In this document: one piece after another, positions 1 through 64,000 of the stretch
How positions within the stretch are numbered: position 1 is the first letter of the stretch
Layout of the letters: every line of letters begins with the position of its first letter
NCBI GenBank assembly: GCA_000308255.3
Contig: HG326668.1
Span: 1-64,000, forward strand
Length of the DNA: 64,000 nucleotides
Source of the DNA: Anaerococcus pacaensis 9403502
GTDB lineage: Bacteria; Bacillota; Clostridia; Tissierellales; Peptoniphilaceae
Direction of reading: 5' to 3'
Made by a program: the position numbers and the translations under genes
Notes under the pieces: model-generated
Told to the model about the DNA's origin: nothing
What the model saw: only the letters and a program-made list of their open reading frames with translations
Database searches by the model: none

Positions 1-177
1 ATTAATCATCCTGTTCAAAAGAATCAACTTGGTTAAAGTTGTCAATAACTTTTAAAGTTTAATTGATAGGTTGATTATGGTTTTATTCATAATCATTGAT
101 ATTAAGTTAATTGAATGTATATCATACATTCGGTTTGATAGGCCGTTTGGCCTAAGTCGTTTTTGTTCGACTTATAT
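1..177 (-). other. Non-coding transcript region with a chain of short hairpins
   Basis: No convincing gene lies in the first 302 bases. Downstream (leftward) of the promoter at 178-206, inverted repeats follow closely: 154-173 (AAGTCG/CGACTT), 140-153 (AGGCC/GGCCT), 113-131 (GAATGTAT/ATACATTC), 72-95 (TGATTATG/CATAATCA), 47-59 and 26-40. This could be a structured leader of a gene beyond the left edge or a small RNA. I do not recognise a known riboswitch class. The 63-codon ORF crossing the promoter looks spurious. Confidence 0.45.
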
Positions 178-206
178 AGTCTACCACTATTAAAAATGCC
201 TGTCAA
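178..206 (-). promoter_or_regulatory. Sigma-A-type promoter reading leftward
   Basis: On the minus strand there is TTGACA (201-206), a 17-base spacer and TAGACT (178-183). It would start transcription near 171 and run into the hairpin chain toward position 1. Confidence 0.6.
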
Positions 207-302
207 GCAAAAATTAAAATTCTTTTTAATTTTTTGTTTGGAGCACTTTATAGTGAGTAATTTAAATATACACCCATAGCTATTGAGTGTCAAATGATTT
301 TT

Positions 303-1856
303 TTATATTTTTCTAGCTAGTATCTCCGCTGCTGTTTTTATTCCGTCCACAGCTGATGATACTATCCCTCCAGCGTGGCCACTACCTTCTCCAATGACAT
401 ATAGATTTTCTATACCTTCTACTCTATTGGTATTATCACGTATCATCCTAATAGGTGATGAAGATCTAGCCTCAACTCCCGATAATATTGCATCAGGATT
501 ATTAAATCCTGCTATTCTCTTGCCCATGTATTCGACCGAGTCTATAATTATTTTTTCAAAATCATCTGGATATATTCCTCGAAGGTTTGAAAGTTTATAA
601 CCACCTTTTACGGACGGTTTAATATCTCCAAGACTTGTAGTAGCTACATTATCTTTATAATCTCCATATCTTTGGACAGGTACTTTTCCTTCCCCTAGTT
701 GATAAGCTCTATGCTCTATTTCTCTTTGAAATCTCATCCCATCGAGCAATTTGTCTCCATAGGTTTCTTCTCCTATAGTTACAATTAGTGCAGAATTTGA
801 ATTTTCGTTATCCCTATCATGATAACTCATACCATTGACACAGATTTGTCCCTCTTCACTGCTGGCATTTACCACATATCCACCTGGGCACATACAGAAT
901 GTATAAGCCGATAAGCCATTTTCTTTGTCATTGTAGGATAGATTGTATGAAGCTGCAGGCAATGTATTGCCATCCATGTCAGTTTTGTGTCCGTTATACT
1001 GGGCGTTATTAATAGTTAGTCTCTTATGTTCGATCCTAAAACCAACTGCAAAGTTTTTATTTTCCATTGGAATTTTATCTCTTAGCATTTCGAAAGTGTC
1101 ACGAGCTGAGTGACCAATGGCAAGAACATATGCTTCACTTTTATAATCATCGCCATTGATTTTAATCGAATTAATAGTCCCATCTATGATTTCTATGTCA
1201 TCCAAATGATGAGAAAAATAAAACTCTCCGCCTAAAGCTGTGATTTCTTCCCTCATACTGACGATTACTTCTCTAAGTAAATCAGTACCGATATGTGGTT
1301 TTTGGTCGATTAGTATATCAGAAGGTGCTCCGTGCTTATAAAAAGTCTCTAGGACTATCCTTACCCTAGGGTCCTTGGATCTGGCTGTGAGCTTGCCGTC
1401 TGAATATGTCCCTGCTCCCCCTTCGCCAAATTGGATGTTGGATTCGGGATTTAATGGCGCACCTTGCTCAAAGGCTTCGATGGTTGTCATCCTGTCTTCT
1501 ATCGCCTCGCCTCTTTCATAAACTTTTACCTTCACCCCGTTTTGAGCAAGGATATAGGCGGTAAATAAGCCGGCAGGTCCAGACCCTACGATAGCTACTT
1601 CTTCTGGTGGGTTGTTGATTACAATCTTTTGATTTCTAAACTTAAATCTATCCGCATTTTTGATTTTTTTAAGTTCTTTATCCGAAGGATCTATATCAAC
1701 TAAAACTTGGTAGTTGAATTTAATGCCTCTTCTAGCATCAATTGATTTTCTATATATCTCATAGTCAAAGTCTTTATTGCGTATCAGCTTAGATATCTTG
1801 TCCCTTAGCTTTTCTTCGTTATCCGATTCTAGAATTATATTTCTAATTATTATCAT
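303..1856 (-). CDS. FAD-dependent oxidoreductase of the COG2509 type
   Basis: 517 aa. A leading region of about 80 residues precedes a Rossmann dinucleotide-binding motif, GSGPAG, at residues 91-96. A glycine-rich stretch (FGEGGAGTYSDGK) and a C-terminal GEGSGHAGG segment are typical of the large uncharacterised FAD dehydrogenase family COG2509. The substrate is unknown. The start is supported by AGAGG five bases upstream of the ATG. It is the last gene of a run that reads down from argS, 27 bases after the TPR gene. Family assignment is firm, the reaction is not. Confidence 0.8.
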   Translation of the reverse strand: MIIIRNIILESDNEEKLRDKISKLIRNKDFDYEIYRKSIDARRGIKFNYQVLVDIDPSDKELKKIKNADRFKFRNQKIVINNPPEEVAIVGSGPAGLFTAYILAQNGVKVKVYERGEAIEDRMTTIEAFEQGAPLNPESNIQFGEGGAGTYSDGKLTARSKDPRVRIVLETFYKHGAPSDILIDQKPHIGTDLLREVIVSMREEITALGGEFYFSHHLDDIEIIDGTINSIKINGDDYKSEAYVLAIGHSARDTFEMLRDKIPMENKNFAVGFRIEHKRLTINNAQYNGHKTDMDGNTLPAASYNLSYNDKENGLSAYTFCMCPGGYVVNASSEEGQICVNGMSYHDRDNENSNSALIVTIGEETYGDKLLDGMRFQREIEHRAYQLGEGKVPVQRYGDYKDNVATTSLGDIKPSVKGGYKLSNLRGIYPDDFEKIIIDSVEYMGKRIAGFNNPDAILSGVEARSSSPIRMIRDNTNRVEGIENLYVIGEGSGHAGGIVSSAVDGIKTAAEILARKI

Positions 1857-1883
1857 AAATCCTCTTTAATTTAAAAAAGATCA

Positions 1884-2990
1884 CTAGGGTCTTTCTATGT
1901 TAAACTGCTGTTTAATAACATTTAGATTATATAGTATCTCATCACTCAAGTCATCATAAGTTAATAGCTCATCTATATCTTCCTTGGCCCTAGCAATATT
2001 TCCTAAATTTAAGTTGATTTGGATTTTATTGTAAGTAAGCCTTGGATCAGCTGGATATAAGGATAGGCCTTCTTCTATGATGTTTAGTGCATCTATTTCT
2101 CTACCTGCGAGATATAGGGAGATTGCGTAGTCATTATATACTTCTCTAAAGTCTGCCCCAGAGTCTAAGGCATTTTCGAATGCCATGATGGAATTTGAGT
2201 ATTGATTGATATTTTGATAAGCAACACCCAAGTAATAATAGGCATCAGGTCTTTTCCTAGCGGATAAGATTCTGGTTAATTTCTTGATAGCACTATTATA
2301 GTCAGATTTGCCTATAAAATATAAGGCTTCTTCGATTTCGGCATTGTCATTGATTTCAGTTAGCTTATCTCTTATTTCATCGCGAGCCTCATCCTTGTCT
2401 GACTTTTGTAAGGCATTATTATAATAGCTCCTTGCCTTTACATATTCACCAAGGTTTGAGTATATATTTCCTAATTCATAATAAGAAATCGCAAAATTTT
2501 CATCACGGCTGATAGTTTCTTGTAGCACTTCTAGGGCGTGCCTAATGAAATCATCTTTGAACTTATCTTCTACTTCAAAAGCCATAGGCCAGAGTAGTCT
2601 TGCATATAAGTACGCATTGTAATTATCAGATGGATTTAAAATAAAACCTGCTCTAAGGAGTAGCAAAGACCTATTGATGTCATCATAGCTTTGGTCCATA
2701 GCCTGACTAACTGTGTATTTGCTTACATCTGGTAGGTAATGAGCAATAATTGCCTTGTATTGGTCATTGTGCAGGAAATCTCTATCGGCCGCTATATTTA
2801 TTAGCATACCTTGTAGGAAATTTTCTAAATTGATAGTATCAGCCATAGCCCCGGTCATTATCCCGTCTTTGATATCTGATACATAAATCGGTAGAGGGAT
2901 GTCATTTAATAGGTCATAGTTGACGGTTTCTTTTAAATCCAAATAGGCTAAATTGTCAGTAAATTTTATAAAGTAATTATCTAATCTCAT
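1884..2990 (-). CDS. Tetratricopeptide-repeat protein
   Basis: 368 aa, soluble, with no signal peptide. From about residue 160 it holds recurring TPR helices with the usual Tyr/Ala/Gly pattern (YYELGNIYSNLGEYVKARSYY, then YYLGVAYQNINQY). The first 150 residues are helical but not clearly TPR. TPR domains mediate protein binding, so this is likely an adaptor, but no partner can be named. The gene starts one base after the stop of the upstream membrane protein and has AGAGG seven bases before its ATG, so the two are translationally linked. Confidence 0.7.
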   Translation of the reverse strand: MRLDNYFIKFTDNLAYLDLKETVNYDLLNDIPLPIYVSDIKDGIMTGAMADTINLENFLQGMLINIAADRDFLHNDQYKAIIAHYLPDVSKYTVSQAMDQSYDDINRSLLLLRAGFILNPSDNYNAYLYARLLWPMAFEVEDKFKDDFIRHALEVLQETISRDENFAISYYELGNIYSNLGEYVKARSYYNNALQKSDKDEARDEIRDKLTEINDNAEIEEALYFIGKSDYNSAIKKLTRILSARKRPDAYYYLGVAYQNINQYSNSIMAFENALDSGADFREVYNDYAISLYLAGREIDALNIIEEGLSLYPADPRLTYNKIQINLNLGNIARAKEDIDELLTYDDLSDEILYNLNVIKQQFNIERP

Positions 2991-2991
2991 C

Positions 2992-3690
2992 TTAGCCTCT
3001 CATAAACTTTCTTTGGCGGTATGGGTGGTCATTTATATTCTTAAATAGGTGGCCGCGAACTAATAGGTATATCAATTGCAATAATGTAAGTAGCAAAATA
3101 ATGCCAAAACTTCCTATTCCTAAACCCCTGCTTACAAAAGAATATTTAATATAATATTCTAACAAAATGAAGATAAATGATATTACACCATAGGTCAGGA
3201 TATTGTCTATCACAAATTTCGCTGAATTCTTTAGAGCAGTAAATCCTGAAAATCCACTAATATAAACTTCTTCTAATACCGCCGACATCAGAATTTTGAA
3301 TAGAACTATTGCAAAGGTATAAATATCTGTCAATCTTTGAGGGAGTATCCATCCTAATATGAGATTTATCAAATAGTAATAGAATAGGGTATGCATCACT
3401 GGTTGAATGAAGTTGCCAACAGAATTGGCAACTGATTTCTTACCTGAATTCCCATAAACTACAACCGACCTTAAAGTTTGTACCAAAAAGCAACAAATAA
3501 TTACTTCAACTAGATAGTTCAGCAAACCTCCCATAGGGGTCATGCCTAAGATATTAATTCCTCTCCTATTTTGGTAAAACACTCCTACAAAAATCGGAAT
3601 TATCAGTATATATAATTTATTTATCTTTGAAAAGCTCTCCCTAAAGGCCTTGCCTATGACCTCAGCGAAGTCTTTTAGCCTGTCACCCAT
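2992..3690 (-). CDS. Integral membrane protein of unknown function
   Basis: 232 aa with about six hydrophobic segments, including stretches near residues 25-40, 55-75, 95-115, 120-140, 160-180 and 190-215. A charged N-terminus and a basic C-terminal tail (PYRQRKFMRG) suggest a cytoplasmic tail. I do not recognise the family. It overlaps the argS stop codon by one base and is followed directly by the TPR gene. The pair may act together, but that is inferred from spacing alone. Confidence 0.6.
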   Translation of the reverse strand: MGDRLKDFAEVIGKAFRESFSKINKLYILIIPIFVGVFYQNRRGINILGMTPMGGLLNYLVEVIICCFLVQTLRSVVVYGNSGKKSVANSVGNFIQPVMHTLFYYYLINLILGWILPQRLTDIYTFAIVLFKILMSAVLEEVYISGFSGFTALKNSAKFVIDNILTYGVISFIFILLEYYIKYSFVSRGLGIGSFGIILLLTLLQLIYLLVRGHLFKNINDHPYRQRKFMRG

Positions 3691-5387
3691 TACATCTTCT
3701 CCACAGTTTTTATGCCTAATAGGCTAAGCCCCTGTTTAATAACTATTGATGTTGCGTATGTTAATGCTAGTCTTTCGTTTCTTAACTCTTCGTCATCCAC
3801 CATGATTTGAGATGAATTGTAGAATTTGTTGAAAGCTTTGGCTACTTCTGTGATATGGCGGGTAATTAGGGATGGTTCGTATTTAGCTCGTGCACGAGCA
3901 ACTACATCTGGGAATTCTGCTAGAGTTTTTACTAGAGCGAATTCTTCGTCAGATATAATTTTATTAAATCCAGAAGTATCAGCTTCTGTAATGCCCGCTT
4001 TTCTAAGAACTGATTTAGCACGTGCATAGGTGTATTGGACATATGGACCAGTTTCCCCATCGAAGTTTAAGACTTCATCCCAATCAAAAACATAGTCTTT
4101 GATGCGGTTGTTGTATAATTCTTGGAATTTCACAGCCCCTATACCTACGATTGCTGCTGTTTCATCGATATTTTCGATATCAGCATTTCTTTCTGTCATA
4201 ATCGATTTAGTCTTATCAATAGCCTTGTTTAACACATCTTCTAAGAAAACCACTTGGCCTTTTCTAGTTGATAGGGTTTGGTCCTTAAGGCTTACCATAC
4301 CAAAGGCAATGTGCTTATTATCATCCCACCATTCATAGCCCATGAGCTCTAATATTTTTCTTAGTTGTTGGTAGTGTAGGTTTTGTTGAGTCGCAACTAC
4401 ATATAAATTTTCCTCAAAATCATATACTCTTTTTCTATTTATAGCTGTCCCTATATCACGTGTAATATATGAGCTTGATCCATTGGATTTGATGATGATA
4501 GCTGGAGTCAAATCATATGGGCTTAAGTCTACTATTTGAGCTCCCTCACTTTCGACTAATAGATTTTTTTCTTTTAATAGCTCTATAGTCTCAGGTATAA
4601 ACTGAGAATTGTAACTTTCACCATTGTAATCATCAAATCTAATATCTAATAGAGCATATACCCTCTCGAATTCTTTTAATGATATATCCTTAAACCATTG
4701 CCATAGCTTTGTTGCGTCAGAATCACCATCTTCTAGGTTTTTAAACTCTGCACGAGCCACATCCATCATTTCTTGATTTTCACTAGCTTCAGTATTGTAT
4801 CTTACATATAACTTTAATAACTCATTGATTGGGTCAGCATTTATAGTTTCTTCATCACCCCATAGCTTAAATGCGGCAATCATTGTACCAAATTGTGTAC
4901 CATAGTCACCTAGGTAATTTGTAGCTATCACATTATAGCCTAAAAACTCATTGATATTTCTAATAGCATCCCCTTGGACTGTAGATCTAATGTGGCCTAT
5001 GTGGAAAGGCTTGGCAATATTTACAGATGAGAAATCTATCACAATATTTTTGCCCTCACCTTCATCTGAAGAACCAAAACGCTCTTTTTTCTCCATAATT
5101 TCGCCTAGGACAGAATTTATAAAAAGCTTTCTATCTACAAAAAAGTTTAAATAAGCATTTAAATTTTCTATTTTTTCAAAGCCTTCTATTTCTAAATTTT
5201 CTGCTAGTTCTGTTGCAATTATAGCAGGGTTTTTCCTTAAGGTTTTAGCCAGGCTAAAGCATGGGAAAGAATAGTCTCCCATGTCAGCTTGTGGTGGTAT
5301 TTCAATAAGGTCATAGACTTCTTCGTAGGATAGGCCTAGGTCCTTATCAGATAGTTCTTTTGCTATTATATCTTTATAATCTTTCAT
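3690..5387 (-). CDS. argS: Arginyl-tRNA synthetase
   Basis: 565 aa, class I synthetase that charges tRNA-Arg. An N-terminal Add1-type domain (residues 1-95) is followed by the catalytic Rossmann core with HIGH at 129-132. LSTRKGQ near residue 370 occupies the KMSKS position, degenerate as is usual for ArgRS. The C-terminal helical domain binds the anticodon and ends in the usual short hydrophobic tail (SLLGIKTVEKM). The length is normal. It lies 20 bases downstream of mutS2 in a housekeeping run that begins with pheS. Confidence 0.95.
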   Translation of the reverse strand: MKDYKDIIAKELSDKDLGLSYEEVYDLIEIPPQADMGDYSFPCFSLAKTLRKNPAIIATELAENLEIEGFEKIENLNAYLNFFVDRKLFINSVLGEIMEKKERFGSSDEGEGKNIVIDFSSVNIAKPFHIGHIRSTVQGDAIRNINEFLGYNVIATNYLGDYGTQFGTMIAAFKLWGDEETINADPINELLKLYVRYNTEASENQEMMDVARAEFKNLEDGDSDATKLWQWFKDISLKEFERVYALLDIRFDDYNGESYNSQFIPETIELLKEKNLLVESEGAQIVDLSPYDLTPAIIIKSNGSSSYITRDIGTAINRKRVYDFEENLYVVATQQNLHYQQLRKILELMGYEWWDDNKHIAFGMVSLKDQTLSTRKGQVVFLEDVLNKAIDKTKSIMTERNADIENIDETAAIVGIGAVKFQELYNNRIKDYVFDWDEVLNFDGETGPYVQYTYARAKSVLRKAGITEADTSGFNKIISDEEFALVKTLAEFPDVVARARAKYEPSLITRHITEVAKAFNKFYNSSQIMVDDEELRNERLALTYATSIVIKQGLSLLGIKTVEKM

Positions 5388-5407
5388 TTATCCTCCCTGG
5401 CAAGTGT

Positions 5408-7753
5408 CTATTCAAAGTTTACTATGGTCACCCCATAGCCGCCCTCTTTATCATCACCTAGCCTAAAGTCTTTGATGCGTTTGTCAGTCTTAAGTGTGTC
5501 TGTCACTCCATTTATAAGCGCTCCTGTTCCCTTGCCGTGGATGATTTTTGCCTTTGATAGGCCAGCTAGCATAGCATCATCCAGGTATTTGTCTAGATTT
5601 CTCATGGCCTCATCATATCTTTGTCCGCGTAAATCAAGGGTTGGGGAAATATTCATGGCTTTTTTAGCATTATACACTTTTTGTATATTTTTTTCTGTTT
5701 TATTGTCGCTCTTAACTTTCGTGACATTTTTGATATTGGAATCCATCTTTAGGATGCCCATTTGAAGCTTGATATTACCTTTACTATCAGGCTCTTCAAT
5801 TACTTCAGCCTCTTCACCCAAGCCCTCAATAATAACTATATCGCCTAGTTTTAGGTTTTCTGGAGCATCATCCGATTCGCCAATTGCAAGACCTTTTTGC
5901 TTGCGTTCGATTCTATTGTCCTTATATCTATTGCGGATTTCATTTAGTGACCTGTCTATGTCAGAGGTATTAGCGTTTTTAGACCTCTTAGCTTCTTTTA
6001 GCATTTCTTGAGATTCGGTATTGGCCTTGTCTAGGATTTCGTTGGCCTTATCTTCGGCCTGGCGGATGATTTCTTCTCGCTCTTTTTCAACCTCTCTAGA
6101 CTTTATTTCTAGCTCTCTTTTTATCTTTTGGATTTCTCTCTTGTATTGATCGATTTCCTTATTTTTTTCTTCTAATTCTTCTTTGTCTTCTTCGATTTGC
6201 TCTAAGATTTTGTTGACATTTTTGGTATCTTCTCCTAATAGCGATTGGGCATTTTGTAAAATCTCTGAATCTAGTCCAAGCCTTTTAGAAATCTCAAAAG
6301 CGTTTGACTTACCAGGTGTACCAATTTCTAGCCTATAGGTTGGGCTTAGGGTATTGACATCAAATTCTACCGATGCATTCATTACCCCATCAGTGTCTAC
6401 AGCGTAGTATTTGAGTTCACTATAGTGGGTAGTAGAAAATGTCATTACATCTTTGGCCCTTAAGTGCTCGAGTATTGAAATGGCAAGAGCCGCCCCTTCT
6501 GTAGTGTCTGTACCAGAGCCTACCTCGTCAAGTAGGACTAGAGATTTATCTGTGACATTATTTATAATCCTAACTATATTTGTAAGTGAAGCTGAGAATG
6601 TAGATAGGCTCATCTCGATAGATTGGGTGTCACCGATATCTACAAATATATCGTCAAAGACATTTACAATACTATTTTCCTCAGTAGGAATATACATACC
6701 TGTTTGAGCCATGAGGGTAAGTAGGCCAACAGTCTTTAATGATACAGTCTTACCACCAGTATTGGGACCAGTGATAATGAGTGTTTTGTAATCCCCGCCG
6801 ATCACCACATCTATTGGTACTACCTTGCCCTTTAATAGCGGATGGCGGGCAGCGTTTAGTTTGATAATCTTATCGGTGGTTACTTTTGGCTTGGTGTGCT
6901 CGTTATTTATTGCAAACTTGGCCTTGGCTGCAAGAAAATCAATTCTAGAAATGAGTTTTTGATTTTCAAGGATTTCAGCATCAAAACCTTCCACAAATCT
7001 TGAAAGCCTATCAAGGATTCTTCTGATTTCATCTTCTTCTTTAAGCTCTAAGTCCCTTAACTGATTGTTAAGTTCTACAATAGCTGCTGGTTCTACAAAT
7101 ATGGTATTGCCACTAGCAGACTTATCGTGGATAATCCCACCTATCACTGATTTTTTGTTGGTCTTTACAGGGACAACATAGCGGCCGTCTCTCATGGACA
7201 CCACCTTGTCCTGGAGGGCATCGTTGTATTTGGAGTTTGTAATATAAGAATTTAGCTTAGCCTTGATATCTGCTTCCTTACGGTCCTTTTGCCTGCGGAT
7301 ATTTAGTAGATCTCTAGAGGCATTGTCAGCTATCTCATCTTCACTAATTATGGACCTTTCTATTTCATCCTTAATGAAATCATTGGTCGAAATTCTATTA
7401 AATATGTCCTTGATATAAGGCTCTTCTATTCCTACTCCGTACTCCTTTAGATACTGAGATACGCGCAGCATATCATTAACCTTTAAGAGCTCATCTGGTT
7501 CTAGGACCCCTTTTTTTCGTACATAAGATATGATGTCTGTAAAGTCATATAGGCCGAAGAGATCGATATTGCCAAAGCTTAATATCACCCCAACCATTTC
7601 TGCAGTCTGGTCTAGCTCTTCTTTGATATCTCTAGCATCAGTCATAGGAGTGAGATTTAGGATTTGGTTTTTAACTAAGTTAGATCTAGCTTCATTTGCG
7701 AGTCTTTCTAAAATCTTGCTATATTCTAAGACTTCAAGTGTCCTTTCTTGCAT
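5408..7753 (-). CDS. mutS2: MutS2 ATPase/endonuclease with Smr domain
   Basis: 781 aa. MutS2 acts on recombination intermediates or stalled/collided ribosomes rather than in mismatch repair. It has no mismatch-recognition domain. The core and clamp (about 1-310) lead to an ABC-type ATPase with Walker A GPNTGGKT near residue 330 and the LDEVGSGTD Walker B region. A long charged coiled coil (about 515-640) follows. The Smr nuclease domain at the C-terminus shows LDLRG and HGKGTG, both diagnostic. It sits between the U32 gene and argS. Confidence 0.95.
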   Translation of the reverse strand: MQERTLEVLEYSKILERLANEARSNLVKNQILNLTPMTDARDIKEELDQTAEMVGVILSFGNIDLFGLYDFTDIISYVRKKGVLEPDELLKVNDMLRVSQYLKEYGVGIEEPYIKDIFNRISTNDFIKDEIERSIISEDEIADNASRDLLNIRRQKDRKEADIKAKLNSYITNSKYNDALQDKVVSMRDGRYVVPVKTNKKSVIGGIIHDKSASGNTIFVEPAAIVELNNQLRDLELKEEDEIRRILDRLSRFVEGFDAEILENQKLISRIDFLAAKAKFAINNEHTKPKVTTDKIIKLNAARHPLLKGKVVPIDVVIGGDYKTLIITGPNTGGKTVSLKTVGLLTLMAQTGMYIPTEENSIVNVFDDIFVDIGDTQSIEMSLSTFSASLTNIVRIINNVTDKSLVLLDEVGSGTDTTEGAALAISILEHLRAKDVMTFSTTHYSELKYYAVDTDGVMNASVEFDVNTLSPTYRLEIGTPGKSNAFEISKRLGLDSEILQNAQSLLGEDTKNVNKILEQIEEDKEELEEKNKEIDQYKREIQKIKRELEIKSREVEKEREEIIRQAEDKANEILDKANTESQEMLKEAKRSKNANTSDIDRSLNEIRNRYKDNRIERKQKGLAIGESDDAPENLKLGDIVIIEGLGEEAEVIEEPDSKGNIKLQMGILKMDSNIKNVTKVKSDNKTEKNIQKVYNAKKAMNISPTLDLRGQRYDEAMRNLDKYLDDAMLAGLSKAKIIHGKGTGALINGVTDTLKTDKRIKDFRLGDDKEGGYGVTIVNFE

Positions 7754-9958
7754 CTACATCACTCCTTTCTGGTAAGATTTGCTTTTTTTGCTAGCTTTCA
7801 TATTTTTTATATCTTCATCTGTCATTACTTGGTATAGCAGTGATACATTTTCGTTAAATTTCTCTGTATCGGCAAGAGATGGGTCTTCTGGATAAATTTT
7901 TGAGTATGACCCATAACGGATAACCTGCATCATATTGCCATCATGCGATTTCATTTTTGCATTGTTAAATTTGCATGTAGGGCAACCAACTAGTCCACAT
8001 TTCTTTATAATAGAATATGGGCAATGGCGCATATTCATAAGCTCTATACGACCAAATACCAAGGCCTCCACAGGATGTCTATTAGAATTGTCATTTATAT
8101 TTGTAAAGTCATTTTCTACACTAGAACAAATACTTTCAGCGAAGTTTCCATAAAAATCAAAACTGTAAGAATTAAATACATTTAAATACCTACCTATCCT
8201 AATTTTTATATCATTTCTTTTAAAGTCATCTATAAAAGCTAGGTCGCGGTAGTTATTTAAAACTACACCTTTGATGTTATTTTCTTTTATATATTTAATC
8301 AGCTTATCAATTTCGTACTCATCATGGGAATCTAAAATTAAATATAGGCTCAAACCGGCATATTTTGAATTAAAATGTCTTATATAGACATTGTCAAAAT
8401 CAGTGAGTAGATTTCTTGAAATTTCATCTGATAGTAATTCAATATTTTTCTCTGTCTTATTAATATTAGATGGCTTATGGTTTGGTAATTCAATATTGAT
8501 AGAATCCCTATGAAAGTCAGCTAGGATATTTTTGTTAAGAGCACTTATCGCTTGTCTGCGGCATTCGTTTATGTCTTTTTTCCTGATAAATATCCCATCA
8601 TCTATATTTACACCTATTGATATCGGTGTATAAATTTCATCATTGAATTTAGAAAGATTTTCAGTGATATCTGCCTCAGTCATGCTGATATTTTTAGCTT
8701 CTTCTACTAATACATCGTGTGTGTAAGTAGCTTCGTGGCTTACTGTTGTAATAGTAATCTGAGGATAAGAACCCAATTTTGCTTCAAAACTAATATTTAC
8801 AGGCAAATTCTTGTAATCATCAAGGGCCCTTGTTAGATTGTCAGCAAGCCTTGATGAATTTAAAAGCAATACATCTGAGCCTAGCTTGGCATCCTTGTAC
8901 TTATCGAGGATAATCTTCTCGCCTTTTTTATAGGCTTTGGTTGTAGTAAAAGGGAGTTTTTTGCCCTTTTCTGTCGTTATCTCTAAATTATCGCCAATAA
9001 GTAAATTAGAATCAGTAACAAAATATTTGGCATTTTTTGATTGTTGGACCCTGCCTAAAGACCTGTGTTTGTTGTCATTTGCAAGTGTTACATAATCAGT
9101 ATTTTGTCCAAAAATAAAGCCCTTAGTATAGCCTCTGTTTGATGAATCTGCTATATCATCTTTTTTATAATAATTCTCATTGATTTTTGTTTTATAATTA
9201 CTCACAGATGTAAAAACATATTCTGCTGTCTTCATACGGCCCTCGATTTTGACGCAATCTACGCCTATATCTAGCAGCTCATCGAGCTCATCTAGGACAT
9301 TGAGGTCTTTCATATTTAGAAAATAATCATCTGCTAGAACCTTGCCATCAGAAATCAACTCATACTTTTGCCTGCAAGGGCCAGCGCACCTACCCCTATT
9401 GGCAGATCTCGCCCCAAAATATGAACTCATCAAACATTCCCCAGAAAAAGACACACAAAGCGAGCCGTGGACAAAGACTTCTGTTTCAACATCCAGGCTT
9501 GCTATTTTTCTAATCTCATCTATTGGTGTCTCGCGGGCTATGACTATTCTATCAAAACCAAGATCAGCTAAGTATTTAGCACCAAAATACTCACGGACCG
9601 CCATTTGTGTAGAGGCATGGAGCTCCATGCCAGGAACTTTATATTTAATAATACTAAAAAAACCTATGTCTTGGATAATAAGCCCATCAGTTCCATATTC
9701 GTAGAGTTTTTCTACATAGGAGATAGCTCTAGCCATCTCACTATCTTTAATAAGGGTATTCATTGTGATAAATACTCGCTTACCAAAGAGATGGATATAG
9801 TCTATCACATCCTTGATATTATCAAGAGTGAAATTTTCCGCATAAGCGCGAGCCCCAAAGTCATCTAGGGCTAGATAAAAACTGTCAGCACCAGCAGCAA
9901 TACCTGCGTGAAGCATGGCAAAATTGCCGACAGGAGCTAGAACTTCAGTTTTATTCAT
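7754..9958 (-). CDS. U32 family protein with DUF3656 (RlhA/TrhP-like)
   Basis: 734 aa. The N-terminal half is a U32 'peptidase' domain with the signature region GECLMSSYFGARSANRGRC and clustered cysteines (CAGPC, plus CPYSIIKKCGLVGCPTC near the C-terminus). In E. coli, U32 proteins of this class (RlhA, TrhP) hydroxylate RNA bases with prephenate-dependent chemistry, and the cysteines probably bind an Fe-S cluster. The long size and middle DUF3656 region resemble RlhA-type proteins, so 23S rRNA cytidine hydroxylation is plausible but inferred. It overlaps the zapA stop by one base, a common arrangement in clostridia. Confidence 0.8.
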   Translation of the reverse strand: MNKTEVLAPVGNFAMLHAGIAAGADSFYLALDDFGARAYAENFTLDNIKDVIDYIHLFGKRVFITMNTLIKDSEMARAISYVEKLYEYGTDGLIIQDIGFFSIIKYKVPGMELHASTQMAVREYFGAKYLADLGFDRIVIARETPIDEIRKIASLDVETEVFVHGSLCVSFSGECLMSSYFGARSANRGRCAGPCRQKYELISDGKVLADDYFLNMKDLNVLDELDELLDIGVDCVKIEGRMKTAEYVFTSVSNYKTKINENYYKKDDIADSSNRGYTKGFIFGQNTDYVTLANDNKHRSLGRVQQSKNAKYFVTDSNLLIGDNLEITTEKGKKLPFTTTKAYKKGEKIILDKYKDAKLGSDVLLLNSSRLADNLTRALDDYKNLPVNISFEAKLGSYPQITITTVSHEATYTHDVLVEEAKNISMTEADITENLSKFNDEIYTPISIGVNIDDGIFIRKKDINECRRQAISALNKNILADFHRDSINIELPNHKPSNINKTEKNIELLSDEISRNLLTDFDNVYIRHFNSKYAGLSLYLILDSHDEYEIDKLIKYIKENNIKGVVLNNYRDLAFIDDFKRNDIKIRIGRYLNVFNSYSFDFYGNFAESICSSVENDFTNINDNSNRHPVEALVFGRIELMNMRHCPYSIIKKCGLVGCPTCKFNNAKMKSHDGNMMQVIRYGSYSKIYPEDPSLADTEKFNENVSLLYQVMTDEDIKNMKASKKSKSYQKGVM

Positions 9959-10449
9959 TAAATACTATCCTTTAATTGCTCGTTTTCAGATTTTAAGGTG
10001 ATGATTTCTTGTTGGAGTCTTTTGATTTCTGCTCTAAGTTTTTCAACTGATTTTTCATCACCTTCGAGCGATTTTATTTTTCTATTTAGGTCATCGATAT
10101 TTGTCTTTAGTGACGAATTTTCTTCTAGTGTTTCTTCAATCTTAGCTATAAGCTCTTCGTTTTGATCGATTGCCTTGTTGTAATTTTCTACCAGTGATGG
10201 GAATTTTTCCACAGCCTCAGCACTGTCTTCCTTTAAGGCATTGTATTTTTTGCCTACATTAAATAAATCATCGGCTATATTTAAGCTAGCTAGCACTAGC
10301 TCTCTGTTAAGGCCAAGTCTTTCTGATTTGGCTTCATTTATTCTCTTTTCAACATAACGGGCAATCTCTAGTATGTACTCTTCGCTCTCTTCTGTGATTA
10401 GGGTATATTCTACACCATCGATTTGTACTTGAACTTTGTTTTCGCTCAT
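9958..10449 (-). CDS. zapA: Cell division protein ZapA
   Basis: 163 aa. The N-terminal 90 residues match the ZapA fold (VQIDGVEYTL, EYILEIARYVEKRI), which bundles FtsZ filaments at the division site. From about residue 90 a long charged coiled coil extends to the end, longer than in the minimal ZapA of about 100 aa but usual for clostridial forms. It starts eight bases after pheT, with an RBS AGGAGAAAG, and overlaps the next gene by one base. Confidence 0.85.
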   Translation of the reverse strand: MSENKVQVQIDGVEYTLITEESEEYILEIARYVEKRINEAKSERLGLNRELVLASLNIADDLFNVGKKYNALKEDSAEAVEKFPSLVENYNKAIDQNEELIAKIEETLEENSSLKTNIDDLNRKIKSLEGDEKSVEKLRAEIKRLQQEIITLKSENEQLKDSI

Positions 10450-10457
10450 TCTTTCTC

Positions 10458-12845
10458 CTAACTACGTAAGATTACATTGTGATTTTCAAGTTCTTTTAAT
10501 ATATTTGCTTCGATACCTGTGATATCTTCTTCCTTGAGTGTTCTCTCAGCCGCCCTGTATTCTACCTTATATGAGATAGACTTCTTGTCAGATTCGATTT
10601 GATCTCCTGTATAAATGTCAAATAGCTCGATATTTTTCACCAAATCTTCGCCATTATTTATCATAATGTCTTCTATTACTTTACTTTCTAAATCTCTATC
10701 TGTAACGAATGAATAGTCACGGGTGATGGCTGGATATTTTGGAATTGGGGCATATTTACGATCTGTAATACGTTGGTCGCCAATTTTTGATAGGTTAATT
10801 TCTAGAAGTTGACAACCCTTAGCTATATCATACTCATCTCTAAGCTCATATGATAATTCACCAATACTTCCAATTTTTATATCCCCATAGTATATATCGG
10901 CACATCTACCAGCATGAAAGATTGGATTGTTGGAATTTGTTTCATAAGTAAAGCCTACAAAGCCCACATTTTTCATAGACTCTGTGAAATAATCTTTCAT
11001 ATCATAAAAGCTATAGTCACCATAAAGTCCGATTGTAAGTGTGTCATTTTCTAAAGGTAGGTCTTCATTTGTTTTTTCAAAAGTCTTGCCAAGTTCAAAA
11101 AGCTTGAGATCTTTAGCTCCCCTATTGATGTTTTTTGCTATTACATCTAGCATATTTGATATTTGAGTGGTTCTCATTACTGAGAAGTCTTCACCTAGTG
11201 GGTTAATAAGGGTGATGAAATCGCGTAGCTTTGAATCTTCTGCCACTCCCATTCTGTCAAATTCTCTCGGAGAGATGAAGGAATAGGTGGTTAGTTCTGA
11301 GAATTTTTGGCCAACTAAGGCTCTCCTTAAATCATCACGTAATAGTCTGTCAGCACTTCTAAGACCTCTTTGTAGAGATGAATATAGAGGTTTTGACTCG
11401 ATATTGCCTATACCATATAGCCTTACTACTTCCTCTATGAGGTCAGCTTCGATATCAATATCTGTTCTAAAATATGGAACTTTGGCACGAATTGTATCTG
11501 TATCTATATTTTCGATTTCAAATTCTAAAAGCTCTAAGTTTCTTATAGCTTCTTCTTTAGTAAAATCAACGCCTGTAAGCTTATTTAGTCTGCTGATTCT
11601 AAGATTAACTTCTCTAGATTCACTTTCGCTTTGACCTATATCAAAACTTCCGCCAACAATAGTTCCTATGCCAAGGTCGTTAAAAAGCTTCATGGCACGT
11701 CTTGAACCAAAATCAGCCATTTCAACAGGGATTGCCTTTTCAAAACGAGTAGAAGCCTCACTACGAAGGCCAAGTTTTTTTGAGCTTTCTCTTATAGAAG
11801 TTGAATCAAAGTTTGCTGCTTCAAGCAGAATATTTTTAGTTTCATCAGTTACTTCACTATCAAAACCACCCATTATTCCAGCTATACCAATAGCTTCTTT
11901 ACCATCAGCTATGACTAACATATCAGTATCTAATTCTCTTTGTTCACCATCAAGTGTTTTTATAATCTCTCCCTGATAGGCATCACGAACAATGATTTTT
12001 TTATCATTAAGCTTGTCTAGGTCATAAGCATGGAGGGGTTGGCCGGTTTCTAGCATAACAAAGTTTGTGATATCTACGATATTGTTGATAGGACGCATGC
12101 CTGCAAGGATGAGGTAGTTTTGTAGCCATTGAGGTGATTTTTCTACCTTCACATCTTTTACAACCCTTGCTGTAAATCTGTGGCATGAGCCACTTGTGAT
12201 TTCAATTCCATTTGAGTAAGCTGATATATCCTCATCATTTGCACTGTACTCTATAGAAGGAAGGCTGATTTTTTCTCCAAAACTAGCCGCAGTTTCGCGA
12301 GCCATACCAATGATAGATAGGCAGTCTGGTCTGTTTGGTGTGATTTCGTATTCGATGACAGCAGTGTTAGAATTTAGGACTTCGCTAACTGGAGTGCCTG
12401 GTGTGAATTCACCATTTAAAATGATCACCCCTTCCCTAAATTCTTTTGGAATTACTGCATCAGGATAGCCTAGTTCTTGGTAACTTGTAAGCATACCTTC
12501 TGAATTGATACCAAAAAAGTCATGGTCGCCAATGACTGTCCCATTATCTAAGGTGGTCCCTGAGGTGATTACAAACAAATAGTCACCTACATTTGTGTTT
12601 TTTGCAGCGGTAATGATTGTGGTTGGCGCATCTTTTCCTATATCTATTTTTAAAACCTTGAGCCTATCTGCATTCGGATGGTCAGTTTGTTCAAGGACAT
12701 GGCCTACCACCACACTGCTAAGGTCAGAAGTTGTGATTGTTACTTCTTCTACGTGGGATCCAGTTTCTGATAGCCTATCTGTGATAGTCTTTAGGTCTTT
12801 ATCTATATTTACATAATCTTTTTGCCAAATTAAAGGTACTAACAT
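10458..12845 (-). CDS. pheT: Phenylalanyl-tRNA synthetase beta subunit
   Basis: 795 aa, the usual length. A tRNA-binding OB domain near residues 40-150 (VVVGHVLEQTDHPNADRL) comes first. The B3/B4 editing domain, the B5 domain and the class II-like core follow. A C-terminal ferredoxin-fold anticodon-binding domain spans about 700-795 (YAPIPKYPAITRDYSFV). It forms the alpha2-beta2 enzyme with PheS. It lies eight bases after pheS and is controlled by the Phe T-box upstream of that gene. Confidence 0.95.
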   Translation of the reverse strand: MLVPLIWQKDYVNIDKDLKTITDRLSETGSHVEEVTITTSDLSSVVVGHVLEQTDHPNADRLKVLKIDIGKDAPTTIITAAKNTNVGDYLFVITSGTTLDNGTVIGDHDFFGINSEGMLTSYQELGYPDAVIPKEFREGVIILNGEFTPGTPVSEVLNSNTAVIEYEITPNRPDCLSIIGMARETAASFGEKISLPSIEYSANDEDISAYSNGIEITSGSCHRFTARVVKDVKVEKSPQWLQNYLILAGMRPINNIVDITNFVMLETGQPLHAYDLDKLNDKKIIVRDAYQGEIIKTLDGEQRELDTDMLVIADGKEAIGIAGIMGGFDSEVTDETKNILLEAANFDSTSIRESSKKLGLRSEASTRFEKAIPVEMADFGSRRAMKLFNDLGIGTIVGGSFDIGQSESESREVNLRISRLNKLTGVDFTKEEAIRNLELLEFEIENIDTDTIRAKVPYFRTDIDIEADLIEEVVRLYGIGNIESKPLYSSLQRGLRSADRLLRDDLRRALVGQKFSELTTYSFISPREFDRMGVAEDSKLRDFITLINPLGEDFSVMRTTQISNMLDVIAKNINRGAKDLKLFELGKTFEKTNEDLPLENDTLTIGLYGDYSFYDMKDYFTESMKNVGFVGFTYETNSNNPIFHAGRCADIYYGDIKIGSIGELSYELRDEYDIAKGCQLLEINLSKIGDQRITDRKYAPIPKYPAITRDYSFVTDRDLESKVIEDIMINNGEDLVKNIELFDIYTGDQIESDKKSISYKVEYRAAERTLKEEDITGIEANILKELENHNVILRS

Positions 12846-12853
12846 CTCTTCTC

Positions 12854-13876
12854 CTAAAATTGTTGTAAGAATCTCTTGTCATTATCATAAAGCAGGCGGA
12901 TATCATCTAGGCCGTATCTAACCATAGCTATACGGTCTACCCCAAGTCCAAAGGCAAATCCTGTGTATTTTTCACTATCTATTCCACAAGCGTCAAGCAC
13001 ATTTGGATGAACCATACCGCCACCTAATAGCTCCATAGACCAGCCAGTATTACCACAAGCTGGACAACCTTCACCACGGCATATTGGGCAAGTTACGTCT
13101 ACTTCTAGGCTTGGCTCAGTGAATGGGAAATGGTGTGGCCTATAGCGGAGGTCAATTTCTTCGCCAAACATTTCTTTGATAAATGTCTCAAGGGTTGCCT
13201 TAAGATTTGCCATAGATACATTTTCATCTACTACAAGACACTCTAGTTGGTGGAACATTGGGCTGTGTGTACGGTCTACTTCATCATTACGGAAAACACG
13301 GCCTGCTGATACCATTTTGATTGGCGGTTTTTGCTCGTTCATTACCCTGATTTGTACTGATGATGTGTGTGGGCGGAGCAAGATATCATCTGTGATATAG
13401 AAAGTATCTGATGTAGACCTAGCTGGGTGGTCAGTTGGTGAGTTTAGGTCATCAAACACATTTTTTACAGTATCTATCTCTGGCCCATCTACCACTTCAA
13501 AACCCATGTTTTGGAAAATAGACTCTAGATTATCTAAGGTTTGGTTGATAAGGGCTAAATGGCCACTTTCTCCTCTATCAAAGTGCGCTGTCACATCTAT
13601 TTTTTCATCTGCTATTTTTTTGATTAGAAGTTCGTGGTTTAAACTTTCTGTTTTTTGGCCGAGGGCTTCTTCGATTAGTTTGCTGTGCTCATTGATTAGC
13701 TTCCCAGCCATAGGTTTTTCTTCATTGGATAATTTAGCAATATTCTTTTTTTGCTCTGTAATTAGGCCTTTCTTGCCCAAGTATTTAACTCTGATTTGCT
13801 CAAGGGTTTCTAAATCTTCTGCAGCACTTATCTCATTTTCTGCTTGAGATAGCATTAGCTTTAAATTTTCTTCCAT
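12854..13876 (-). CDS. pheS: Phenylalanyl-tRNA synthetase alpha subunit
   Basis: 340 aa. An N-terminal coiled coil (1-90) binds tRNA. The class II catalytic core has motif 2 (GRVFRNDEVDRTHSPMFHQ) and motif 3 (FGLGVDRIAM). Between motifs 2 and 3 is a small four-cysteine insertion, CPICRGEGCPAC, that could hold a zinc ion and is absent from E. coli PheS. The ATG is preceded by AGGAGAAAT. It is the first gene after the T-box leader and heads pheS-pheT-zapA. Confidence 0.95.
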   Translation of the reverse strand: MEENLKLMLSQAENEISAAEDLETLEQIRVKYLGKKGLITEQKKNIAKLSNEEKPMAGKLINEHSKLIEEALGQKTESLNHELLIKKIADEKIDVTAHFDRGESGHLALINQTLDNLESIFQNMGFEVVDGPEIDTVKNVFDDLNSPTDHPARSTSDTFYITDDILLRPHTSSVQIRVMNEQKPPIKMVSAGRVFRNDEVDRTHSPMFHQLECLVVDENVSMANLKATLETFIKEMFGEEIDLRYRPHHFPFTEPSLEVDVTCPICRGEGCPACGNTGWSMELLGGGMVHPNVLDACGIDSEKYTGFAFGLGVDRIAMVRYGLDDIRLLYDNDKRFLQQF

Positions 13877-13884
13877 TATTTCTC

Positions 13885-14110
13885 CTTATAATAAAAAAAG
13901 TCCCATCCTAGAAAAGGACAGAACTATATCTGCGGTACCACCTTAATTGATTTTGATCAACAAAATCCGCTCATCTGGCCTTTAACGGGGCCAATCCGTA
14001 TCAACTACTAATTTCACAGATAGCTTCATCGGTGAATATCAAATCCGTCACGCGCAAGGCTCTCATCATCCCTTGTTGCTGTTTCGCGAATAAATCTGAC
14101 CTGTCCGAAT
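13885..14110 (-). promoter_or_regulatory. Phe T-box riboswitch leader
   Basis: On the minus strand a full T-box leader precedes pheS. Stem I holds a GATGATGAGAGCC-type element near 14065-14080. The specifier is TTC (14034-14036) followed by ACC, matching Phe. The T-box core AAGGTGGTACCGCA is at 13931-13944, whose TGGT would pair with the ACCA end of uncharged tRNA-Phe. A terminator hairpin AGTTCTGTCC/GGATGGGACT with a T-run ends the leader near 13892. Uncharged tRNA-Phe should therefore switch on pheST. Confidence 0.92.
13892..13925 (-). terminator. T-box attenuator terminator
   Basis: Ten-base stem (AGTTCTGTCC with GGATGGGACT, including G-U pairs) followed by seven T on the minus strand. 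It is mutually exclusive with the antiterminator that contains the T-box core. Confidence 0.85.
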
Positions 14111-14112
14111 CA

Positions 14113-14832
14113 TTAGCTAAGTTTATTCATAATTATGCTTGCTGCAATGGCAGCATTTAGTGATTCGATTTGCCCTTGCATAGGGATTTTGACAAAGGTA
14201 TCAGTGAGGCTTCTGATATCATCAGATAAACCATTCGCCTCATTTCCGATAGCAAGTATCAAATCTTCATTAATTTCACATTCATTTATATCATACCCGC
14301 TCATATCAGCGGCTACCATTTTATATGAGTTTTTTAGGGTCTTTATTTCTTCATAGCTCATATAAATAAAGTTTAACCTAAAAATTGAGCCCATAGAGGC
14401 TCTTAATGTTTTTTCGTTATATATATCAACTGTGCCTGAAGTTAAGATAACATCATTATAACCAAAGGCCTCGCAAGATCTTATGATAGTCCCCATATTA
14501 CCCGGGTCATTTATCTGATCTAAGAGTAAGACCCTAGCTGATGATAAAGGCTTAGATTCTTTTTTCTTTACTACTGCCCCAAAGCCATCAGTACTTACCA
14601 TACCAGTAAGCTTTTCAAATAATGCATTTGAAAAAATCACCTTTTGCTTATCAGTTTTATAATCGATATTATCTTCAGATAAAAAAATAAAATCAACATC
14701 AGCAGAAGAGAGAGCCTCTTCTACTAATTTCTTTGATTCTATTATAAAGGTATTTTCCTTGTCCCTAAACTTTTTTTGTTTAAGCTTTGATATAAATTTA
14801 TATTTTTGATTGTCGGTAGATGAAATCACCAT
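14113..14832 (-). CDS. TrmH/SpoU family RNA 2'-O-methyltransferase
   Basis: 239 aa. An N-terminal substrate-binding domain (1-90, KFISKLKQKKFRDKENTFIIE) is followed by the SPOUT knot. The three SpoU motifs are visible: DQINDPGNMGTIIR, AIGNEANGLSD and IPMQGQIESLNAAIAASI. It methylates ribose in rRNA or tRNA. The exact site cannot be read from the sequence. It overlaps the rplT stop by one base, so it is the fourth gene of the infC operon, and the Phe T-box begins right after its stop. Confidence 0.88.
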   Translation of the reverse strand: MVISSTDNQKYKFISKLKQKKFRDKENTFIIESKKLVEEALSSADVDFIFLSEDNIDYKTDKQKVIFSNALFEKLTGMVSTDGFGAVVKKKESKPLSSARVLLLDQINDPGNMGTIIRSCEAFGYNDVILTSGTVDIYNEKTLRASMGSIFRLNFIYMSYEEIKTLKNSYKMVAADMSGYDINECEINEDLILAIGNEANGLSDDIRSLTDTFVKIPMQGQIESLNAAIAASIIMNKLS

Positions 14833-15185
14833 TATGCGCTTTGGCTAGCTAGTTCTACTAGTTTTGTGAATTCAGCTGGATTTTCAATAGCGATTTCAGC
14901 AAGCATTTTTCTGTTGATATCGATGTTTGCTTTTTTAAGGTTGCCCATGAATTGTGAATAGCTTGTACCATTTTGTCTAGCTGCAGCGTTGATTCTAGCA
15001 ATCCATAGTTTTCTCATATCTCTTTTTCTATGTTTACGACCAATGTAAGCATAGTTTAGAGATTTCATTACAGCTTGGTTAGCTGTTCTATATAGGGTAT
15101 GTTTTGAACCATAGTAACCTTTGGCTTGTTTTAATACTTTTTTGTGATTTTTCTTAGCGTTTACTGCTCTTTTTACTCTTGCCAT
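14832..15185 (-). CDS. rplT: 50S ribosomal protein L20
   Basis: 117 aa, the usual size. Very basic N-terminus ([16 protein letters not shown]) and the conserved [20 protein letters not shown] core. L20 binds 23S rRNA early in assembly and in Firmicutes represses its own operon by binding the infC leader. It lies 18 bases after rpmI. Confidence 0.97.
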
Positions 15186-15203
15186 TTCTTAGTCTCCTTC
15201 TTA

Positions 15204-15401
15204 TTACATACCTAGTAATTGTTTAGCATTTCTTGCTTCAGCTTTAGATACTAGTGCTGGTTTTCTTAGTCTTCTTTTTCTTGCTGGTGACTTTTTAGCT
15301 GTTAAGTGGCTTTTGTAAGCTTTTCTTCTCATTACTTTGCCGCTACCTGTTACTTTGTATCTTTTAGCAGCTGCTCTTTTTGTTTTATTTTTATTTGCCA
15401 T
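15204..15401 (-). CDS. rpmI: 50S ribosomal protein L35
   Basis: 65 aa, highly basic, with the family pattern [18 protein letters not shown] and the C-terminal [13 protein letters not shown]. It sits between infC and rplT as in most bacteria, three bases after the infC stop. Confidence 0.97.
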
Positions 15402-15404
15402 TTT

Positions 15405-15920
15405 CTACTCCTTGTTAGTGTTTGGTTCTAGGAACATTACTAGTGATCTACCTTCCATCTTAGGTTTTTTGTCTACTACTGCAGCATCACCTAACATAGC
15501 GGTAAATTTGTCCATTAGCTCATAGCCTGGTTCTTTACGGCCAAGCTCACGGCCTCTAAATCTTATAGAAACTTTTACTTTATCCCCGTTGTTTAAGAAT
15601 TTGATTGCTTGATTTGCTTTAGTTTGTAAATCATTGTCTTCGATATTTAGAGAAAATCTAGTCTCTTTTAACTGAGCATTCTTTTGATTTTTTCTATTTT
15701 CTTTTTCTTTTTTCTCTTGATCGTATTTAAACTTTCCGTAGTCCATGATTCTAGTAACAGGTGGCTTAGCATTTGGGCTCATAAGCACTAGGTCTAAGCG
15801 TTTTTCATCTGCGCGCTCTTGGGCATCGCGAAGTGTTGTGATTCCTACCTGGTTACCATTTTCATCTATTAGCCTAACCTGGTCAGCTCTGATTTGATCG
15901 TTGATTCTTAAATCTTTTAT
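15405..15920 (-). CDS. infC: Translation initiation factor IF-3, probable AUA start
   Basis: 171 aa from the start chosen here. The N-domain (KDLRINDQIRADQVRLI), lysine-rich linker and C-domain (VKVSIRFRGRE, GRSLVMFLEPN) are complete. No NTG codon has a ribosome site in the right place: the nearest in-frame ATGs lie in or next to the leader terminator. AGGAGG at 15928-15933 stands seven bases before ATA (15918-15920), giving the standard IF-3 length. infC starts at AUU in E. coli and Bacillus, where IF-3 rejects the rare codon and so limits its own synthesis; the same control is inferred here. It is the first gene of infC-rpmI-rplT-methyltransferase. Confidence 0.9.
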   Translation of the reverse strand: MKDLRINDQIRADQVRLIDENGNQVGITTLRDAQERADEKRLDLVLMSPNAKPPVTRIMDYGKFKYDQEKKEKENRKNQKNAQLKETRFSLNIEDNDLQTKANQAIKFLNNGDKVKVSIRFRGRELGRKEPGYELMDKFTAMLGDAAVVDKKPKMEGRSLVMFLEPNTNKE

Positions 15921-15950
15921 AGTTATACCTCCTAAGTATAATTGCATAAA

Positions 15951-16058
15951 AAAAGCGGGCACAAAGTACCCGTTTATAATTTTTCTAATTTAAAATTATT
16001 AACCTACAAATTAAAATCGGCAGGTGAGTTAGGTACTTCTTTGTTGTCTATGCGATAT
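15951..16058 (-). promoter_or_regulatory. infC leader, L20-type attenuator
   Basis: The transcript from the promoter at 16059-16087 has a leader of about 130 bases that ends in a strong terminator (CGGGTAC-TTT-GTGCCCG plus seven T, about 15952-15975) just before the infC ribosome site. Upstream, a segment around 16015-16040 (CCTAACTCACCTGCCGA on the minus strand) could form the alternative, L20-binding fold. L20-controlled attenuation is known for this operon in Bacillus. Its presence here is inferred from position and the terminator. Confidence 0.75.
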
Positions 16059-16087
16059 ATAATACTATGTTTTATGGAATATGTCAA
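16059..16087 (-). promoter_or_regulatory. infC operon promoter
   Basis: TTGACA (16082-16087), 17-base spacer and TATTAT (16059-16064) on the minus strand. A near-consensus housekeeping promoter. The stretch from 16088 to 16297 beyond it holds nothing I can identify. Confidence 0.85.
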
Positions 16088-16297
16088 ATAATTTTATTTA
16101 TGTATTTTATATAAGCTGATCTTCAAATATGTATATAGCTAAGAGCTTAAGATAGTGTAAATTTTGTTTATTTGTTGATTATGTTGATTCTTTGTTGTAG
16201 CAGCTTATAAATAATAATCTTCATATAAGCCTAGTCATTATCATGTCTAAGTTGGTAAACTTTCAAAGTCTTAGCCCTGAATCATTTGCTATATATT

Positions 16298-17155
16298 TTA
16301 ATCCACTTTTAAATATGCCACAGCATAGACCTTGGTTCCTACATGGACTGCTACCACCGGCCCTGCTTGGACTTCTATAATATCTATAGCCTTATCCTCG
16401 ATGTCAGTCAGCTCTGATTTTATTGGGTCTAGTATGCTTTTATCACTACCATACATATAAGCCATGTAATATTTATCACCAGGAAAAATCTCTTCTCTAA
16501 TTTTCTTTTCAACCTCAGGATAGGATTTCTCCCTCGAAGACTTAAGTTTATATAAATCAAAGTCTCCTTTCCCATTGATTGACAAAAATGGCTTTAGGTT
16601 TAATAAGCTAGATGCCTTGCTGGCAGCCTTGCCTAATCTGCCTCCGGCTTTGAGGTATTTTAGCGTATCCACCCAGCCATAGGCAATAGAATTGCCTGCG
16701 GCTTTTTTTACTTTAGTTACAGTTTCATCTAGGGAATATCCCGCTTTAAGGAGATCATTGGCATATATCACTAGCATACCCTCTAGAATAGTAACTGTAA
16801 GAGAATCTATTATATGAACCTCTAAACCATACTTTTCTGCTACACTAGCGTTAGCAATAGTTGATGAAAGCTTAGACCCCATTCCTATAAAAATAGCCTT
16901 GTCATATCCATCATTTTTTATCGTTTTAAATATTTCACTAAAGTCCCCTGGGCTCGGCGAGGCTGATTTCGAGGTAAAATTAGGATTTGCTTGGTTTTTC
17001 TCATGGATTTCATTCGAATTAATCTCAGTCCCATCTTTGTAGTAGCAATCATCTATTACTACATATAAACTAATTACATATATGCTATTTTCTTCCACAT
17101 AGTCCTGAGGTAGATTCGCCACCGTGTCAGTTATAAGTGCAATTTTCTCAGTCAT
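16298..17155 (-). CDS. DegV family fatty-acid-binding protein
   Basis: 285 aa. It begins with the DegV signature (KIALITDTVANLP), has the SASPSPGDF segment and the mid-domain WVDTLKYLKAGGRLGKA. In Firmicutes DegV/FakB proteins bind a fatty acid and present it to the kinase FakA, which makes acyl-phosphate for phospholipid synthesis. The closest role is FakB-like, but no FakA gene is in view. It lies 11 bases downstream of a second DegV gene, so the two are probably co-transcribed paralogs. Confidence 0.87.
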   Translation of the reverse strand: MTEKIALITDTVANLPQDYVEENSIYVISLYVVIDDCYYKDGTEINSNEIHEKNQANPNFTSKSASPSPGDFSEIFKTIKNDGYDKAIFIGMGSKLSSTIANASVAEKYGLEVHIIDSLTVTILEGMLVIYANDLLKAGYSLDETVTKVKKAAGNSIAYGWVDTLKYLKAGGRLGKAASKASSLLNLKPFLSINGKGDFDLYKLKSSREKSYPEVEKKIREEIFPGDKYYMAYMYGSDKSILDPIKSELTDIEDKAIDIIEVQAGPVVAVHVGTKVYAVAYLKVD

Positions 17156-17166
17156 GCAAGCCTCAA

Positions 17167-18021
17167 TTAATCTACCTTAAATAAACCAAAGCCCAATAGT
17201 CCAGGTCCTGTGTTTGCCCCAAGTGTAGGCGATATTTCCACCCTGTGATAAATCTTTGCACCTCGGATAATGTCTGTGAATAATTTCTCGAGTTTTCTTG
17301 CTCCTTCTTCGTAGCCCCCATGGCCAACAAAGAAGTAGTACTCATTAATACCTTCTATTTCAGCTTTAGCATATTTTTTAAACTCTGCCAACACTTTTTT
17401 TTCACCTCGAGTAATTTTAGCCACCTTAAATGCACCTTCCAATGGATTTACTGTAAGGATTGGACGGACTGATAGGGCATCACCTACCCTACCCAATGAT
17501 TTAGGTAGCCTTCCACCCTCAACTATATGTTTAAAAGATTCTATTGAGAAAAATACTCGCGAATGATCTTTTTTCTCATCTAATTTATTGCAAATCTCAT
17601 CAAAGCTTAATCCTTTTTCAATCAATTCTTTTGCATACATAGCAAAATACCCTTCAGCCAGAGTAAGGCTAGCAGAATCAAATACATAAATTTCTAGGCC
17701 CTCTACCCTAGTCATTGATAATAGATTATAGGTTGATGAAAATTTTGAACTTAAACTGATGGCTAAAAGTTTGTTATAGCCGTCAGCCTTTATTTTCTCA
17801 TACATTTCTAATACATCGCCAGGGGATGCAGTAGAAGTTTTTGCTGAAGTATGGTTTTCCTTTACCCAATTATAAAATTCTTTTGGAGATAATTCCTTAC
17901 GGTCTTTTAGGTATTCTCCGTTTAAATTAACATAAAGGGGGAGGATATATATCCCTAATTCATTTGCAATTTCTAGCTCTATATCAGATGCAGTATCTAC
18001 TAATATTGCTATCTTCTCCAT
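17167..18021 (-). CDS. DegV family fatty-acid-binding protein
   Basis: 284 aa, the first of a tandem DegV pair. Signature ILVDTASDIELE at the N-terminus, TSTASPGDV loop and FKHIVEGGRLPKSLGRVG. The two paralogs are clearly diverged (for example TVNPLEGAFKVAKI here against SINGKGDFDLYKL in the partner), so they may prefer different acyl chains, as FakB1 and FakB2 do in Staphylococcus. That preference is inference. Confidence 0.87.
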   Translation of the reverse strand: MEKIAILVDTASDIELEIANELGIYILPLYVNLNGEYLKDRKELSPKEFYNWVKENHTSAKTSTASPGDVLEMYEKIKADGYNKLLAISLSSKFSSTYNLLSMTRVEGLEIYVFDSASLTLAEGYFAMYAKELIEKGLSFDEICNKLDEKKDHSRVFFSIESFKHIVEGGRLPKSLGRVGDALSVRPILTVNPLEGAFKVAKITRGEKKVLAEFKKYAKAEIEGINEYYFFVGHGGYEEGARKLEKLFTDIIRGAKIYHRVEISPTLGANTGPGLLGFGLFKVD

Positions 18022-18078
18022 AAGCTGCTCCTTATTCTAATAATTTATAATATGTCTTAGCTAAAACATAATATATCT

Positions 18079-18858
18079 TTATCTACTTTCAATTTCTATT
18101 ACAGTTTTTTGATTGCTTTCAAAAATCGGTCTTATAGATGTAGATTCATATCTATAGGCCTTGTAAAACTTTTGTGTAATCTCAGGATGATCTCCAAAAT
18201 GAAGAGGAAAGAGGACTTGTGGTCGGCATTCTTCGGCAAAAATATCTGCACCTTTATAATAATTTTCTTCAAGTCTTGGATCTACTGGCACAAAAGCTAT
18301 ATCAATATATTCTCTTTTTATTTTGTCTATTTCAGCCATATATAAATCGTACTCTTCTTTATCTGTTGCCTCATCATTGTCAGGCCATGCCCAATAATTC
18401 AAATCTCCCGCATGGAAAATACTAATACCCTCTACAAATAGCAGAATAGATATTCCTTGGTCAGTCGAACTAAAAGTCTTGATATTTAAGACCTTGCCAT
18501 TGGCAATATTTACATGATAGGTCTTATTAGGAGCCACGAAATGGACATTATCTGAGCTATACAAACTCTTTAACATATCCATAGATAGCTTCTCATCTTT
18601 AATGTATATTACATTCTCATTTGTATGTAGCTTGCCTATATCAGTGCTTAAGATATAGGTCTTATCTTCCATATTTGGCACATTTAGTATATCTGAAGTG
18701 TAGTGGTCATCATGGCCGTGGCTTGATATAAATATTACTTTTTTGTCATCTGGGATATTTAGAATTCCCTTATAATAGTCAAATATTATGAAATAGTCGC
18801 CTATTTCTACTGTATAGCAGGAATGGTATACATACGTAATAATAATCTCGTTAGTCAT
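18079..18858 (-). CDS. Metallo-beta-lactamase fold hydrolase (UlaG-like)
   Basis: About 259 aa from the start used here (MTNEI), which has AGAGATT just before the ATG; a longer reading adds 11 residues but lacks a ribosome site. The MBL metal motif is present as SSHGHDDHY, with later metal ligands in FHAGDLNYW and PLHFGDH. The acidic DLNYW block and lack of a signal peptide point to a cytoplasmic UlaG/lactonase-like or phosphodiesterase-like enzyme. The substrate is unknown. It is transcribed divergently from the YbaK gene. Confidence 0.78.
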   Translation of the reverse strand: MTNEIIITYVYHSCYTVEIGDYFIIFDYYKGILNIPDDKKVIFISSHGHDDHYTSDILNVPNMEDKTYILSTDIGKLHTNENVIYIKDEKLSMDMLKSLYSSDNVHFVAPNKTYHVNIANGKVLNIKTFSSTDQGISILLFVEGISIFHAGDLNYWAWPDNDEATDKEEYDLYMAEIDKIKREYIDIAFVPVDPRLEENYYKGADIFAEECRPQVLFPLHFGDHPEITQKFYKAYRYESTSIRPIFESNQKTVIEIESR

Positions 18859-18935
18859 AATCTCTCCAATTCTTTTACTCTTTATACCCAATTTCTTTTT
18901 TACAAAGAGTATAATGAATTCTAGGAAGTGATTAA

Positions 18936-19415
18936 ATGAGTAAAGAAATTAAAACAAATGCAATGAGAAAACTAGATGATTTAGATATCGAATACGAACT
19001 AGTCGACTACGGCCTAGATGGTGAATTCACATCTGCTAGTGATATAGCTGAGCACGGATCTGGCGACATGTCATATATTTATAAGACCCTTGCCACCCAC
19101 TCAAATACCAACGATATATTCATATTTGTAATCCCAGGGGATGCTCACATTGACTTAAAAAAGGCTGCCAAGGCTGTCGGAGTTAAAAAGCTTGAGCTCT
19201 TAGCCCTAAAAGACCTCAAAGCTAAAATAGGCTATGAAAGAGGAGCCACCACATCTTTAGCTATGAAAAAAGATTATCCAGTTATAATCGATCAAAGTGC
19301 CCTAGATAGAGATATCATAGGTATCTCAGCAGGAGCTATTGGCTATGGCTTAAAACTAGATCCAAAAGAACTAGCTAGAGCGAATGATGCAAATTTCTTT
19401 GACGTGACCCAATGA
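18936..19415 (+). CDS. ybaK: YbaK-type aminoacyl-tRNA deacylase
   Basis: 159 aa, single YbaK/ProX domain. Conserved blocks: YKTL near residue 49, DLKKAAKAVGVKK, GYERGATTSLAMKK and ISAGAIGYGLKLDP. These enzymes hydrolyse Cys-tRNA(Pro) to keep proline codons accurate. A TATAAT box lies at about 18911-18916 between this gene and the divergent MBL gene. Its stop overlaps the next gene by four bases, forming a three-gene plus-strand unit. Confidence 0.88.
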   Translation: MSKEIKTNAMRKLDDLDIEYELVDYGLDGEFTSASDIAEHGSGDMSYIYKTLATHSNTNDIFIFVIPGDAHIDLKKAAKAVGVKKLELLALKDLKAKIGYERGATTSLAMKKDYPVIIDQSALDRDIIGISAGAIGYGLKLDPKELARANDANFFDVTQ

Positions 19416-20035
19416 CCATAGAAATACAACATCACGAGGACTTTATCGAATATATATTTCCTTCTGATAAAGATTATGAGAGGCTAAAGCTTTTAGTCAT
19501 ATTATCACCAATTTTTATAGCTAGTTTTGATAATGGGGATAGAGAACTTGAGTATTTAAAAGAGACTATCGAAAATTCTAATTTTCCCTACGGCCTTTAT
19601 CCTCATTATTTTGATGGATTTGACCTAGATAATTATCAAAATTACTATGCTACAAAAGATTATAATGAAGACATATATTTAGATAAAGAAAATAATATCC
19701 ATTTTAAAGTAAACCAGCTAGAAGATGTATATATAAATGCCCTAGGAAGTCTAATTGAAGCTTTAATACTAGATGATGAGGCTAGAAACTATTACCTATA
19801 CTACTTTGCAAAAATGCGTGATGATATTGTAATAAATGGTAGAAGATCAATACTTGCAAATGGTATCCAGGCCTTTTACCTATCAAAGTATGTTGTAGTG
19901 TGGATGATGGACTTGTGTGAGTATGTGATGAAATATTCACCACAATACATTGATGACATCAAAGTAATATATCACCTAGCAAATATGCTTAAGAGTCCGA
20001 GAAACAATAGGAGAGATAATGACGACCTTTCATGA
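19412..20035 (+). CDS. Acidic protein of unknown function
   Basis: 207 aa, rich in Asp, Glu and Tyr, with one moderately hydrophobic helix near residues 150-170 but no clear signal peptide or metal motif. I do not recognise the family. The start ATG overlaps the end of ybaK (ATGA junction) and the end overlaps the thioesterase by 17 bases, so the three are translationally coupled. A role linked to tRNA editing or acyl-CoA turnover can only be guessed from the neighbours. Confidence 0.6.
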   Translation: MTIEIQHHEDFIEYIFPSDKDYERLKLLVILSPIFIASFDNGDRELEYLKETIENSNFPYGLYPHYFDGFDLDNYQNYYATKDYNEDIYLDKENNIHFKVNQLEDVYINALGSLIEALILDDEARNYYLYYFAKMRDDIVINGRRSILANGIQAFYLSKYVVVWMMDLCEYVMKYSPQYIDDIKVIYHLANMLKSPRNNRRDNDDLS

Positions 20036-20435
20036 AGAACTGAACATCGAGTTTGTCGAATACCAAGAAGATTATGTAAAATTAAAGATGCCCCTAAAAT
20101 CCTCCTATGCCAATCCAATTGGGAGCATGCACGGCGGCCTCATTGCAACACTAGCCGATACTGCAGCAGGACTATTGGCTAGCGCTGGAAAATATGTTAC
20201 CCCTACCAATAATATGAGCCTATATTACTTGAGCCCTGTGATGGTAAAAGAAGGCGAATATGTATATGCCGATGCGAAAGTTATAAAACGCGGCAAGAAT
20301 ATAATTGTGATAGAAAGTGAAGTCTACGACTACGAAGGTACCCTTGCTGCCAAGTCAACCATTTCATTTTCTGTAGTTAACTTCGAAGGATCAGAAGAAC
20401 TAGTAAAAAATATACAAAAGTACCTACCAAATTAA
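20019..20435 (+). CDS. PaaI-type hotdog thioesterase
   Basis: 138 aa, one hotdog fold. The helix HGGLIATLADTAAGLLA carries the catalytic acidic residue, after the SYANPIGSMHGG loop. Such enzymes split acyl-CoA thioesters, often aromatic or short-chain ones. AGGAGAGATA precedes the ATG, which lies inside the end of the upstream gene. The acyl-CoA region begins right after the shared terminator. Confidence 0.87.
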   Translation: MTTFHEELNIEFVEYQEDYVKLKMPLKSSYANPIGSMHGGLIATLADTAAGLLASAGKYVTPTNNMSLYYLSPVMVKEGEYVYADAKVIKRGKNIIVIESEVYDYEGTLAAKSTISFSVVNFEGSEELVKNIQKYLPN

Positions 20436-20466
20436 AATATCGGGCTTTCTATAGCCCGATATTTTT
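20434..20466. terminator. Bidirectional terminator
   Basis: A perfect 13-base inverted repeat (20434-20446 with 20453-20465, core ATATCGGGCT/AGCCCGATAT) flanked by A/T runs on both sides. It can end the thioesterase operon on the plus strand and the CoA-transferase operon on the minus strand. Confidence 0.85.
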
Positions 20467-21803
20467 TATTTATTCGAATTTCTCCATATACCAAGTTTTT
20501 CTGCTTCTTTGATAAGCTCATCTCTATTGTCTGGGTGAGCTAGGTCTATTAATGCCTCTGTAGCCTGCCAGGTGGTAAGGCCTTTCATGTTTTTGATGCC
20601 TTGCTCAGTTGCTATATAATGAGTATTTGATCTCACTGCTGTAGCTTGAGTACCAGCTGCAAAAGTTGGGACAATGTTTGATATTCTATTGCCCTCTTTA
20701 TCAAGTCTTGATGAGCTTAGGGCAACTATAGAACGGCCACCTTTGGATTGATATGCACCTAAGATAAAGTCGAGCGCTCCACCAGCTCCAGATATGTGGC
20801 GGGTACCGACTGTTTCTGATGAAATTTGCCCCCATAGGTCTACTTGCATGGCTGTATTTATCGAAACAAAGTTGTCAATTGATGAGATAACCTTAAAGTC
20901 ATTTACATAATCCACTGGAGCTGCCATTAGCTCTTCGTTGTGGTCGATGAAATCATAAAGTTCTTGGCTGCCCGCGGCAAAGGTGTAGGTTTGACGGCCA
21001 ATGTCGCGATTTTTCTTCTTACCTGTGATATTGCCAACCTTGCTCATTTCAACAAAGGCATCTACATACATCTCAGAGTGGACACCTAGGTCTTTGAGGT
21101 CTGATTTGGCTATTTCAGAACCGATAGCATTTGGAAGTCCTCCAATACCTATTTGTAGGCAATCTCCATCATGAAGTAGGTCTACTACGTGACTTGCTAC
21201 TCTTAGCTCTTCCTCACCGAAAGACGCCTTTGGAAGAGTCAGCATATCGTGATTTGACTCGTATATATAATCTACATCTTTAATATTGATGTAGTTTTGA
21301 TAGCCACCTAGGGCAACTGGTACATTTTCATTAACCTCAAGAATGATTTTATCAGCTGCTTCAAACATAGCCCAAGTGTGGCTAGTTGATAAACCAAAGT
21401 TGAAATTGCCGTGCTTATCCATAGGCGAAACTTGCATAAGAGCAATATTTAATTTATTAGAGTATTCTCTAATGTATCTAGGCACTTCGCTATAGCGCAT
21501 TGGTATAAAGAATGTGCCCTTGTTATTGTTTACATAGCCTCTCTCGACGCCAGATGCATGCCAGGTATGGTAGGTGAAGTGATCTCCATTTGGGTCAGCT
21601 TCTACAACTTGCGATTTTAGAGGAACTACCCCAGATCTAATATTTACATCATGAAGTTCATCAACTCTTTTGGCAAGTTCTTTGTCAAATTCAACAGGAA
21701 ATAGGACACACCATCCCATTTCAACCCAGTCTCCATCTTTAACCATAGCTGCTGCTTGTTTAGCAGTAATCAGCTTATCTTGGTATTGTTGTTTAAAATC
21801 CAT
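20466..21803 (-). CDS. Acetyl-CoA hydrolase/CoA-transferase family (butyrate-type)
   Basis: 445 aa, the length of butyryl-CoA:acetate and 4-hydroxybutyrate CoA-transferases. The active-site glutamate is expected in LGVHSEMYVDAF near residue 240. The glycine-rich GTRHISGAGGALDF block and IVPTFAAGTQ are typical. It would swap CoA between an acyl-CoA and acetate, releasing the free acid and acetyl-CoA. It is the last gene of the operon starting at 25844 and lies about 100 bases after its paralog. The exact acyl chain (butyryl, isovaleryl, isobutyryl) cannot be decided. Confidence 0.85.
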   Translation of the reverse strand: MDFKQQYQDKLITAKQAAAMVKDGDWVEMGWCVLFPVEFDKELAKRVDELHDVNIRSGVVPLKSQVVEADPNGDHFTYHTWHASGVERGYVNNNKGTFFIPMRYSEVPRYIREYSNKLNIALMQVSPMDKHGNFNFGLSTSHTWAMFEAADKIILEVNENVPVALGGYQNYINIKDVDYIYESNHDMLTLPKASFGEEELRVASHVVDLLHDGDCLQIGIGGLPNAIGSEIAKSDLKDLGVHSEMYVDAFVEMSKVGNITGKKKNRDIGRQTYTFAAGSQELYDFIDHNEELMAAPVDYVNDFKVISSIDNFVSINTAMQVDLWGQISSETVGTRHISGAGGALDFILGAYQSKGGRSIVALSSSRLDKEGNRISNIVPTFAAGTQATAVRSNTHYIATEQGIKNMKGLTTWQATEALIDLAHPDNRDELIKEAEKLGIWRNSNK

Positions 21804-21901
21804 CTTAATCTCCTTTCACTTATATATCTATATATAGCCACTTTATTTTATATTAAGCAATACATATACTTGCTAGTTAACTCATGGCTTTAAGCTATAT
21901 A

Positions 21902-23239
21902 TTACTTGTTCGATCTTCTCCATATATTCATTTTTTCAGCTTCTTTTATAAGCTCATCTCTAAATTGTGGGTGAGCGAGTGAGATAACACCTTCTGCTCT
22001 TTCCCATACTGACTTACCCTTGAAGTTGAAGATACCTTGTTCTGTTGCTATATAGTGGGTATTTGCACGCACACCTGTTGGTTGAGTACCTGGTGCAAAT
22101 GTTGGTACTATATTTGATACTAGATTACCCTCTTTGTCCTCACGAGCTGACATTAGAGTAATAAATGACTTACCACCTTCAGATTCATAGGCACCTAGCA
22201 TGAAGTCAAGAGCCCCACCAGAGCCTGAAATGTGGCGTGTACCTACAGATTCTGCTGAAGATACGCCGTGTAAATCAACTTGGATAGCACCATTGATAGA
22301 GCAGAACTTATCTATTCTATTTACTGTAGATGGGCTATTTACATAGTCTACAGTTTTGCCAACCACTTGTGGATTTTCTCTCATATATTCATACATGCGT
22401 GGTGAACCCATAGCAAATGTATATATGTGGTTGCCGCGGTCGATATTTTTTCTAAGGCTTGTTACTTTACCAGCCTCGATTAAATCTACAAAACCATCTA
22501 CAAATAACTCTGTGTGACATCCAAGGTCTTTTAAATCAGATTTAACTATTTCATTAACAATAGCACTAGGTAGGTTGCCAACACCGATTTGTAGAACCAT
22601 GCCATCTTCTAGCTCATCTACTACGTATTTAGCTACCTTAGCTTCTGCTTCGCCTGCTGCTACTATTGGAATACCGCGTACATCTGGGTTGTCCCCTTCG
22701 ATGATGTAATCTATTTCATCAATATAAATAGCAGAATCAAGACCACCAGATACTACCGGCATCTTTTCGTTTACTTCTACAATTACAATATCAGAGCTTT
22801 CAAATTGGGCACGAGTGTGGCTTGTTGCAAGACCAAAGTTGAAGAAACCATTGTGGTCCATTGGAGCTACTTGCATTACATAAATATTTGTTTTTAAATA
22901 TCCACGTTTATAATAGCTAGGCATTTCTGAATACTTCATTGGTGCATACTGAGACTGGCCAGATGAGAATAATTTTCTCATTGGTCCAAGACCATGGAAG
23001 CAGGTGTAGTCGAAGTGTTTGTTTTCTGGGTCCGCTTCAAATACATCAGGAGTCTTTAGCTCACAGCCCCCTCTTAGGTGGAGATCACTAAATTCATTAA
23101 TTCTCTTAGCCAGAGCATTTTCAAAATATATACTATAGCTAGTAGCCCAGCTTAGGTCTATATAGTAGCCATCTTTAACTAAGTCAACTGCTTTATCTGC
23201 AGATATAAGTTTTTCTTGATACTTGTCTGTGATACTCAT
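21902..23239 (-). CDS. Acetyl-CoA hydrolase/CoA-transferase family, paralog
   Basis: 445 aa, the same length as the downstream gene and clearly homologous, yet diverged. Predicted catalytic Glu in LGCHTELFVDGF, glycine loop GTRHISGSGGALDF, and IVPTFAPGTQPTG. Tandem paralogs suggest different acyl or acceptor preferences, for example straight and branched chains. It lies eight bases after the acyl-CoA dehydrogenase fusion, so it belongs to the same transcript. Confidence 0.85.
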   Translation of the reverse strand: MSITDKYQEKLISADKAVDLVKDGYYIDLSWATSYSIYFENALAKRINEFSDLHLRGGCELKTPDVFEADPENKHFDYTCFHGLGPMRKLFSSGQSQYAPMKYSEMPSYYKRGYLKTNIYVMQVAPMDHNGFFNFGLATSHTRAQFESSDIVIVEVNEKMPVVSGGLDSAIYIDEIDYIIEGDNPDVRGIPIVAAGEAEAKVAKYVVDELEDGMVLQIGVGNLPSAIVNEIVKSDLKDLGCHTELFVDGFVDLIEAGKVTSLRKNIDRGNHIYTFAMGSPRMYEYMRENPQVVGKTVDYVNSPSTVNRIDKFCSINGAIQVDLHGVSSAESVGTRHISGSGGALDFMLGAYESEGGKSFITLMSAREDKEGNLVSNIVPTFAPGTQPTGVRANTHYIATEQGIFNFKGKSVWERAEGVISLAHPQFRDELIKEAEKMNIWRRSNK

Positions 23240-23247
23240 ACTCGCTC

Positions 23248-24960
23248 CTATTGTAATTTTTCTATAAGAATTGGAAGAATTTCTTTATAGTCACCAACTA
23301 TACCATAGTCAGCTTCTGCAAAGAATGGTGCATTTTCATTGTTATTAATTACTATAATATTACTTGTTTCTTTTAATCCTAATAAGTGTTGGACTGCCCC
23401 AGAGATACCTACACCAATGTAGTTTTTACCTGGGAATTTTTGACCAGATAGGCCAATATATCTATCTACCGGCAACCACTTACGTGTTTCAGCTATTGGT
23501 CTAGATGCACTTACTACAGATCCTGTAGCGTTTGCTAATTGGTTGATAAGTTCCATGTCTTCTTCTTTTTCAAGACCCATACCAAAGGCTACCACACGGT
23601 CAGCATCGCTAATAGAACCGTTGATATCACATGGTTCGCATTTTAGGTTTTCAATACCTATAGCATCAATTAGTTTATTAACCCTATCTTCTGCGCTACC
23701 TTCGTTTATGATAATATTTTTTCTCTCACCTGTGATTTTTCTTTTTGGTTTTTCGTTTGCTGCTTCTTTTGATTCTTTCTTTTCAGATGCCCCATCTAGT
23801 TTACCAATAATCGATCTTGAGATAACAATTTTTTGAACTTCAGATGCACCTTCATAGATACGGTTGATTCTGGTGTCACGGTACATTCTTTCGATTGGTA
23901 TACCTGTGATAAAGCCAGCACCACCATGCATTTGAAGAACTGTATCTGTAACAAATGCTGCGGTTTCAGATGCAAATAATTTTGCCATAGCTGCTGCTTC
24001 TAGGAAGCCCTTGCCTTCATCTTTCATTTTAGCTGCAGTGTATACTAGGTGACGAGCTGCGTTGATTTTTGTACCCATGTCAGCAAACTTGAATTGGATA
24101 TCTTGGATAGCTGCTAGTGGCTTACCAAATTGGTATCTATTTTTAGTATGATCAAGGCCTTCTTCAAATGCACCTTGAGCTATACCTAGGGCTTGTGAAC
24201 CGATGCCGATTCGACCACCATTTAGTGTAGTCATCGCAATATTAAAACCCTTACCTTCTGGACCTAGTTGGTTTTCTTTTGGAATACGCACGTTATTAAA
24301 TGTTAGTCTACCAGTTGATGATGAGTGTAGACCCATTTTGCCGTAGGTATCTGGGATTTCAAATCCTGGTGTACCTTTTTCAACTATAAATGCTGTGATA
24401 CCTCTGGTACCGATGCCTGGTGTTGTGAGAGCAAATACGATATAGATGTCTGCATATGGAGCATTGGTGATATATATTTTTTCACCATTTATAACAAATT
24501 CATCACCATCAAGCACTGCTGTAGTTTGTAGGCCACCAGCATCAGATCCTGCTTCAGATTCTGTTAGTACAAAAGCACCTAGTTTGTCACCACTTGCTAG
24601 CTGTGGCACCCAGTATTTCTTTTGCTCTTCACTACCCCAGTCCATGATTGGGCTTGTCGCTGCTGATGAGTGTACTGACATAAATACACCTACACCAGCA
24701 TCTACTCTAGAGATTTCTTCTACGAGTATTGAATATTCTAGGAAGGTCTTGCCCATGCCGCCATATTCTTTTGGCCATGGAAGCCCTAACCAGCCTTTTT
24801 CTCCCATTTCTTTGATAACTTCAAGTGGGAATACATTATTAACATCCCAGTCAAACGAGTTCGGCTTTATTTTCTTTTCTACAAATTCACGAACTTCTGC
24901 TCTAAATGCTATTTGTTCTTCATTTAGCAGATAATTCATATTAATTAAATTTTCTGTCAT
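23248..24960 (-). CDS. Acyl-CoA dehydrogenase fused to an EtfA-type FAD domain
   Basis: 570 aa. Residues 1-385 are a full acyl-CoA dehydrogenase: LTESEAGSDAGG substrate/FAD loop and the catalytic base in YEGASEVQ near 370. A Lys/Glu-rich linker (about 386-410) leads to a C-terminal domain (about 412-570) that matches the FAD-binding half of EtfA: ASRPIAETRKW, GLSGQKFPG, GVGISGAVQHLLG, ADYGIVGDYKE. These align with the separate EtfA encoded at 31509. The EtfB partner half is missing. The fused FAD may shuttle electrons directly to the dehydrogenase. It lies between hbd and the CoA-transferases. Confidence 0.88.
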   Translation of the reverse strand: MTENLINMNYLLNEEQIAFRAEVREFVEKKIKPNSFDWDVNNVFPLEVIKEMGEKGWLGLPWPKEYGGMGKTFLEYSILVEEISRVDAGVGVFMSVHSSAATSPIMDWGSEEQKKYWVPQLASGDKLGAFVLTESEAGSDAGGLQTTAVLDGDEFVINGEKIYITNAPYADIYIVFALTTPGIGTRGITAFIVEKGTPGFEIPDTYGKMGLHSSSTGRLTFNNVRIPKENQLGPEGKGFNIAMTTLNGGRIGIGSQALGIAQGAFEEGLDHTKNRYQFGKPLAAIQDIQFKFADMGTKINAARHLVYTAAKMKDEGKGFLEAAAMAKLFASETAAFVTDTVLQMHGGAGFITGIPIERMYRDTRINRIYEGASEVQKIVISRSIIGKLDGASEKKESKEAANEKPKRKITGERKNIIINEGSAEDRVNKLIDAIGIENLKCEPCDINGSISDADRVVAFGMGLEKEEDMELINQLANATGSVVSASRPIAETRKWLPVDRYIGLSGQKFPGKNYIGVGISGAVQHLLGLKETSNIIVINNNENAPFFAEADYGIVGDYKEILPILIEKLQ

Positions 24961-24986
24961 AGTTTCTCCTAAAATTTTAGTATGAT

Positions 24987-25844
24987 TTATTTATCGCTAT
25001 AGTCGTAGAATCCTTTGCCGGTTTTCTTGCCAAGCCATCCAGCTCTAACATAATTTTTTAGCAGTGGGTTTGGCGCATATTTTGGATTTCCATATCCTTC
25101 GTACAATACATCTAAAATATACGAAACTGTATCAAGACCAATAAAGTCAGCTAGTTCAAGTGGACCCATAGGGTTATTTGTAGCAAGCTTCATTATAGTA
25201 TCGATTTCTTCTACACCAGCTACTCCTTCATTTAAACAGCTAATAGCTTCGTTGATATAAACTTGTAATACTCTATTTGACACAAAGCCAGGAACATCAT
25301 TACATACAACAGGAACTTTAGCTATGGCTTCTGTTAGGTCGTGTATTATTTGATAAGTTTCGTCTGATGTTTGTAGGCCTCTAATGATCTCTACAAGCTT
25401 CATAACAGGCACTGGATTCATAAAGTGCATGCCGATACACTTATCTGGGTGTTTATAATGTTTTGCAAGCTCTGTAATAGGCAGTGATGAGGTATTGGTT
25501 GCCATAATGCAATCATCTGAAACTACTTCACCAACTTTAGAAAATAAGTCTGATTTTGCATCTAAGTTTTCAACTATAGCTTCAACTACTACATCAACAT
25601 CACTAGCCTCAGATAAGTCTTTACACTCTTTAAGATTAGCTAGGGCAGCATCTCTTTGCTCTTGTGTTTTCTTTTCTTTCTTAACGTCTTTATCTAATAT
25701 TCCTGTAATAAATTCAATTCTTTTTTCTACAGCACCTTCAAATGTATCATAAAGTAGCACTTCAAAACCTGATTGTGCAAATACTTGGGCTATACCCCCT
25801 CCCATTTGACCAGCACCTACTACTAAAACTTTTTTTACATCCAT
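24987..25844 (-). CDS. hbd: 3-hydroxyacyl-CoA dehydrogenase
   Basis: 285 aa. Rossmann motif [14 protein letters not shown] near the N-terminus, catalytic-site NTSSLPITE and [15 protein letters not shown], and the C-terminal [12 protein letters not shown] helix domain. It interconverts 3-hydroxybutyryl-CoA and acetoacetyl-CoA with NAD(P)H. It is the first gene of an operon continuing into the dehydrogenase fusion and two CoA-transferases. A second hbd sits at 29836, so the cell has two versions. Confidence 0.92.
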
Positions 25845-25863
25845 CTTAGCTACACTCCTTAAT

Positions 25864-25892
25864 TTTATATTTGTCTAGTTAAAATCGTTCAA
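25864..25892 (-). promoter_or_regulatory. Promoter of the hbd operon with an operator-like spacer
   Basis: TTGAAC (25887-25892), 17-base spacer and TATAAA (25864-25869) on the minus strand. The spacer contains ATTTTAACTAGAC (25873-25885), which recurs exactly upstream of the separate thiolase at 28438-28450. A repressor bound there would block the promoter. Confidence 0.7.
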
Positions 25893-25921
25893 TAATAATT
25901 TACCCAAAACTTTATTCTAAA

Positions 25922-25982
25922 CAAACATTTTCATATAAATATTTTCTTAACATTATTTTTAATAAAACAATATTTTAACTAG
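25922..25982. promoter_or_regulatory. Shared regulatory motifs in the hbd/caiB intergenic region
   Basis: TATGAAAATGTTTG on the minus strand (25922-25935) recurs exactly at 28482-28495 before the thiolase gene. A second ATTTTAACTAG copy lies at 25972-25982, inverted relative to the one in the hbd promoter spacer. Probably binding sites for a regulator of acyl-CoA metabolism that is not encoded here. Confidence 0.45.
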
Positions 25983-26095
25983 TTTAAAACAGCTAAGATA
26001 TTGGGTATTTAGCTATTAATAGATATTGATTGAAATTTACAATGCATCAATAAATTTAATCAATGTAGCTATATAGGAAAACGTTAGGAGTGATT

Positions 26096-27154
26096 ATGAA
26101 CTTATTAGACGACTTAAAAATACTAGATTTTACGACCTTACTGCCAGGTCCATATGCCACCTGGCAACTGGCAGAAATGGGCGCTAAGGTTACAAAAATT
26201 TCTGCACCAGAAAGGCTAGATCTTGTTTTGGAAATGGAGCCAAAAACTGAAAATGGTATTAGTGCCAACCGTGCTTGGATGAACAATAAAAAAGATGAGA
26301 TTTTCCTAGACCTTAAGAGTAAAGAAGGCTACGATGAAATCATTAGGCTAATCAAGGAAGAAGGTTATAACTGCATCATAGAACAGTTTAGACCAGGAAC
26401 TATGGCGAAGTTTGGCCTCTCCTACGATGAAGTGAAAGAATTTGCTCCTGATTTGATATATTGTTCTCTATCGGGCTATGGACAAACGGGTCCTTATAAA
26501 GATAGGGCTGGCCATGATATAAATTATTTAGCTCTTTCTGGTATTATGAGTTTTTCCGGTAGGAAAGAAGAGGGACCTGTACTATACGGCACCCAAATTG
26601 GTGATATAGCCTCATCTCTAAATGCAATTATCGGTATACTCGCAGCTCATAGCAAGAGAAAGGAAAATGGAGAGGGTATTTATATAGATATCGGCATCTT
26701 GGATAGTCTGACTCCCCTAAACTCAATGCTTGGAGCCGGGGCTATGCTAGATAATAATAATCCTACAAGACAATGTCATTGGTTAAATGGTGGCGGTATA
26801 TATGATTTCTATGAGACAAAAGATGGTAGGTATCTGGCAGTAGGATCTGTAGAACCTAAATTTTTCAAAGTTTTATTAGAAACATTAGGTCACGAAGACT
26901 GGCTAGATGAAGGTGTGAGTATCGAATCTAGTGGTGAGTATAAAGAAATTATCAAGGCTGATATAAAAGAGAAAACATTTGACCAATGGGTTGAGATTTT
27001 TGCAAAGGAAGATGCCTGCGTAGAACCAGTTTTAACTGTAACGGAGGCCTTAGTTGATAGCGAAAATGCAAAAGAGCGCGAGCAGACAGCTAAAGTAGCT
27101 ATTGAAGATGATGAGATTTTGACCTATCAAAATCCAATAAAATTTAGGAAATAA
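26096..27154 (+). CDS. CaiB/BaiF family CoA-transferase
   Basis: 352 aa from the ATG at 26096, which has TTAGGAG five bases upstream; a GTG two codons earlier is less well placed. Family III CoA-transferase fold: LDFTTLLPGPYATWQLAEMGAKV at the start, VIEQFRPG, YCSLSGYGQTGPY, and the likely catalytic Asp in GHDINYLALSG. It is short for the family (usually about 400) and close to alpha-methylacyl-CoA racemases. It could move CoA between branched or hydroxy acids, or racemise 2-methyl acyl-CoAs. It is the only plus-strand gene inside the acyl-CoA region. Confidence 0.82.
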   Translation: MNLLDDLKILDFTTLLPGPYATWQLAEMGAKVTKISAPERLDLVLEMEPKTENGISANRAWMNNKKDEIFLDLKSKEGYDEIIRLIKEEGYNCIIEQFRPGTMAKFGLSYDEVKEFAPDLIYCSLSGYGQTGPYKDRAGHDINYLALSGIMSFSGRKEEGPVLYGTQIGDIASSLNAIIGILAAHSKRKENGEGIYIDIGILDSLTPLNSMLGAGAMLDNNNPTRQCHWLNGGGIYDFYETKDGRYLAVGSVEPKFFKVLLETLGHEDWLDEGVSIESSGEYKEIIKADIKEKTFDQWVEIFAKEDACVEPVLTVTEALVDSENAKEREQTAKVAIEDDEILTYQNPIKFRK

Positions 27155-27155
27155 T

Positions 27156-27188
27156 AAGAGGCTAGAGTATTTATTACTCTAGCCTCTT
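27156..27188. terminator. Bidirectional terminator
   Basis: Perfect 14-base inverted repeat (27156-27169 with 27175-27188, AAGAGGCTAGAGTA/TACTCTAGCCTCTT) between convergent genes. The T-runs on either side are weak, but the stem is strong. Confidence 0.7.
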
Positions 27189-27198
27189 ATATTTGTAC

Positions 27199-28389
27199 TT
27201 AGTCTTCTAGTCTTATAAGAACAGCATCACCTTGTGCACCACCTGAGCAAATAGCAGCCACGCCTAATTTTGCATTTTGTTGACGCATAGCTGATACTAA
27301 TTGCATAATGATTCTTGCTCCTGTAGCTCCGATTGGATGTCCAAAGGCAATTGCCCCTCCATTGATATTTAATTTTTCATCTGGAATTGGAATGATTTGT
27401 TGAGTTCTATTGACTACTGCAGCAAAGGCTTCGTTTACCTCAAATAAATCTATGTCATCCACTGTTAGGTCATTTGCTTCAAGTAGCTTTTTAATAGATT
27501 CTCCTGGAACATCTACGATATATGGGGCATCTTTTGATACCCATGCTGTATCTATTATTGTAGCTAGTGGTTTGATACCAAGTTCATTAGCTTTTTCACG
27601 GGAAGCTACTACTATAGCTGAAGCACCGTCGTTTGTAGAAGGAGCATTACCAGCTGTTACTGTATTTTCTTTGAAGAATAGACCCTTAAGTCCTGCAAGT
27701 GATTCTTCTGTGACACCTTCTCTAGGTTGTTCATCTTTATCTACTACGATTGGATTGCCTTTTCTTTGAGGAACTTCTACTGGCACTATATCTTCATCAA
27801 GTCTACCATTTACCATAGCATCTTGGGCTCTTTGTTGGCTAAGAGCTGCCCATCTATCTTGTTCTTCGCGACCTAGATTGTATTCAGTAGCTGTTTTACC
27901 TGCAGATTCACCCATGTGTTGGTCATACCATGGATCCCATAGCCCATCTGTTACCATTAGGTCCTTAAATTCTGCATTAAACATTCTGTGGCCCCATCTA
28001 AATTCTTGAGTAGCAAATGGAGCGTTACTCATAGATTCCATACCACCTGCCACTGCAAGATTGATATTACCAGCTCTAATCATCATGTCAGCAAGTGTAA
28101 CTGCAGTAAAAGATGATGCACAAACTTTATTTATAGTCTGAGAAGGAATAGACCAATCAAGACCAGCATGGCGGGTTGCTTGACGTGATGGGATTTGTCC
28201 CTCGCCTGCTTGTAGGACATTACCCATTAATACATAGTCTATATCCTCATCTTTTATTCCTGCTCTATCAATCGCCCCTCTAATAGCAACGCCACCTAGC
28301 TCTACTGCTTGTAGAGCTTGTAAAGCTCCACCAAATTTACCAAAGGGTGTTCTCGCATATCCTAAGATTACCGTTTCTCTCTTATCCAT
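27199..28389 (-). CDS. Acetyl-CoA C-acetyltransferase (thiolase)
   Basis: 396 aa. The nucleophilic Cys lies in NKVCASSFTAV near residue 90, where most thiolases have CGSG. The C-terminal His and Cys motifs are GGAIAFGHPIGATG and AICSGGAQGD. It joins two acetyl-CoA to acetoacetyl-CoA or splits 3-oxoacyl-CoA. It stands alone between two terminators, with its own regulatory region at 28390-28550. The CASS variant and the solitary position suggest a function different from the operon thiolase. Confidence 0.9.
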   Translation of the reverse strand: MDKRETVILGYARTPFGKFGGALQALQAVELGGVAIRGAIDRAGIKDEDIDYVLMGNVLQAGEGQIPSRQATRHAGLDWSIPSQTINKVCASSFTAVTLADMMIRAGNINLAVAGGMESMSNAPFATQEFRWGHRMFNAEFKDLMVTDGLWDPWYDQHMGESAGKTATEYNLGREEQDRWAALSQQRAQDAMVNGRLDEDIVPVEVPQRKGNPIVVDKDEQPREGVTEESLAGLKGLFFKENTVTAGNAPSTNDGASAIVVASREKANELGIKPLATIIDTAWVSKDAPYIVDVPGESIKKLLEANDLTVDDIDLFEVNEAFAAVVNRTQQIIPIPDEKLNINGGAIAFGHPIGATGARIIMQLVSAMRQQNAKLGVAAICSGGAQGDAVLIRLED

Positions 28390-28437
28390 AATAATCCTTT
28401 CATATATTTAACTTATTTCAATTTATATGTGATTTTT

Positions 28438-28495
28438 ATTTTAACTAGACATAATCATTACACCCACAAACAAATAAAATGCAAACATTTTCATA
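28438..28495 (-). promoter_or_regulatory. Regulatory motifs upstream of the solitary thiolase
   Basis: Contains GTCTAGTTAAAAT on the minus strand (28438-28450) and TATGAAAATGTTTG (28482-28495), both shared exactly with the hbd operon upstream region. No clear -35/-10 pair could be fixed here. Confidence 0.45.
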
Positions 28496-28559
28496 ATTTA
28501 TTTATATTTAGTCAAACTACTTTACCATTTTATATCAATCTTTATATAAATTTTTAAAC

Positions 28560-28589
28560 AAAAAAAGCCAGTGATTTTACTCACCAGCT
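28560..28589 (-). terminator. Terminator of the bcd-thl operon
   Basis: On the minus strand AGCTGGTGA pairs with TCACTGGCT across a six-base loop, followed by seven T. It lies just after the thiolase stop codon. Confidence 0.87.
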
Positions 28590-28599
28590 TAAATATCTA

Positions 28600-29787
28600 T
28601 TATGGTCTTTCTACAACGATAGCTGTACCCATGCCGCCACCTATACAAAGAGTAGCGATACCTTTTTTGGCATCTCTTTTTTGCATTTCGTATAGAAGAG
28701 TTGTGAAAATTCTAGCACCAGAAGCACCAATTGGGTGGCCAATTGCTATAGCACCTCCGTTTACGTTTACTATATCTTCATTTAAGCCAAGTTCTTTTAT
28801 AACTGAAAGAGCTTGAGCTGCGAAAGCTTCGTTTGCTTCAATTAGGTCTATATCTTCAAGTGTTAGATTTGCTTTTTCTAGGGCTTTTTTAACTGTTGGA
28901 ATAGGTCCTGTACCCATGATAGCTGGGTCTACACCTTCGGTAGCATAGCTTACGATTGTAGCAAGTGGAGTTACGCCAAGTTCTTTAGCTTTTTCTTCAC
29001 TCATTACAATAAGTGCTGCTGCACCATCGTTGATACCAGATGAGTTAGCTGCTGTAACTGTACCACCATCACGTTTGAAGGCTGGTTTTAGTTTTGCTAT
29101 ACCTTCAGCTGTTACACCTTCTTTGATGTATTCATCTGTATCAAATACTGTAACATTACCTTTTCTATCAGTGATTTCTACTGGTACAATCTCATCTTTA
29201 AATCTGCCTTCAGCACGTGCTTTTTCTGCCTTTTGTTGACTTTCAGCTGCTAGCCTATCTTGTTCTTCACGTGTTAAGCCGTATTTATCTACGATATTTT
29301 CTGCTGTGATACCCATTGGATAGCCTTCAAATGCATCTGATAGACCATCTTTTTGCATTTCATCAACTATACCCTTATCACCCATACGAGCTCCCCATCT
29401 TGTGTCAGGAAGTAGGTATGGAGCGTTTGTCATAGATTCTGTACCACCAGCAAGTACTACATCTGCATCTCCAGCTTTGATCATTTGTGCTGCTAGAGAA
29501 ACAGATCTTAGACCAGAACCACATACTATATTTATAGTCATAGCTGGTTTTTCTTGTGGGATACCTGTATGGATTGATACTTGACGAGCTACGTTTTGGC
29601 CAAGTCCAGCTTGAAGTACACAGCCAAATACAGTTTCATCTATATCTTCTGGTTTGATTCCTGCTCTGTTGATTGCTTCTTTGGCTGCAATCACACCAAG
29701 ATCTACTGCTGATTTTGTCTTTAGTCCACCACCGTAAGAACCTACTGGAGTTCTTGCTGCACTTGCTATTACTACTTTATTGCTCAT
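28600..29787 (-). CDS. thl: Acetyl-CoA acetyltransferase
   Basis: 395 aa. Canonical thiolase: [11 protein letters not shown] around the nucleophilic Cys, [14 protein letters not shown], and [11 protein letters not shown] at the end. It condenses two acetyl-CoA as the first step to butyryl-CoA. It is the last gene of the six-gene operon that starts at bcd, 49 bases after hbd, and is followed by a strong terminator. Confidence 0.94.
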
Positions 29788-29835
29788 AATATTTCCTCTC
29801 TTTATATTTTGATAAATTTTATTTCTTAGAATTAT

Positions 29836-30678
29836 TTATTTGCTGTAATCGTAGAAACCTTTACCAGTTTTTCTACCTAATTCTCCTGCAGCTACTTTTT
29901 GACGAAGTAGCACTGGTGCTGCATACTTATCTGATCCAATTGTATCTTTCAAATAGTCCATAATGCTTAGCACAACATCTAAACCTATAAGGTCAGCTAA
30001 TTCTAGTGGACCCATTGGATGGTTTGCACCAAGTTTCATTGCTGTATCTATGCCTTCTGGGGTAGAGATACCTTCTGCTAATACGTAGATTCCTTCATTT
30101 ATCATTGGAATAAGGATTCTGTTTACTACAAAGCCTGGAGATTCCTTAACTTCTACTGGTGTCTTTCCAATCTCTTCGGTAATTTCAATGATTTTATTTA
30201 CAGTTTCATCACTAGTTGTGATACCTTTGATAACTTCTACTAACTTCATCACTGTAGCAGGATTAAAGAAGTGCATACCAATAACTTTGTCTGGTCTTTG
30301 TGTAGCCACAGCTATTTCTGTGATAGAAATTGATGATGTGTTTGAAGCTAGGATAGTCTTTTCATCACAAGTCTCGCATAGCTCTTTAAAAATAGCTTTC
30401 TTTATTTCTGGATTTTCGCTAGCTGCTTCTATGATTAAATCGCAATCTTTAAGATCATTTACATCTGTTGTGAAGTTGAGTCTACTTAGATATTCGTTTT
30501 TTTGTTCCTCAGTAATTCTTTCTTTTGCAACAGATTTATCAAAAGATTTGGTTATGGTATTTCTACCTTTTTCAATAAACTCTTCCTTTATATCTCTTAC
30601 AACTACATCATAGTGTTTGCTCATAACTTCTGCTATGCCAGCACCCATTGTGCCTGCACCAATTACACCAATTTTCAT
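29836..30678 (-). CDS. hbd: 3-hydroxybutyryl-CoA dehydrogenase
   Basis: 280 aa. N-terminal GAGTMGAGIAEVMS Rossmann motif, NTSSISITE, GMHFFNPATVMKLVE, and GPLELADLIGLD. It reduces acetoacetyl-CoA to 3-hydroxybutyryl-CoA. It lies between crt and thl in the main butyrate operon, 13 bases after crt. The second copy at 24987 differs in sequence, so the two are old paralogs. Confidence 0.94.
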   Translation of the reverse strand: MKIGVIGAGTMGAGIAEVMSKHYDVVVRDIKEEFIEKGRNTITKSFDKSVAKERITEEQKNEYLSRLNFTTDVNDLKDCDLIIEAASENPEIKKAIFKELCETCDEKTILASNTSSISITEIAVATQRPDKVIGMHFFNPATVMKLVEVIKGITTSDETVNKIIEITEEIGKTPVEVKESPGFVVNRILIPMINEGIYVLAEGISTPEGIDTAMKLGANHPMGPLELADLIGLDVVLSIMDYLKDTIGSDKYAAPVLLRQKVAAGELGRKTGKGFYDYSK

Positions 30679-30690
30679 TTCAAAACCTCC

Positions 30691-31470
30691 TTATTTATTT
30701 GTAAATTTTGGGTCTTCTTTATTTACAAATGCTTTAGTTCCTATTTCTTTATCTTCTGTTGTAAAAGTCAGACCGAATAAGTTTTCTTCTATTTTCATAG
30801 CTTGGTCTATGTCTACTTGACCTCCGGTGTTGATTGCTTCTTTACTTAATCTAACAGCTATTGGAGCTTGGCTTGCAATACTATTAGCTAAATCGTTTAC
30901 AACACCATCTAGTTCATCCGGCTCAACTACTTTTTGTACAAGTCCTATTTCATAAGCCTTGTCAGCTTTAATATTTTCAGCTGAGTAGATAAGATATTTC
31001 GCCCAGCCTTGACCTACTAGTCTTTGTAGTCTTTGTGTTCCACCAAAGCCAGGTATTAGTCCAAGATGTACTTCTGGCTGACCAAATAAAGCCTTAGTAG
31101 ATGCTATTCTTATATCACAGCTCATAGCTAGCTCACAGCCACCACCTAGGGCAAAGCCATTTACTTCAGCTATAACAGGTATTGGAAGAGTTTCTATTTT
31201 TCTAAATACTCCCATACCACGTTTGGCAAAATCTTTAGCAGCTAAGCCATCTAATTCTGACATTTCCTTAATATCAGCCCCTGCTATAAAAGATCTGCCC
31301 TCACCTGTTATGATTAGAACTCTAAGGTCGTTATTTGCTGCCACTTCATCTAAAGCTTTATCTAGGTCAGCTAGGACTTCAGAGTTTAATGCATTTAGGG
31401 AATCTGGTCTATTAATTATTATCTTTGCGATATGTTCATTTACCTCGTACTTAATTGTACTAAATTCCAT
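30691..31470 (-). CDS. crt: Enoyl-CoA hydratase (crotonase)
   Basis: 259 aa. Crotonase fold with the oxyanion-hole segment FIAGADIKEM and the catalytic Glu pair in ALGGGCELAMSCD and FGQPEVHLGLIPG. It dehydrates 3-hydroxybutyryl-CoA to crotonyl-CoA. It lies between etfA and hbd of the main butyrate operon; GGAGGATCATT stands before the ATG. Confidence 0.94.
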   Translation of the reverse strand: MEFSTIKYEVNEHIAKIIINRPDSLNALNSEVLADLDKALDEVAANNDLRVLIITGEGRSFIAGADIKEMSELDGLAAKDFAKRGMGVFRKIETLPIPVIAEVNGFALGGGCELAMSCDIRIASTKALFGQPEVHLGLIPGFGGTQRLQRLVGQGWAKYLIYSAENIKADKAYEIGLVQKVVEPDELDGVVNDLANSIASQAPIAVRLSKEAINTGGQVDIDQAMKIEENLFGLTFTTEDKEIGTKAFVNKEDPKFTNK

Positions 31471-31508
31471 AATGATCCTCCTATATTATGTTCTATAATA
31501 TTCATACC

Positions 31509-32513
31509 CTATTTACTAGCCTTAGCTAATTTAACCTTTTTGATTAATTCTGGAACAACTTCATTTATATCGCCAACGATTCCTACATCTGCCACATTAA
31601 AGATATTTGCATCAGGGTTTTTATTGATTGCAATAATCAGATCAGATTCTTCCATACCTGCCAAATGCTGAATAGCTCCTGATATACCAAGGGCTATATA
31701 TAGGTTTGGTCTTACTGTTTTACCAGTTTGACCTACTTGGCGGTCCTTATCTACCCAGCCAGAATCAACTACAGCTCTAGATGTGGCAAGTTCCCCCTCA
31801 AGTACATCAGCCAGCTCATAAGCCAGTTTCATATTCTCAGCTGATCCTATCCCACGGCCTACGGCTACTAGAATTTCCGCATCTTCGATTTTTATTTTCT
31901 TCTTATCAGCAAGTTTTTCTTCGATGATTTCTACATTTACATCGCTATCATCTAGCTTAACTTCATATTCGTGGATTTCTCCAGTTCTATCTGAATCTTT
32001 TTCATCTTTTTGCATTACACCTGGCCTAACTGTTGACATTTGTGGACGAGCGTCTGGGGATTGAATGGTTGCCATTAGATTTCCACCAAAGGTTGGACGT
32101 GTCATATTAAGTAGACCTGTATCCTCATCTATTTCTAACTTCGTACAATCAGCTGTAAGCCCACAACCAACTCTTGCAGATACTCTTGGCGCAAGGTCAC
32201 GACCAATTGTAGAAGCACCAAATAATACGATTTGTGGTTTTAAATCATTTATTACTTTTGTGATTGCTTTTACATATGGTTCTGTAATATATCTTTTAAG
32301 TATTTTGTTATCTACATAGTAAACTTGGTCAGCACCATAGTGGATCAATTCTTCTGTTTGACCTTCTATGTCATGACCTACTAGTAGGGCTATCACATTT
32401 TCATTTAATTCATCTGCTAGTTTGCGTGCTTTGCCAATAGGTTCAAATGACACGTTTTGTAGGATGCCATCCCTTTGTTCGCAAACTACTAATACATCTT
32501 TATATTCGTTCAT
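31509..32513 (-). CDS. etfA: Electron transfer flavoprotein alpha subunit
   Basis: 334 aa. The N-terminal domain (1-190) is followed by the FAD-binding domain: VGRGIGSAENM, TSRAVVDSGWV, GQTGKTVRPNLYIALGISGAIQHLAG, and ADVGIVGD. With EtfB it should bifurcate electrons from NADH to ferredoxin and to crotonyl-CoA through Bcd, as in clostridia. It lies ten bases after etfB. The fusion gene at 23248 carries a diverged copy of its C-terminal half. Confidence 0.93.
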   Translation of the reverse strand: MNEYKDVLVVCEQRDGILQNVSFEPIGKARKLADELNENVIALLVGHDIEGQTEELIHYGADQVYYVDNKILKRYITEPYVKAITKVINDLKPQIVLFGASTIGRDLAPRVSARVGCGLTADCTKLEIDEDTGLLNMTRPTFGGNLMATIQSPDARPQMSTVRPGVMQKDEKDSDRTGEIHEYEVKLDDSDVNVEIIEEKLADKKKIKIEDAEILVAVGRGIGSAENMKLAYELADVLEGELATSRAVVDSGWVDKDRQVGQTGKTVRPNLYIALGISGAIQHLAGMEESDLIIAINKNPDANIFNVADVGIVGDINEVVPELIKKVKLAKASK

Positions 32514-32523
32514 TTAAAACTCC

Positions 32524-33309
32524 TTAGATTAAAAACTCGCCTGCTAATTTATCAACAATGATATTAGCACCCTCATCTGCAGCTACTTCAAATACTTTAC
32601 CTGCTTGCTTGGCCCCTTTAGTAAATGACCTTTTTACTTTTGTAGGTGAACCAATTAAACCTATTTGGCTGCGATCTACTTCTATGTCATCTACAGTCCA
32701 GGTTTTAACTATATCTGTACTATTGGCTTCATATATTTTAGACACCCTCATATACCTAGGTGAATTCATTTCGCCTAGAGTAGTAATAAGCACTGGGAAT
32801 TTTGCTCTGATTATTTGAAATCTATCTTCAAATTGTCTTTGTACTTCAATATATTCATCAGTGATATTTTTTATATCTTCTACATATGATATAGATGGGA
32901 TACCGAGGTGTTCAGCTGTTTGTGGCCCTACTTGGGCTGTATCACCATCGATGGCTTGACGACCGGCTATGATTAAATCATAATCTAGATTGTTGATAGC
33001 AGCAGCAAGAGCTGTAGATGTTGCCCATGTATCAGCTCCACCAAAAGCCTTATCTGTTAGCAATATTACCTCATCACAACCCATAGCATAGGCTTCTTTT
33101 AAGGCAGCTGCAGCTTGTGGTGGTCCCATAGATAGAACTGTTACATGCGCCCCATTTTTTTCTTTAATCTTTAAGGCTTCTTCGATACCCGCTTTATCAT
33201 CTGGGTTTATAATTGATGGAAGACCTTCCCTCATGATTCTTCCAGTTTCTTGGTCAATTTTTACCTCATTGGTGTCTGGAACTTGTTTAATTAATACTAC
33301 TATATTCAC
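32524..33309 (-). CDS. etfB: Electron transfer flavoprotein beta subunit
   Basis: 261 aa, typical length. KQVPDTNEVKID at the start, the AMGCDEVILLTDKAFGGADT signature loop and DLIIAGRQAIDGDTAQVGPQ. The nearby bcd and etfA make this the bifurcating Etf/Bcd set. It lies between bcd (13 bases upstream) and etfA. Confidence 0.94.
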   Translation of the reverse strand: MNIVVLIKQVPDTNEVKIDQETGRIMREGLPSIINPDDKAGIEEALKIKEKNGAHVTVLSMGPPQAAAALKEAYAMGCDEVILLTDKAFGGADTWATSTALAAAINNLDYDLIIAGRQAIDGDTAQVGPQTAEHLGIPSISYVEDIKNITDEYIEVQRQFEDRFQIIRAKFPVLITTLGEMNSPRYMRVSKIYEANSTDIVKTWTVDDIEVDRSQIGLIGSPTKVKRSFTKGAKQAGKVFEVAADEGANIIVDKLAGEFLI

Positions 33310-33321
33310 TATAAACTCCTA

Positions 33322-34464
33322 TTATAAAAGACTTCCTGATATAACCATTCTTTGAACTTCTGATGTACCCTCATATATTTCACAAATCTTAGCATCTCTC
33401 ATCATACGTTCTACTGGATAATCCCTTGTGTAACCATAGCCACCGTAAAGTTGAACACACTTGGTTGTGACTTCCATGGCAACTTCTGCTGCAAATAGTT
33501 TGGCATGGGCTGCACTTACATTGTAAGCAAGGCCCGCATCTTTGTCAGAAGCAGCTTTATATACTAAAAGCCTTGCAGCTTCGATTTTGTTAGCAAGATT
33601 TGCTATTTGGAATTGAGTATTTTGGAATTTTGATAGACTCCTACCAAATTGTTCTCTTTCTTTGACATAGTCTATAGTTTTCTCTAGAGCGCCTTCTGCT
33701 ATACCAAGTGCCTGGGCAGCTATTCCAATCCTACCTCCATCAAGGGTAGTCATAGCTACTTTAAATCCTTTGCCTTCTTGGCCAAGTAGGTTTTCAACTG
33801 GTATATGGCAATCTTCAAAGATGAGCTCACATGTTAGCGAACCATGGATACCCATTTTCTTTTCAGGTAGGCCAATAGTAAAGCCTGGAGTATCTTTTTC
33901 TACGATAAATGCTGATATACCGCGTGTGCCCTTAGACTTATCAGTCATAGCTATAACAATAAATGTATCTGCGAGTGTTGCATTTGTTATAAATATTTTA
34001 GATCCATTTAGGATATATTCTTTGCCATCATCTGAGAGGTGAGCTGTGGTTTGTTGCATAGATGCATCTGTACCAGCCATTGGCTCAGTAAGTGCAAAGG
34101 CTCCTATGTGCTCACCTGTGGCTAGCTTTGTTAGGTATTTTTCCTTTTGTGCTTGTGTACCATAAGTTTCTATTGGCCAACAAGCAAGCGATGTATGGGC
34201 TGATATGATTACTCCTGTTGCTGCACAAGCTTTGGAAAGTTCTTCTACAGCCATTATGTAACCTAAGTAATCCCCACCCTCTCCGCCGTATTCTTTTGGC
34301 ACTGGTATACCAAAAAAGCCAGCATCCTTAAGCTTCGGAATATTTTCATATGGTGGTCTTTCTTCTTCGTCGATTATTGCTGCTAGAGGCTCTACTTCGC
34401 GAAGTGCAAAGTCCCTGTACATTTCTCTTAGCATCTTGTGAGTACTGTCTATACTAAAATCCAT
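33322..34464 (-). CDS. bcd: Butyryl-CoA dehydrogenase
   Basis: 380 aa, standard acyl-CoA dehydrogenase. LTEPMAGTDASM, the GIHGSLTCELIFEDC block and the catalytic base in IYEGTSEVQR near residue 366. It reduces crotonyl-CoA to butyryl-CoA with electrons from EtfAB. It is the first gene of the operon bcd-etfB-etfA-crt-hbd-thl. The promoter is at 34503-34530. Confidence 0.93.
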   Translation of the reverse strand: MDFSIDSTHKMLREMYRDFALREVEPLAAIIDEEERPPYENIPKLKDAGFFGIPVPKEYGGEGGDYLGYIMAVEELSKACAATGVIISAHTSLACWPIETYGTQAQKEKYLTKLATGEHIGAFALTEPMAGTDASMQQTTAHLSDDGKEYILNGSKIFITNATLADTFIVIAMTDKSKGTRGISAFIVEKDTPGFTIGLPEKKMGIHGSLTCELIFEDCHIPVENLLGQEGKGFKVAMTTLDGGRIGIAAQALGIAEGALEKTIDYVKEREQFGRSLSKFQNTQFQIANLANKIEAARLLVYKAASDKDAGLAYNVSAAHAKLFAAEVAMEVTTKCVQLYGGYGYTRDYPVERMMRDAKICEIYEGTSEVQRMVISGSLL

Positions 34465-34502
34465 ACTATCTCCTTATATTTATTAACTCGTTTCTTATAG
34501 TC

Positions 34503-34530
34503 ATTATATGGGCTAGTCATAGATTGTCAA
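34503..34530 (-). promoter_or_regulatory. Promoter of the bcd-etf-crt-hbd-thl operon
   Basis: TTGACA (34525-34530), 16-base spacer and TATAAT (34503-34508) on the minus strand. ATGACTA occurs twice, in the spacer and just downstream of the -10 box, 16 bases apart, and could mark a regulator site. Confidence 0.85.
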
Positions 34531-34563
34531 AAAATTATTTATCTTAATACTTTAATTACCCCA

Positions 34564-34588
34564 ATAAAAAAGAGCACATCTGTGCTCT
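34564..34588 (-). terminator. Terminator of hisS
   Basis: AGAGCACA/TGTGCTCT stem with a two-base loop and six T on the minus strand. It overlaps the last bases of hisS and ends the brnQ-hisS transcript. Confidence 0.88.
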
Positions 34589-35888
34589 AATCTAGGTATT
34601 TTAAAAATTCATCCACGCTCACTGTGACTTGATCACCTGTTTCCATGTTCTTTACAGTCACATCTAGCTTATTAAACTCTTCCTCGCCTAATATAAGGGC
34701 ATATTTGGCCCCAATCTTGTCGGCGTAGTTCATTTTCTTCTTAAACTTGCCTCTTTCCAGATAAATATCAGCACGCATGCCAGCTTCTTTTAGCATGTTT
34801 AATATATCAATCGAATAGAAAGTGTACGACTCGCCCATAGGTAGAACAAGTACATCAGTTTGGCCACTCTTATTCTCATCTACAAGTCCCAGCTCCATGA
34901 ATTGATAGAATAATCGGGTGAGACCAATACTCATGCCCACCCCAGGTAGAGCTTGCTTGCTAAAATTGCTAGCAAGATTGTCATAGCGGCCTCCAGAACA
35001 TACTGATCCTATAGATTCATAACCATTTATAAAGGTCTCATATACAGTAGATGTATAATAATCTAGGCCTCTAGTGATGGCAAGGTCTATTTTAATGCTT
35101 GAATCTGGTATTCCAAATTTTACCATATAGCCGTGGACATATTTTAACTCCAGCACTCCTTCCTTGTATAAATCATTGCCATCGAATGCTTCTAATTCAG
35201 TAATTAAGGCGGTATTTTTTAAGTCTGATTCTAAGAAATCAAGTGTAGTTGCAGTTTTTTCTTCTCCTATAATCTCTGTGAGAAGCTCTCTGGTCTTATC
35301 TATACCTATCTTATCTTTTTTATCGATAGTACGTAGAACTTCTGTAGTATCTTCGATGTCTAGTGAATTGAAAAATCCATTTAACAGCTTCCTGTTGTTA
35401 ATATGGAAGGTAATATTTGGAAAATCCATGCGTGAAAATGCCTCATAGATAACTCTGGCAAGGAGTGCATCATTTTCTATTGCGAGTTCATTATGCCCGA
35501 TGATATCTATATCAGCCTGATAAAACTCTTTATACCTACCCTTCTGATTGCGCTCACCGCGGTATACTTTGGCTATTTGATAGCGTTTAAATGGAAAATT
35601 GAGATTAGAAAAATGTTCTGCCACATAGCGAGCAAGTGGGACTGTAAGGTCAAATCTTAGGCTCATATCCTTTGATTCACTAGCAATTTCAAATATTTGC
35701 TTCTCGGTTTCTCCACCACCCTTGGCAAAGAGGATTTCATTTTTTTCTATAACAGGTGTATCAATTGGTGAAAATTGATAGTCTCTAAAGGTTTCTTCTA
35801 TTGTATTTTTTATACTATCAAAGACTACTTGCTCTTCTGGTAGGAGCTCCATTACTCCGGCAATAGTCGATGGTTTTACTATATCCAT
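34587..35888 (-). CDS. hisS: Histidyl-tRNA synthetase
   Basis: 433 aa, class II. Motif 1/2 region (RFDLTVPLARYVAEH, RGERNQKGRYKEFYQ) and the His-binding GLDYYTSTVYE near residue 265 are clear. The C-terminal anticodon domain starts near 330. It lies 16 bases after the brnQ stop, so the two probably share a transcript. That pairing with an amino-acid carrier is unusual but not unique. No T-box is seen before brnQ. Confidence 0.94.
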   Translation of the reverse strand: MDIVKPSTIAGVMELLPEEQVVFDSIKNTIEETFRDYQFSPIDTPVIEKNEILFAKGGGETEKQIFEIASESKDMSLRFDLTVPLARYVAEHFSNLNFPFKRYQIAKVYRGERNQKGRYKEFYQADIDIIGHNELAIENDALLARVIYEAFSRMDFPNITFHINNRKLLNGFFNSLDIEDTTEVLRTIDKKDKIGIDKTRELLTEIIGEEKTATTLDFLESDLKNTALITELEAFDGNDLYKEGVLELKYVHGYMVKFGIPDSSIKIDLAITRGLDYYTSTVYETFINGYESIGSVCSGGRYDNLASNFSKQALPGVGMSIGLTRLFYQFMELGLVDENKSGQTDVLVLPMGESYTFYSIDILNMLKEAGMRADIYLERGKFKKKMNYADKIGAKYALILGEEEFNKLDVTVKNMETGDQVTVSVDEFLKYLD

Positions 35889-35903
35889 GTAAATCTCCTA
35901 GGC

Positions 35904-37187
35904 TTATTTTGTATAAAATTTATCTTGTGCATCTATTATACAGTATATAAACATTATTATAAAGAAAATGAGCCATGGAAAGCCCATTTCATATAAAGGC
36001 ATCCATGATATTAGTTTAGAAATACGTAGGGCCACACTTTCACTCACCATCGCTACATAGGCTATGATAGCCTGGTATAGCGATATTATTCCTATTATAG
36101 AAAATGTAAAGATTCTAGGCTTTTGCCTGGTTTTTATATTTGTTAGATTAAAGCAAATCATAACTAAAACTATTGGATAGGCAAAGCTTAGTAAGGGCGA
36201 TGTTAAATTTACAAACTGATCTACTCCAACTAATGACAGAATCATCGAAATAATAGCAATAGTGATTGCGATAAATCTATAGGAGTACTTATCAGATGTA
36301 ATCTTATCTATCATATCTGATATCGAGCTAATAAGGCCCACACTTGTAGTAAAGCAAGCTAGAACTATGATTGCTGTAAGGATATATTTGCCAAAACTAC
36401 CCATTATGCTTTCTGCTATGGCTACTAAAAGTCCCGTTCTCGAATTGATATTAGCATGTCTTATAGATGCACTCGCACCGAGATAAGTAAGAGCTAAATA
36501 TACTAGGCCAAGGCCGATAGTCGCAACTAGAGTTACCTTGATAGTTTTCTCTAAAAGGTCATCACTATAGCCTTTTTTTATCAAACTATGTATTATAATC
36601 GGCGCAAAGGCTATAGCTGATAGGGCATCCATAGTGTTGTAGCCTTCTATGGCTGAATGTGTAAAGGTATGAGACCTTGAAATATCTGATGCTCCAATTT
36701 CTCCTATAGGATTTACAACCCCAGCTATTATCATCACAATTAAGACTACAAGCAAGATAGGGGTTAAGTATTTTCCTATTATATCAACTACATTATTTGC
36801 TTTTAAAATGACAACTAAACTTAGGCCAAAAAATACTATAACAAACAGATAATACGAAATATTTATGCCAGATGCTATGACAACCTCAGCACTAGTTGCC
36901 CCCGTCCTAGGTATAGCCCCCAGCGGCCCCAAGGTGATTGCTATTAGCCAGATAATAGCCCTAGCTAATTTATCCCCACCTACTTTAGTGAATTCTTTCA
37001 CATCACCATTCTTTTTTGCCATACTAATTACAGCAAGGCTTGCCAGCCCCACACCAGTTAGAATGAAGCCAAGGCTTGATATTATCCAATTTGATTGATA
37101 AGCCTTTCCCAATAGAGGCGGAAATATTAGGTTGCCCGCCCCAAAGAAAAGCGAAAACAATGCAAATCCAACTACAATTATATCCAT
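35904..37187 (-). CDS. brnQ: Branched-chain amino acid carrier BrnQ
   Basis: 427 aa, about twelve hydrophobic segments. FSLFFGAGNLIFPPLLG at the start and IPRTGATSAEV are typical of the LIVCS family, which imports Leu, Ile and Val with sodium or protons. The neighbouring operon deaminates and oxidises these amino acids, so this is likely the feeder. A TATAAT box lies at 37224-37229, but its -35 element is weak. Confidence 0.92.
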   Translation of the reverse strand: MDIIVVGFALFSLFFGAGNLIFPPLLGKAYQSNWIISSLGFILTGVGLASLAVISMAKKNGDVKEFTKVGGDKLARAIIWLIAITLGPLGAIPRTGATSAEVVIASGINISYYLFVIVFFGLSLVVILKANNVVDIIGKYLTPILLVVLIVMIIAGVVNPIGEIGASDISRSHTFTHSAIEGYNTMDALSAIAFAPIIIHSLIKKGYSDDLLEKTIKVTLVATIGLGLVYLALTYLGASASIRHANINSRTGLLVAIAESIMGSFGKYILTAIIVLACFTTSVGLISSISDMIDKITSDKYSYRFIAITIAIISMILSLVGVDQFVNLTSPLLSFAYPIVLVMICFNLTNIKTRQKPRIFTFSIIGIISLYQAIIAYVAMVSESVALRISKLISWMPLYEMGFPWLIFFIIMFIYCIIDAQDKFYTK

Positions 37188-37246
37188 TAATAAATCCTTC
37201 TATGTTAAAATTTTTACTTAAATATTATAACACAGGTGGATAAAGT

Positions 37247-37273
37247 AAAAAAAGACATGCACGTGGCATGCCT
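37247..37273 (-). terminator. Terminator of the Vor/leucine dehydrogenase operon
   Basis: AGGCATGC/GCATGTCT stem, with a G-U pair that forms only in minus-strand RNA, then seven T. It follows the leucine dehydrogenase stop. Confidence 0.85.
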
Positions 37274-37284
37274 TTTATATAGTG

Positions 37285-38379
37285 TTAACTTCTTTGAATA
37301 GAAGATTTAGGATGTTTTTGATAAATACCTTTAGTTTTTTCAACATCAGCTATTCTACGTTCAGCCAGTCTGTTAGCTGCGATATTTGTAGGAATTCCTT
37401 CTTCTTTAGCTATTTCAAATACTTTTGAAATTTGTTTTCCGATTAGGTCGATTTTTTTATTCGCTCTTTCTCTATTGAAGCCACCATAAAGCTCATCGTG
37501 GCAGTGAACTACACCACCAGCATTTACTATAAAGTCTGGTGCATAGAGAATTCCTTTTTCTGCTAGCATTTCGCCATGACGTTCTTCTGCAAGTTGGTTA
37601 TTAGCAGATCCACAGATTATATCAAATTTCATTTGTGGGATAGTCTCATCATTTACTGTAGCTCCTAGGGCGCATGGGCAATATATATTGCCTTCCCAGT
37701 CCCACATCTTGTCAGGGTCGACTATATCATAGCCAAGGTCACGAGCTTTTTCTATAGCTTTTGGGTTGATATCTGATACTGATATCTTTGCCCCTTCTTC
37801 CTTCAAATACTGAGCTATTACTTCACCAACATGGCCAAGGCCTTGGATGAGAATTTTCTTATTTTTAAGTGATTCATCACCATATTTTTCATTAGCCGCT
37901 GCCTTCATTGACATATATACTCCACGTGCTGTAGATGGTGAAGGGTTACCTGAAGTACCTGGTTTCATATTAGTACCTAGTACATAGTTTGTCTCTTGGT
38001 ATACATGGTCCATGTCTTCTTCTGTAGTGCCCACATCTTCAGCTGTGATGTATCTGCCGCCCATAGCATCAATATATCTACCTAAAGATCTAAGCATCGC
38101 TTCTGTTTTAGGATGCTCGTCATCTATCATTACAACTGTCTTGGCTCCACCTGACCAAATTCCTGCCGCAGCATTCTTGTAGGTCATACCACGAGCAAGT
38201 CTAATTACGTCTTCGATTGCATCTTCTTCATTTTCATATTTCCATACTCTCATACCGCCAATAGCAGGGCCCAGGACTGTATTGTGGATACATGTGATTG
38301 CTCGAAGACCTGTTTCAGAGTCGTTCATGAAGATTAGCTGCTCGTAATCGTGTTCGTTCATTTTGTCAAATATTGCCAT
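37285..38379 (-). CDS. Leucine (Glu/Leu/Phe/Val family) dehydrogenase
   Basis: 364 aa. TYKNAAAGIWSGGAKTVV holds the two lysines of the active site. GLGHVGEVIAQYL is the NAD-binding loop. PDFIVNAGGVV lies further down. The size and lack of N-terminal extensions favour leucine/valine dehydrogenase over glutamate dehydrogenase. It would convert Leu, Ile and Val to 2-oxo acids, the substrates of the Vor complex encoded upstream in the same operon. It lies 17 bases after the Vor gamma/ferritin fusion. Confidence 0.9.
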   Translation of the reverse strand: MAIFDKMNEHDYEQLIFMNDSETGLRAITCIHNTVLGPAIGGMRVWKYENEEDAIEDVIRLARGMTYKNAAAGIWSGGAKTVVMIDDEHPKTEAMLRSLGRYIDAMGGRYITAEDVGTTEEDMDHVYQETNYVLGTNMKPGTSGNPSPSTARGVYMSMKAAANEKYGDESLKNKKILIQGLGHVGEVIAQYLKEEGAKISVSDINPKAIEKARDLGYDIVDPDKMWDWEGNIYCPCALGATVNDETIPQMKFDIICGSANNQLAEERHGEMLAEKGILYAPDFIVNAGGVVHCHDELYGGFNRERANKKIDLIGKQISKVFEIAKEEGIPTNIAANRLAERRIADVEKTKGIYQKHPKSSIQRS

Positions 38380-38396
38380 AAGTTTCTCCTAAGTTT

Positions 38397-39527
38397 TTAG
38401 AATTTAGAGTATGATTGGTCAGCCCACCATTCTTCTTGTTGTAATTCAGTGTGATCATCAATTTGATCAAAGTGCAGTTCTTCCCATTTGATAAGCTCGG
38501 TGTAAAGTTCCTTTGATTTAGGATCCTCGATTTTTTCACTAGCTTCTCTATAGAATTGTACCGCATTTGATTCAATATACATAGCATTTTTTAAAGCTGT
38601 AATAATCATTTCATCATCAAGATCATCATCCATTTTATTGGTAAAGATAACTGTAGCTTCATAGGCATCGAAGTTTTTATCAAATGAACTTTTATTTCCT
38701 TCTAGTGAATCCACTAGCTCTTTAAGGTAAGCAACATGCTCTTCTTCTTGTTTTGCTACTGATTTAAAGATTTCGCTATATGCATCATCTAATTTTTCAG
38801 CTACTTCATTGTAATAAGAGATTGTATTTTGTTCAAAACTTAGGGCAAATTTTGCTGTTTCAAGAGGATCAGCGAAGATTTGATTATCATATTCAAATGT
38901 GATATCGCTATTTAATTCGCTGTCATATGCAAAAGCTTTTGGTGTTTTTCTATAATGAGTAGTTTCTTCATCACTGCCCTTATCCCCATTTTTGATTAGG
39001 TCCATACCTAGGTTTAAGGCTTCTTTATTTTTTGGAATAAGGTGGGCCTTTTTGTCACCAAATACTTTTTGGAAAGCTTCGATAATTGAATCAAGCTCGA
39101 GTAAGTTTGTTACTTCAAGGAAAGCACCTAGCATTACCATGTTTGCCATTTTTATATTGCCTAGTTCTTGGGCAGTTGATGATACTGGGACTTTGTAGAT
39201 ATTGATTTTATCATTTGTATAGTCACCAGAATCTACTAAAGAAGTGTTTATAAATAGGTTGCCGCCTTCTGCTACTATGTCTTTGAATTTTTCAAATGAA
39301 GGTTGGTTCATCACTAATACATCTGTTGCTATATCTATATTTGGAGCACCTACTGCATCATCAGATATAACTACAGAGCAGTTTGCAGCTCCACCCCTCA
39401 TCTCAGGACCATAAGATGGTAGCCATGATACTTCTTTTCCTTCTACCATGCCTGCATAGGTCATCATTTGACCCATAGCTAGCACACCTTGTCCACCAAA
39501 TCCTGCACATAATATACGTCTTTCCAT
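38397..39527 (-). CDS. vorC: 2-oxoacid:ferredoxin oxidoreductase gamma subunit fused to ferritin-like domain
   Basis: 376 aa. Residues 1-185 are a POR/Vor gamma subunit: CAGFGGQGVLAMGQMM, SYGPEMRGGAANCSV. Residues about 215-365 are a rubrerythrin/ferritin-like four-helix bundle with all four ligand helices: SFEQNTISYY, AKQEEEHVAYL, YIESNAVQFY and KWEELHFDQI. The two EExH motifs are the classic di-iron set. No rubredoxin domain follows. A fused peroxide- or oxygen-scavenging centre beside an oxygen-sensitive enzyme would be protective; this role is inferred. It lies directly after VorA. Confidence 0.9.
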   Translation of the reverse strand: MERRILCAGFGGQGVLAMGQMMTYAGMVEGKEVSWLPSYGPEMRGGAANCSVVISDDAVGAPNIDIATDVLVMNQPSFEKFKDIVAEGGNLFINTSLVDSGDYTNDKINIYKVPVSSTAQELGNIKMANMVMLGAFLEVTNLLELDSIIEAFQKVFGDKKAHLIPKNKEALNLGMDLIKNGDKGSDEETTHYRKTPKAFAYDSELNSDITFEYDNQIFADPLETAKFALSFEQNTISYYNEVAEKLDDAYSEIFKSVAKQEEEHVAYLKELVDSLEGNKSSFDKNFDAYEATVIFTNKMDDDLDDEMIITALKNAMYIESNAVQFYREASEKIEDPKSKELYTELIKWEELHFDQIDDHTELQQEEWWADQSYSKF

Positions 39528-39528
39528 A

Positions 39529-40278
39529 TTAGTCCTCCTTGATTTTACCTAATGGGTAATAAGGGATCATGTTTTCTTCTAGCCATGTAAGTGATTCTAC
39601 TGGTGTCATACCCCAGTTTGTAGAACATGTAGATAAGACTTCTACAAATGAGAATCCTTTTCCATCGATTTGGTATTGGAAGGCTTTTTTAATAGCTGCT
39701 TTCGCCTTTCTTATATTACCAGGTTTGTTAACAGCAACTCTTTCTACATATTTTGCTCCATCAATTGTTGCAAGCATTTCAGATACTTTTAAAGGTTTAC
39801 CAGCCGTAGCTTCATCACGTCCTGATGGTGATGTAGTTGTTACTTGCCCTATTAGAGATGTTGGTGCCATTTGTCCACCAGTCATACCATAGATAGCATT
39901 GTTTACAAATACAACTGTGATGTTTTCGCCTCTGTGTGCTGCTTGAACGATTTCATTTGTACCAATTGATGCGAGGTCTCCGTCACCTTGATAAGTAAAT
40001 ACAATTTTATCTGGAAGTACTCTTTTGATACCTGTAGCTTGAGCTGGAGCTCTACCGTGGTCAGCTAATGTCATATCAAAATTCCAATAAGCTGTAGATG
40101 GTGCGGCACATCCTACTGGAGCTACCCCTATAGTTTTGCTATCAACGCCTAGTTCTTCTACACATTCTGCCACTAATTTATGGATGATACCGTGGGTACA
40201 TCCTGGGCAAAAGTGTGTTTGAGTATCAGTTAAGGCTCTTGATTTTTCGTAAACAACTTTTTCTTTAACCTCAGTCAT
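39529..40278 (-). CDS. vorA: 2-oxoacid:ferredoxin oxidoreductase beta subunit (TPP)
   Basis: 249 aa. HFCPGCTHG with cysteines near the N-terminus, and the TPP motif GDGDLASIGTNE followed by VVFVNNAIYGMTGGQ. The subunit binds thiamine diphosphate, decarboxylates the 2-oxo acid and passes electrons to Fe-S centres. The beta/alpha pair resembles Vor (branched-chain) more than Por or Kor, judged also by the flanking leucine dehydrogenase and BrnQ. Its start overlaps the alpha subunit stop by one base. Confidence 0.92.
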   Translation of the reverse strand: MTEVKEKVVYEKSRALTDTQTHFCPGCTHGIIHKLVAECVEELGVDSKTIGVAPVGCAAPSTAYWNFDMTLADHGRAPAQATGIKRVLPDKIVFTYQGDGDLASIGTNEIVQAAHRGENITVVFVNNAIYGMTGGQMAPTSLIGQVTTTSPSGRDEATAGKPLKVSEMLATIDGAKYVERVAVNKPGNIRKAKAAIKKAFQYQIDGKGFSFVEVLSTCSTNWGMTPVESLTWLEENMIPYYPLGKIKED

Positions 40279-41339
40279 TATTTTTCCCTCACTATTTCTC
40301 TTATCTTTTCTGCGATTTCTTCTGCTGTTGGAATCATACCACCAAGTCTATTGTAGAAGTGGATGTCATTTCTGCCTTCGCAAGCAATTTTAACATCTTC
40401 AAGCATTTGACCCATGTTCATTTCAACTACTAATACATCTTTGCAGGTAAATTTCTTGTATGAATCAAATGGGAATGGCCATACTGTGATTGGTCTAATA
40501 AGGCCAACTTTGATACCTTCTGCTTCTAAAATTTTAATAGCAGTCTTAACAATTCTAGCTGTAGAACCATAAGCTGATACAACTATTTGAGCATCTTCAA
40601 GGCCAGCTTCTTCAACCTTAACCTCTTTTTCCATGATTTCAGCATATTTTTCTGCGCGTTTGTAATTAATTTTTTCTAGTTCTGGTGTTGATAGCTCTAA
40701 TGATGTAATTACATTTCTGTGGCCTCTTTCGTCACGCTCGCCATTTGTAGCCCATTCTTTTTTAGGAAGGGTGTTTACGTCTAGATTTTCTTCAGGAAAT
40801 TCTACCGGTTCCATCATTTGACCTAGCATACCATCGGCCATAATGAAAGCTGGCATTCTATATTCATCTGCCTTATCAAAAGCTTCAATAGTACAGTCTA
40901 CCAATTCTTGAACGTTAGATGGAGCATAGGCAAATACTCTATAGTCCCCATTACCACCACCGCGAGTAGTTTGGAAATAGTCTGTTTGAGATGGTTGAAT
41001 AGATCCAAGACCTGGACCACCACGCATCATATTTACGATAACCATTGGAAGATCTGATCCTGCAGCTGAAGAGATACCTTCTTGCATGAGTGAAATACCA
41101 GGGCCAGATGATGATGTCATAGTTCTAAAACCAGCAGATGCTGCCCCATATAGCATGTATATAGAAGCCACCTCTGATTCAGCTTGTACAAATGTACCGC
41201 CAACTTCTGGTAGTTTTTTTGCAAAATATTCTGGAATTTCTGATTGTGGTGTGATTGGATAACCAAAGTAGCTCATGCAACCAGCTTTGATAGCAGCTTC
41301 AGCTAGAGCTTCGTTACCTTTCATTAAAACTTTTGCCAT
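40278..41339 (-). CDS. vorB: 2-oxoacid:ferredoxin oxidoreductase alpha subunit VorB
   Basis: 353 aa. GYPITPQSEIPEYFAKKL, TMTSSSGPGISLMQEGI and the GGPGLGSIQPSQTDYFQTTRG segment are characteristic of VorB. C-terminal trans-ketolase-like domain with LVVEMNMGQML. It forms the oxidoreductase with VorA and VorC that makes isovaleryl-, isobutyryl- or 2-methylbutyryl-CoA and reduced ferredoxin. It lies nine bases after the small ferredoxin. Confidence 0.93.
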   Translation of the reverse strand: MAKVLMKGNEALAEAAIKAGCMSYFGYPITPQSEIPEYFAKKLPEVGGTFVQAESEVASIYMLYGAASAGFRTMTSSSGPGISLMQEGISSAAGSDLPMVIVNMMRGGPGLGSIQPSQTDYFQTTRGGGNGDYRVFAYAPSNVQELVDCTIEAFDKADEYRMPAFIMADGMLGQMMEPVEFPEENLDVNTLPKKEWATNGERDERGHRNVITSLELSTPELEKINYKRAEKYAEIMEKEVKVEEAGLEDAQIVVSAYGSTARIVKTAIKILEAEGIKVGLIRPITVWPFPFDSYKKFTCKDVLVVEMNMGQMLEDVKIACEGRNDIHFYNRLGGMIPTAEEIAEKIREIVREK

Positions 41340-41348
41340 ATTTACCTC

Positions 41349-41579
41349 CTAGATAAATTTATAAACTGAAATAACTGAGTCTGGACATGTAATAGCACAG
41401 TTACCACAAGCTATGCAATCTTCTGGTCTAGCAGCTGTAGATGGTGAGTAACCTTTTGCATTTATCTTATCCATATCTAGTTCTAATACATTTTTAGGGC
41501 ACACGCTAACACATAGGCCGCATCCCTTGCATATATCTTGTTTGATTTCAACTCTGCCGAGTGCTTTAGTTTCTGTCAT
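41349..41579 (-). CDS. vorD: Two-[4Fe-4S] ferredoxin subunit
   Basis: 76 aa. Two complete CxxCxxCxxxCP motifs: C17, C20, C23, C27 and C55, C58, C61, C65. This is the delta (ferredoxin) subunit of the Vor complex, carrying electrons from the TPP site. Spacing of nine bases to VorB and nine to the P-loop gene makes it part of the same operon. Confidence 0.94.
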   Translation of the reverse strand: MTETKALGRVEIKQDICKGCGLCVSVCPKNVLELDMDKINAKGYSPSTAARPEDCIACGNCAITCPDSVISVYKFI

Positions 41580-41588
41580 AATTCCTCC

Positions 41589-42275
41589 CTAGCTCATCCA
41601 ATCATCTCTAAAGTGTAAATCTATTGGAAATAGCTTATCTTTTATATCATTTGAAACTGTTGTATCATTGGCTAACTCTTCTGCCACATCTTTTTTACAA
41701 ACATTGTATCTAAACTCTAAGCCTAATTTTTCTGCAACTTCACTTACAAGCTCATGGCCCCTTAGGACATCATCTTTTGTGGTATCTTTTAGCATATGGG
41801 TAGTATTTAAAAGCGCATTTATCTTTATCCCAGACCTTGACTCTACCTGCCTCATATAAGCTATAGTATCATTAGCATCTGATGTTTCAGGCCTGTTTGC
41901 ATTTATTACAAACATGTTGTCAGTTTCCTTTAGATATGGTGTATAGGTCCTAAGGACAATCGATCCTTGAGGATTGCCCCCTACATCTAAGACCGTCTCA
42001 TAGTTCTTGTCTTGGATAGGCTTTAAGATCCCAGCATCAAGGGCTGGTAAATCTAGAGTATCATTGTGGCCTCTGGATGATGAATAAACTTCTATGCCTC
42101 TTTCTTCTAGAAACTCAGTTTTCTCACGAGTTCTAAAATAATAATTGATGATATCTAAATCAACAATAGCAACGTTATCATAATGCTCTTTTAAAAATAA
42201 GCAATAGTTTATTGAAAACTCTGTCTTCCCAGATCCATAATGACCTGTGACTATATGAATTCTCTTATCTATAAT
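41589..42275 (-). CDS. CobQ/MinD-type P-loop ATPase, AUU start likely
   Basis: 228 aa if started at ATT (42273-42275). A reader restricted to ATG starts would see only the last 108 residues. Translation of 41916-42275 gives an unbroken frame with P-loop GHYGSGKT at residues 11-18, then a MinD/CobQ-like domain (VAIVDLDIINYYFRTREK, DVGGNPQGS). The in-frame codon before ATT is a stop, and no NTG precedes the P-loop. AGGAGG (42283-42288) stands exactly seven bases before ATT; ATA follows at ten. It heads the Vor operon; ATPases of this kind are common beside such oxidoreductases, role unknown. Confidence 0.85.
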   Translation of the reverse strand: MIDKRIHIVTGHYGSGKTEFSINYCLFLKEHYDNVAIVDLDIINYYFRTREKTEFLEERGIEVYSSSRGHNDTLDLPALDAGILKPIQDKNYETVLDVGGNPQGSIVLRTYTPYLKETDNMFVINANRPETSDANDTIAYMRQVESRSGIKINALLNTTHMLKDTTKDDVLRGHELVSEVAEKLGLEFRYNVCKKDVAEELANDTTVSNDIKDKLFPIDLHFRDDWMS

Positions 42276-42289
42276 CTATTCACCTCCTA

Positions 42290-42775
42290 GTTTAGCAATT
42301 TTAATCAGTCTGTACTTGTATGTAAATACAATATATATGTCTACAAACATCAGCAAAATTACTATATCTACGTATTTAAAGACCTATATATAGGGCTCTT
42401 AATAATATATTACATTGTTTTAAAAAAATTTACAATATGCATATAAAACGTATAAATGCATAATATTACATAAGTACTTATATTAATTACTTGAAAAAGA
42501 TTGGTAAAATCATTAATATGTATATATATGAAATATAAAGAATATAATAAGATGTGAAAAAAATTAAGAAAACGTTTATAAGTGTTGAAAATATTTATCT
42601 ATATATATCTAGTTATTAAAACTACTTTATAGGTAGGTGGAATATTGATACATAAAATTGAAAATTATACGAAGAAAACGATATGCAGATTGTATAATCA
42701 CGGTATGTTATACAATCGAGCATATATCGGAAATCGAAAAAACCAATAGATATAAAATAATACAATATATCTAAA
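42290..42775. other. AT-rich intergenic stretch
   Basis: About 485 bases without a supportable gene. It should hold the promoter of the Vor operon near 42300-42420, but no clean -35/-10 pair stands out. Notable items are a 12-base palindrome CCTATATATAGG (42383-42394) and a long inverted repeat at 42680-42730 near the end of the neighbouring GME-fold gene. Confidence 0.6.
42680..42730. repeat. Long inverted repeat
   Basis: Perfect ten-base arms GATTGTATAA (42689-42698) and TTATACAATC (42709-42718) extend outward into CGATATGC (42680-42687) and GCATATATCG (42721-42730) with small bulges. It lies just past the 3' end of the GME-fold gene but lacks a T-run, so it is not a normal terminator. Confidence 0.6.
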
Positions 42776-43456
42776 TTAAACTTGTAATATAGAACCCGTG
42801 TCTAAAAGGCTGCATGGTGGATATACTAAGTCTATACCCTGTAAGTCTGCTTCACTATTTATAAGCTCATAGGATTTGAGAATAGATATATCTCCATTAA
42901 ATACCAGCCTATTATTATCGATTAAACCACAACATCCGCCTAAAAATCCCCTTTCAAAACCATCTAAGGATATAACTTCTTCCTCTAACAGCACTACTCG
43001 AATCTGATCCTTTAGGGCCTTATATATACCATAGTCCGCTGTTAACATCACATCTCCTAAAGGAACTATTGAACAACGGGAATAACCCTGATTAACATGT
43101 AAATGTCTGTAGCCTTTTCGTTGCATATATGACTTGATATTATTTTCTGAAATATCATTATGAATATAGAAATCAGAGCCCTTATAAATATTATATATAC
43201 AATCGTATGGGTATTTGGCACCCACCGACTGGCCCGGGATAATATTTTTATCAGCAGGAAGCAATTCTTTATAATAATCATATAGGTTTTTATCCACAAT
43301 AATATTATTCTCATCCATAACAAAAATAGAAAGATCCGGATGGTCGGCTATACGGGGATCAAGGTTCGGATTATCTCGGGTCAATATATAATCTATATCT
43401 AATTGTTTTAAAAAATTAATAAAGTCCTGGCTAGACTTATGACTAATAACAAGCAT
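42776..43456 (-). CDS. DUF6873-like GME-fold protein
   Basis: 226 aa from MLVIS; a reading nine codons longer starts inside the tRNA terminator and is unlikely. AGGAG lies four bases before the chosen ATG. The pattern NQGYSRCSIVPLGDVMLTADYGIYKAL and the final GFLGGCCGLIDNNRLVFNG resemble the GME (arginine-deiminase-like) fold family DUF6873. Catalytic activity is not established. It sits alone downstream of tRNA-Cys and may use read-through from that terminator or its own promoter. Confidence 0.68.
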   Translation of the reverse strand: MLVISHKSSQDFINFLKQLDIDYILTRDNPNLDPRIADHPDLSIFVMDENNIIVDKNLYDYYKELLPADKNIIPGQSVGAKYPYDCIYNIYKGSDFYIHNDISENNIKSYMQRKGYRHLHVNQGYSRCSIVPLGDVMLTADYGIYKALKDQIRVVLLEEEVISLDGFERGFLGGCCGLIDNNRLVFNGDISILKSYELINSEADLQGIDLVYPPCSLLDTGSILQV

Positions 43457-43468
43457 AAAACTCCTAAT

Positions 43469-43495
43469 AAAAAAAGCTCTCATACAAATGAGAGC
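43469..43495 (-). terminator. Terminator after tRNA-Cys
   Basis: GCTCTCAT/ATGAGAGC stem, four-base loop and seven T on the minus strand, right after the tRNA-Cys 3' end. Confidence 0.9.
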
Positions 43496-43500
43496 AAATT

Positions 43501-43574
43501 TGGAGGCGCCACCCAGATTTGAACTGGGGGTAAAGGTGTTGCAGACCTCTGCCTTACCACTTGGCTATGGCGCC
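43501..43574 (-). tRNA. tRNA-Cys (GCA)
   Basis: 74 bases with CCA encoded. Acceptor GGCGCCA/TGGCGCC, D stem GCC/GGC, anticodon stem GAGGT/ACCTT, loop CTGCAAC with anticodon GCA (43540-43542), TTCAAAT T-loop, and discriminator T as expected for Cys. Confidence 0.96.
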
Positions 43575-43580
43575 GAAAAA

Positions 43581-43796
43581 AGCCTGTCCGGCTAATGGAG
43601 GACCCTCCACGGAGTGGTCGCAGGGACGTAGTCCCGAGAAAGGCCCGTCCGGCCCTTAGAGGACCCGTGCGGAGCACCCGCAGGGACGTAGTCCCGAGAA
43701 ACGCCTGGCCGGCGTCCTGAGAGGCCCCGCGCCAAAAAGCGCGGAACTACCGCAGGCCGCTAGACCGAGGACCAATAGTCCGTAGCGTTTATTATC
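43581..43796 (-). repeat. GC-rich tandem array of about 60-base hairpin units
   Basis: Three units: 43582-43641, 43642-43701 and a longer, diverged one at 43702 to about 43770 with tail to 43796. The first two share 21 identical bases at exact 60-base spacing (43621 and 43681). Each unit carries three hairpins: H1 GGGAC-TAC-GTCCC, H2 with a TCC loop, and H3 with a GGACA-type loop (minus-strand reading). The stems change in step: H2 CCAC/GTGG then GTGC/GCAC; H3 AGCC/GGCT, GGCC/GGCC, ACGCC/GGCGT. Base composition is far richer in GC than the surroundings. No protein reading is convincing. Confidence 0.8.
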
Positions 43797-43802
43797 AGTA
43801 TT

Positions 43803-43825
43803 AAAAAAATCACCAATAGTAAGGT
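43803..43825 (-). terminator. Terminator downstream of tRNA-Gly and the branched RNA
   Basis: ATCACC/GGTGAT stem with an eight-base loop, then seven T on the minus strand. It separates the tRNA-Gly unit from the hairpin array. Confidence 0.75.
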
Positions 43826-43861
43826 GATTCAAAATTTACACATCTAGGTAATCATAAAAAT

Positions 43862-43975
43862 ATGCGCTCAAGAAGCCTGTGCTTCTTTCGCTGAGTTCTC
43901 TGGGCTCAATAACGCTTCGCGTTCTTTCACCTCAGAGATGACAAATGCAAGCATTTGTCACCCTAGAGCGTGGGA
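43862..43975 (-). ncRNA. Predicted branched structured RNA after tRNA-Gly
   Basis: Four helices nest into a four-way junction. Closing stem CGCTC (43966-43970)/GAGCG (43865-43869); TGACAAATGC-TT-GCATTTGTCA (43939-43960); TCTCTG/CAGAGA (43933-43938 with 43897-43902) topped by AACGC-GAA-GCGTT (43911-43923); and AAGAAGC-ACAG-GCTTCTT (43870-43887). It lies a few bases after the tRNA-Gly CCA and before a terminator, so it would share the tRNA transcript. I do not recognise an RNA family; a REP-like mobile repeat is the alternative. Confidence 0.55.
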
Positions 43976-43976
43976 C

Positions 43977-44051
43977 TGGAGCGGATGACGAGATTCGAAC
44001 TCGCGACCCTCGCCTTGGCAAGGCGATGCTCTACCACTGAGCCACATCCGC
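43977..44051 (-). tRNA. tRNA-Gly (GCC)
   Basis: 75 bases with CCA encoded. Acceptor GCGGATG/CATCCGC, D stem GCTC/GAGC, anticodon stem TCGCC/GGCGA, loop TTGCCAA with anticodon GCC (44017-44019), T-loop TTCGAAT. A TATAAT box lies at 44070-44075 upstream, with a weak -35. Confidence 0.96.
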
Positions 44052-44144
44052 ATGTTTTGTTTGAGTACTATTATAGTATACCATATTAATTTTATTTTAC
44101 AAATTTTTTATGTAAATTTTACTTAGTATTTTTGCTACCCTTAT

Positions 44145-44195
44145 ATGATAATAAATTTACCTCAGCTTGTCAAGTTATATGATATTTATTATCAT
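44145..44195 (+). promoter_or_regulatory. Promoter of the FetAB-like operon flanked by an inverted repeat
   Basis: TTGTCA (44167-44172), 17-base spacer and TATCAT (44190-44195). A perfect 12-base inverted repeat, ATGATAATAAAT (44145-44156) and ATTTATTATCAT (44184-44195), brackets the promoter. TGATAAT half-sites resemble Fur-type boxes, fitting a metal transporter. Fur control is inference. Confidence 0.55.
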
Positions 44196-44317
44196 TTGAA
44201 TAAATTCACTACATCCTATAAACTTATTCTTAAGTTAAGCCTACATAATCTTAATACATACTATTTAGCTTAACTTTTGAAATAAATTGGTTTAGCCACA
44301 AACTTTTGAGAGGATAT

Positions 44318-44947
44318 ATGTTTGAATTTAAAGATGTGAAGTTTAAGGATATACTGGATATCCCAAAGCTTACTATTGAAGATGGTGAAGTCACCTGTAT
44401 AATCGGCCCAAGTGGATCGGGTAAGTCTACTTTGCTTAGGCTGCTAAATAAACTCATCTCCCCTACAGAAGGCGCTATATACAAGGATGGAACCGATATA
44501 GCTACAATCAATTCTGTGGAATATAGAAGAAATGTACCAATGCTAGCCCAAAGCCCTGTTACCTTTAAGGGGACTATTAGAGATAATTTACTAGCTGCTA
44601 GGAAGTTCCAAGAAAAAGACTTACCTGATGACAAGGCGTTGGAAAATGCATTAAAAGCGGTAAAACTTGATAAAAACTTAGATACCAATATCTCGGACCT
44701 ATCTGGAGGTGAAGCACAGAGGGTATCAATTGCAAGGCTAATGCTCGTTGATTCAGAAGTTTACCTCCTAGACGAGCCTTCATCAGCCCTCGATGATTTG
44801 ACTGAAGACTTTGTAATAAAAACCATGGTCGATATGGCAAGGGCAAACAATAGGACCCTTATTTATGTCACCCACTCCAATTCCCTATCTGATAAGTATT
44901 CTGATAGGCTAATTAAAATCGTAGATGGGAGGATAAAAGATGAATAA
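44318..44947 (+). CDS. FetA/YbbL-type ABC transporter ATP-binding protein
   Basis: About 209 aa from the ATG at 44318, preceded by AGAGG; an upstream TTG reading adds four residues. Walker A GPSGSGKST, the DLSGGEAQRVSIARLM signature and LLDEPSSALDD. It is the ATPase of a FetAB-like system, which in E. coli exports iron. The start of the permease gene overlaps its end by eight bases. The inverted repeat at the promoter supports a metal link. Confidence 0.87.
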   Translation: MFEFKDVKFKDILDIPKLTIEDGEVTCIIGPSGSGKSTLLRLLNKLISPTEGAIYKDGTDIATINSVEYRRNVPMLAQSPVTFKGTIRDNLLAARKFQEKDLPDDKALENALKAVKLDKNLDTNISDLSGGEAQRVSIARLMLVDSEVYLLDEPSSALDDLTEDFVIKTMVDMARANNRTLIYVTHSNSLSDKYSDRLIKIVDGRIKDE

Positions 44948-45722
44948 TTCTGTAATTAATCTTTCCAATGGTCAGCTGATGATGACCTACTTATTTGTAA
45001 TAATAGCCATGATCCTTACCACAGCTAATGGCATCAACCGCAACAAGGACTTCATCATCGGTACAGTAAGGATGACCATACAGCTTTTTATCGCAGGTTT
45101 TATCTTAGTTTACATATTTGAAAGCTCATCCTTAGTCTTATCATCAGCCATGATTATCCTCATGGAAGTCTTTGCTATTTTTAACATAGTAAATCCAAGA
45201 AAAGACCAACTGACAAAGGGTATGATTGGGGTAATTGCCCTAGCCCAAGTCGCAGGTACTGTGCTTACTCTAGTATTTTTCATGCTACTAGTCATAAAAC
45301 CTGACCCGATTTATGACCCACAATACCTTATCCCACTTGGGGGTATGATAATCGGTAACTCCATGACTGGAATAAATCTTGCTATGGACCACATGCTAAA
45401 TACCCTAGATGATTCGAGGACCAACGTAGAGGGTGCGTTGATGCTTGGTGCCAGCCCTAGGATGGCTATGGATAAGATTATACAAAATTCGTTTGATACA
45501 GCCATTACTCCTACACTTAATAGTATCAAAAACATGGGTATCATCTCTCTGCCTGGTATGATGACCGGTCAAATCCTAGGTGGGGTATCTCCTATGATTG
45601 CTATCAGATACCAAATTGCTATAATGACTGCTATCATGAGCTCTGTAGCTATATGCGTATTTATCTTCCTCCAATTAGGATACAGAAGACTCTTAAACGA
45701 TCAAGATCAACTACTAGTCTAG
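44940..45722 (+). CDS. FetB/YbbM family (UPF0014) permease
   Basis: 260 aa with about seven hydrophobic segments. GMIIGNSMTGINLAMDHML, the EGALMLGASPRMAM coupling region and GIISLPGMMTGQILGGVSP are the family hallmarks. It forms the membrane channel for the upstream ATPase. Substrate iron or another metal is by family analogy. A PadR regulator follows 83 bases later. Confidence 0.88.
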   Translation: MNNSVINLSNGQLMMTYLFVIIAMILTTANGINRNKDFIIGTVRMTIQLFIAGFILVYIFESSSLVLSSAMIILMEVFAIFNIVNPRKDQLTKGMIGVIALAQVAGTVLTLVFFMLLVIKPDPIYDPQYLIPLGGMIIGNSMTGINLAMDHMLNTLDDSRTNVEGALMLGASPRMAMDKIIQNSFDTAITPTLNSIKNMGIISLPGMMTGQILGGVSPMIAIRYQIAIMTAIMSSVAICVFIFLQLGYRRLLNDQDQLLV

Positions 45723-45805
45723 TTGGTCTTTATTGTTGATTAATTAGATGATTTATTATATTATATTATCGAGCAGTGATATCGAATTCCTATAAAGGAG
45801 GTATT

Positions 45806-46114
45806 ATGTCTGAGAAGATAAATAGAAAGTTGTTTCTAGCCTTTACGGAACTTCAAATCCTTTATCATGCGAGCAAGGAACCCATAAATGGGACTTGGAT
45901 TATAGATGAGATTAATAATCACGGCTACTCCATCAGCCCAGGCACCCTATATCCAATATTAAACAATATGGACAAACGTGGACTCCTAGATAAGGATGAA
46001 CAAGTAGTAGAAGGCAAGGTAAGAAAGTATTATACAACTACCAAAAAAGGTCTAGAAGCATTTGATAATGCGAAAAATATGGCCAATGCATTGATGGATG
46101 AAATAAGCGCTTAA
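45806..46114 (+). CDS. PadR family transcriptional regulator
   Basis: 102 aa from the ATG after GGAGGTATT; a longer in-frame reading is not supported by a ribosome site. Winged helix with SISPGTLYPILNNMDKRGLL and the YYTTTKKGLEAF wing typical of PadR. PadR proteins usually control a neighbouring transporter, so the FetAB-like pair or the ABC exporter operon on the other strand are the candidate targets. Confidence 0.87.
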   Translation: MSEKINRKLFLAFTELQILYHASKEPINGTWIIDEINNHGYSISPGTLYPILNNMDKRGLLDKDEQVVEGKVRKYYTTTKKGLEAFDNAKNMANALMDEISA

Positions 46115-46152
46115 CATAAATTAATCAATACATAACATATTCCATCAATACA

Positions 46153-46182
46153 AAAGAGAGCATCTAGGCATGCTCTCTTTTT
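46153..46182 (+). terminator. Terminator of the padR unit
   Basis: GAGAGCAT/ATGCTCTC stem with a six-base loop and five T. Confidence 0.87.
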
Positions 46183-46284
46183 ATGTAAGTCATAAGGTTG
46201 CGAAATTCTTTGTCCTTACATTATCTATATATCCGAAATTTGAGATTTTAAGTAAAATATATGTAAAATCATTTTAAATAATAA

Positions 46285-46317
46285 GTAAAAATCGCCCGAT
46301 TATAACGGACGATTTTT
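46285..46317 (-). terminator. Terminator of the ABC exporter operon
   Basis: AATCGTCCG/CGGGCGATT stem with a G-U pair present only in minus-strand RNA, then T-rich tail. It follows the second exporter gene directly. Confidence 0.75.
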
Positions 46318-48210
46318 TTAGTCAAGCTCTAGCTTGCCTGTATATAGTTGATAGTATGTGCCACGTTTTTCCATTAGTGATTCGTGGTTGCCGCGTTCTA
46401 TGATTCTACCGCTATCCATTACCATTATTACATCTGAGTTTTGGATGGTTGATAGCCTGTGGGCTATTACAATAGATGTTGCCCCTTCCATGAGCTTATC
46501 CATAGCCTCAGTTACTTTGATTTCAGTGGTGGTATCAATTGAGCTTGTCGCCTCATCTAAGATTAGCATAGGTGGGTTGGCTACAGCTGCTCTTGATATA
46601 GAAATAAGTTGGTTTTGTCCATCTGATAGGGATGATCCATCTCCGTTTATTTCTTGGTCATAGCCTTCAGGCAGCCTATGGATAAAGGAATCTGCTCCTG
46701 ATAGCCCAGCTGCATCCTTGATTTGATTTTCATTAGCATGGAGGTTACCATATTTGATATTTTCATATACGCTATCTGTAAATAAGTTTACATCTTGGAG
46801 TACCATACCAAAGGCTTTTCTTAAGTGTTCCTTTTTGATGTCCCTAGTATCTATACCATCGATTTTTATAGTACCTTCATCTATCTCATAAAATCTAGTT
46901 ATTACATTAGTTATAGTGGTTTTGCCTGCACCAGTTGACCCTACGAAGGCAATTTTTTCACCTGGGTCAGCGTAAAAAGTAATATCTTTTAGAATAAGGT
47001 CTTCACCATTATAGGAAAAGTCTACATTTTCAAATTCAATCTTACCCTCGAGTGGCTTATAAATATCTTCGCCATCTTCTTTCCAGTGCCAAGAGTAGCA
47101 TCTGTTGGCAAGGTCGCAGGCTTGAGGCTTTCCATTTTCATCTATACGTACATTAGCAAGTTCGATAAATCCGCTGTCTTTTTCAATTGGCATCTCGATA
47201 ATTTCAAAGATGCGATTAGCCCCAGCCATAGCTGAAAATATTGCATTAGCTTGTTGGGATATGTTTGCTATTGGGTTTTGTAATTGGCGGGCATTGGTTA
47301 AAAATGTAGCTAGTATACCTACTGTGAGATCTCCCCTAACTGTATAAGCCACTCCGATTACCGATAAAATAGCATACATAATATTAATAGAGTTTACTAG
47401 AAATGGCATTATGCGGCCAGCATTTACCATAGCTTCCGCCATAGCTGATCTTAGGTTTTCACTCTTTTCATTAAATTCATCTATAACATCGGCTTCTTTG
47501 TTAAATACTTTTACGACCTTTTGGCCCGATAGGATTTCTTCATCAAACCCATGAAGTATAGATACATTTTTTTGAGCCTGTCTAAAGAGCCTACCTGTTC
47601 TTCCTACTAGGTTCTTAAGTACAAAGAACATGATTATGATACCTGCTATCATGACAAGAGTAAGTGGTAATGATAGCCTAAACATCACCCAAAATGTACC
47701 TACCATCATGATTAATGACCTTACTAGTGAAGGTAGTGTTGATGATAGGGCTTGAGATAGGACGTCAGTGTCGTTGGTAAACCTAGACATGATTTCCCCG
47801 TGTTGGTTAGTATCAAAGAAATTGATTGGCATCTTTTGAATTTTTTCAAAAAGATCATTTCTTAGGTTTCTAATCCCTCTTTCTCCAACTCTGATCATTA
47901 GCCTAGTGTATATAAAAGTAGTAATAACTGAAACCAAGTATATCAGACCCATTCTAATCACAGCTAGCTTTAGGCCATCAATATCGCCTTTCAGGATGTG
48001 ATTATCGATGATTGGTTGTAGCATGGATATACCAAGGACTTGGGTAGTGGATGATATGACTACACATATTAACACTACTATTAGCTGCCAGGTTTGGTCT
48101 GATACATATGAGAATAGTTTTTTAACTGAGGCGAAGTCTAAGTCACGATTGTCTTTATTTTTTGACATCTCGATGTCTTCTGTTTTGATGTCTTCTTGTT
48201 TTTTACTCAT
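46318..48210 (-). CDS. ABC exporter half-transporter (ABCB type), subunit 2
   Basis: 630 aa: six membrane helices (about 30-340) then an ATPase domain with Walker A GSTGAGKTT. The signature loop is SSLSDGQNQLISISRA, in which the usual LSGGQ reads LSDGQ. An insertion of about 55 residues before the ATPase (LANVRIDENGKPQACDLA) is typical of such exporters. With the next gene it forms a heterodimeric drug- or lipid-exporting pump. It overlaps that gene by eight bases. The degenerate signature suggests one weak ATP site. Confidence 0.88.
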   Translation of the reverse strand: MSKKQEDIKTEDIEMSKNKDNRDLDFASVKKLFSYVSDQTWQLIVVLICVVISSTTQVLGISMLQPIIDNHILKGDIDGLKLAVIRMGLIYLVSVITTFIYTRLMIRVGERGIRNLRNDLFEKIQKMPINFFDTNQHGEIMSRFTNDTDVLSQALSSTLPSLVRSLIMMVGTFWVMFRLSLPLTLVMIAGIIIMFFVLKNLVGRTGRLFRQAQKNVSILHGFDEEILSGQKVVKVFNKEADVIDEFNEKSENLRSAMAEAMVNAGRIMPFLVNSINIMYAILSVIGVAYTVRGDLTVGILATFLTNARQLQNPIANISQQANAIFSAMAGANRIFEIIEMPIEKDSGFIELANVRIDENGKPQACDLANRCYSWHWKEDGEDIYKPLEGKIEFENVDFSYNGEDLILKDITFYADPGEKIAFVGSTGAGKTTITNVITRFYEIDEGTIKIDGIDTRDIKKEHLRKAFGMVLQDVNLFTDSVYENIKYGNLHANENQIKDAAGLSGADSFIHRLPEGYDQEINGDGSSLSDGQNQLISISRAAVANPPMLILDEATSSIDTTTEIKVTEAMDKLMEGATSIVIAHRLSTIQNSDVIMVMDSGRIIERGNHESLMEKRGTYYQLYTGKLELD

Positions 48211-49966
48211 CTTCCCCTCCTTTATTTTGTTGTATGTCGTAGGTTAATCTATAGATTTCATTTCTAGCATAGAGCTCATCATGAGTACCTATATCGTCTA
48301 TCCTTCCTTCATCCATGATAATAATCCTATCAGCATTTTGGAAAGATGATATCCTTTGAGATATGATGATTTGGGTCATGCCTGGGTCTAGCTTTTCAAA
48401 TCCATCTAAGAGCGCTGCTTCCGTTTTTGTATCGACAGCAGATGTTGAGTTGTCTAGGATAAGGATTTTAGGCTTTTTAAGTAAGGATCTCGCAATTGTT
48501 AGCCTTTGCTTTTGGCCACCTGATACACCAGTACCACCTTGGCCTAGGACAGATTCATAGCCATCAGATCTTTCAGATACGAAGTTATCTGCTTGGGCAA
48601 TATCAGCCATCTTTCTAATCTCATCCTCGCTAGCATTACTATCGCCCCATCTTAAGTTGTCAATGATAGTGCCTGAGAAAAGAGTATTTTTTTGTAGGAC
48701 TATGGCTACTTCATCTCTTAGAGTCTTTAGGTCATAGTCTTCTATTGGATGGCCGCCAACTGTGATTTGGCCGCTACTAGTATCGTATAGTCTTGGGATG
48801 AGTTGGACTAGGGTTGATTTGGAGGAACCTGTCGGACCAAGTATTCCTACTACTTCCCCAGATTCGATTTTTAAATTGATGTCTTCTAGCTGGCATGTGT
48901 CGCTCTCAGCCTCGTATTTGAAGCTCACATTGTCAAATTCTACTGACCCATCGTCTAGACTTAGGCCTTCTTTGGCATTAGAATTATCCATAGATATTTC
49001 ACGTGTAAGGACTTCTTTTACACGGGTAACTGATGGTGATGAGCTCATTAGCATGGTAACTACCATAGATAGGCCGATTAAAGAACCTAGAAGCATCATA
49101 GCGTACATGTTAAAACTTACGAGATCTCCTACACCTAGTCTACCATCGATGATTTCTAGGCCTCCATACCAGGTGATAAATACAAATACTACATATAAAA
49201 TAGCATTGGCTGTTGGGAAAACAAAAGCCATTTTACCTTGCGACCTATCTGATAATTCAAACATGCGTTGGTTATCTAGGCCAAACTTTTCGATTTCGTA
49301 TTTCTTACGTACAAATGCCTTTACCACACGCATATTCTTTAGATTTTCTTCTATGATTAGGTTTAGCCTATCGTATTGGCTACGAGTTTTCCTAAAGTCT
49401 GGTAGGGCTGATGTTGTAATCGCTGTAAGGATTACAAATAGTATCGGCATGATGATAAAAAATATAACCGATAATTTTCGACTTGTCATAAAGGCAAGGA
49501 TAAAGGCAACAAGAGCCATTACTACTGTCTTTATGACAAAGCGGGTTGTCATAAATGTAGCTTGAGCAAGTGCCTGCATATCGCTAGTAAGCCTTGTAAG
49601 TAGCGATGGCACACCAAAGTACTCAAAGTCCTCGAAGGCATAGGTTTGAATTTTATCAAACTGAGCCTTTCGTACATTATCTGTAATCCCTGTTGATGTA
49701 AGCCCCGCGTTTTTACTAGCCTGCATCCCACAAAACATAGATGCTAGAGATAATATTATAATGATTATTCCGTATTTTAGGGCAGCAGCTGGGTCCTTTT
49801 GATGGATGACATCATTTAAGATGACACCCATGATAGCTGGGATTAAAAGTTCAAATATCGTTTCAACTACCGTAAAAAACATGGAAATACGTCTGTTTTT
49901 ACGGTACTGATTTAAATAGCCCTTCAAATATGAAAAGGCTTCATTAAATTCTCTTAAACTCTCCAT
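48203..49966 (-). CDS. ABC exporter half-transporter (ABCB type), subunit 1
   Basis: 587 aa: membrane domain (about 20-320) and ATPase domain with Walker A GPTGSSKST, signature GTGVSGGQKQRL and LILDNSTSAVD. Where the catalytic Glu normally follows the Walker B Asp, this protein has Asn (LDNSTS, against LDEATS in the partner). That is the usual mark of a heterodimeric exporter with one degenerate site. It lies 10 bases after a MarR regulator that probably controls it. Confidence 0.88.
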   Translation of the reverse strand: MESLREFNEAFSYLKGYLNQYRKNRRISMFFTVVETIFELLIPAIMGVILNDVIHQKDPAAALKYGIIIIILSLASMFCGMQASKNAGLTSTGITDNVRKAQFDKIQTYAFEDFEYFGVPSLLTRLTSDMQALAQATFMTTRFVIKTVVMALVAFILAFMTSRKLSVIFFIIMPILFVILTAITTSALPDFRKTRSQYDRLNLIIEENLKNMRVVKAFVRKKYEIEKFGLDNQRMFELSDRSQGKMAFVFPTANAILYVVFVFITWYGGLEIIDGRLGVGDLVSFNMYAMMLLGSLIGLSMVVTMLMSSSPSVTRVKEVLTREISMDNSNAKEGLSLDDGSVEFDNVSFKYEAESDTCQLEDINLKIESGEVVGILGPTGSSKSTLVQLIPRLYDTSSGQITVGGHPIEDYDLKTLRDEVAIVLQKNTLFSGTIIDNLRWGDSNASEDEIRKMADIAQADNFVSERSDGYESVLGQGGTGVSGGQKQRLTIARSLLKKPKILILDNSTSAVDTKTEAALLDGFEKLDPGMTQIIISQRISSFQNADRIIIMDEGRIDDIGTHDELYARNEIYRLTYDIQQNKGGEDE

Positions 49967-49975
49967 TTATTCTCC

Positions 49976-50404
49976 TTATTTATTCTTTTCTAAACAATCT
50001 ATCAAATCGCTAATCGCATATGTAATCTGATCAATCCTTTCCTTGCCCAACTCATCATAGATTTCCCTGTTGGATTCTGCCAGAGGTTTTTTGATAGTGT
50101 CGACCTTATTTTTACCCTCAGTAGTGAGAAATAAAATTTTGCTACGCTTATCAATCGGGTCGGGCTTAGTTTCTACCAAATCTTTTTCCAAAAGCTTGTT
50201 TACAATAGAATTTATAGTCTGTTTGGGAGCCTTAAACTTGGCCACCAAATCCTTCTGAGTGACATCTTCTTTACAATATAGATTTAGCAACACTAATGTC
50301 TCAAGGTTGTTTAGTCCATTGGCCTTTAGCCTCTCATTATTAAGATAATCTAGCTTTCTGAGTAGATTGAACATATTAAAGACTGCTCTTGATTTATCTT
50401 CCAA
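49976..50404 (-). CDS. MarR family transcriptional regulator
   Basis: 142 aa if started at TTG (50402-50404), which has AAGGAGG six bases upstream. The ATG two codons before abuts the ribosome site, and a start 17 codons earlier lies in the promoter. Winged-helix with TQKDLVAKFKAPKQTINSIVNKLLEKDLVE and the DKRSKILFLTTEGK wing. It is co-transcribed with the ABC exporter and likely represses it until a toxic ligand binds. Confidence 0.85.
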   Translation of the reverse strand: MEDKSRAVFNMFNLLRKLDYLNNERLKANGLNNLETLVLLNLYCKEDVTQKDLVAKFKAPKQTINSIVNKLLEKDLVETKPDPIDKRSKILFLTTEGKNKVDTIKKPLAESNREIYDELGKERIDQITYAISDLIDCLEKNK

Positions 50405-50427
50405 AACCATCCTCCTTATCTGTTTTA

Positions 50428-50455
50428 AATATAGTCTATATACGGACTTTGTCAA
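50428..50455 (-). promoter_or_regulatory. MarR-exporter promoter with overlapping palindrome
   Basis: TTGACA (50450-50455), 16-base spacer and TATATT (50428-50433) on the minus strand. An interrupted palindrome AGTC-N8-GACT (50433-50448) fills the spacer and is the probable MarR operator, giving autoregulation. Confidence 0.75.
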
Positions 50456-50507
50456 GTCGAAAAATCTTCATCCCCGTTGTATAGTAATTAAGTTAAAGGA
50501 GTTAAAT

Positions 50508-51413
50508 ATGTACGAATACTTAGAAAAGCAAAATGTAGATAAAAGTTTAATCGAAAAACTTAATCAATATAGAAAAGAAAATGCCCTGGACAATGACCTT
50601 AGAGTCACCAAACCAGAATTTGCCTACTATGGTAAAGAAGTCCTAGAACAAGCCATATCAGCAATCCTTGCTGGCAAAAACATTCTCTTGACAGGCCCAA
50701 AGGCAACTGGTAAAAACGTCCTTGCCTCAAACCTATCGTATCTTTTTGGTAGACCAAGCTGGAATGTGTCTTTCCATGTAAATACAGATTTTAATTCACT
50801 AATCGGTGCTGATACCTTTAAGGATGGCGAGGTGACCTTTAGACGTGGCCCTATCTATGAAGCTGCAATAAATGGTGGTTTTGCTGTGCTTGATGAGATT
50901 AATATGGCCAAAAACGAAGCCATCTCAGTCCTTCACGCCACTCTCGACCACAGGAGAATTATAGACCTACCAGGATATGAAAAAATAAATCTTGATCCAA
51001 ATGCTAGATTTATAGCAACTATGAACTATGGATATGTAGGTACTCGTGAAGTCAACGAAGCCCTAGCATCTAGATTTATGATAATTTCTATGCCAAATAT
51101 TACTGCAGATAACCTAGATAAGCTTCTCATAGACACCTTCCCAAAGCTCAAAGACGAGTGGAGAAAGGCCTTTATCGATATGTTTATCAGCCTACAATTT
51201 AAGAGTGAAAACAATGAAATTTCAACCAAATCGGTCGACCTCCGTGGGCTCATATCATCAATTGACACCATGCAAGTGGGGCTAAACCCATATGATGCAA
51301 TACTAATGGGTATAGCCAACAAATCATTTGATGAATTTGAAAGACAAATTGTAATAGACACCATAAAAACCAAAGTCCCTACCACTATCGAAGGAAGTAT
51401 CTTCAATGACTGA
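50508..51413 (+). CDS. MoxR-type AAA+ ATPase
   Basis: 301 aa from the ATG at 50508, preceded by AAAGGAG; a frame extending upstream has no ribosome site. Walker A GPKATGKN at 63-70, Walker B FAVLDEINMA, and a sensor region TMNYGYVGTREVNEAL. MoxR ATPases act as chaperones for metal or cofactor insertion or for stress responses, usually with a VWA protein. The next gene is exactly that and overlaps by eight bases. The client is unknown. Confidence 0.88.
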   Translation: MYEYLEKQNVDKSLIEKLNQYRKENALDNDLRVTKPEFAYYGKEVLEQAISAILAGKNILLTGPKATGKNVLASNLSYLFGRPSWNVSFHVNTDFNSLIGADTFKDGEVTFRRGPIYEAAINGGFAVLDEINMAKNEAISVLHATLDHRRIIDLPGYEKINLDPNARFIATMNYGYVGTREVNEALASRFMIISMPNITADNLDKLLIDTFPKLKDEWRKAFIDMFISLQFKSENNEISTKSVDLRGLISSIDTMQVGLNPYDAILMGIANKSFDEFERQIVIDTIKTKVPTTIEGSIFND

Positions 51414-53127
51414 TTCATTGGATAAGATCCGCGAATACAATGTAATCTGGGACTTTAGTGAGAACTATTCCTTCACACCAAATAAGTCCTATCCCATGGA
51501 TGAGGTCTATCAAAATATTATCCTTGGGGCTACCATAAAGACTTTCGATACCAAGATGCTCGATTCATTTTTTGCCTATCTACGCAAAGAAAATCCCTTC
51601 TATGAGGACTTTAGGCTAATGACTAATCTACTCATAGAGGAAATAGTATCGACAGAGCTTGCTAAGACCAACCTAGTCATAGAAAAACTTAAAAAAGATA
51701 ATGCTAGAAAAAAACTAAATAGGTTTAATTTCACAGAAGCCAAAGACCTAAGCGATCAAATGGTGAAGGCCTACTATGGGAAGGTCTTAGGTAAGCCTAT
51801 AGTAGAAGGCCAGCTTTTTAGGGACATCTATCATGCTATCTTTAGTATCCACACCACAGAAACTAGTAGTCTAATTGATGAACTAAATAAGGTATTTAAG
51901 TCCTACTTTAGATTTGACCGAACAGTAGAAGACCAAGAGCTCTTTGAAGAAATGGTCAAAGATAACGAAGCCAAGGACTTTAAGACTGACGATAAGGACA
52001 GGCCATCAGAATACACTGACGATAACATTAGAGAACAATTTGCCATAGGTGCTGCTGAATTTACCGGTAATATCTACCTAGAAGATAAAAAAGAAGACCT
52101 AAACAAAAACCTCATCTTCCTAAATTCGAGTGAAGATGACTACCATTCATCAAGTGAATTTATCGAGGACTTCTTTGGCAAGTCCATCATGAGTAAAAAT
52201 AAAATAGACAATCTAGAAAAAGAAGCAGCCATTGGTATCCATGAAAACAAAAAATTATACTTCACCCGCGGTGAATATAGCGAAAAACCAAATGCTAGAT
52301 ACTATAAAAATAACCGCCAAGAGCAGGCAAATTTTAATAAAAAATATATCGAAGATAACTTCGCTATAAACCACAGAAATATAAATGAACTATCCCTTGC
52401 CATAAAAAACTCATTAGCCAATTTCGAAGACTTTGCGGATACGATCAAAAACTACGGAATCATCGACTCTGCCAAGGTCTGGCGAGCTCCAGTCATCCAC
52501 GACTACGATGTCTTTACCAACCAAGAAACTGATGAGGTAAGTAAATTTAAAGTCGACCTACTAATCGACTCCTCAGCCAGCCAAATCGAACGCCAGCACA
52601 TCGTAGCCAACCAAGCCTACATCATAGCCAAGGCCATGGATGAAGTTGGGATACCTATTAGGATTATGGGCTTTTCCACCCTCCGAGACCACACAGTCTT
52701 TACCCTCTATAGGGACTACGAGGAAAAGCACAACAACCTAAACATCTACAATTTCTACGCAGCAGGGTCCAATCGTGATGGGCTAGCCTTCAAGGCCCTA
52801 CACGAAATAATCGAAACCGATGACAATTACAAACACATAGTAATCGTTCTATCAGACGGAAAGCCAAATGATGAAAGAGCCAATATCAACACCGCCCGCC
52901 TCAAGGAAAAAGACCAATACACTGGTGATAGGGCAGTAAATGATACAGCCTTTGAGGTGAGAAATATCCGCAATGATGAAATATCTGTCCTCGGAGTCTT
53001 TACTGGCGAAGAAGAAGATGTAGAAAATGCCAAGCTTATATACAACAAAGATTTCGTAAGAATCACCAATCTAGAAAACTTTAGCAAGGTAGTATCAATT
53101 TTTATGAAAAATCAAATATTAAACTAA
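51406..53127 (+). CDS. VWA domain protein (CobT-like) partner of MoxR
   Basis: 573 aa. An N-terminal 370-residue helical, acidic part is followed by a von Willebrand A domain with the MIDAS sequence DSSAS near 388, then GSNRDGLAFKAL and IVLSDGKPND. It resembles CobT-like partners of MoxR/CbbQ ATPases that together remodel a target enzyme. The start overlaps the MoxR gene. Nearby genes do not reveal the target. Confidence 0.85.
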   Translation: MTDSLDKIREYNVIWDFSENYSFTPNKSYPMDEVYQNIILGATIKTFDTKMLDSFFAYLRKENPFYEDFRLMTNLLIEEIVSTELAKTNLVIEKLKKDNARKKLNRFNFTEAKDLSDQMVKAYYGKVLGKPIVEGQLFRDIYHAIFSIHTTETSSLIDELNKVFKSYFRFDRTVEDQELFEEMVKDNEAKDFKTDDKDRPSEYTDDNIREQFAIGAAEFTGNIYLEDKKEDLNKNLIFLNSSEDDYHSSSEFIEDFFGKSIMSKNKIDNLEKEAAIGIHENKKLYFTRGEYSEKPNARYYKNNRQEQANFNKKYIEDNFAINHRNINELSLAIKNSLANFEDFADTIKNYGIIDSAKVWRAPVIHDYDVFTNQETDEVSKFKVDLLIDSSASQIERQHIVANQAYIIAKAMDEVGIPIRIMGFSTLRDHTVFTLYRDYEEKHNNLNIYNFYAAGSNRDGLAFKALHEIIETDDNYKHIVIVLSDGKPNDERANINTARLKEKDQYTGDRAVNDTAFEVRNIRNDEISVLGVFTGEEEDVENAKLIYNKDFVRITNLENFSKVVSIFMKNQILN

Positions 53128-53156
53128 AGCGGATTGAATTAAATTAAGTCCGCTTT
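53126..53156 (+). terminator. Possible terminator of the MoxR-VWA operon
   Basis: AAAGCGGA/TCCGCTTT with a 15-base loop and only three T. It lies at the stop codon. Confidence 0.45.
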
Positions 53157-53228
53157 ACCATAACCATATCAATGTTAAACAAATTTCTAGCCCACAATTA
53201 ATAAAATCACACCCTACATATAAGGCAT

Positions 53229-53870
53229 TTACATATCACTCTGTCTGATATTTTTTTCCTCTATTATATATATCTCATCACAAAGTTCTCTCAAATACTC
53301 TTCTTGGTGCGAAGTTAATAGAATTGTCTTATTTTGCTTCTTAAGATCTTTGATTAGTTTTTTAATCTCGATATTTGAATTTGTATCAAGTGTATTAAAA
53401 GGCTCGTCAAGAATTATTAAATCTTGGTCTTCCATGATAGCCTGCGCTATGCCTAGTTTTTGTTTCATGCCTGTAGAATAATTTTTAAATTTGGTCTTAT
53501 TATCAGGATCTAGACCAACCAATCTCATAGTATCTCTTATCTTCTCATTATCAATTTTATTATTAATCTCTGCTAGCATTTTTAAATTGTTGTAGCCATC
53601 AAATATATCAACAAAGCTTGGATTGTTTACAAAAAATCCAATATTTGTTGGAAAATTTTTATCCTTACCTACTAATTTATTATCTACAAAAATTTCACCA
53701 CTATCAGCGTCTACTAGTCCCGCTATCATTTTAAATAGCACACTTTTTCCTACACCATTCTCTCCCATAAAGCCTACACAAGTACCCTTTTCGATAGATA
53801 ATGATATATTTTGAAATAATATATTACTCCCGAAGCATTTGCTAACATTATTAATTTCTATAACTTTCAT
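53229..53870 (-). CDS. ABC transporter ATP-binding protein
   Basis: 213 aa. Walker A GENGVGKS, signature NYSTGMKQKLGIAQAI and LDEPFNTLDTNS. The short STGMKQK signature is typical of ATPases for peptide or lantibiotic immunity and ABC-2 type exporters. It is the last gene of a three-gene unit, overlapping the second permease by 20 bases. The transported compound is not evident. Confidence 0.87.
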   Translation of the reverse strand: MKVIEINNVSKCFGSNILFQNISLSIEKGTCVGFMGENGVGKSVLFKMIAGLVDADSGEIFVDNKLVGKDKNFPTNIGFFVNNPSFVDIFDGYNNLKMLAEINNKIDNEKIRDTMRLVGLDPDNKTKFKNYSTGMKQKLGIAQAIMEDQDLIILDEPFNTLDTNSNIEIKKLIKDLKKQNKTILLTSHQEEYLRELCDEIYIIEEKNIRQSDM

Positions 53871-54648
53871 CCCTATTTCCTCTCTTTAATGAATATGATT
53901 TAAAAAAACTAAAACTTATGGTACTAATTTCAATTATAATTATTAGCGCAAACACATATAAACTATTATTAAACAAAGCTTGGTGTATGAGTAAATAATT
54001 ATTAAATAAAACTAGACTTAAACTACTAGTATTGATTTTAAATCCAATATATGACATGAGATATATAACTATACCTAATCCCACCATCATATTATAAGAA
54101 AATTTCTGATTAATATAAGAAAGTAAAGCATATAAAAAAACAAATCCAAGGTTTACATATAATATGCTTGATATGACAACAATTAATCCATTGCTAAAAT
54201 ATTGAGCGTATAAATTAAAAATATATTTCACCTCATTAATTCCATCAAATTCAATAGGTTTTATCGTGTATATAAACGGAAAAGATCCCATTCCCACTAT
54301 AAACCTTATAGCATATATAATAAAAGTATAAACTAATATAAAAATACTAAATTTGATTATTTTTTGAGCACAAAACTCAAATATATTACTGTATCTTAAT
54401 ATCTCTATATCACTAAGTTCCCTTATGTCTTTTGCTATTATAAAAAAAACTATTGGATATATAAAATACATGATATTATAATGATCTGCATACATTAATA
54501 GTACAAAGTCAAATATACTTATATTAATACTTCCATAAATCGCCCTATCCTGTATTGAAATGAAAGTCATTATTAGGAAAGAAATTATTAACAAAACACG
54601 ATTATCATACAATAATTGTATTAGTCCTTGTTTATATATTCTTTTCAT
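53851..54648 (-). CDS. ABC-2-like membrane protein
   Basis: 265 aa with six to seven hydrophobic helices and little soluble sequence. Two membrane proteins plus one ATPase form an ABC-2-type exporter, often for antibiotic peptides or for gliding/efflux. No closer family is recognised. It overlaps its neighbours on both sides (17 and 20 bases), showing tight coupling. Confidence 0.65.
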   Translation of the reverse strand: MKRIYKQGLIQLLYDNRVLLIISFLIMTFISIQDRAIYGSINISIFDFVLLMYADHYNIMYFIYPIVFFIIAKDIRELSDIEILRYSNIFEFCAQKIIKFSIFILVYTFIIYAIRFIVGMGSFPFIYTIKPIEFDGINEVKYIFNLYAQYFSNGLIVVISSILYVNLGFVFLYALLSYINQKFSYNMMVGLGIVIYLMSYIGFKINTSSLSLVLFNNYLLIHQALFNNSLYVFALIIIIEISTISFSFFKSYSLKRGNRDESYRN

Positions 54649-55384
54649 ATTTTTTCCTTAAAAGAAGTCGAATTATATATATTGATATAGCTAATGTACA
54701 CATACCTATTAGAATATTCTTATACTCCATAACACTAGGTTGTAAGCGATTTAATACGTATGCAGTTGTCAAGCTAAATCTCTGAAGTCCTATGGTTGCT
54801 GTTAAGAAGTTTTCTAATAATGTCAATAAAAAAGTTCCAGTAAGCGCTAAGAATAAGTTATTTATATATAGAGATATGATAAGCCCTAATAAGCACATCA
54901 TAGATCCTATAATTGCTTTGTGCAAAGACCAAATAACCCCAAATAAGATAGGACTATTTACCTGCATATTTCCTAAAATAAATCCGCTATAATCTGGTTT
55001 ATTAAAAGCTGAGTCAATACTTGCTATTTTTACTGATAAACCGATACTAATAATGTTTACAATAAAAACTACAGCAAATACCAATACTATACAAGATAAA
55101 ACTTCCTTCTTAATATAGTCTTCGGGCTTAATTCTCATAGCGACGTAATCTAGAAATCTATTTTTAGTTAAATAAAATATATAGTAAGCAAATGGCACTG
55201 AGACTAATATAGGAAATACAAAGTCCGGAAAGTCTGAACCAAAAATATATGGTTCGATAGGATAGTATATCATAAAAGTATTATTGGTATGTATAATTGA
55301 ATACATCAAAATCGTCAAATAAATCAATCCTACAGCTACTGTAATCGGTAATTTTCTCTTGATTAAACTTTTTATGAATTCCAT
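54632..55384 (-). CDS. ABC-2-like membrane protein
   Basis: 250 aa with about six membrane helices, beginning with a short basic cytoplasmic end (MEFIKSLIKRKLP). First gene of the three-gene ABC unit; ACAGGAGAAG precedes the ATG. The promoter and a palindrome lie at 55408-55459. Confidence 0.65.
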   Translation of the reverse strand: MEFIKSLIKRKLPITVAVGLIYLTILMYSIIHTNNTFMIYYPIEPYIFGSDFPDFVFPILVSVPFAYYIFYLTKNRFLDYVAMRIKPEDYIKKEVLSCIVLVFAVVFIVNIISIGLSVKIASIDSAFNKPDYSGFILGNMQVNSPILFGVIWSLHKAIIGSMMCLLGLIISLYINNLFLALTGTFLLTLLENFLTATIGLQRFSLTTAYVLNRLQPSVMEYKNILIGMCTLAISIYIIRLLLRKKYEKNI

Positions 55385-55407
55385 CTTCTTCTCCTGTTAT
55401 GTAGTGT

Positions 55408-55459
55408 TATGGTATACACCATACACCTATTATTATAAATACTATTCGAAATTTGTCAA
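55408..55459 (-). promoter_or_regulatory. Promoter and operator-like palindrome of the ABC unit
   Basis: TTGACA (55454-55459), 16-base spacer and TATAAT (55432-55437). Just downstream is TATGGT-GTAT-ACCATA (55408-55423), a site of the GntR/YtrA kind often found at peptide-stress transporters. No regulator gene of that kind lies beside it. Confidence 0.75.
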
Positions 55460-55506
55460 GCTACTAAATATATTAGTTAGAACTCCTATCTTTTAGTATA
55501 AACCTA

Positions 55507-55550
55507 TAAAAAACAACCCCTCAACACAAAATACGTATTGAGGGGTTGTG
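55507..55550 (-). terminator. Terminator of murJ
   Basis: Twelve-base stem (ACAACCCCTCAA with TTGAGGGGTTGT) and six to seven T, just past the murJ stop. Confidence 0.88.
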
Positions 55551-55564
55551 GTTACAGATATAAA

Positions 55565-57187
55565 TTATCTTCTATTTCGTTCGTTTTCTCTTATTTTATT
55601 TGCTGTCCTTCTTTGGCCTTGGATTTCTCTTGGTCTATCTCTATTGATTCTCTTTTGAGCCTTGCGCTTACCAAAGAATCTGTGATATATAGTATTGATT
55701 AGTTCCATAACTTCAGGGATCCTAGCACACATTATAATGAACCCGTAGACTAGAGCTGCTAATATTATAGCTATGAATAGGGCCAATACATGAGGCATAT
55801 TTCCTGCAGTTAAACCATAAATGGATTTTGCAACAGCCGCCATAACTAAGGTTGCTAATAAGATTTTAAATAGGCTAAAGAGTGTGGTCCTAAATTTAAA
55901 GGCCCCAAAATTGTCCCTAAATTTATATATCATAAGACCTGATCCTATCATGGTAGATACTACTGTAGCGTATGCAAGTCCCTTGAGGCCAAATATTCTA
56001 ATCAAGATAATATTCATGATGATATTTATCGCCTGTTGGATAACAACTATGATTACTGGAGTCTTGCTATCTCCTACCGAATAAAATCCTCTGTCTACCA
56101 CATCTGTCAGTGATTGGAAGATAACAAATGGTGCATAGGCTGTGAGCAATCCTGCTACTATTATTGTGTCCTGAGGTTTAAAGGCATTTCTTTGGAAGAC
56201 TAGTTCTATAATAGGCTCTGCTAATACCATCATGCCAATAGTAGCTGGTATTACTAATACCATGGTGCTGACTACAGCTGAGCTAATACTTGCCTTCATT
56301 TGCTTAAATCTTTTGGCCTGGCCAAGCTCTGCAATCTTTGGGAAGAGAGCTGTTGTCACAGACACTGTGATTACCCCAGTGATTAGGGTAAGCATAGTCT
56401 TGGCATAAAATAATTTTGCTACCGAAGCCTTACCAAAATATGCACTGGCCATGGCGTTGTCGACTATTATTGATATCTCACCTGCGGCAGATGAAATAAT
56501 AACAGGTATAGCTACTATCATCAATTGTCTGACGTATTTATTGGATAAGTCTATCACCCTCTGATGTCTATATCCAGACTTGCGGGTGGCTTTGGGAAAT
56601 AGTATGTACTGGAGTACATTTCCTAGAAGGGCCCCGATAATTAGATAGTAAGGATTGCCTGTCTTACCTGTAATCACAGTAAATATTATAATGATAACAT
56701 TCATTATAATGCCAGTGATAGCAGGGTTTAAGAAATCACCCTTGATATTTAGATAGCCTCTAAATACAGCAGAATATAAGTAAGCATAGACTGCAAACAT
56801 CATTATCCTAGTGTAGTTGGTGGCCAAATCTAGCCATTTGCCATCTAGGCCAGGTGAAAATATTTTAGAAAATGGTCTTGCAAATACGATACCAATAATT
56901 ATTGCAACCGTACCGAAAACTAACAATATATTAAAAATATTTGAGGTAAGCCTTTCAGCTTCTTCGATACCCTCTTCATTTTTTGCCCTATTATATATCG
57001 GGATGAAGCCCGATATAATCCCAACTGCAACAAAGTTTGCCACTACAACAGGCAGGGTATTGGCAGTTGTATATATAGATTTTAGCTCCTCGGCACCAAT
57101 ATAAGATGCCATTACCGCCTCTCTGACAAATCCAAAGATTTTTGAGATTATGGTAATAAACATGAGCATAAAAGTCGTTTGACCCAT
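55565..57187 (-). CDS. murJ: Lipid II flippase MurJ
   Basis: About 540 aa; GAGG lies five bases before the ATG at 57187, while an ATG six codons earlier is a weaker choice. Fourteen hydrophobic helices with the MVF/MurJ pattern (FITIISKIFGFVREAVMA). The basic C-terminal tail of about 40 residues (RKAQKRINRDRPREIQGQRR) is longer and more charged than usual. The protein flips lipid II across the membrane for peptidoglycan synthesis. Confidence 0.88.
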   Translation of the reverse strand: MGQTTFMLMFITIISKIFGFVREAVMASYIGAEELKSIYTTANTLPVVVANFVAVGIISGFIPIYNRAKNEEGIEEAERLTSNIFNILLVFGTVAIIIGIVFARPFSKIFSPGLDGKWLDLATNYTRIMMFAVYAYLYSAVFRGYLNIKGDFLNPAITGIIMNVIIIIFTVITGKTGNPYYLIIGALLGNVLQYILFPKATRKSGYRHQRVIDLSNKYVRQLMIVAIPVIISSAAGEISIIVDNAMASAYFGKASVAKLFYAKTMLTLITGVITVSVTTALFPKIAELGQAKRFKQMKASISSAVVSTMVLVIPATIGMMVLAEPIIELVFQRNAFKPQDTIIVAGLLTAYAPFVIFQSLTDVVDRGFYSVGDSKTPVIIVVIQQAINIIMNIILIRIFGLKGLAYATVVSTMIGSGLMIYKFRDNFGAFKFRTTLFSLFKILLATLVMAAVAKSIYGLTAGNMPHVLALFIAIILAALVYGFIIMCARIPEVMELINTIYHRFFGKRKAQKRINRDRPREIQGQRRTANKIRENERNRR

Positions 57188-57246
57188 AATAACCTCACTT
57201 TTCATTTGTCCTTATATTATATATATAAAGCCCATGAAATACAAGA

Positions 57247-57795
57247 CTAAAGATATATAAGATTATGGATTCCAAATTTACGGAAGTCATCTTTATTGTG
57301 GCTAACTAGAACAATAGATTTGTATCTGTCTAGTAAAACTTCTATAGCCTTATCTTTATTCTCTTCATCTATGCCAGTGAAAGGTTCATCCATAACGAGT
57401 ATGTCCCCATCATATAGATAGGCTCTGGCAAGGGCCACCCTTCTTTTCATACCTCCACTAAATTCGGATAATTTCTTGTCATAATCACTTATATTAAAAA
57501 GATTAAGCGATCTTATGGCCTTATTTTTATCATCTGTTATCATAAGCAGATTTTCTATTGCAGATATCTCATCTATTAGTCTATTTTCTTGAAAAACTAC
57601 TGCAGACTTTGAAAAGCTTGTTATAATCTCGCCCTGATCGGCCTTTTCTAAACCTAGAATTAGATTGATAATAGTAGACTTGCCAATCCCAGATTCACCA
57701 AAGATGCCTAGAGACTCACCTTGATTTATTTTAAAACTTAAATCATTTATCACTTTTTTATCATAGGCCTTGCACACATTTCTAAATTCAATCAT
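57247..57795 (-). CDS. ABC importer ATP-binding protein (NitT/TauT type)
   Basis: 182 aa, short for an ATPase of this kind. Walker A GESGIGKST, signature EFSGGMKRRVALARA and MDEPFTGIDEE. The start used is the ATG three codons into the longest frame, with AGGTGG upstream; the gene overlaps the permease. It powers the importer formed by the permease and lipoprotein upstream. Confidence 0.86.
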   Translation of the reverse strand: MIEFRNVCKAYDKKVINDLSFKINQGESLGIFGESGIGKSTIINLILGLEKADQGEIITSFSKSAVVFQENRLIDEISAIENLLMITDDKNKAIRSLNLFNISDYDKKLSEFSGGMKRRVALARAYLYDGDILVMDEPFTGIDEENKDKAIEVLLDRYKSIVLVSHNKDDFRKFGIHNLIYL

Positions 57796-58525
57796 GATTT
57801 CCACCTAATACCAATCTTAATAACTTCTCAAATCCCATTGATAATATCAGTATTGATAAAGTCCAAGCCATCAGTGCTGGCATATCGAGGTAGACTTTGG
57901 AATTGTATAAGTTTTTCCCAATTGAATTTGCCGGCAGGCCTATAACCTCAGCTGCTACTCCCGCTTTAAAAACAAGGCCAGATACTGTGATGATGCTTGA
58001 AGTTAAAAATGGCCTTACTTTTATCCCGTAAATATAGTGTAGCTTCTTTCTTTCAGTTATTTGATAGACCTCAGCCATTTGGATTAGCTTTTTATCAATG
58101 CTTATTAGGCCCGTATAGACATTGGTGTAGATAATAGGCATAGCCATTATAAAAGCGACATATACGGATAGGTTCTCTGACTTTATCCAAAATAAAAGCA
58201 GAATCGTAAGGCTTGCTATAGGTACAGATTTAAATATGAGTATTATCGGTCTTATAAATTCGTAAAACAACTGATATTTATAGCTAAAATATGCAAATAC
58301 TAGGGCAATTAAGATAGCTAGTCCAAAGCCCAATATTATTTTAAAACTAGTAGATAATATGCTTATATAAAAGTCTTTGGTTCCTAGGAGATTAATAAAT
58401 TTCTCCAATACAAGAAGAGGAGATGGCAATAGTATCTCCTCTTTTATAAGCATGGCTAAAATTTGCCAAATGATTAGCCAAATTAAGCCTATTATAAATT
58501 TTTTATTTGCTGTAGTAGAAGTCAT
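57788..58525 (-). CDS. ABC importer permease (NitT/TauT type)
   Basis: 245 aa, six hydrophobic helices and the coupling loop GVAAEVIGLPANSIGKNL. Permeases of this class import sulfonates, nitrate, thiamin precursors or similar. The gene overlaps the binding-protein gene by 23 bases. Confidence 0.85.
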   Translation of the reverse strand: MTSTTANKKFIIGLIWLIIWQILAMLIKEEILLPSPLLVLEKFINLLGTKDFYISILSTSFKIILGFGLAILIALVFAYFSYKYQLFYEFIRPIILIFKSVPIASLTILLLFWIKSENLSVYVAFIMAMPIIYTNVYTGLISIDKKLIQMAEVYQITERKKLHYIYGIKVRPFLTSSIITVSGLVFKAGVAAEVIGLPANSIGKNLYNSKVYLDMPALMAWTLSILILSMGFEKLLRLVLGGNHD

Positions 58526-59609
58526 CTTCTGGTAATATTCCGCCTACCAATTGTGGATCAGCTGCAAATAGGCTACCTAGGTAAGTAGATAGGTCTTCTT
58601 TAAGCTCCTCTCCATCTTCGTAGTGGAGGGCAAGTTTTGGTAGGGCTTTTTTAGCAACTGGTTCTGGCATGACTTCATATTTGCCTAGTAGGGCTGCAGT
58701 GTCATCTACATCATTAAGAGCTGCATCAATTGAACTCTTGTACTCTTCTAGAAGCGCATCCACATCGATTTGGTCTAAATATTCATCACGACCTACTAAT
58801 ACAGCGGTGATAAGTGGGCCACCTGTTGATTCTTTGTATAATTCATTTACATCAAGGACTACTGATGCATCTTCTCTATTCATTAAAACATTGGTAACCA
58901 TTGGCTCTGGGAGTAGAGCAACACTTGCTTCACCTGCTATGAGTTTTTGAGCTACTTCACTTGCTTCAGATAAGTATTCAATATTAGCCTCAGCTGGGTC
59001 AAAGCCTGATGTAGTTAGGATTTGATTGATAGCTACCTCTGGTGTGGCTCCCTTGCCTGATGCATAGATAGTTTCACCACTATTTACTAGGTCTTCTATG
59101 CTAGTGATAGTTGGTTCACCAGTTTGAACAATGTAGAGCACACCTAGGTTATTGGTGGCTAGGACACTGATATTGCCTTCTGTTTTGTTATATAAAGTTG
59201 CTGCTAAGTTTGCAGGGATAATAGCAAGGTCTGCTTCCCCTGATACTAGCTTTGGTACTACCGCATCTGGTGCGCCTTCTACTGATTCAGTGAAACTAAA
59301 TACTGTGTCTTCGCCTTTTGATTTTTCTATCATATTGATAGCGCCAGCGCTAGTAGGGCCTGATAGCATAGCTATATTTGCTTCATAATGGGCCTCATTA
59401 CTATCAGCGACATCATCTTTTTCTTCTTCACTTGCTTCTTCAGCTACTTCCTCTTTAGCTTTCCCTTCATTAGTCGTAGGCTCTGCTACTTCTTCTGCAC
59501 TTTCTTCTACAACAGTTGCTTGTTCTTCTGCAGTAGTATTAGCATCATTTCCACAAGCAATTAGCCCTAAACTAAGTAGGGCTAATAAAGATATATTTTT
59601 AATTTTCAT
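58503..59609 (-). CDS. Substrate-binding lipoprotein, NMT1/SsuA-like
   Basis: 368 aa. Lipoprotein signal with lipobox LIAC (Cys19), then an acidic Glu/Ala-rich linker of about 50 residues, then a periplasmic-binding fold: AGAINMIEKSKGE, VVPKLVSGEADLAIIPANLA, GAGTATPEV-like loop (ASGKGATPEV). This resembles NMT1/SsuA binding proteins for pyrimidine precursors, sulfonates or similar. The ligand cannot be told. It lies 33 bases after the 52-codon ORF, sharing its promoter. Confidence 0.83.
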   Translation of the reverse strand: MKIKNISLLALLSLGLIACGNDANTTAEEQATVVEESAEEVAEPTTNEGKAKEEVAEEASEEEKDDVADSNEAHYEANIAMLSGPTSAGAINMIEKSKGEDTVFSFTESVEGAPDAVVPKLVSGEADLAIIPANLAATLYNKTEGNISVLATNNLGVLYIVQTGEPTITSIEDLVNSGETIYASGKGATPEVAINQILTTSGFDPAEANIEYLSEASEVAQKLIAGEASVALLPEPMVTNVLMNREDASVVLDVNELYKESTGGPLITAVLVGRDEYLDQIDVDALLEEYKSSIDAALNDVDDTAALLGKYEVMPEPVAKKALPKLALHYEDGEELKEDLSTYLGSLFAADPQLVGGILPEDDFYYSK

Positions 59610-59642
59610 TTTTTGCTCCCTTATGTGTAATATTTTCTCCTA

Positions 59643-59801
59643 TTATACCATAAGTTTGCTATCATCTGGTCTATCTTCTGCTGGAATGTTGGTATTGTCT
59701 GCTGGTGATTTGAATTCTGATTCGCTAGCAAAAGCTCTTACTGCTTTTGCAGTCTTAGTTTCAGCTATTACCACACCAGGCCCGCCTATACAACCACCCA
59801 T
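59643..59801 (-). CDS. 52-aa ORF resembling the C-terminal tail of iron hydrogenases
   Basis: Not a shadow: ATG with AGAGAGG five bases upstream and its own promoter at 59830-59858. It begins MGGCIGGPG, a motif from the end of [FeFe]-hydrogenase-like proteins, and continues with a tail pattern (FASESEFKSPADN) also seen after that motif. The catalytic hydrogenase domains are absent. Either a decayed gene remnant whose promoter now serves the importer, or a genuine small protein. The motif identification is from memory and not checked. Confidence 0.55.
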   Translation of the reverse strand: MGGCIGGPGVVIAETKTAKAVRAFASESEFKSPADNTNIPAEDRPDDSKLMV

Positions 59802-59829
59802 AAAAACCTCTCTTTACTTTTTAACCAAC

Positions 59830-59858
59830 TTTATAACTATATTATCATATTAAAACAA
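59830..59858 (-). promoter_or_regulatory. Promoter of the small ORF and NitT-type importer
   Basis: TTGTTT (59853-59858), 17-base spacer and TATAAA (59830-59835) on the minus strand. Likely drives the 52-codon ORF, binding protein, permease and ATPase. Confidence 0.6.
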
Positions 59859-59997
59859 GATAATAATTTAAATTTAGTGAGGTGAATCACTAAAAAACAA
59901 TATAAAGTTCGACAAATCATATCGTAATTATGACCCTTACATAGGTTATAAATGTTGATATTTAATTTAAATAGTATTTTTATAGAAGTATATGCAC

Positions 59998-60023
59998 TAA
60001 AAAAAGCTCACCTAGATAAGCTT
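59998..60023 (-). terminator. Terminator of the OppA-like gene
   Basis: AAGCTTA/TGAGCTT stem with one G-U pair, then seven T. Confidence 0.75.
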
Positions 60024-60046
60024 TTTAGTTTTGAATTGTAATTTAA

Positions 60047-62332
60047 TTATTCACTTAATGTAAGTGCATTAATTTGATCAGCAACACCCCAGACTGGAGT
60101 AACTATGTCAAATCCTTGTACTCTATTTGAATATGCTGTGAAAGCTTGGCTAGAATATAGAGGAATTTCTGGTAGATAATCATTGTACCATTTTTGGAAT
60201 TCTTCCCATTTATCTAAGTAGCCTTCTTTATCATCTGGATCTGTTTGACGAAGTTCAACTGTGATTCTATCGACTTCAGGATCATTTGTTCTGGTAGAAT
60301 TGTCAAATCCATCAGAGTGATAATAATAGTATGGATCAAATGACATAGGGAATCCTGAACCCATGTTAAAAGCTGTATATTCTGCGTCTTCTTTAGGATT
60401 ATGGTAGAACTCTAAAAGGGTAGCCCATGCACCTTGTTGTACATTGTATTCCATACCAGCTTGTTTAGCATTGTTAGGAAGTTGATTTGAAATAAGGGTA
60501 GTGATCTTGGACTCTTCATAGCCATATTGATTGACTACAAGCTGGTTGCCCTCTTCATCATATCTCCAGTAGTCAAAGCCCTCTGGATTTGATTCGAACA
60601 TTTCATTCGCTTTATCCCTATCCCATGGAGTAGTACCATCTGCTTCAAATTTATATGGAGTTTCATCTAGTAGTTCATTAGCCTTATCAATATTAAGTTG
60701 GTAATTAGTAAATTCTGGGTCGCGTTCTAAATCCGCTCCTCTTTCTTGATACATCCATTGACTTATGCCATACATACCGTTGATTACTACACCATAACCA
60801 CCAACAGTTGATTGTACGAATGTATTTCTATCCATTAAGTGAGCTATTGCTTGACGTACTTGTTTGTATTTTGTAGCACCTTTATCTGTTAAAAAGCTAA
60901 TATTACTATAAGCATTTTGCTCAAAACTATTGAATTGTAGCTTTCCTTCATCAGCTGCTGCTTTGATTTGGCTAATTGCATCACTATTTGATTCATCTTC
61001 CCATACATCGATTTTACCATTTTCGATTAGGTCAATTGCTATACTTGGATTTACAACTTGTAGTACTACGTGAGGGATAGTTGCTTTATCGCCTCTAAAA
61101 TTACCAGCATAATTAGGATTTAGGGAAAGCTTAACTATGTTGTTTTCATAGCTATCTAATACATAAGGTCCATCTACCACAGTAGGATTTAGTCTGTATT
61201 CATTCGCTTGATTAAGCATAGCTTGTTCTATTAACTGTTGAGTAGGATCGATATCTCCTTCTAAGCGACTTTCAAGATATGCTATATCTTCCTCATGCTC
61301 TACTTTAGCTTCTTTGTACTCTTCGATTTCATCTTCATCTGCATCCTCTTCCGGCTCTGGATAATATTCATCAAAGGTTTCATTGGCTACTTCGATTTGA
61401 GTCTTAATGGAATCATGAAAGGCTGCAATTTCTTCTTTAGTTGGTTCGTAACCTTCCTTAGCTACAAGTTTATTACCTTCTTCATTAACAGTTAGCTTAT
61501 CGCTTATAGCGTGAATAGGAAATGGTCTTGTAAAATATAAAGATTCTTCTTCAAAGTAAGGTAAAAATGAAGAATCGAGTGTAATTGAAAACTCATTATC
61601 AGACACCCTAGCTTGACCTTCTAGGTAATCTAGGTCTCCATTATGGTATTCTTCATAGCCCTTTCGTGAATCAGGACCAAAAGTTGTAGATCCTGTTACA
61701 GGTACATATGATGGGTGTGAATAAAGTAGAGCTGGAAATAAATAATCATCCACAGTTACAGGTTCTCCATCTGACCATTTTAATCCGTCATTAATTGTAA
61801 ATGTAATTGTTTTTGAACCATCTTCATTCAGAGTAGTTTCTGGTTCTTTAGCAAGAACAACTGGGTTATTTACCCATTGACCATTTTCATCTTGAACTGT
61901 AGTAACGTATCCATTAACACCTGATATCCCGAGAAAATTACGTACATTTACATCTGTAGAAGATTCTGTCCAACCCTCTAAGAAATCACCATTAAATTCA
62001 CCAGATCCTATTACTAATCTATCGGAACTAGTTACATCCTCGAAATTATCTAATTCTTGCTGGTCTTCTTCATTTAAATCTGCGCCAATATCATTACTTT
62101 CATCTGTGTCTGTACCACTTGTATCAGCGTCTTCTGTATCAGTGTCATCGTTTACATCCGTATCTACGTCATTAGATTCTGTAGCTGCATCATCAGTTAT
62201 TTCTGTTTGTACAGTTGTATCCGCACTATCACTAGCATTGTTGCCTGGTTCGTTTGTATTTCCAGAGCAAGCTGATAGAGTTACTGATAAACTTAGAGCC
62301 ATCAAAGATGAAAAAATTTTTTTAATTTTCAT
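60047..62332 (-). CDS. OppA-like oligopeptide-binding lipoprotein
   Basis: 761 aa, larger than the usual 540-600. Lipobox LSAC (Cys22). Residues 23-115 are an acidic, Asp/Thr/Ser-rich low-complexity linker, probably a wall-spanning spacer. The SBP_bac_5 domain follows: GLKWSDGEPVTVDDYLFP, AIAHLMDRNTF, and GMEYNVQQGAW. An insertion around 290-340 is rich in Glu and likely coiled. It binds peptides for the downstream permease system. The RBS GGAGG stands seven bases before the ATG, with the promoter at 62384-62412. It lies close downstream of the RCC1-permease gene, so they probably work together. Confidence 0.88.
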   Translation of the reverse strand: MKIKKIFSSLMALSLSVTLSACSGNTNEPGNNASDSADTTVQTEITDDAATESNDVDTDVNDDTDTEDADTSGTDTDESNDIGADLNEEDQQELDNFEDVTSSDRLVIGSGEFNGDFLEGWTESSTDVNVRNFLGISGVNGYVTTVQDENGQWVNNPVVLAKEPETTLNEDGSKTITFTINDGLKWSDGEPVTVDDYLFPALLYSHPSYVPVTGSTTFGPDSRKGYEEYHNGDLDYLEGQARVSDNEFSITLDSSFLPYFEEESLYFTRPFPIHAISDKLTVNEEGNKLVAKEGYEPTKEEIAAFHDSIKTQIEVANETFDEYYPEPEEDADEDEIEEYKEAKVEHEEDIAYLESRLEGDIDPTQQLIEQAMLNQANEYRLNPTVVDGPYVLDSYENNIVKLSLNPNYAGNFRGDKATIPHVVLQVVNPSIAIDLIENGKIDVWEDESNSDAISQIKAAADEGKLQFNSFEQNAYSNISFLTDKGATKYKQVRQAIAHLMDRNTFVQSTVGGYGVVINGMYGISQWMYQERGADLERDPEFTNYQLNIDKANELLDETPYKFEADGTTPWDRDKANEMFESNPEGFDYWRYDEEGNQLVVNQYGYEESKITTLISNQLPNNAKQAGMEYNVQQGAWATLLEFYHNPKEDAEYTAFNMGSGFPMSFDPYYYYHSDGFDNSTRTNDPEVDRITVELRQTDPDDKEGYLDKWEEFQKWYNDYLPEIPLYSSQAFTAYSNRVQGFDIVTPVWGVADQINALTLSE

Positions 62333-62383
62333 AGTTTTACCTCCATATGAATTCCTTAATTCTCATTATTTATACTTTATAGT

Positions 62384-62412
62384 ATTTTATTGTTGTTCCT
62401 CTATATTGTCAA
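62384..62412 (-). promoter_or_regulatory. Promoter of the OppA-like gene
   Basis: TTGACA (62407-62412), 17-base spacer and TAAAAT (62384-62389). The rest of the 307-base gap (62333-62639) shows no other clear element. Confidence 0.7.
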
Positions 62413-62621
62413 TTATTCTACATATAATTACAATTCAATTTACAATATAGTATCTTTTGAGTCTATTTACCGATTTTTTCTGTTATACTTAGTTTTGTAA
62501 CAAAATATATACCGATATCCTCTAGTGCAAAAGATTTTAGTAAACAATATTATTATTTATTTTACAAGATTTCTGCTTCTTTTTTAAGTAATACGCTTTA
62601 GTGAAAGACTTTTAACTATTA

Positions 62622-62641
62622 ATAAAAGGCATACTTGCCTT
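62622..62641 (-). terminator. Weak terminator of the RCC1-OppC gene
   Basis: AAGGCA/TGCCTT stem with a four-base loop, then a T-rich tail. The stop codon lies in the stem. Confidence 0.6.
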
Positions 62642-64000
62642 ATCTCTCAGTTACTCTCGGGTCGATAGCATCTCTTAAAGCATCACCAATAAGGTTTATA
62701 GAAAATGATACTAAGAAAATCGCAAGGACTGGAAATACCCATCTCCACCAGTAGAACTTAAGTACATATGAACTTTGAGCAGCAGTTAGCATATTACCCC
62801 ATGATGGCGTAGGTTCTTGGACACCGAACCCTAAAAATGACAGACCAGATTCAGAAAGAAGATTTCCAGCGTATTCTAAAGTTGCATCTACTATTATTAA
62901 AGGCATGATATTGGGTAATATATGGTTGGTTACAATCTTAGAATTTTTTACTCCAAGAGCTCGGGCAGCTGTGATGTAATCACGCTCACGCTCAGAGAGA
63001 ATCTGAGCTCGTACTAAACGAGCAAGTCCTGTCCAGCCAAGTAAACCTAGTAGAACCATTACCAAAGTAATTCGCTCTGTTTGGCTAGCTCCAGGGGGTA
63101 GTAAAGCTGATAGAGAAATAAGCATTGGGTAGAATGGGAATGATGAAATAATTTCTGACATTCTCATCAAAATATTGTCCACACGGCCGCCTGCAAATCC
63201 AGATATCATACCTATAGTTACACCAAGCACTACTGTAAAAATTGTTGATATTAAGGATATAATCATTGAAATACGACCACCGTGGATTAATCTAGTAAAG
63301 ATGTCACGTCCTTGGTCATCAGAACCAAATCTAAATCCATCTAATCCCCAAGTATCTATTTTTGCATTTTCTTTTACTGCATAGTTATTAAAGTATGAAG
63401 TATAAACTTTTTTATATTCACCCTTTGGGCTCTTTAATTCTCCGTAGTTATCCTTACCCCACGAATAAATCTTACCTTTTTCATCAAGGGCTGTGAAAGT
63501 GGTTTCTCCAGCATTGATATCCACTATTGGAGCTTCGAATTCTGGTATGCTATTGCCTGATCTTGATGGTCCCCAAGCAATAACTTCACCTTTGTCTGTG
63601 AGAACTGCCGCACTATCGGAAGTAAGAGCTACATCAGTTACAAATACCGATCCATCTTGTACTTCTTCTGGCATAGCTGTTTCATTCTCAGCACCCATTA
63701 CTCCTAAAAGCTCAACTGTACCGTCAGTTTTGGCAACTAGAATATTAATAGCTGATGTATCAAAACTAGTCACTTCACCTTGAACTGTAGATGGTATGAG
63801 ATCAAGTCTACTTGCTAGAGTTGAGCCCCAAATTAAAATGTTATTTTCGTTGGTAAGTACTACTGAATATTGAACACCTGCTCCAAGTTCTTTGATACCC
63901 TCGCTTCTAATTTGACTTTCTGCAATTGGAGGCATTTGAGTTTGATCGAAAGAATTATTACCCCAGCCATAGATTTCATTATCTTCTGTAGCAACTATAA
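62640..64000 (-). CDS. OppC/DppC-type permease with RCC1-like repeats (5' end outside window)
   Basis: At least 453 codons, open to the window edge. An in-frame ATG lies at 63935, but upstream codons continue the same repeat (EIYGWGNNSFDQ), so the true start is beyond 64000. The N-terminal part seen is a series of RCC1-type repeats with the G-x-(V/I)-x-x-W-G core: NNILIWG, GEVIAWG, GKIYSWGKDNYGEL. The C-terminal 230 residues are an OppC-type permease: FGSDDQGRDIFTRLIHGG, then five membrane helices and the EAA loop TAARALGVKNSK. In ordinary OppC the first helix lies well before this block, so the repeats probably form an outer-face insertion between helix 1 and the rest. Confidence 0.87.
   Translation of the reverse strand, partial: IVATEDNEIYGWGNNSFDQTQMPPIAESQIRSEGIKELGAGVQYSVVLTNENNILIWGSTLASRLDLIPSTVQGEVTSFDTSAINILVAKTDGTVELLGVMGAENETAMPEEVQDGSVFVTDVALTSDSAAVLTDKGEVIAWGPSRSGNSIPEFEAPIVDINAGETTFTALDEKGKIYSWGKDNYGELKSPKGEYKKVYTSYFNNYAVKENAKIDTWGLDGFRFGSDDQGRDIFTRLIHGGRISMIISLISTIFTVVLGVTIGMISGFAGGRVDNILMRMSEIISSFPFYPMLISLSALLPPGASQTERITLVMVLLGLLGWTGLARLVRAQILSERERDYITAARALGVKNSKIVTNHILPNIMPLIIVDATLEYAGNLLSESGLSFLGFGVQEPTPSWGNMLTAAQSSYVLKFYWWRWVFPVLAIFLVSFSINLIGDALRDAIDPRVTER

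Follow-up and report, generated by a model that had tools for sequence, protein, structure and literature searches.

Anaerobic Firmicutes that ferment protein on skin and in gut and rumen are fed by peptide importers, which also carry signal peptides and some antibiotics. To our knowledge, the solved Opp and Dpp importers are built on plain permeases. The closest described systems, E. coli OppBCDF (8z21) and DppABCDF (8z1y) and M. tuberculosis OppABCD (8j5s), have in common with the present locus an OppC protein composed of OppC_N and BPD_transp_1 and a cassette with OppA, OppB, OppD and OppF. As opposed to them, the locus carries about 290 propeller residues between TM1 and TM2 of OppC and a helical insertion in OppF. 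Its OppC, OppB and OppA had their best NCBIfam matches in the Opp4 families (Opp4C is NF045476), albeit below the cut-offs (306.6 of 350, 290.4 of 450 and 137.2 of 650 bits, respectively); identity as an Opp4C equivalog was therefore rejected.

The P2 domain of MalF occupies a different loop and has a different fold from the OppC propeller. It is, likewise, a folded outer domain set into a loop of a type I importer's permease, and, according to the consulted part of PMC3150292, P2 touches the maltose-binding protein MalE. With the BLIP-II/RCC1 propellers, the ring shares the RCC1 repeats and the seven blades, but BLIP-II is a free secreted inhibitor, whereas the ring described here is built into a membrane transporter. 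A survey of beta-propellers names an RCC1/BLIPII group, and its main text contains neither "permease" nor "transporter" (PMC9218822). Among open-licence PubMed Central papers, no published description of an RCC1 propeller in OppC was found. Database entries pairing RCC1 and OppC domains may well exist, so the claim of novelty is limited to the absence of a description in that literature.

Extent and predicted fold of the propeller permease

The window, meaning the whole stretch of DNA analyzed, comprises bases 1–64000 of the 190,558-base contig C6. The permease gene lies on the minus strand and runs over the window edge: positions 62640–64000 hold residues 210–661 and the stop codon as one open frame with Pfam matches, without TM1, blade 1 and the first part of blade 2. 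Sequence beyond position 64000, which the sequence-only reading had asked for, placed the start codon 625 bases past the window edge and completed the gene (C6 62640–64625, 661 aa, no internal stop), and helix 1 indeed precedes the repeats. The protein is ordered as a cytoplasmic N-terminus, TM1, a seven-bladed propeller and the remaining permease. The propeller takes up residues from about 144 to 432 (C6 63330–64196, minus strand; the window part, 63330–64000, holds most of blade 2 and the whole of blades 3 to 7), as delimited by Pfam RCC1_2, RCC1 and WD40_RLD matches, the structural model described below and blade limits drawn by eye. The permease part after it (62640–63329, minus strand) begins at GSDDQGRD and comprises TM2 and everything up to the C-terminus, by BPD_transp_1 and alignment with E. 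coli OppC, and contains RERDYITAARALGVKN, which we take to be the coupling-helix stretch.

Pfam domains of both kinds were found in this single frame, just as the sequence-only reading had claimed for RCC1 repeats running into OppC. OppC_N matched at residues 82–134 (E 3.2e-10, 40.2 bits against a cut-off of 23.9) and BPD_transp_1 at 468–659 (E 4.7e-35, 121.4 bits against 26.4), which together make up an OppC-type permease. RCC1_2 matched in five stretches (E 3e-34, 116.4 bits against 22) and RCC1 at 383–397 (E 5.7e-6), the two spanning about residues 140–400, so a domain search did recover the RCC1/propeller similarity on which that reading depended. In phmmer comparisons with PDB sequences, OppC/DppC chains matched about residues 430–658, and BLIP-II, UVR8 and HERC2 matched parts of 127–400. 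The RCC1/OppC fusion is one intact gene, with matches far above chance. Two genes or a frameshift are ruled out by the single 661-aa frame, free of any stop or start between repeats and permease, and by the like architecture across the genus, and an assembly chimera by a paralogue on a second contig and by many independent genomes.

The insert splits by eye into seven repeats of 28–54 residues. A model of a 659-aa orthologue from Anaerococcus sp. Marseille-Q5996 (L058), built from an 18-sequence alignment (mean pLDDT 75.1, pTM 0.55), has a helix at 93–115 (TM1), seven three-stranded meanders at 148–425 and then the other helices; with a pTM of 0.55, it does not fix how the ring sits relative to the membrane. 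The best structural match of the ring was BLIP-II (1jtd B; Z 28.9, 256 aligned residues, rmsd 2.3), and residues 78–654 aligned with E. coli OppC (8z21 B; Z 28.7, 270 aligned residues, rmsd 2.8), the propeller appearing as an extra loop between TM1 and TM2. In this predicted structure the protein is a whole OppC, with TM1 before the insert and the other helices after it, and with a complete, closed ring of seven blades in the TM1–TM2 loop. The earlier notion of a run of repeats of about 40 residues was correct as to the RCC1 repeats but not as to an open run, the predicted form being a whole seven-blade ring. Every blade ends in WG or a similar pair, and the segment ahead of blade 1 resembles the inter-blade linkers; the N-terminal segment therefore probably closes the last blade, whereby both chain ends would exit close together. 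Blade-specific residues are conserved in 19 diverse rows of the alignment.

The insertion site is the outer loop, which, as the sequence-only reading had it, is short in ordinary OppC. In propeller-less proteins such as L080–L082, TM1 leads into a linker of about 30 residues, which ends in NQPPS-(S/R/K)EH-(L/K)-(L/M)GTDE, and the propeller proteins have at that place N-(I/V)-(P/A)PG, the ring and TWGLKG-LLGTD. From this comparison of motifs, the ring appears to have entered between PP(S/G) and GTD of the former linker. Two further OppC proteins of 609 and 585 aa (L019:8558–10387, minus strand; L020:168–1925, plus strand) carry in the same loop an insert of another kind, about 280 residues long, in which neither a Pfam domain nor RCC1 repeats were found. 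The OppF beside them (342 and 321 aa) is without insertion, and the OppA at L019 has 779 aa. The TM1–TM2 loop of OppC thus looks like a repeated landing site. At two other loci (L021:3569–6501 and L022:3810–6743), both permeases have N-terminal additions, OppB being 469 aa and OppC 502 aa long, with OppC_N only at 227–277.

Distribution and ancestry of the propeller cassettes

The propeller OppC is present in all 31 genomes of the genus, the one analyzed here included, with a match that begins at or before residue 70 and extends to residue 661; in one of them (G025) the protein is identical to the OppC of Anaerococcus sp. Marseille-Q5996. Across the order, the insert profile matched in 64 of 249 genomes and 23 of 92 genera, one of these matches (G226) being only partial, at a contig end; within its own family the trait is patchy. 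Only matches reaching the junction at model position 312 were accepted in the wider samples, and such matches running through the junction were present in 17 of 391 genomes of the class and 14 of 398 of the phylum. Other RCC1 proteins, short of the junction, were set aside in 10 of the 27 matching class-sample genomes and 14 of the 28 matching phylum-sample genomes. A named scan gave at least 22 loci, at least 20 with the propeller (L058–L077), among the matches listed. These included Anaerococcus, Falcatimonas and Clostridium sp. Cult1, metagenome-assembled Solobacterium, Lachnospiraceae, Ruminococcaceae, Erysipelotrichaceae and others, and one such genome labelled Anaerolineaceae; two propeller-less loci among the same matches were ordinary alphaproteobacterial OppC. 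The proposed survey of Firmicutes for the same architecture was hence positive at the levels of genus, order, class and phylum. The protein is no oddity of a single gene, as first supposed, but belongs to a widespread Opp subfamily, whose OppF carries a further insertion on the cytosolic side.

A tree of the permease part with 60 rows placed the 34 propeller OppC in one clade (100/99). Nearest to it were propeller-less OppC such as L080–L082 (joint fork 90/92). Five loci (L023, L058, L011, L064 and L067) were left out as copies or fragments, and L021 was left out as well; the place of L019 is meaningless, being that of a fragment with 15% of the columns. As far as the tree of aligned sequences goes, it shows a single origin of the propeller OppC. 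Four ordinary OppC genes were flagged for an in-frame TAG; in both of those opened, it was the normal terminal stop.

The cassette order is OppA, OppB, OppC with the propeller, OppD and OppF, and a paralogous cassette on contig C1 of the same genome, as well as the complete relatives examined, holds OppA, B, D and F around the OppC gene. Genome G195 has two propeller cassettes in tandem (L102:4515–19000, minus strand).

In the OppA tree, all 41 rows from propeller cassettes formed one clade (100/100) against 27 others, which shows co-inheritance of the cassettes with one OppA clade; loci L006–L016 and L028–L057 and proteins under 400 aa were omitted from this tree. The clade members have 582–802 aa (median 661; the 582-aa one is cut by a contig start), compared with 509–588 aa in 26 of the 27 others. 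The remaining one is the 779-aa protein at L019, beside the OppC with the large insert of another kind. A large OppC loop and a large OppA coincide, then, in two lineages, which fits a docking role of the loop but amounts to two events only. The OppA-like lipoprotein of the window (60047–62332, minus strand, 307 bases downstream of OppC; 761 aa, SBP_bac_5) belongs to the propeller-cassette clade. This protein and two other Anaerococcus OppA (L004:3027–5246 and L004:5604–7898) have an acidic N-terminal linker and, before the second lobe, a charged helical stretch or hairpin of some 60–80 residues; both features, which account for the length of the Anaerococcus OppA, are missing from the aligned OppA of other lineages.

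The OppF insertion and the possible role of the ring

The OppF of propeller cassettes carries a helical insertion of about 160–195 residues between Walker A and the Q-loop. By alignment, the 163–193 extra residues share a single site, downstream of the YYG strand and ahead of the Q-loop, and the ends of the stretch are conserved. Where OppF is whole, it has 472–579 aa in these cassettes, against 255–391 aa beside the propeller-less OppC opened; this range was taken without L070, split by an unread base, and L108 (375 aa, an inner start, perhaps a frameshift). The OppF of L058 is an ABC ATPase with an oligo_HPY tail (ABC_tran 95.5 bits, oligo_HPY 80.4 bits), and no Pfam family covers the insertion. 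Its model (pLDDT 72.2, pTM 0.72) has long helices at 102–124, 129–162, 166–200 and 215–245, and its best structural match was 8z21 chain D (Z 29.9), presumably OppF. Fold searches with the whole OppF returned lists filled by the ABC domain, in which no relative of the bundle alone was seen.

Within the order, a profile of the insertion matched 63 of the 64 genomes with a propeller and none of the 185 others (Fisher P 7.5e-59, related genomes not being independent). The sole exception (G207) is explained by a 3,494-base contig that ends inside OppD, before OppF. In a class sample of 382 genomes, drawn separately from the set of 391 used for the propeller, there were 21 matches, 17 of them strong; the other four (E 9e-7 to 6e-6) cover only part of the insert, in frames whose lengths differ, and were set aside. 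Around one of these four (L114), no Opp protein lies within 5 kb. One genome (G735) has a strong OppF insertion and no propeller match; its 3,742-base contig ends inside OppD, so it says nothing on the pairing. These counts show a near-perfect pairing of the OppC propeller with the OppF insertion. In E. coli, DppC contacts and pairs with DppF, and DppB with DppD, according to the accessible part of PMC12136057; by this analogy, both additions would lie on the same half of the transporter.

In ten pairs, the dN/dS of the propeller was 0.07–0.19 and that of the permease part 0.014–0.085, with dS close to saturation in many of them; these ratios show purifying selection on the propeller. In a mirror-tree test with 23 cassettes (4 of the 27 gathered were dropped, since the motif pattern did not fit), the partial correlations of the propeller were 0.29 with OppB and 0.26 with both the OppF insert and the OppF core. 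With OppA the value was -0.01, without sign of special co-evolution, and docking thus gained no support from co-evolution in this weak test. The mean distance was 2.08 for the OppF insert and 0.39 for the OppF core, and the propeller evolves at about the pace of OppA and faster than the permease.

Since the ring would sit at the pore mouth and the cassettes have their own OppA lineage, docking of OppA is the simplest reading. The locus may accordingly encode a distinct Opp importer, whose extracellular propeller holds OppA at the mouth of the translocator and whose OppF bundle matches the ATPase to it; we favor this tentatively, at somewhat short of an even chance. The propeller would lie above the pore mouth on the OppC side, and one face of the ring would grip the enlarged OppA over the OppB/OppC gate, as BLIP-II does with its protein partner. 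Loaded OppA would thereby be captured or kept docked, the task that falls to MalF-P2 in maltose import, and the OppF bundle, on the same half, might adjust or report ATPase activity to match. The clade and size of OppA, the outer-loop location and the BLIP-II likeness of the ring count in favor. Against it stand the mirror-tree value for OppA, a propeller evolving as fast as OppA itself, and OppA extensions that, among the lineages aligned, are confined to Anaerococcus. Moreover, in Dpp/Opp importers of the ordinary kind, which lack such a domain, a scoop motif of OppB docks OppA, as stated in the consulted part of PMC12136057, and in Dpp the scoop does so alone. Of the roles put forward in the sequence-only reading, a docking ring is therefore the one favored here as well, on indirect evidence; the analysis turned up nothing in favor of a wall-spanning sleeve or a phage receptor.

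The pairing of propeller and OppF bundle can also be read as regulation rather than docking. The ring and the bundle might form one regulatory unit, in which the ring senses a state outside the cell, be it of OppA, peptide, wall or lipid, and the insertion in OppF is a brake or a binding site for a cytosolic protein; MalK, which has a regulatory part, would be the model for such an insertion. The occurrence of the two together in 63 of 64 genomes, apart only where a contig end explains it, speaks for this reading, as do the confident prediction of the bundle as long helices within the ATPase, the correlation of 0.26 between propeller and OppF insert, and the location on two subunits whose E. 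coli Dpp counterparts pair (PMC12136057, in the part consulted). The high variability of the insert (2.08 against 0.39 for the core) is odd for a precise switch, and in G091–G093 and G229–G231 it was matched only as two separate pieces. We regard a regulatory unit as possible but doubtful. Comparably doubtful is a two-sided importer, in which the outer propeller and the inner bundle, jointly gained once and never separated, would form a signaling axis through one half of the transporter: the ring would sense docked OppA or the state of the wall, and either the ATPase or a cytosolic partner, e.g., a peptidase, would receive this signal through the bundle. If this were true, peptide uptake and breakdown would be coupled, in a class of regulated importers absent from the E. 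coli and mycobacterial structures.

It is unlikely, though worth weighing, that the propeller binds a partner other than OppA outside the cell, be it the wall, a neighboring surface protein or a secreted peptidase that feeds peptides. RCC1/BLIP-II rings do bind proteins, and the group is mostly bacterial, as given in the accessible part of PMC9218822. Genes for M3 oligoendopeptidases lie beside some cassettes: among neighbors chosen by eye, three exceeded the curated cut-off (L060:74–1789, L063:498–2216 and L074:526–2247) and one fell below it (L069:8777–10579). However, many cassettes are without an M3 peptidase in the neighborhood listing. In addition, M3 oligoendopeptidases are usually cytosolic, which counts against a secreted one. 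Least credible, and in our judgment very improbable, is a tolerated passenger, i.e., a single entry into an exposed loop without a function of its own. The closeness of the chain ends would make the insertion cheap, and the propeller evolves faster than the permease, but its retention in all 31 genomes of the genus and across classes, the low dN/dS, the conserved blade-specific residues and the strict pairing with the OppF insertion are at variance with it.

Whichever function applies, the propeller subfamily is a natural system for studying what keeps a binding protein at the gate and whether the outer and inner additions communicate. The propeller in OppC and the insertion in OppF together provide a sequence handle for annotation, as profile libraries register these genes only as separate domains.

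The copy in the window and its neighbors

The OppB gene (340 aa) lies outside the window, at C6 64627–65649, one base upstream of the OppC start. The paralogue on C1 has an OppC of like architecture, 77% identical, and the two OppC are sister rows in the tree (99/95), with end branches of 0.12 for the window copy and 0.013 for C1; among the 31 genomes of the genus, only this one has two copies of propeller OppC. Its single OppF with the insertion is at C1. Around the window copy, 19 kb were examined, and apart from a PstB-like ATPase neither OppD nor OppF was found there; RERDYITAARALGVKN is kept in both OppC copies. On these grounds, the window copy is probably an extra OppB-OppC-OppA set that borrows OppD and OppF from the main cassette at C1. 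Its putative substrate would be peptides, as suggested by the family and by the M3 peptidases neighboring some cassettes. Adjoining the OppA gene, positions 57247–59609 (minus strand) hold a small ABC importer set of an ATPase, a permease and a binding lipoprotein, which, judged by eye from the sequence, looks like the nitrate/sulfonate/thiamine-precursor type.
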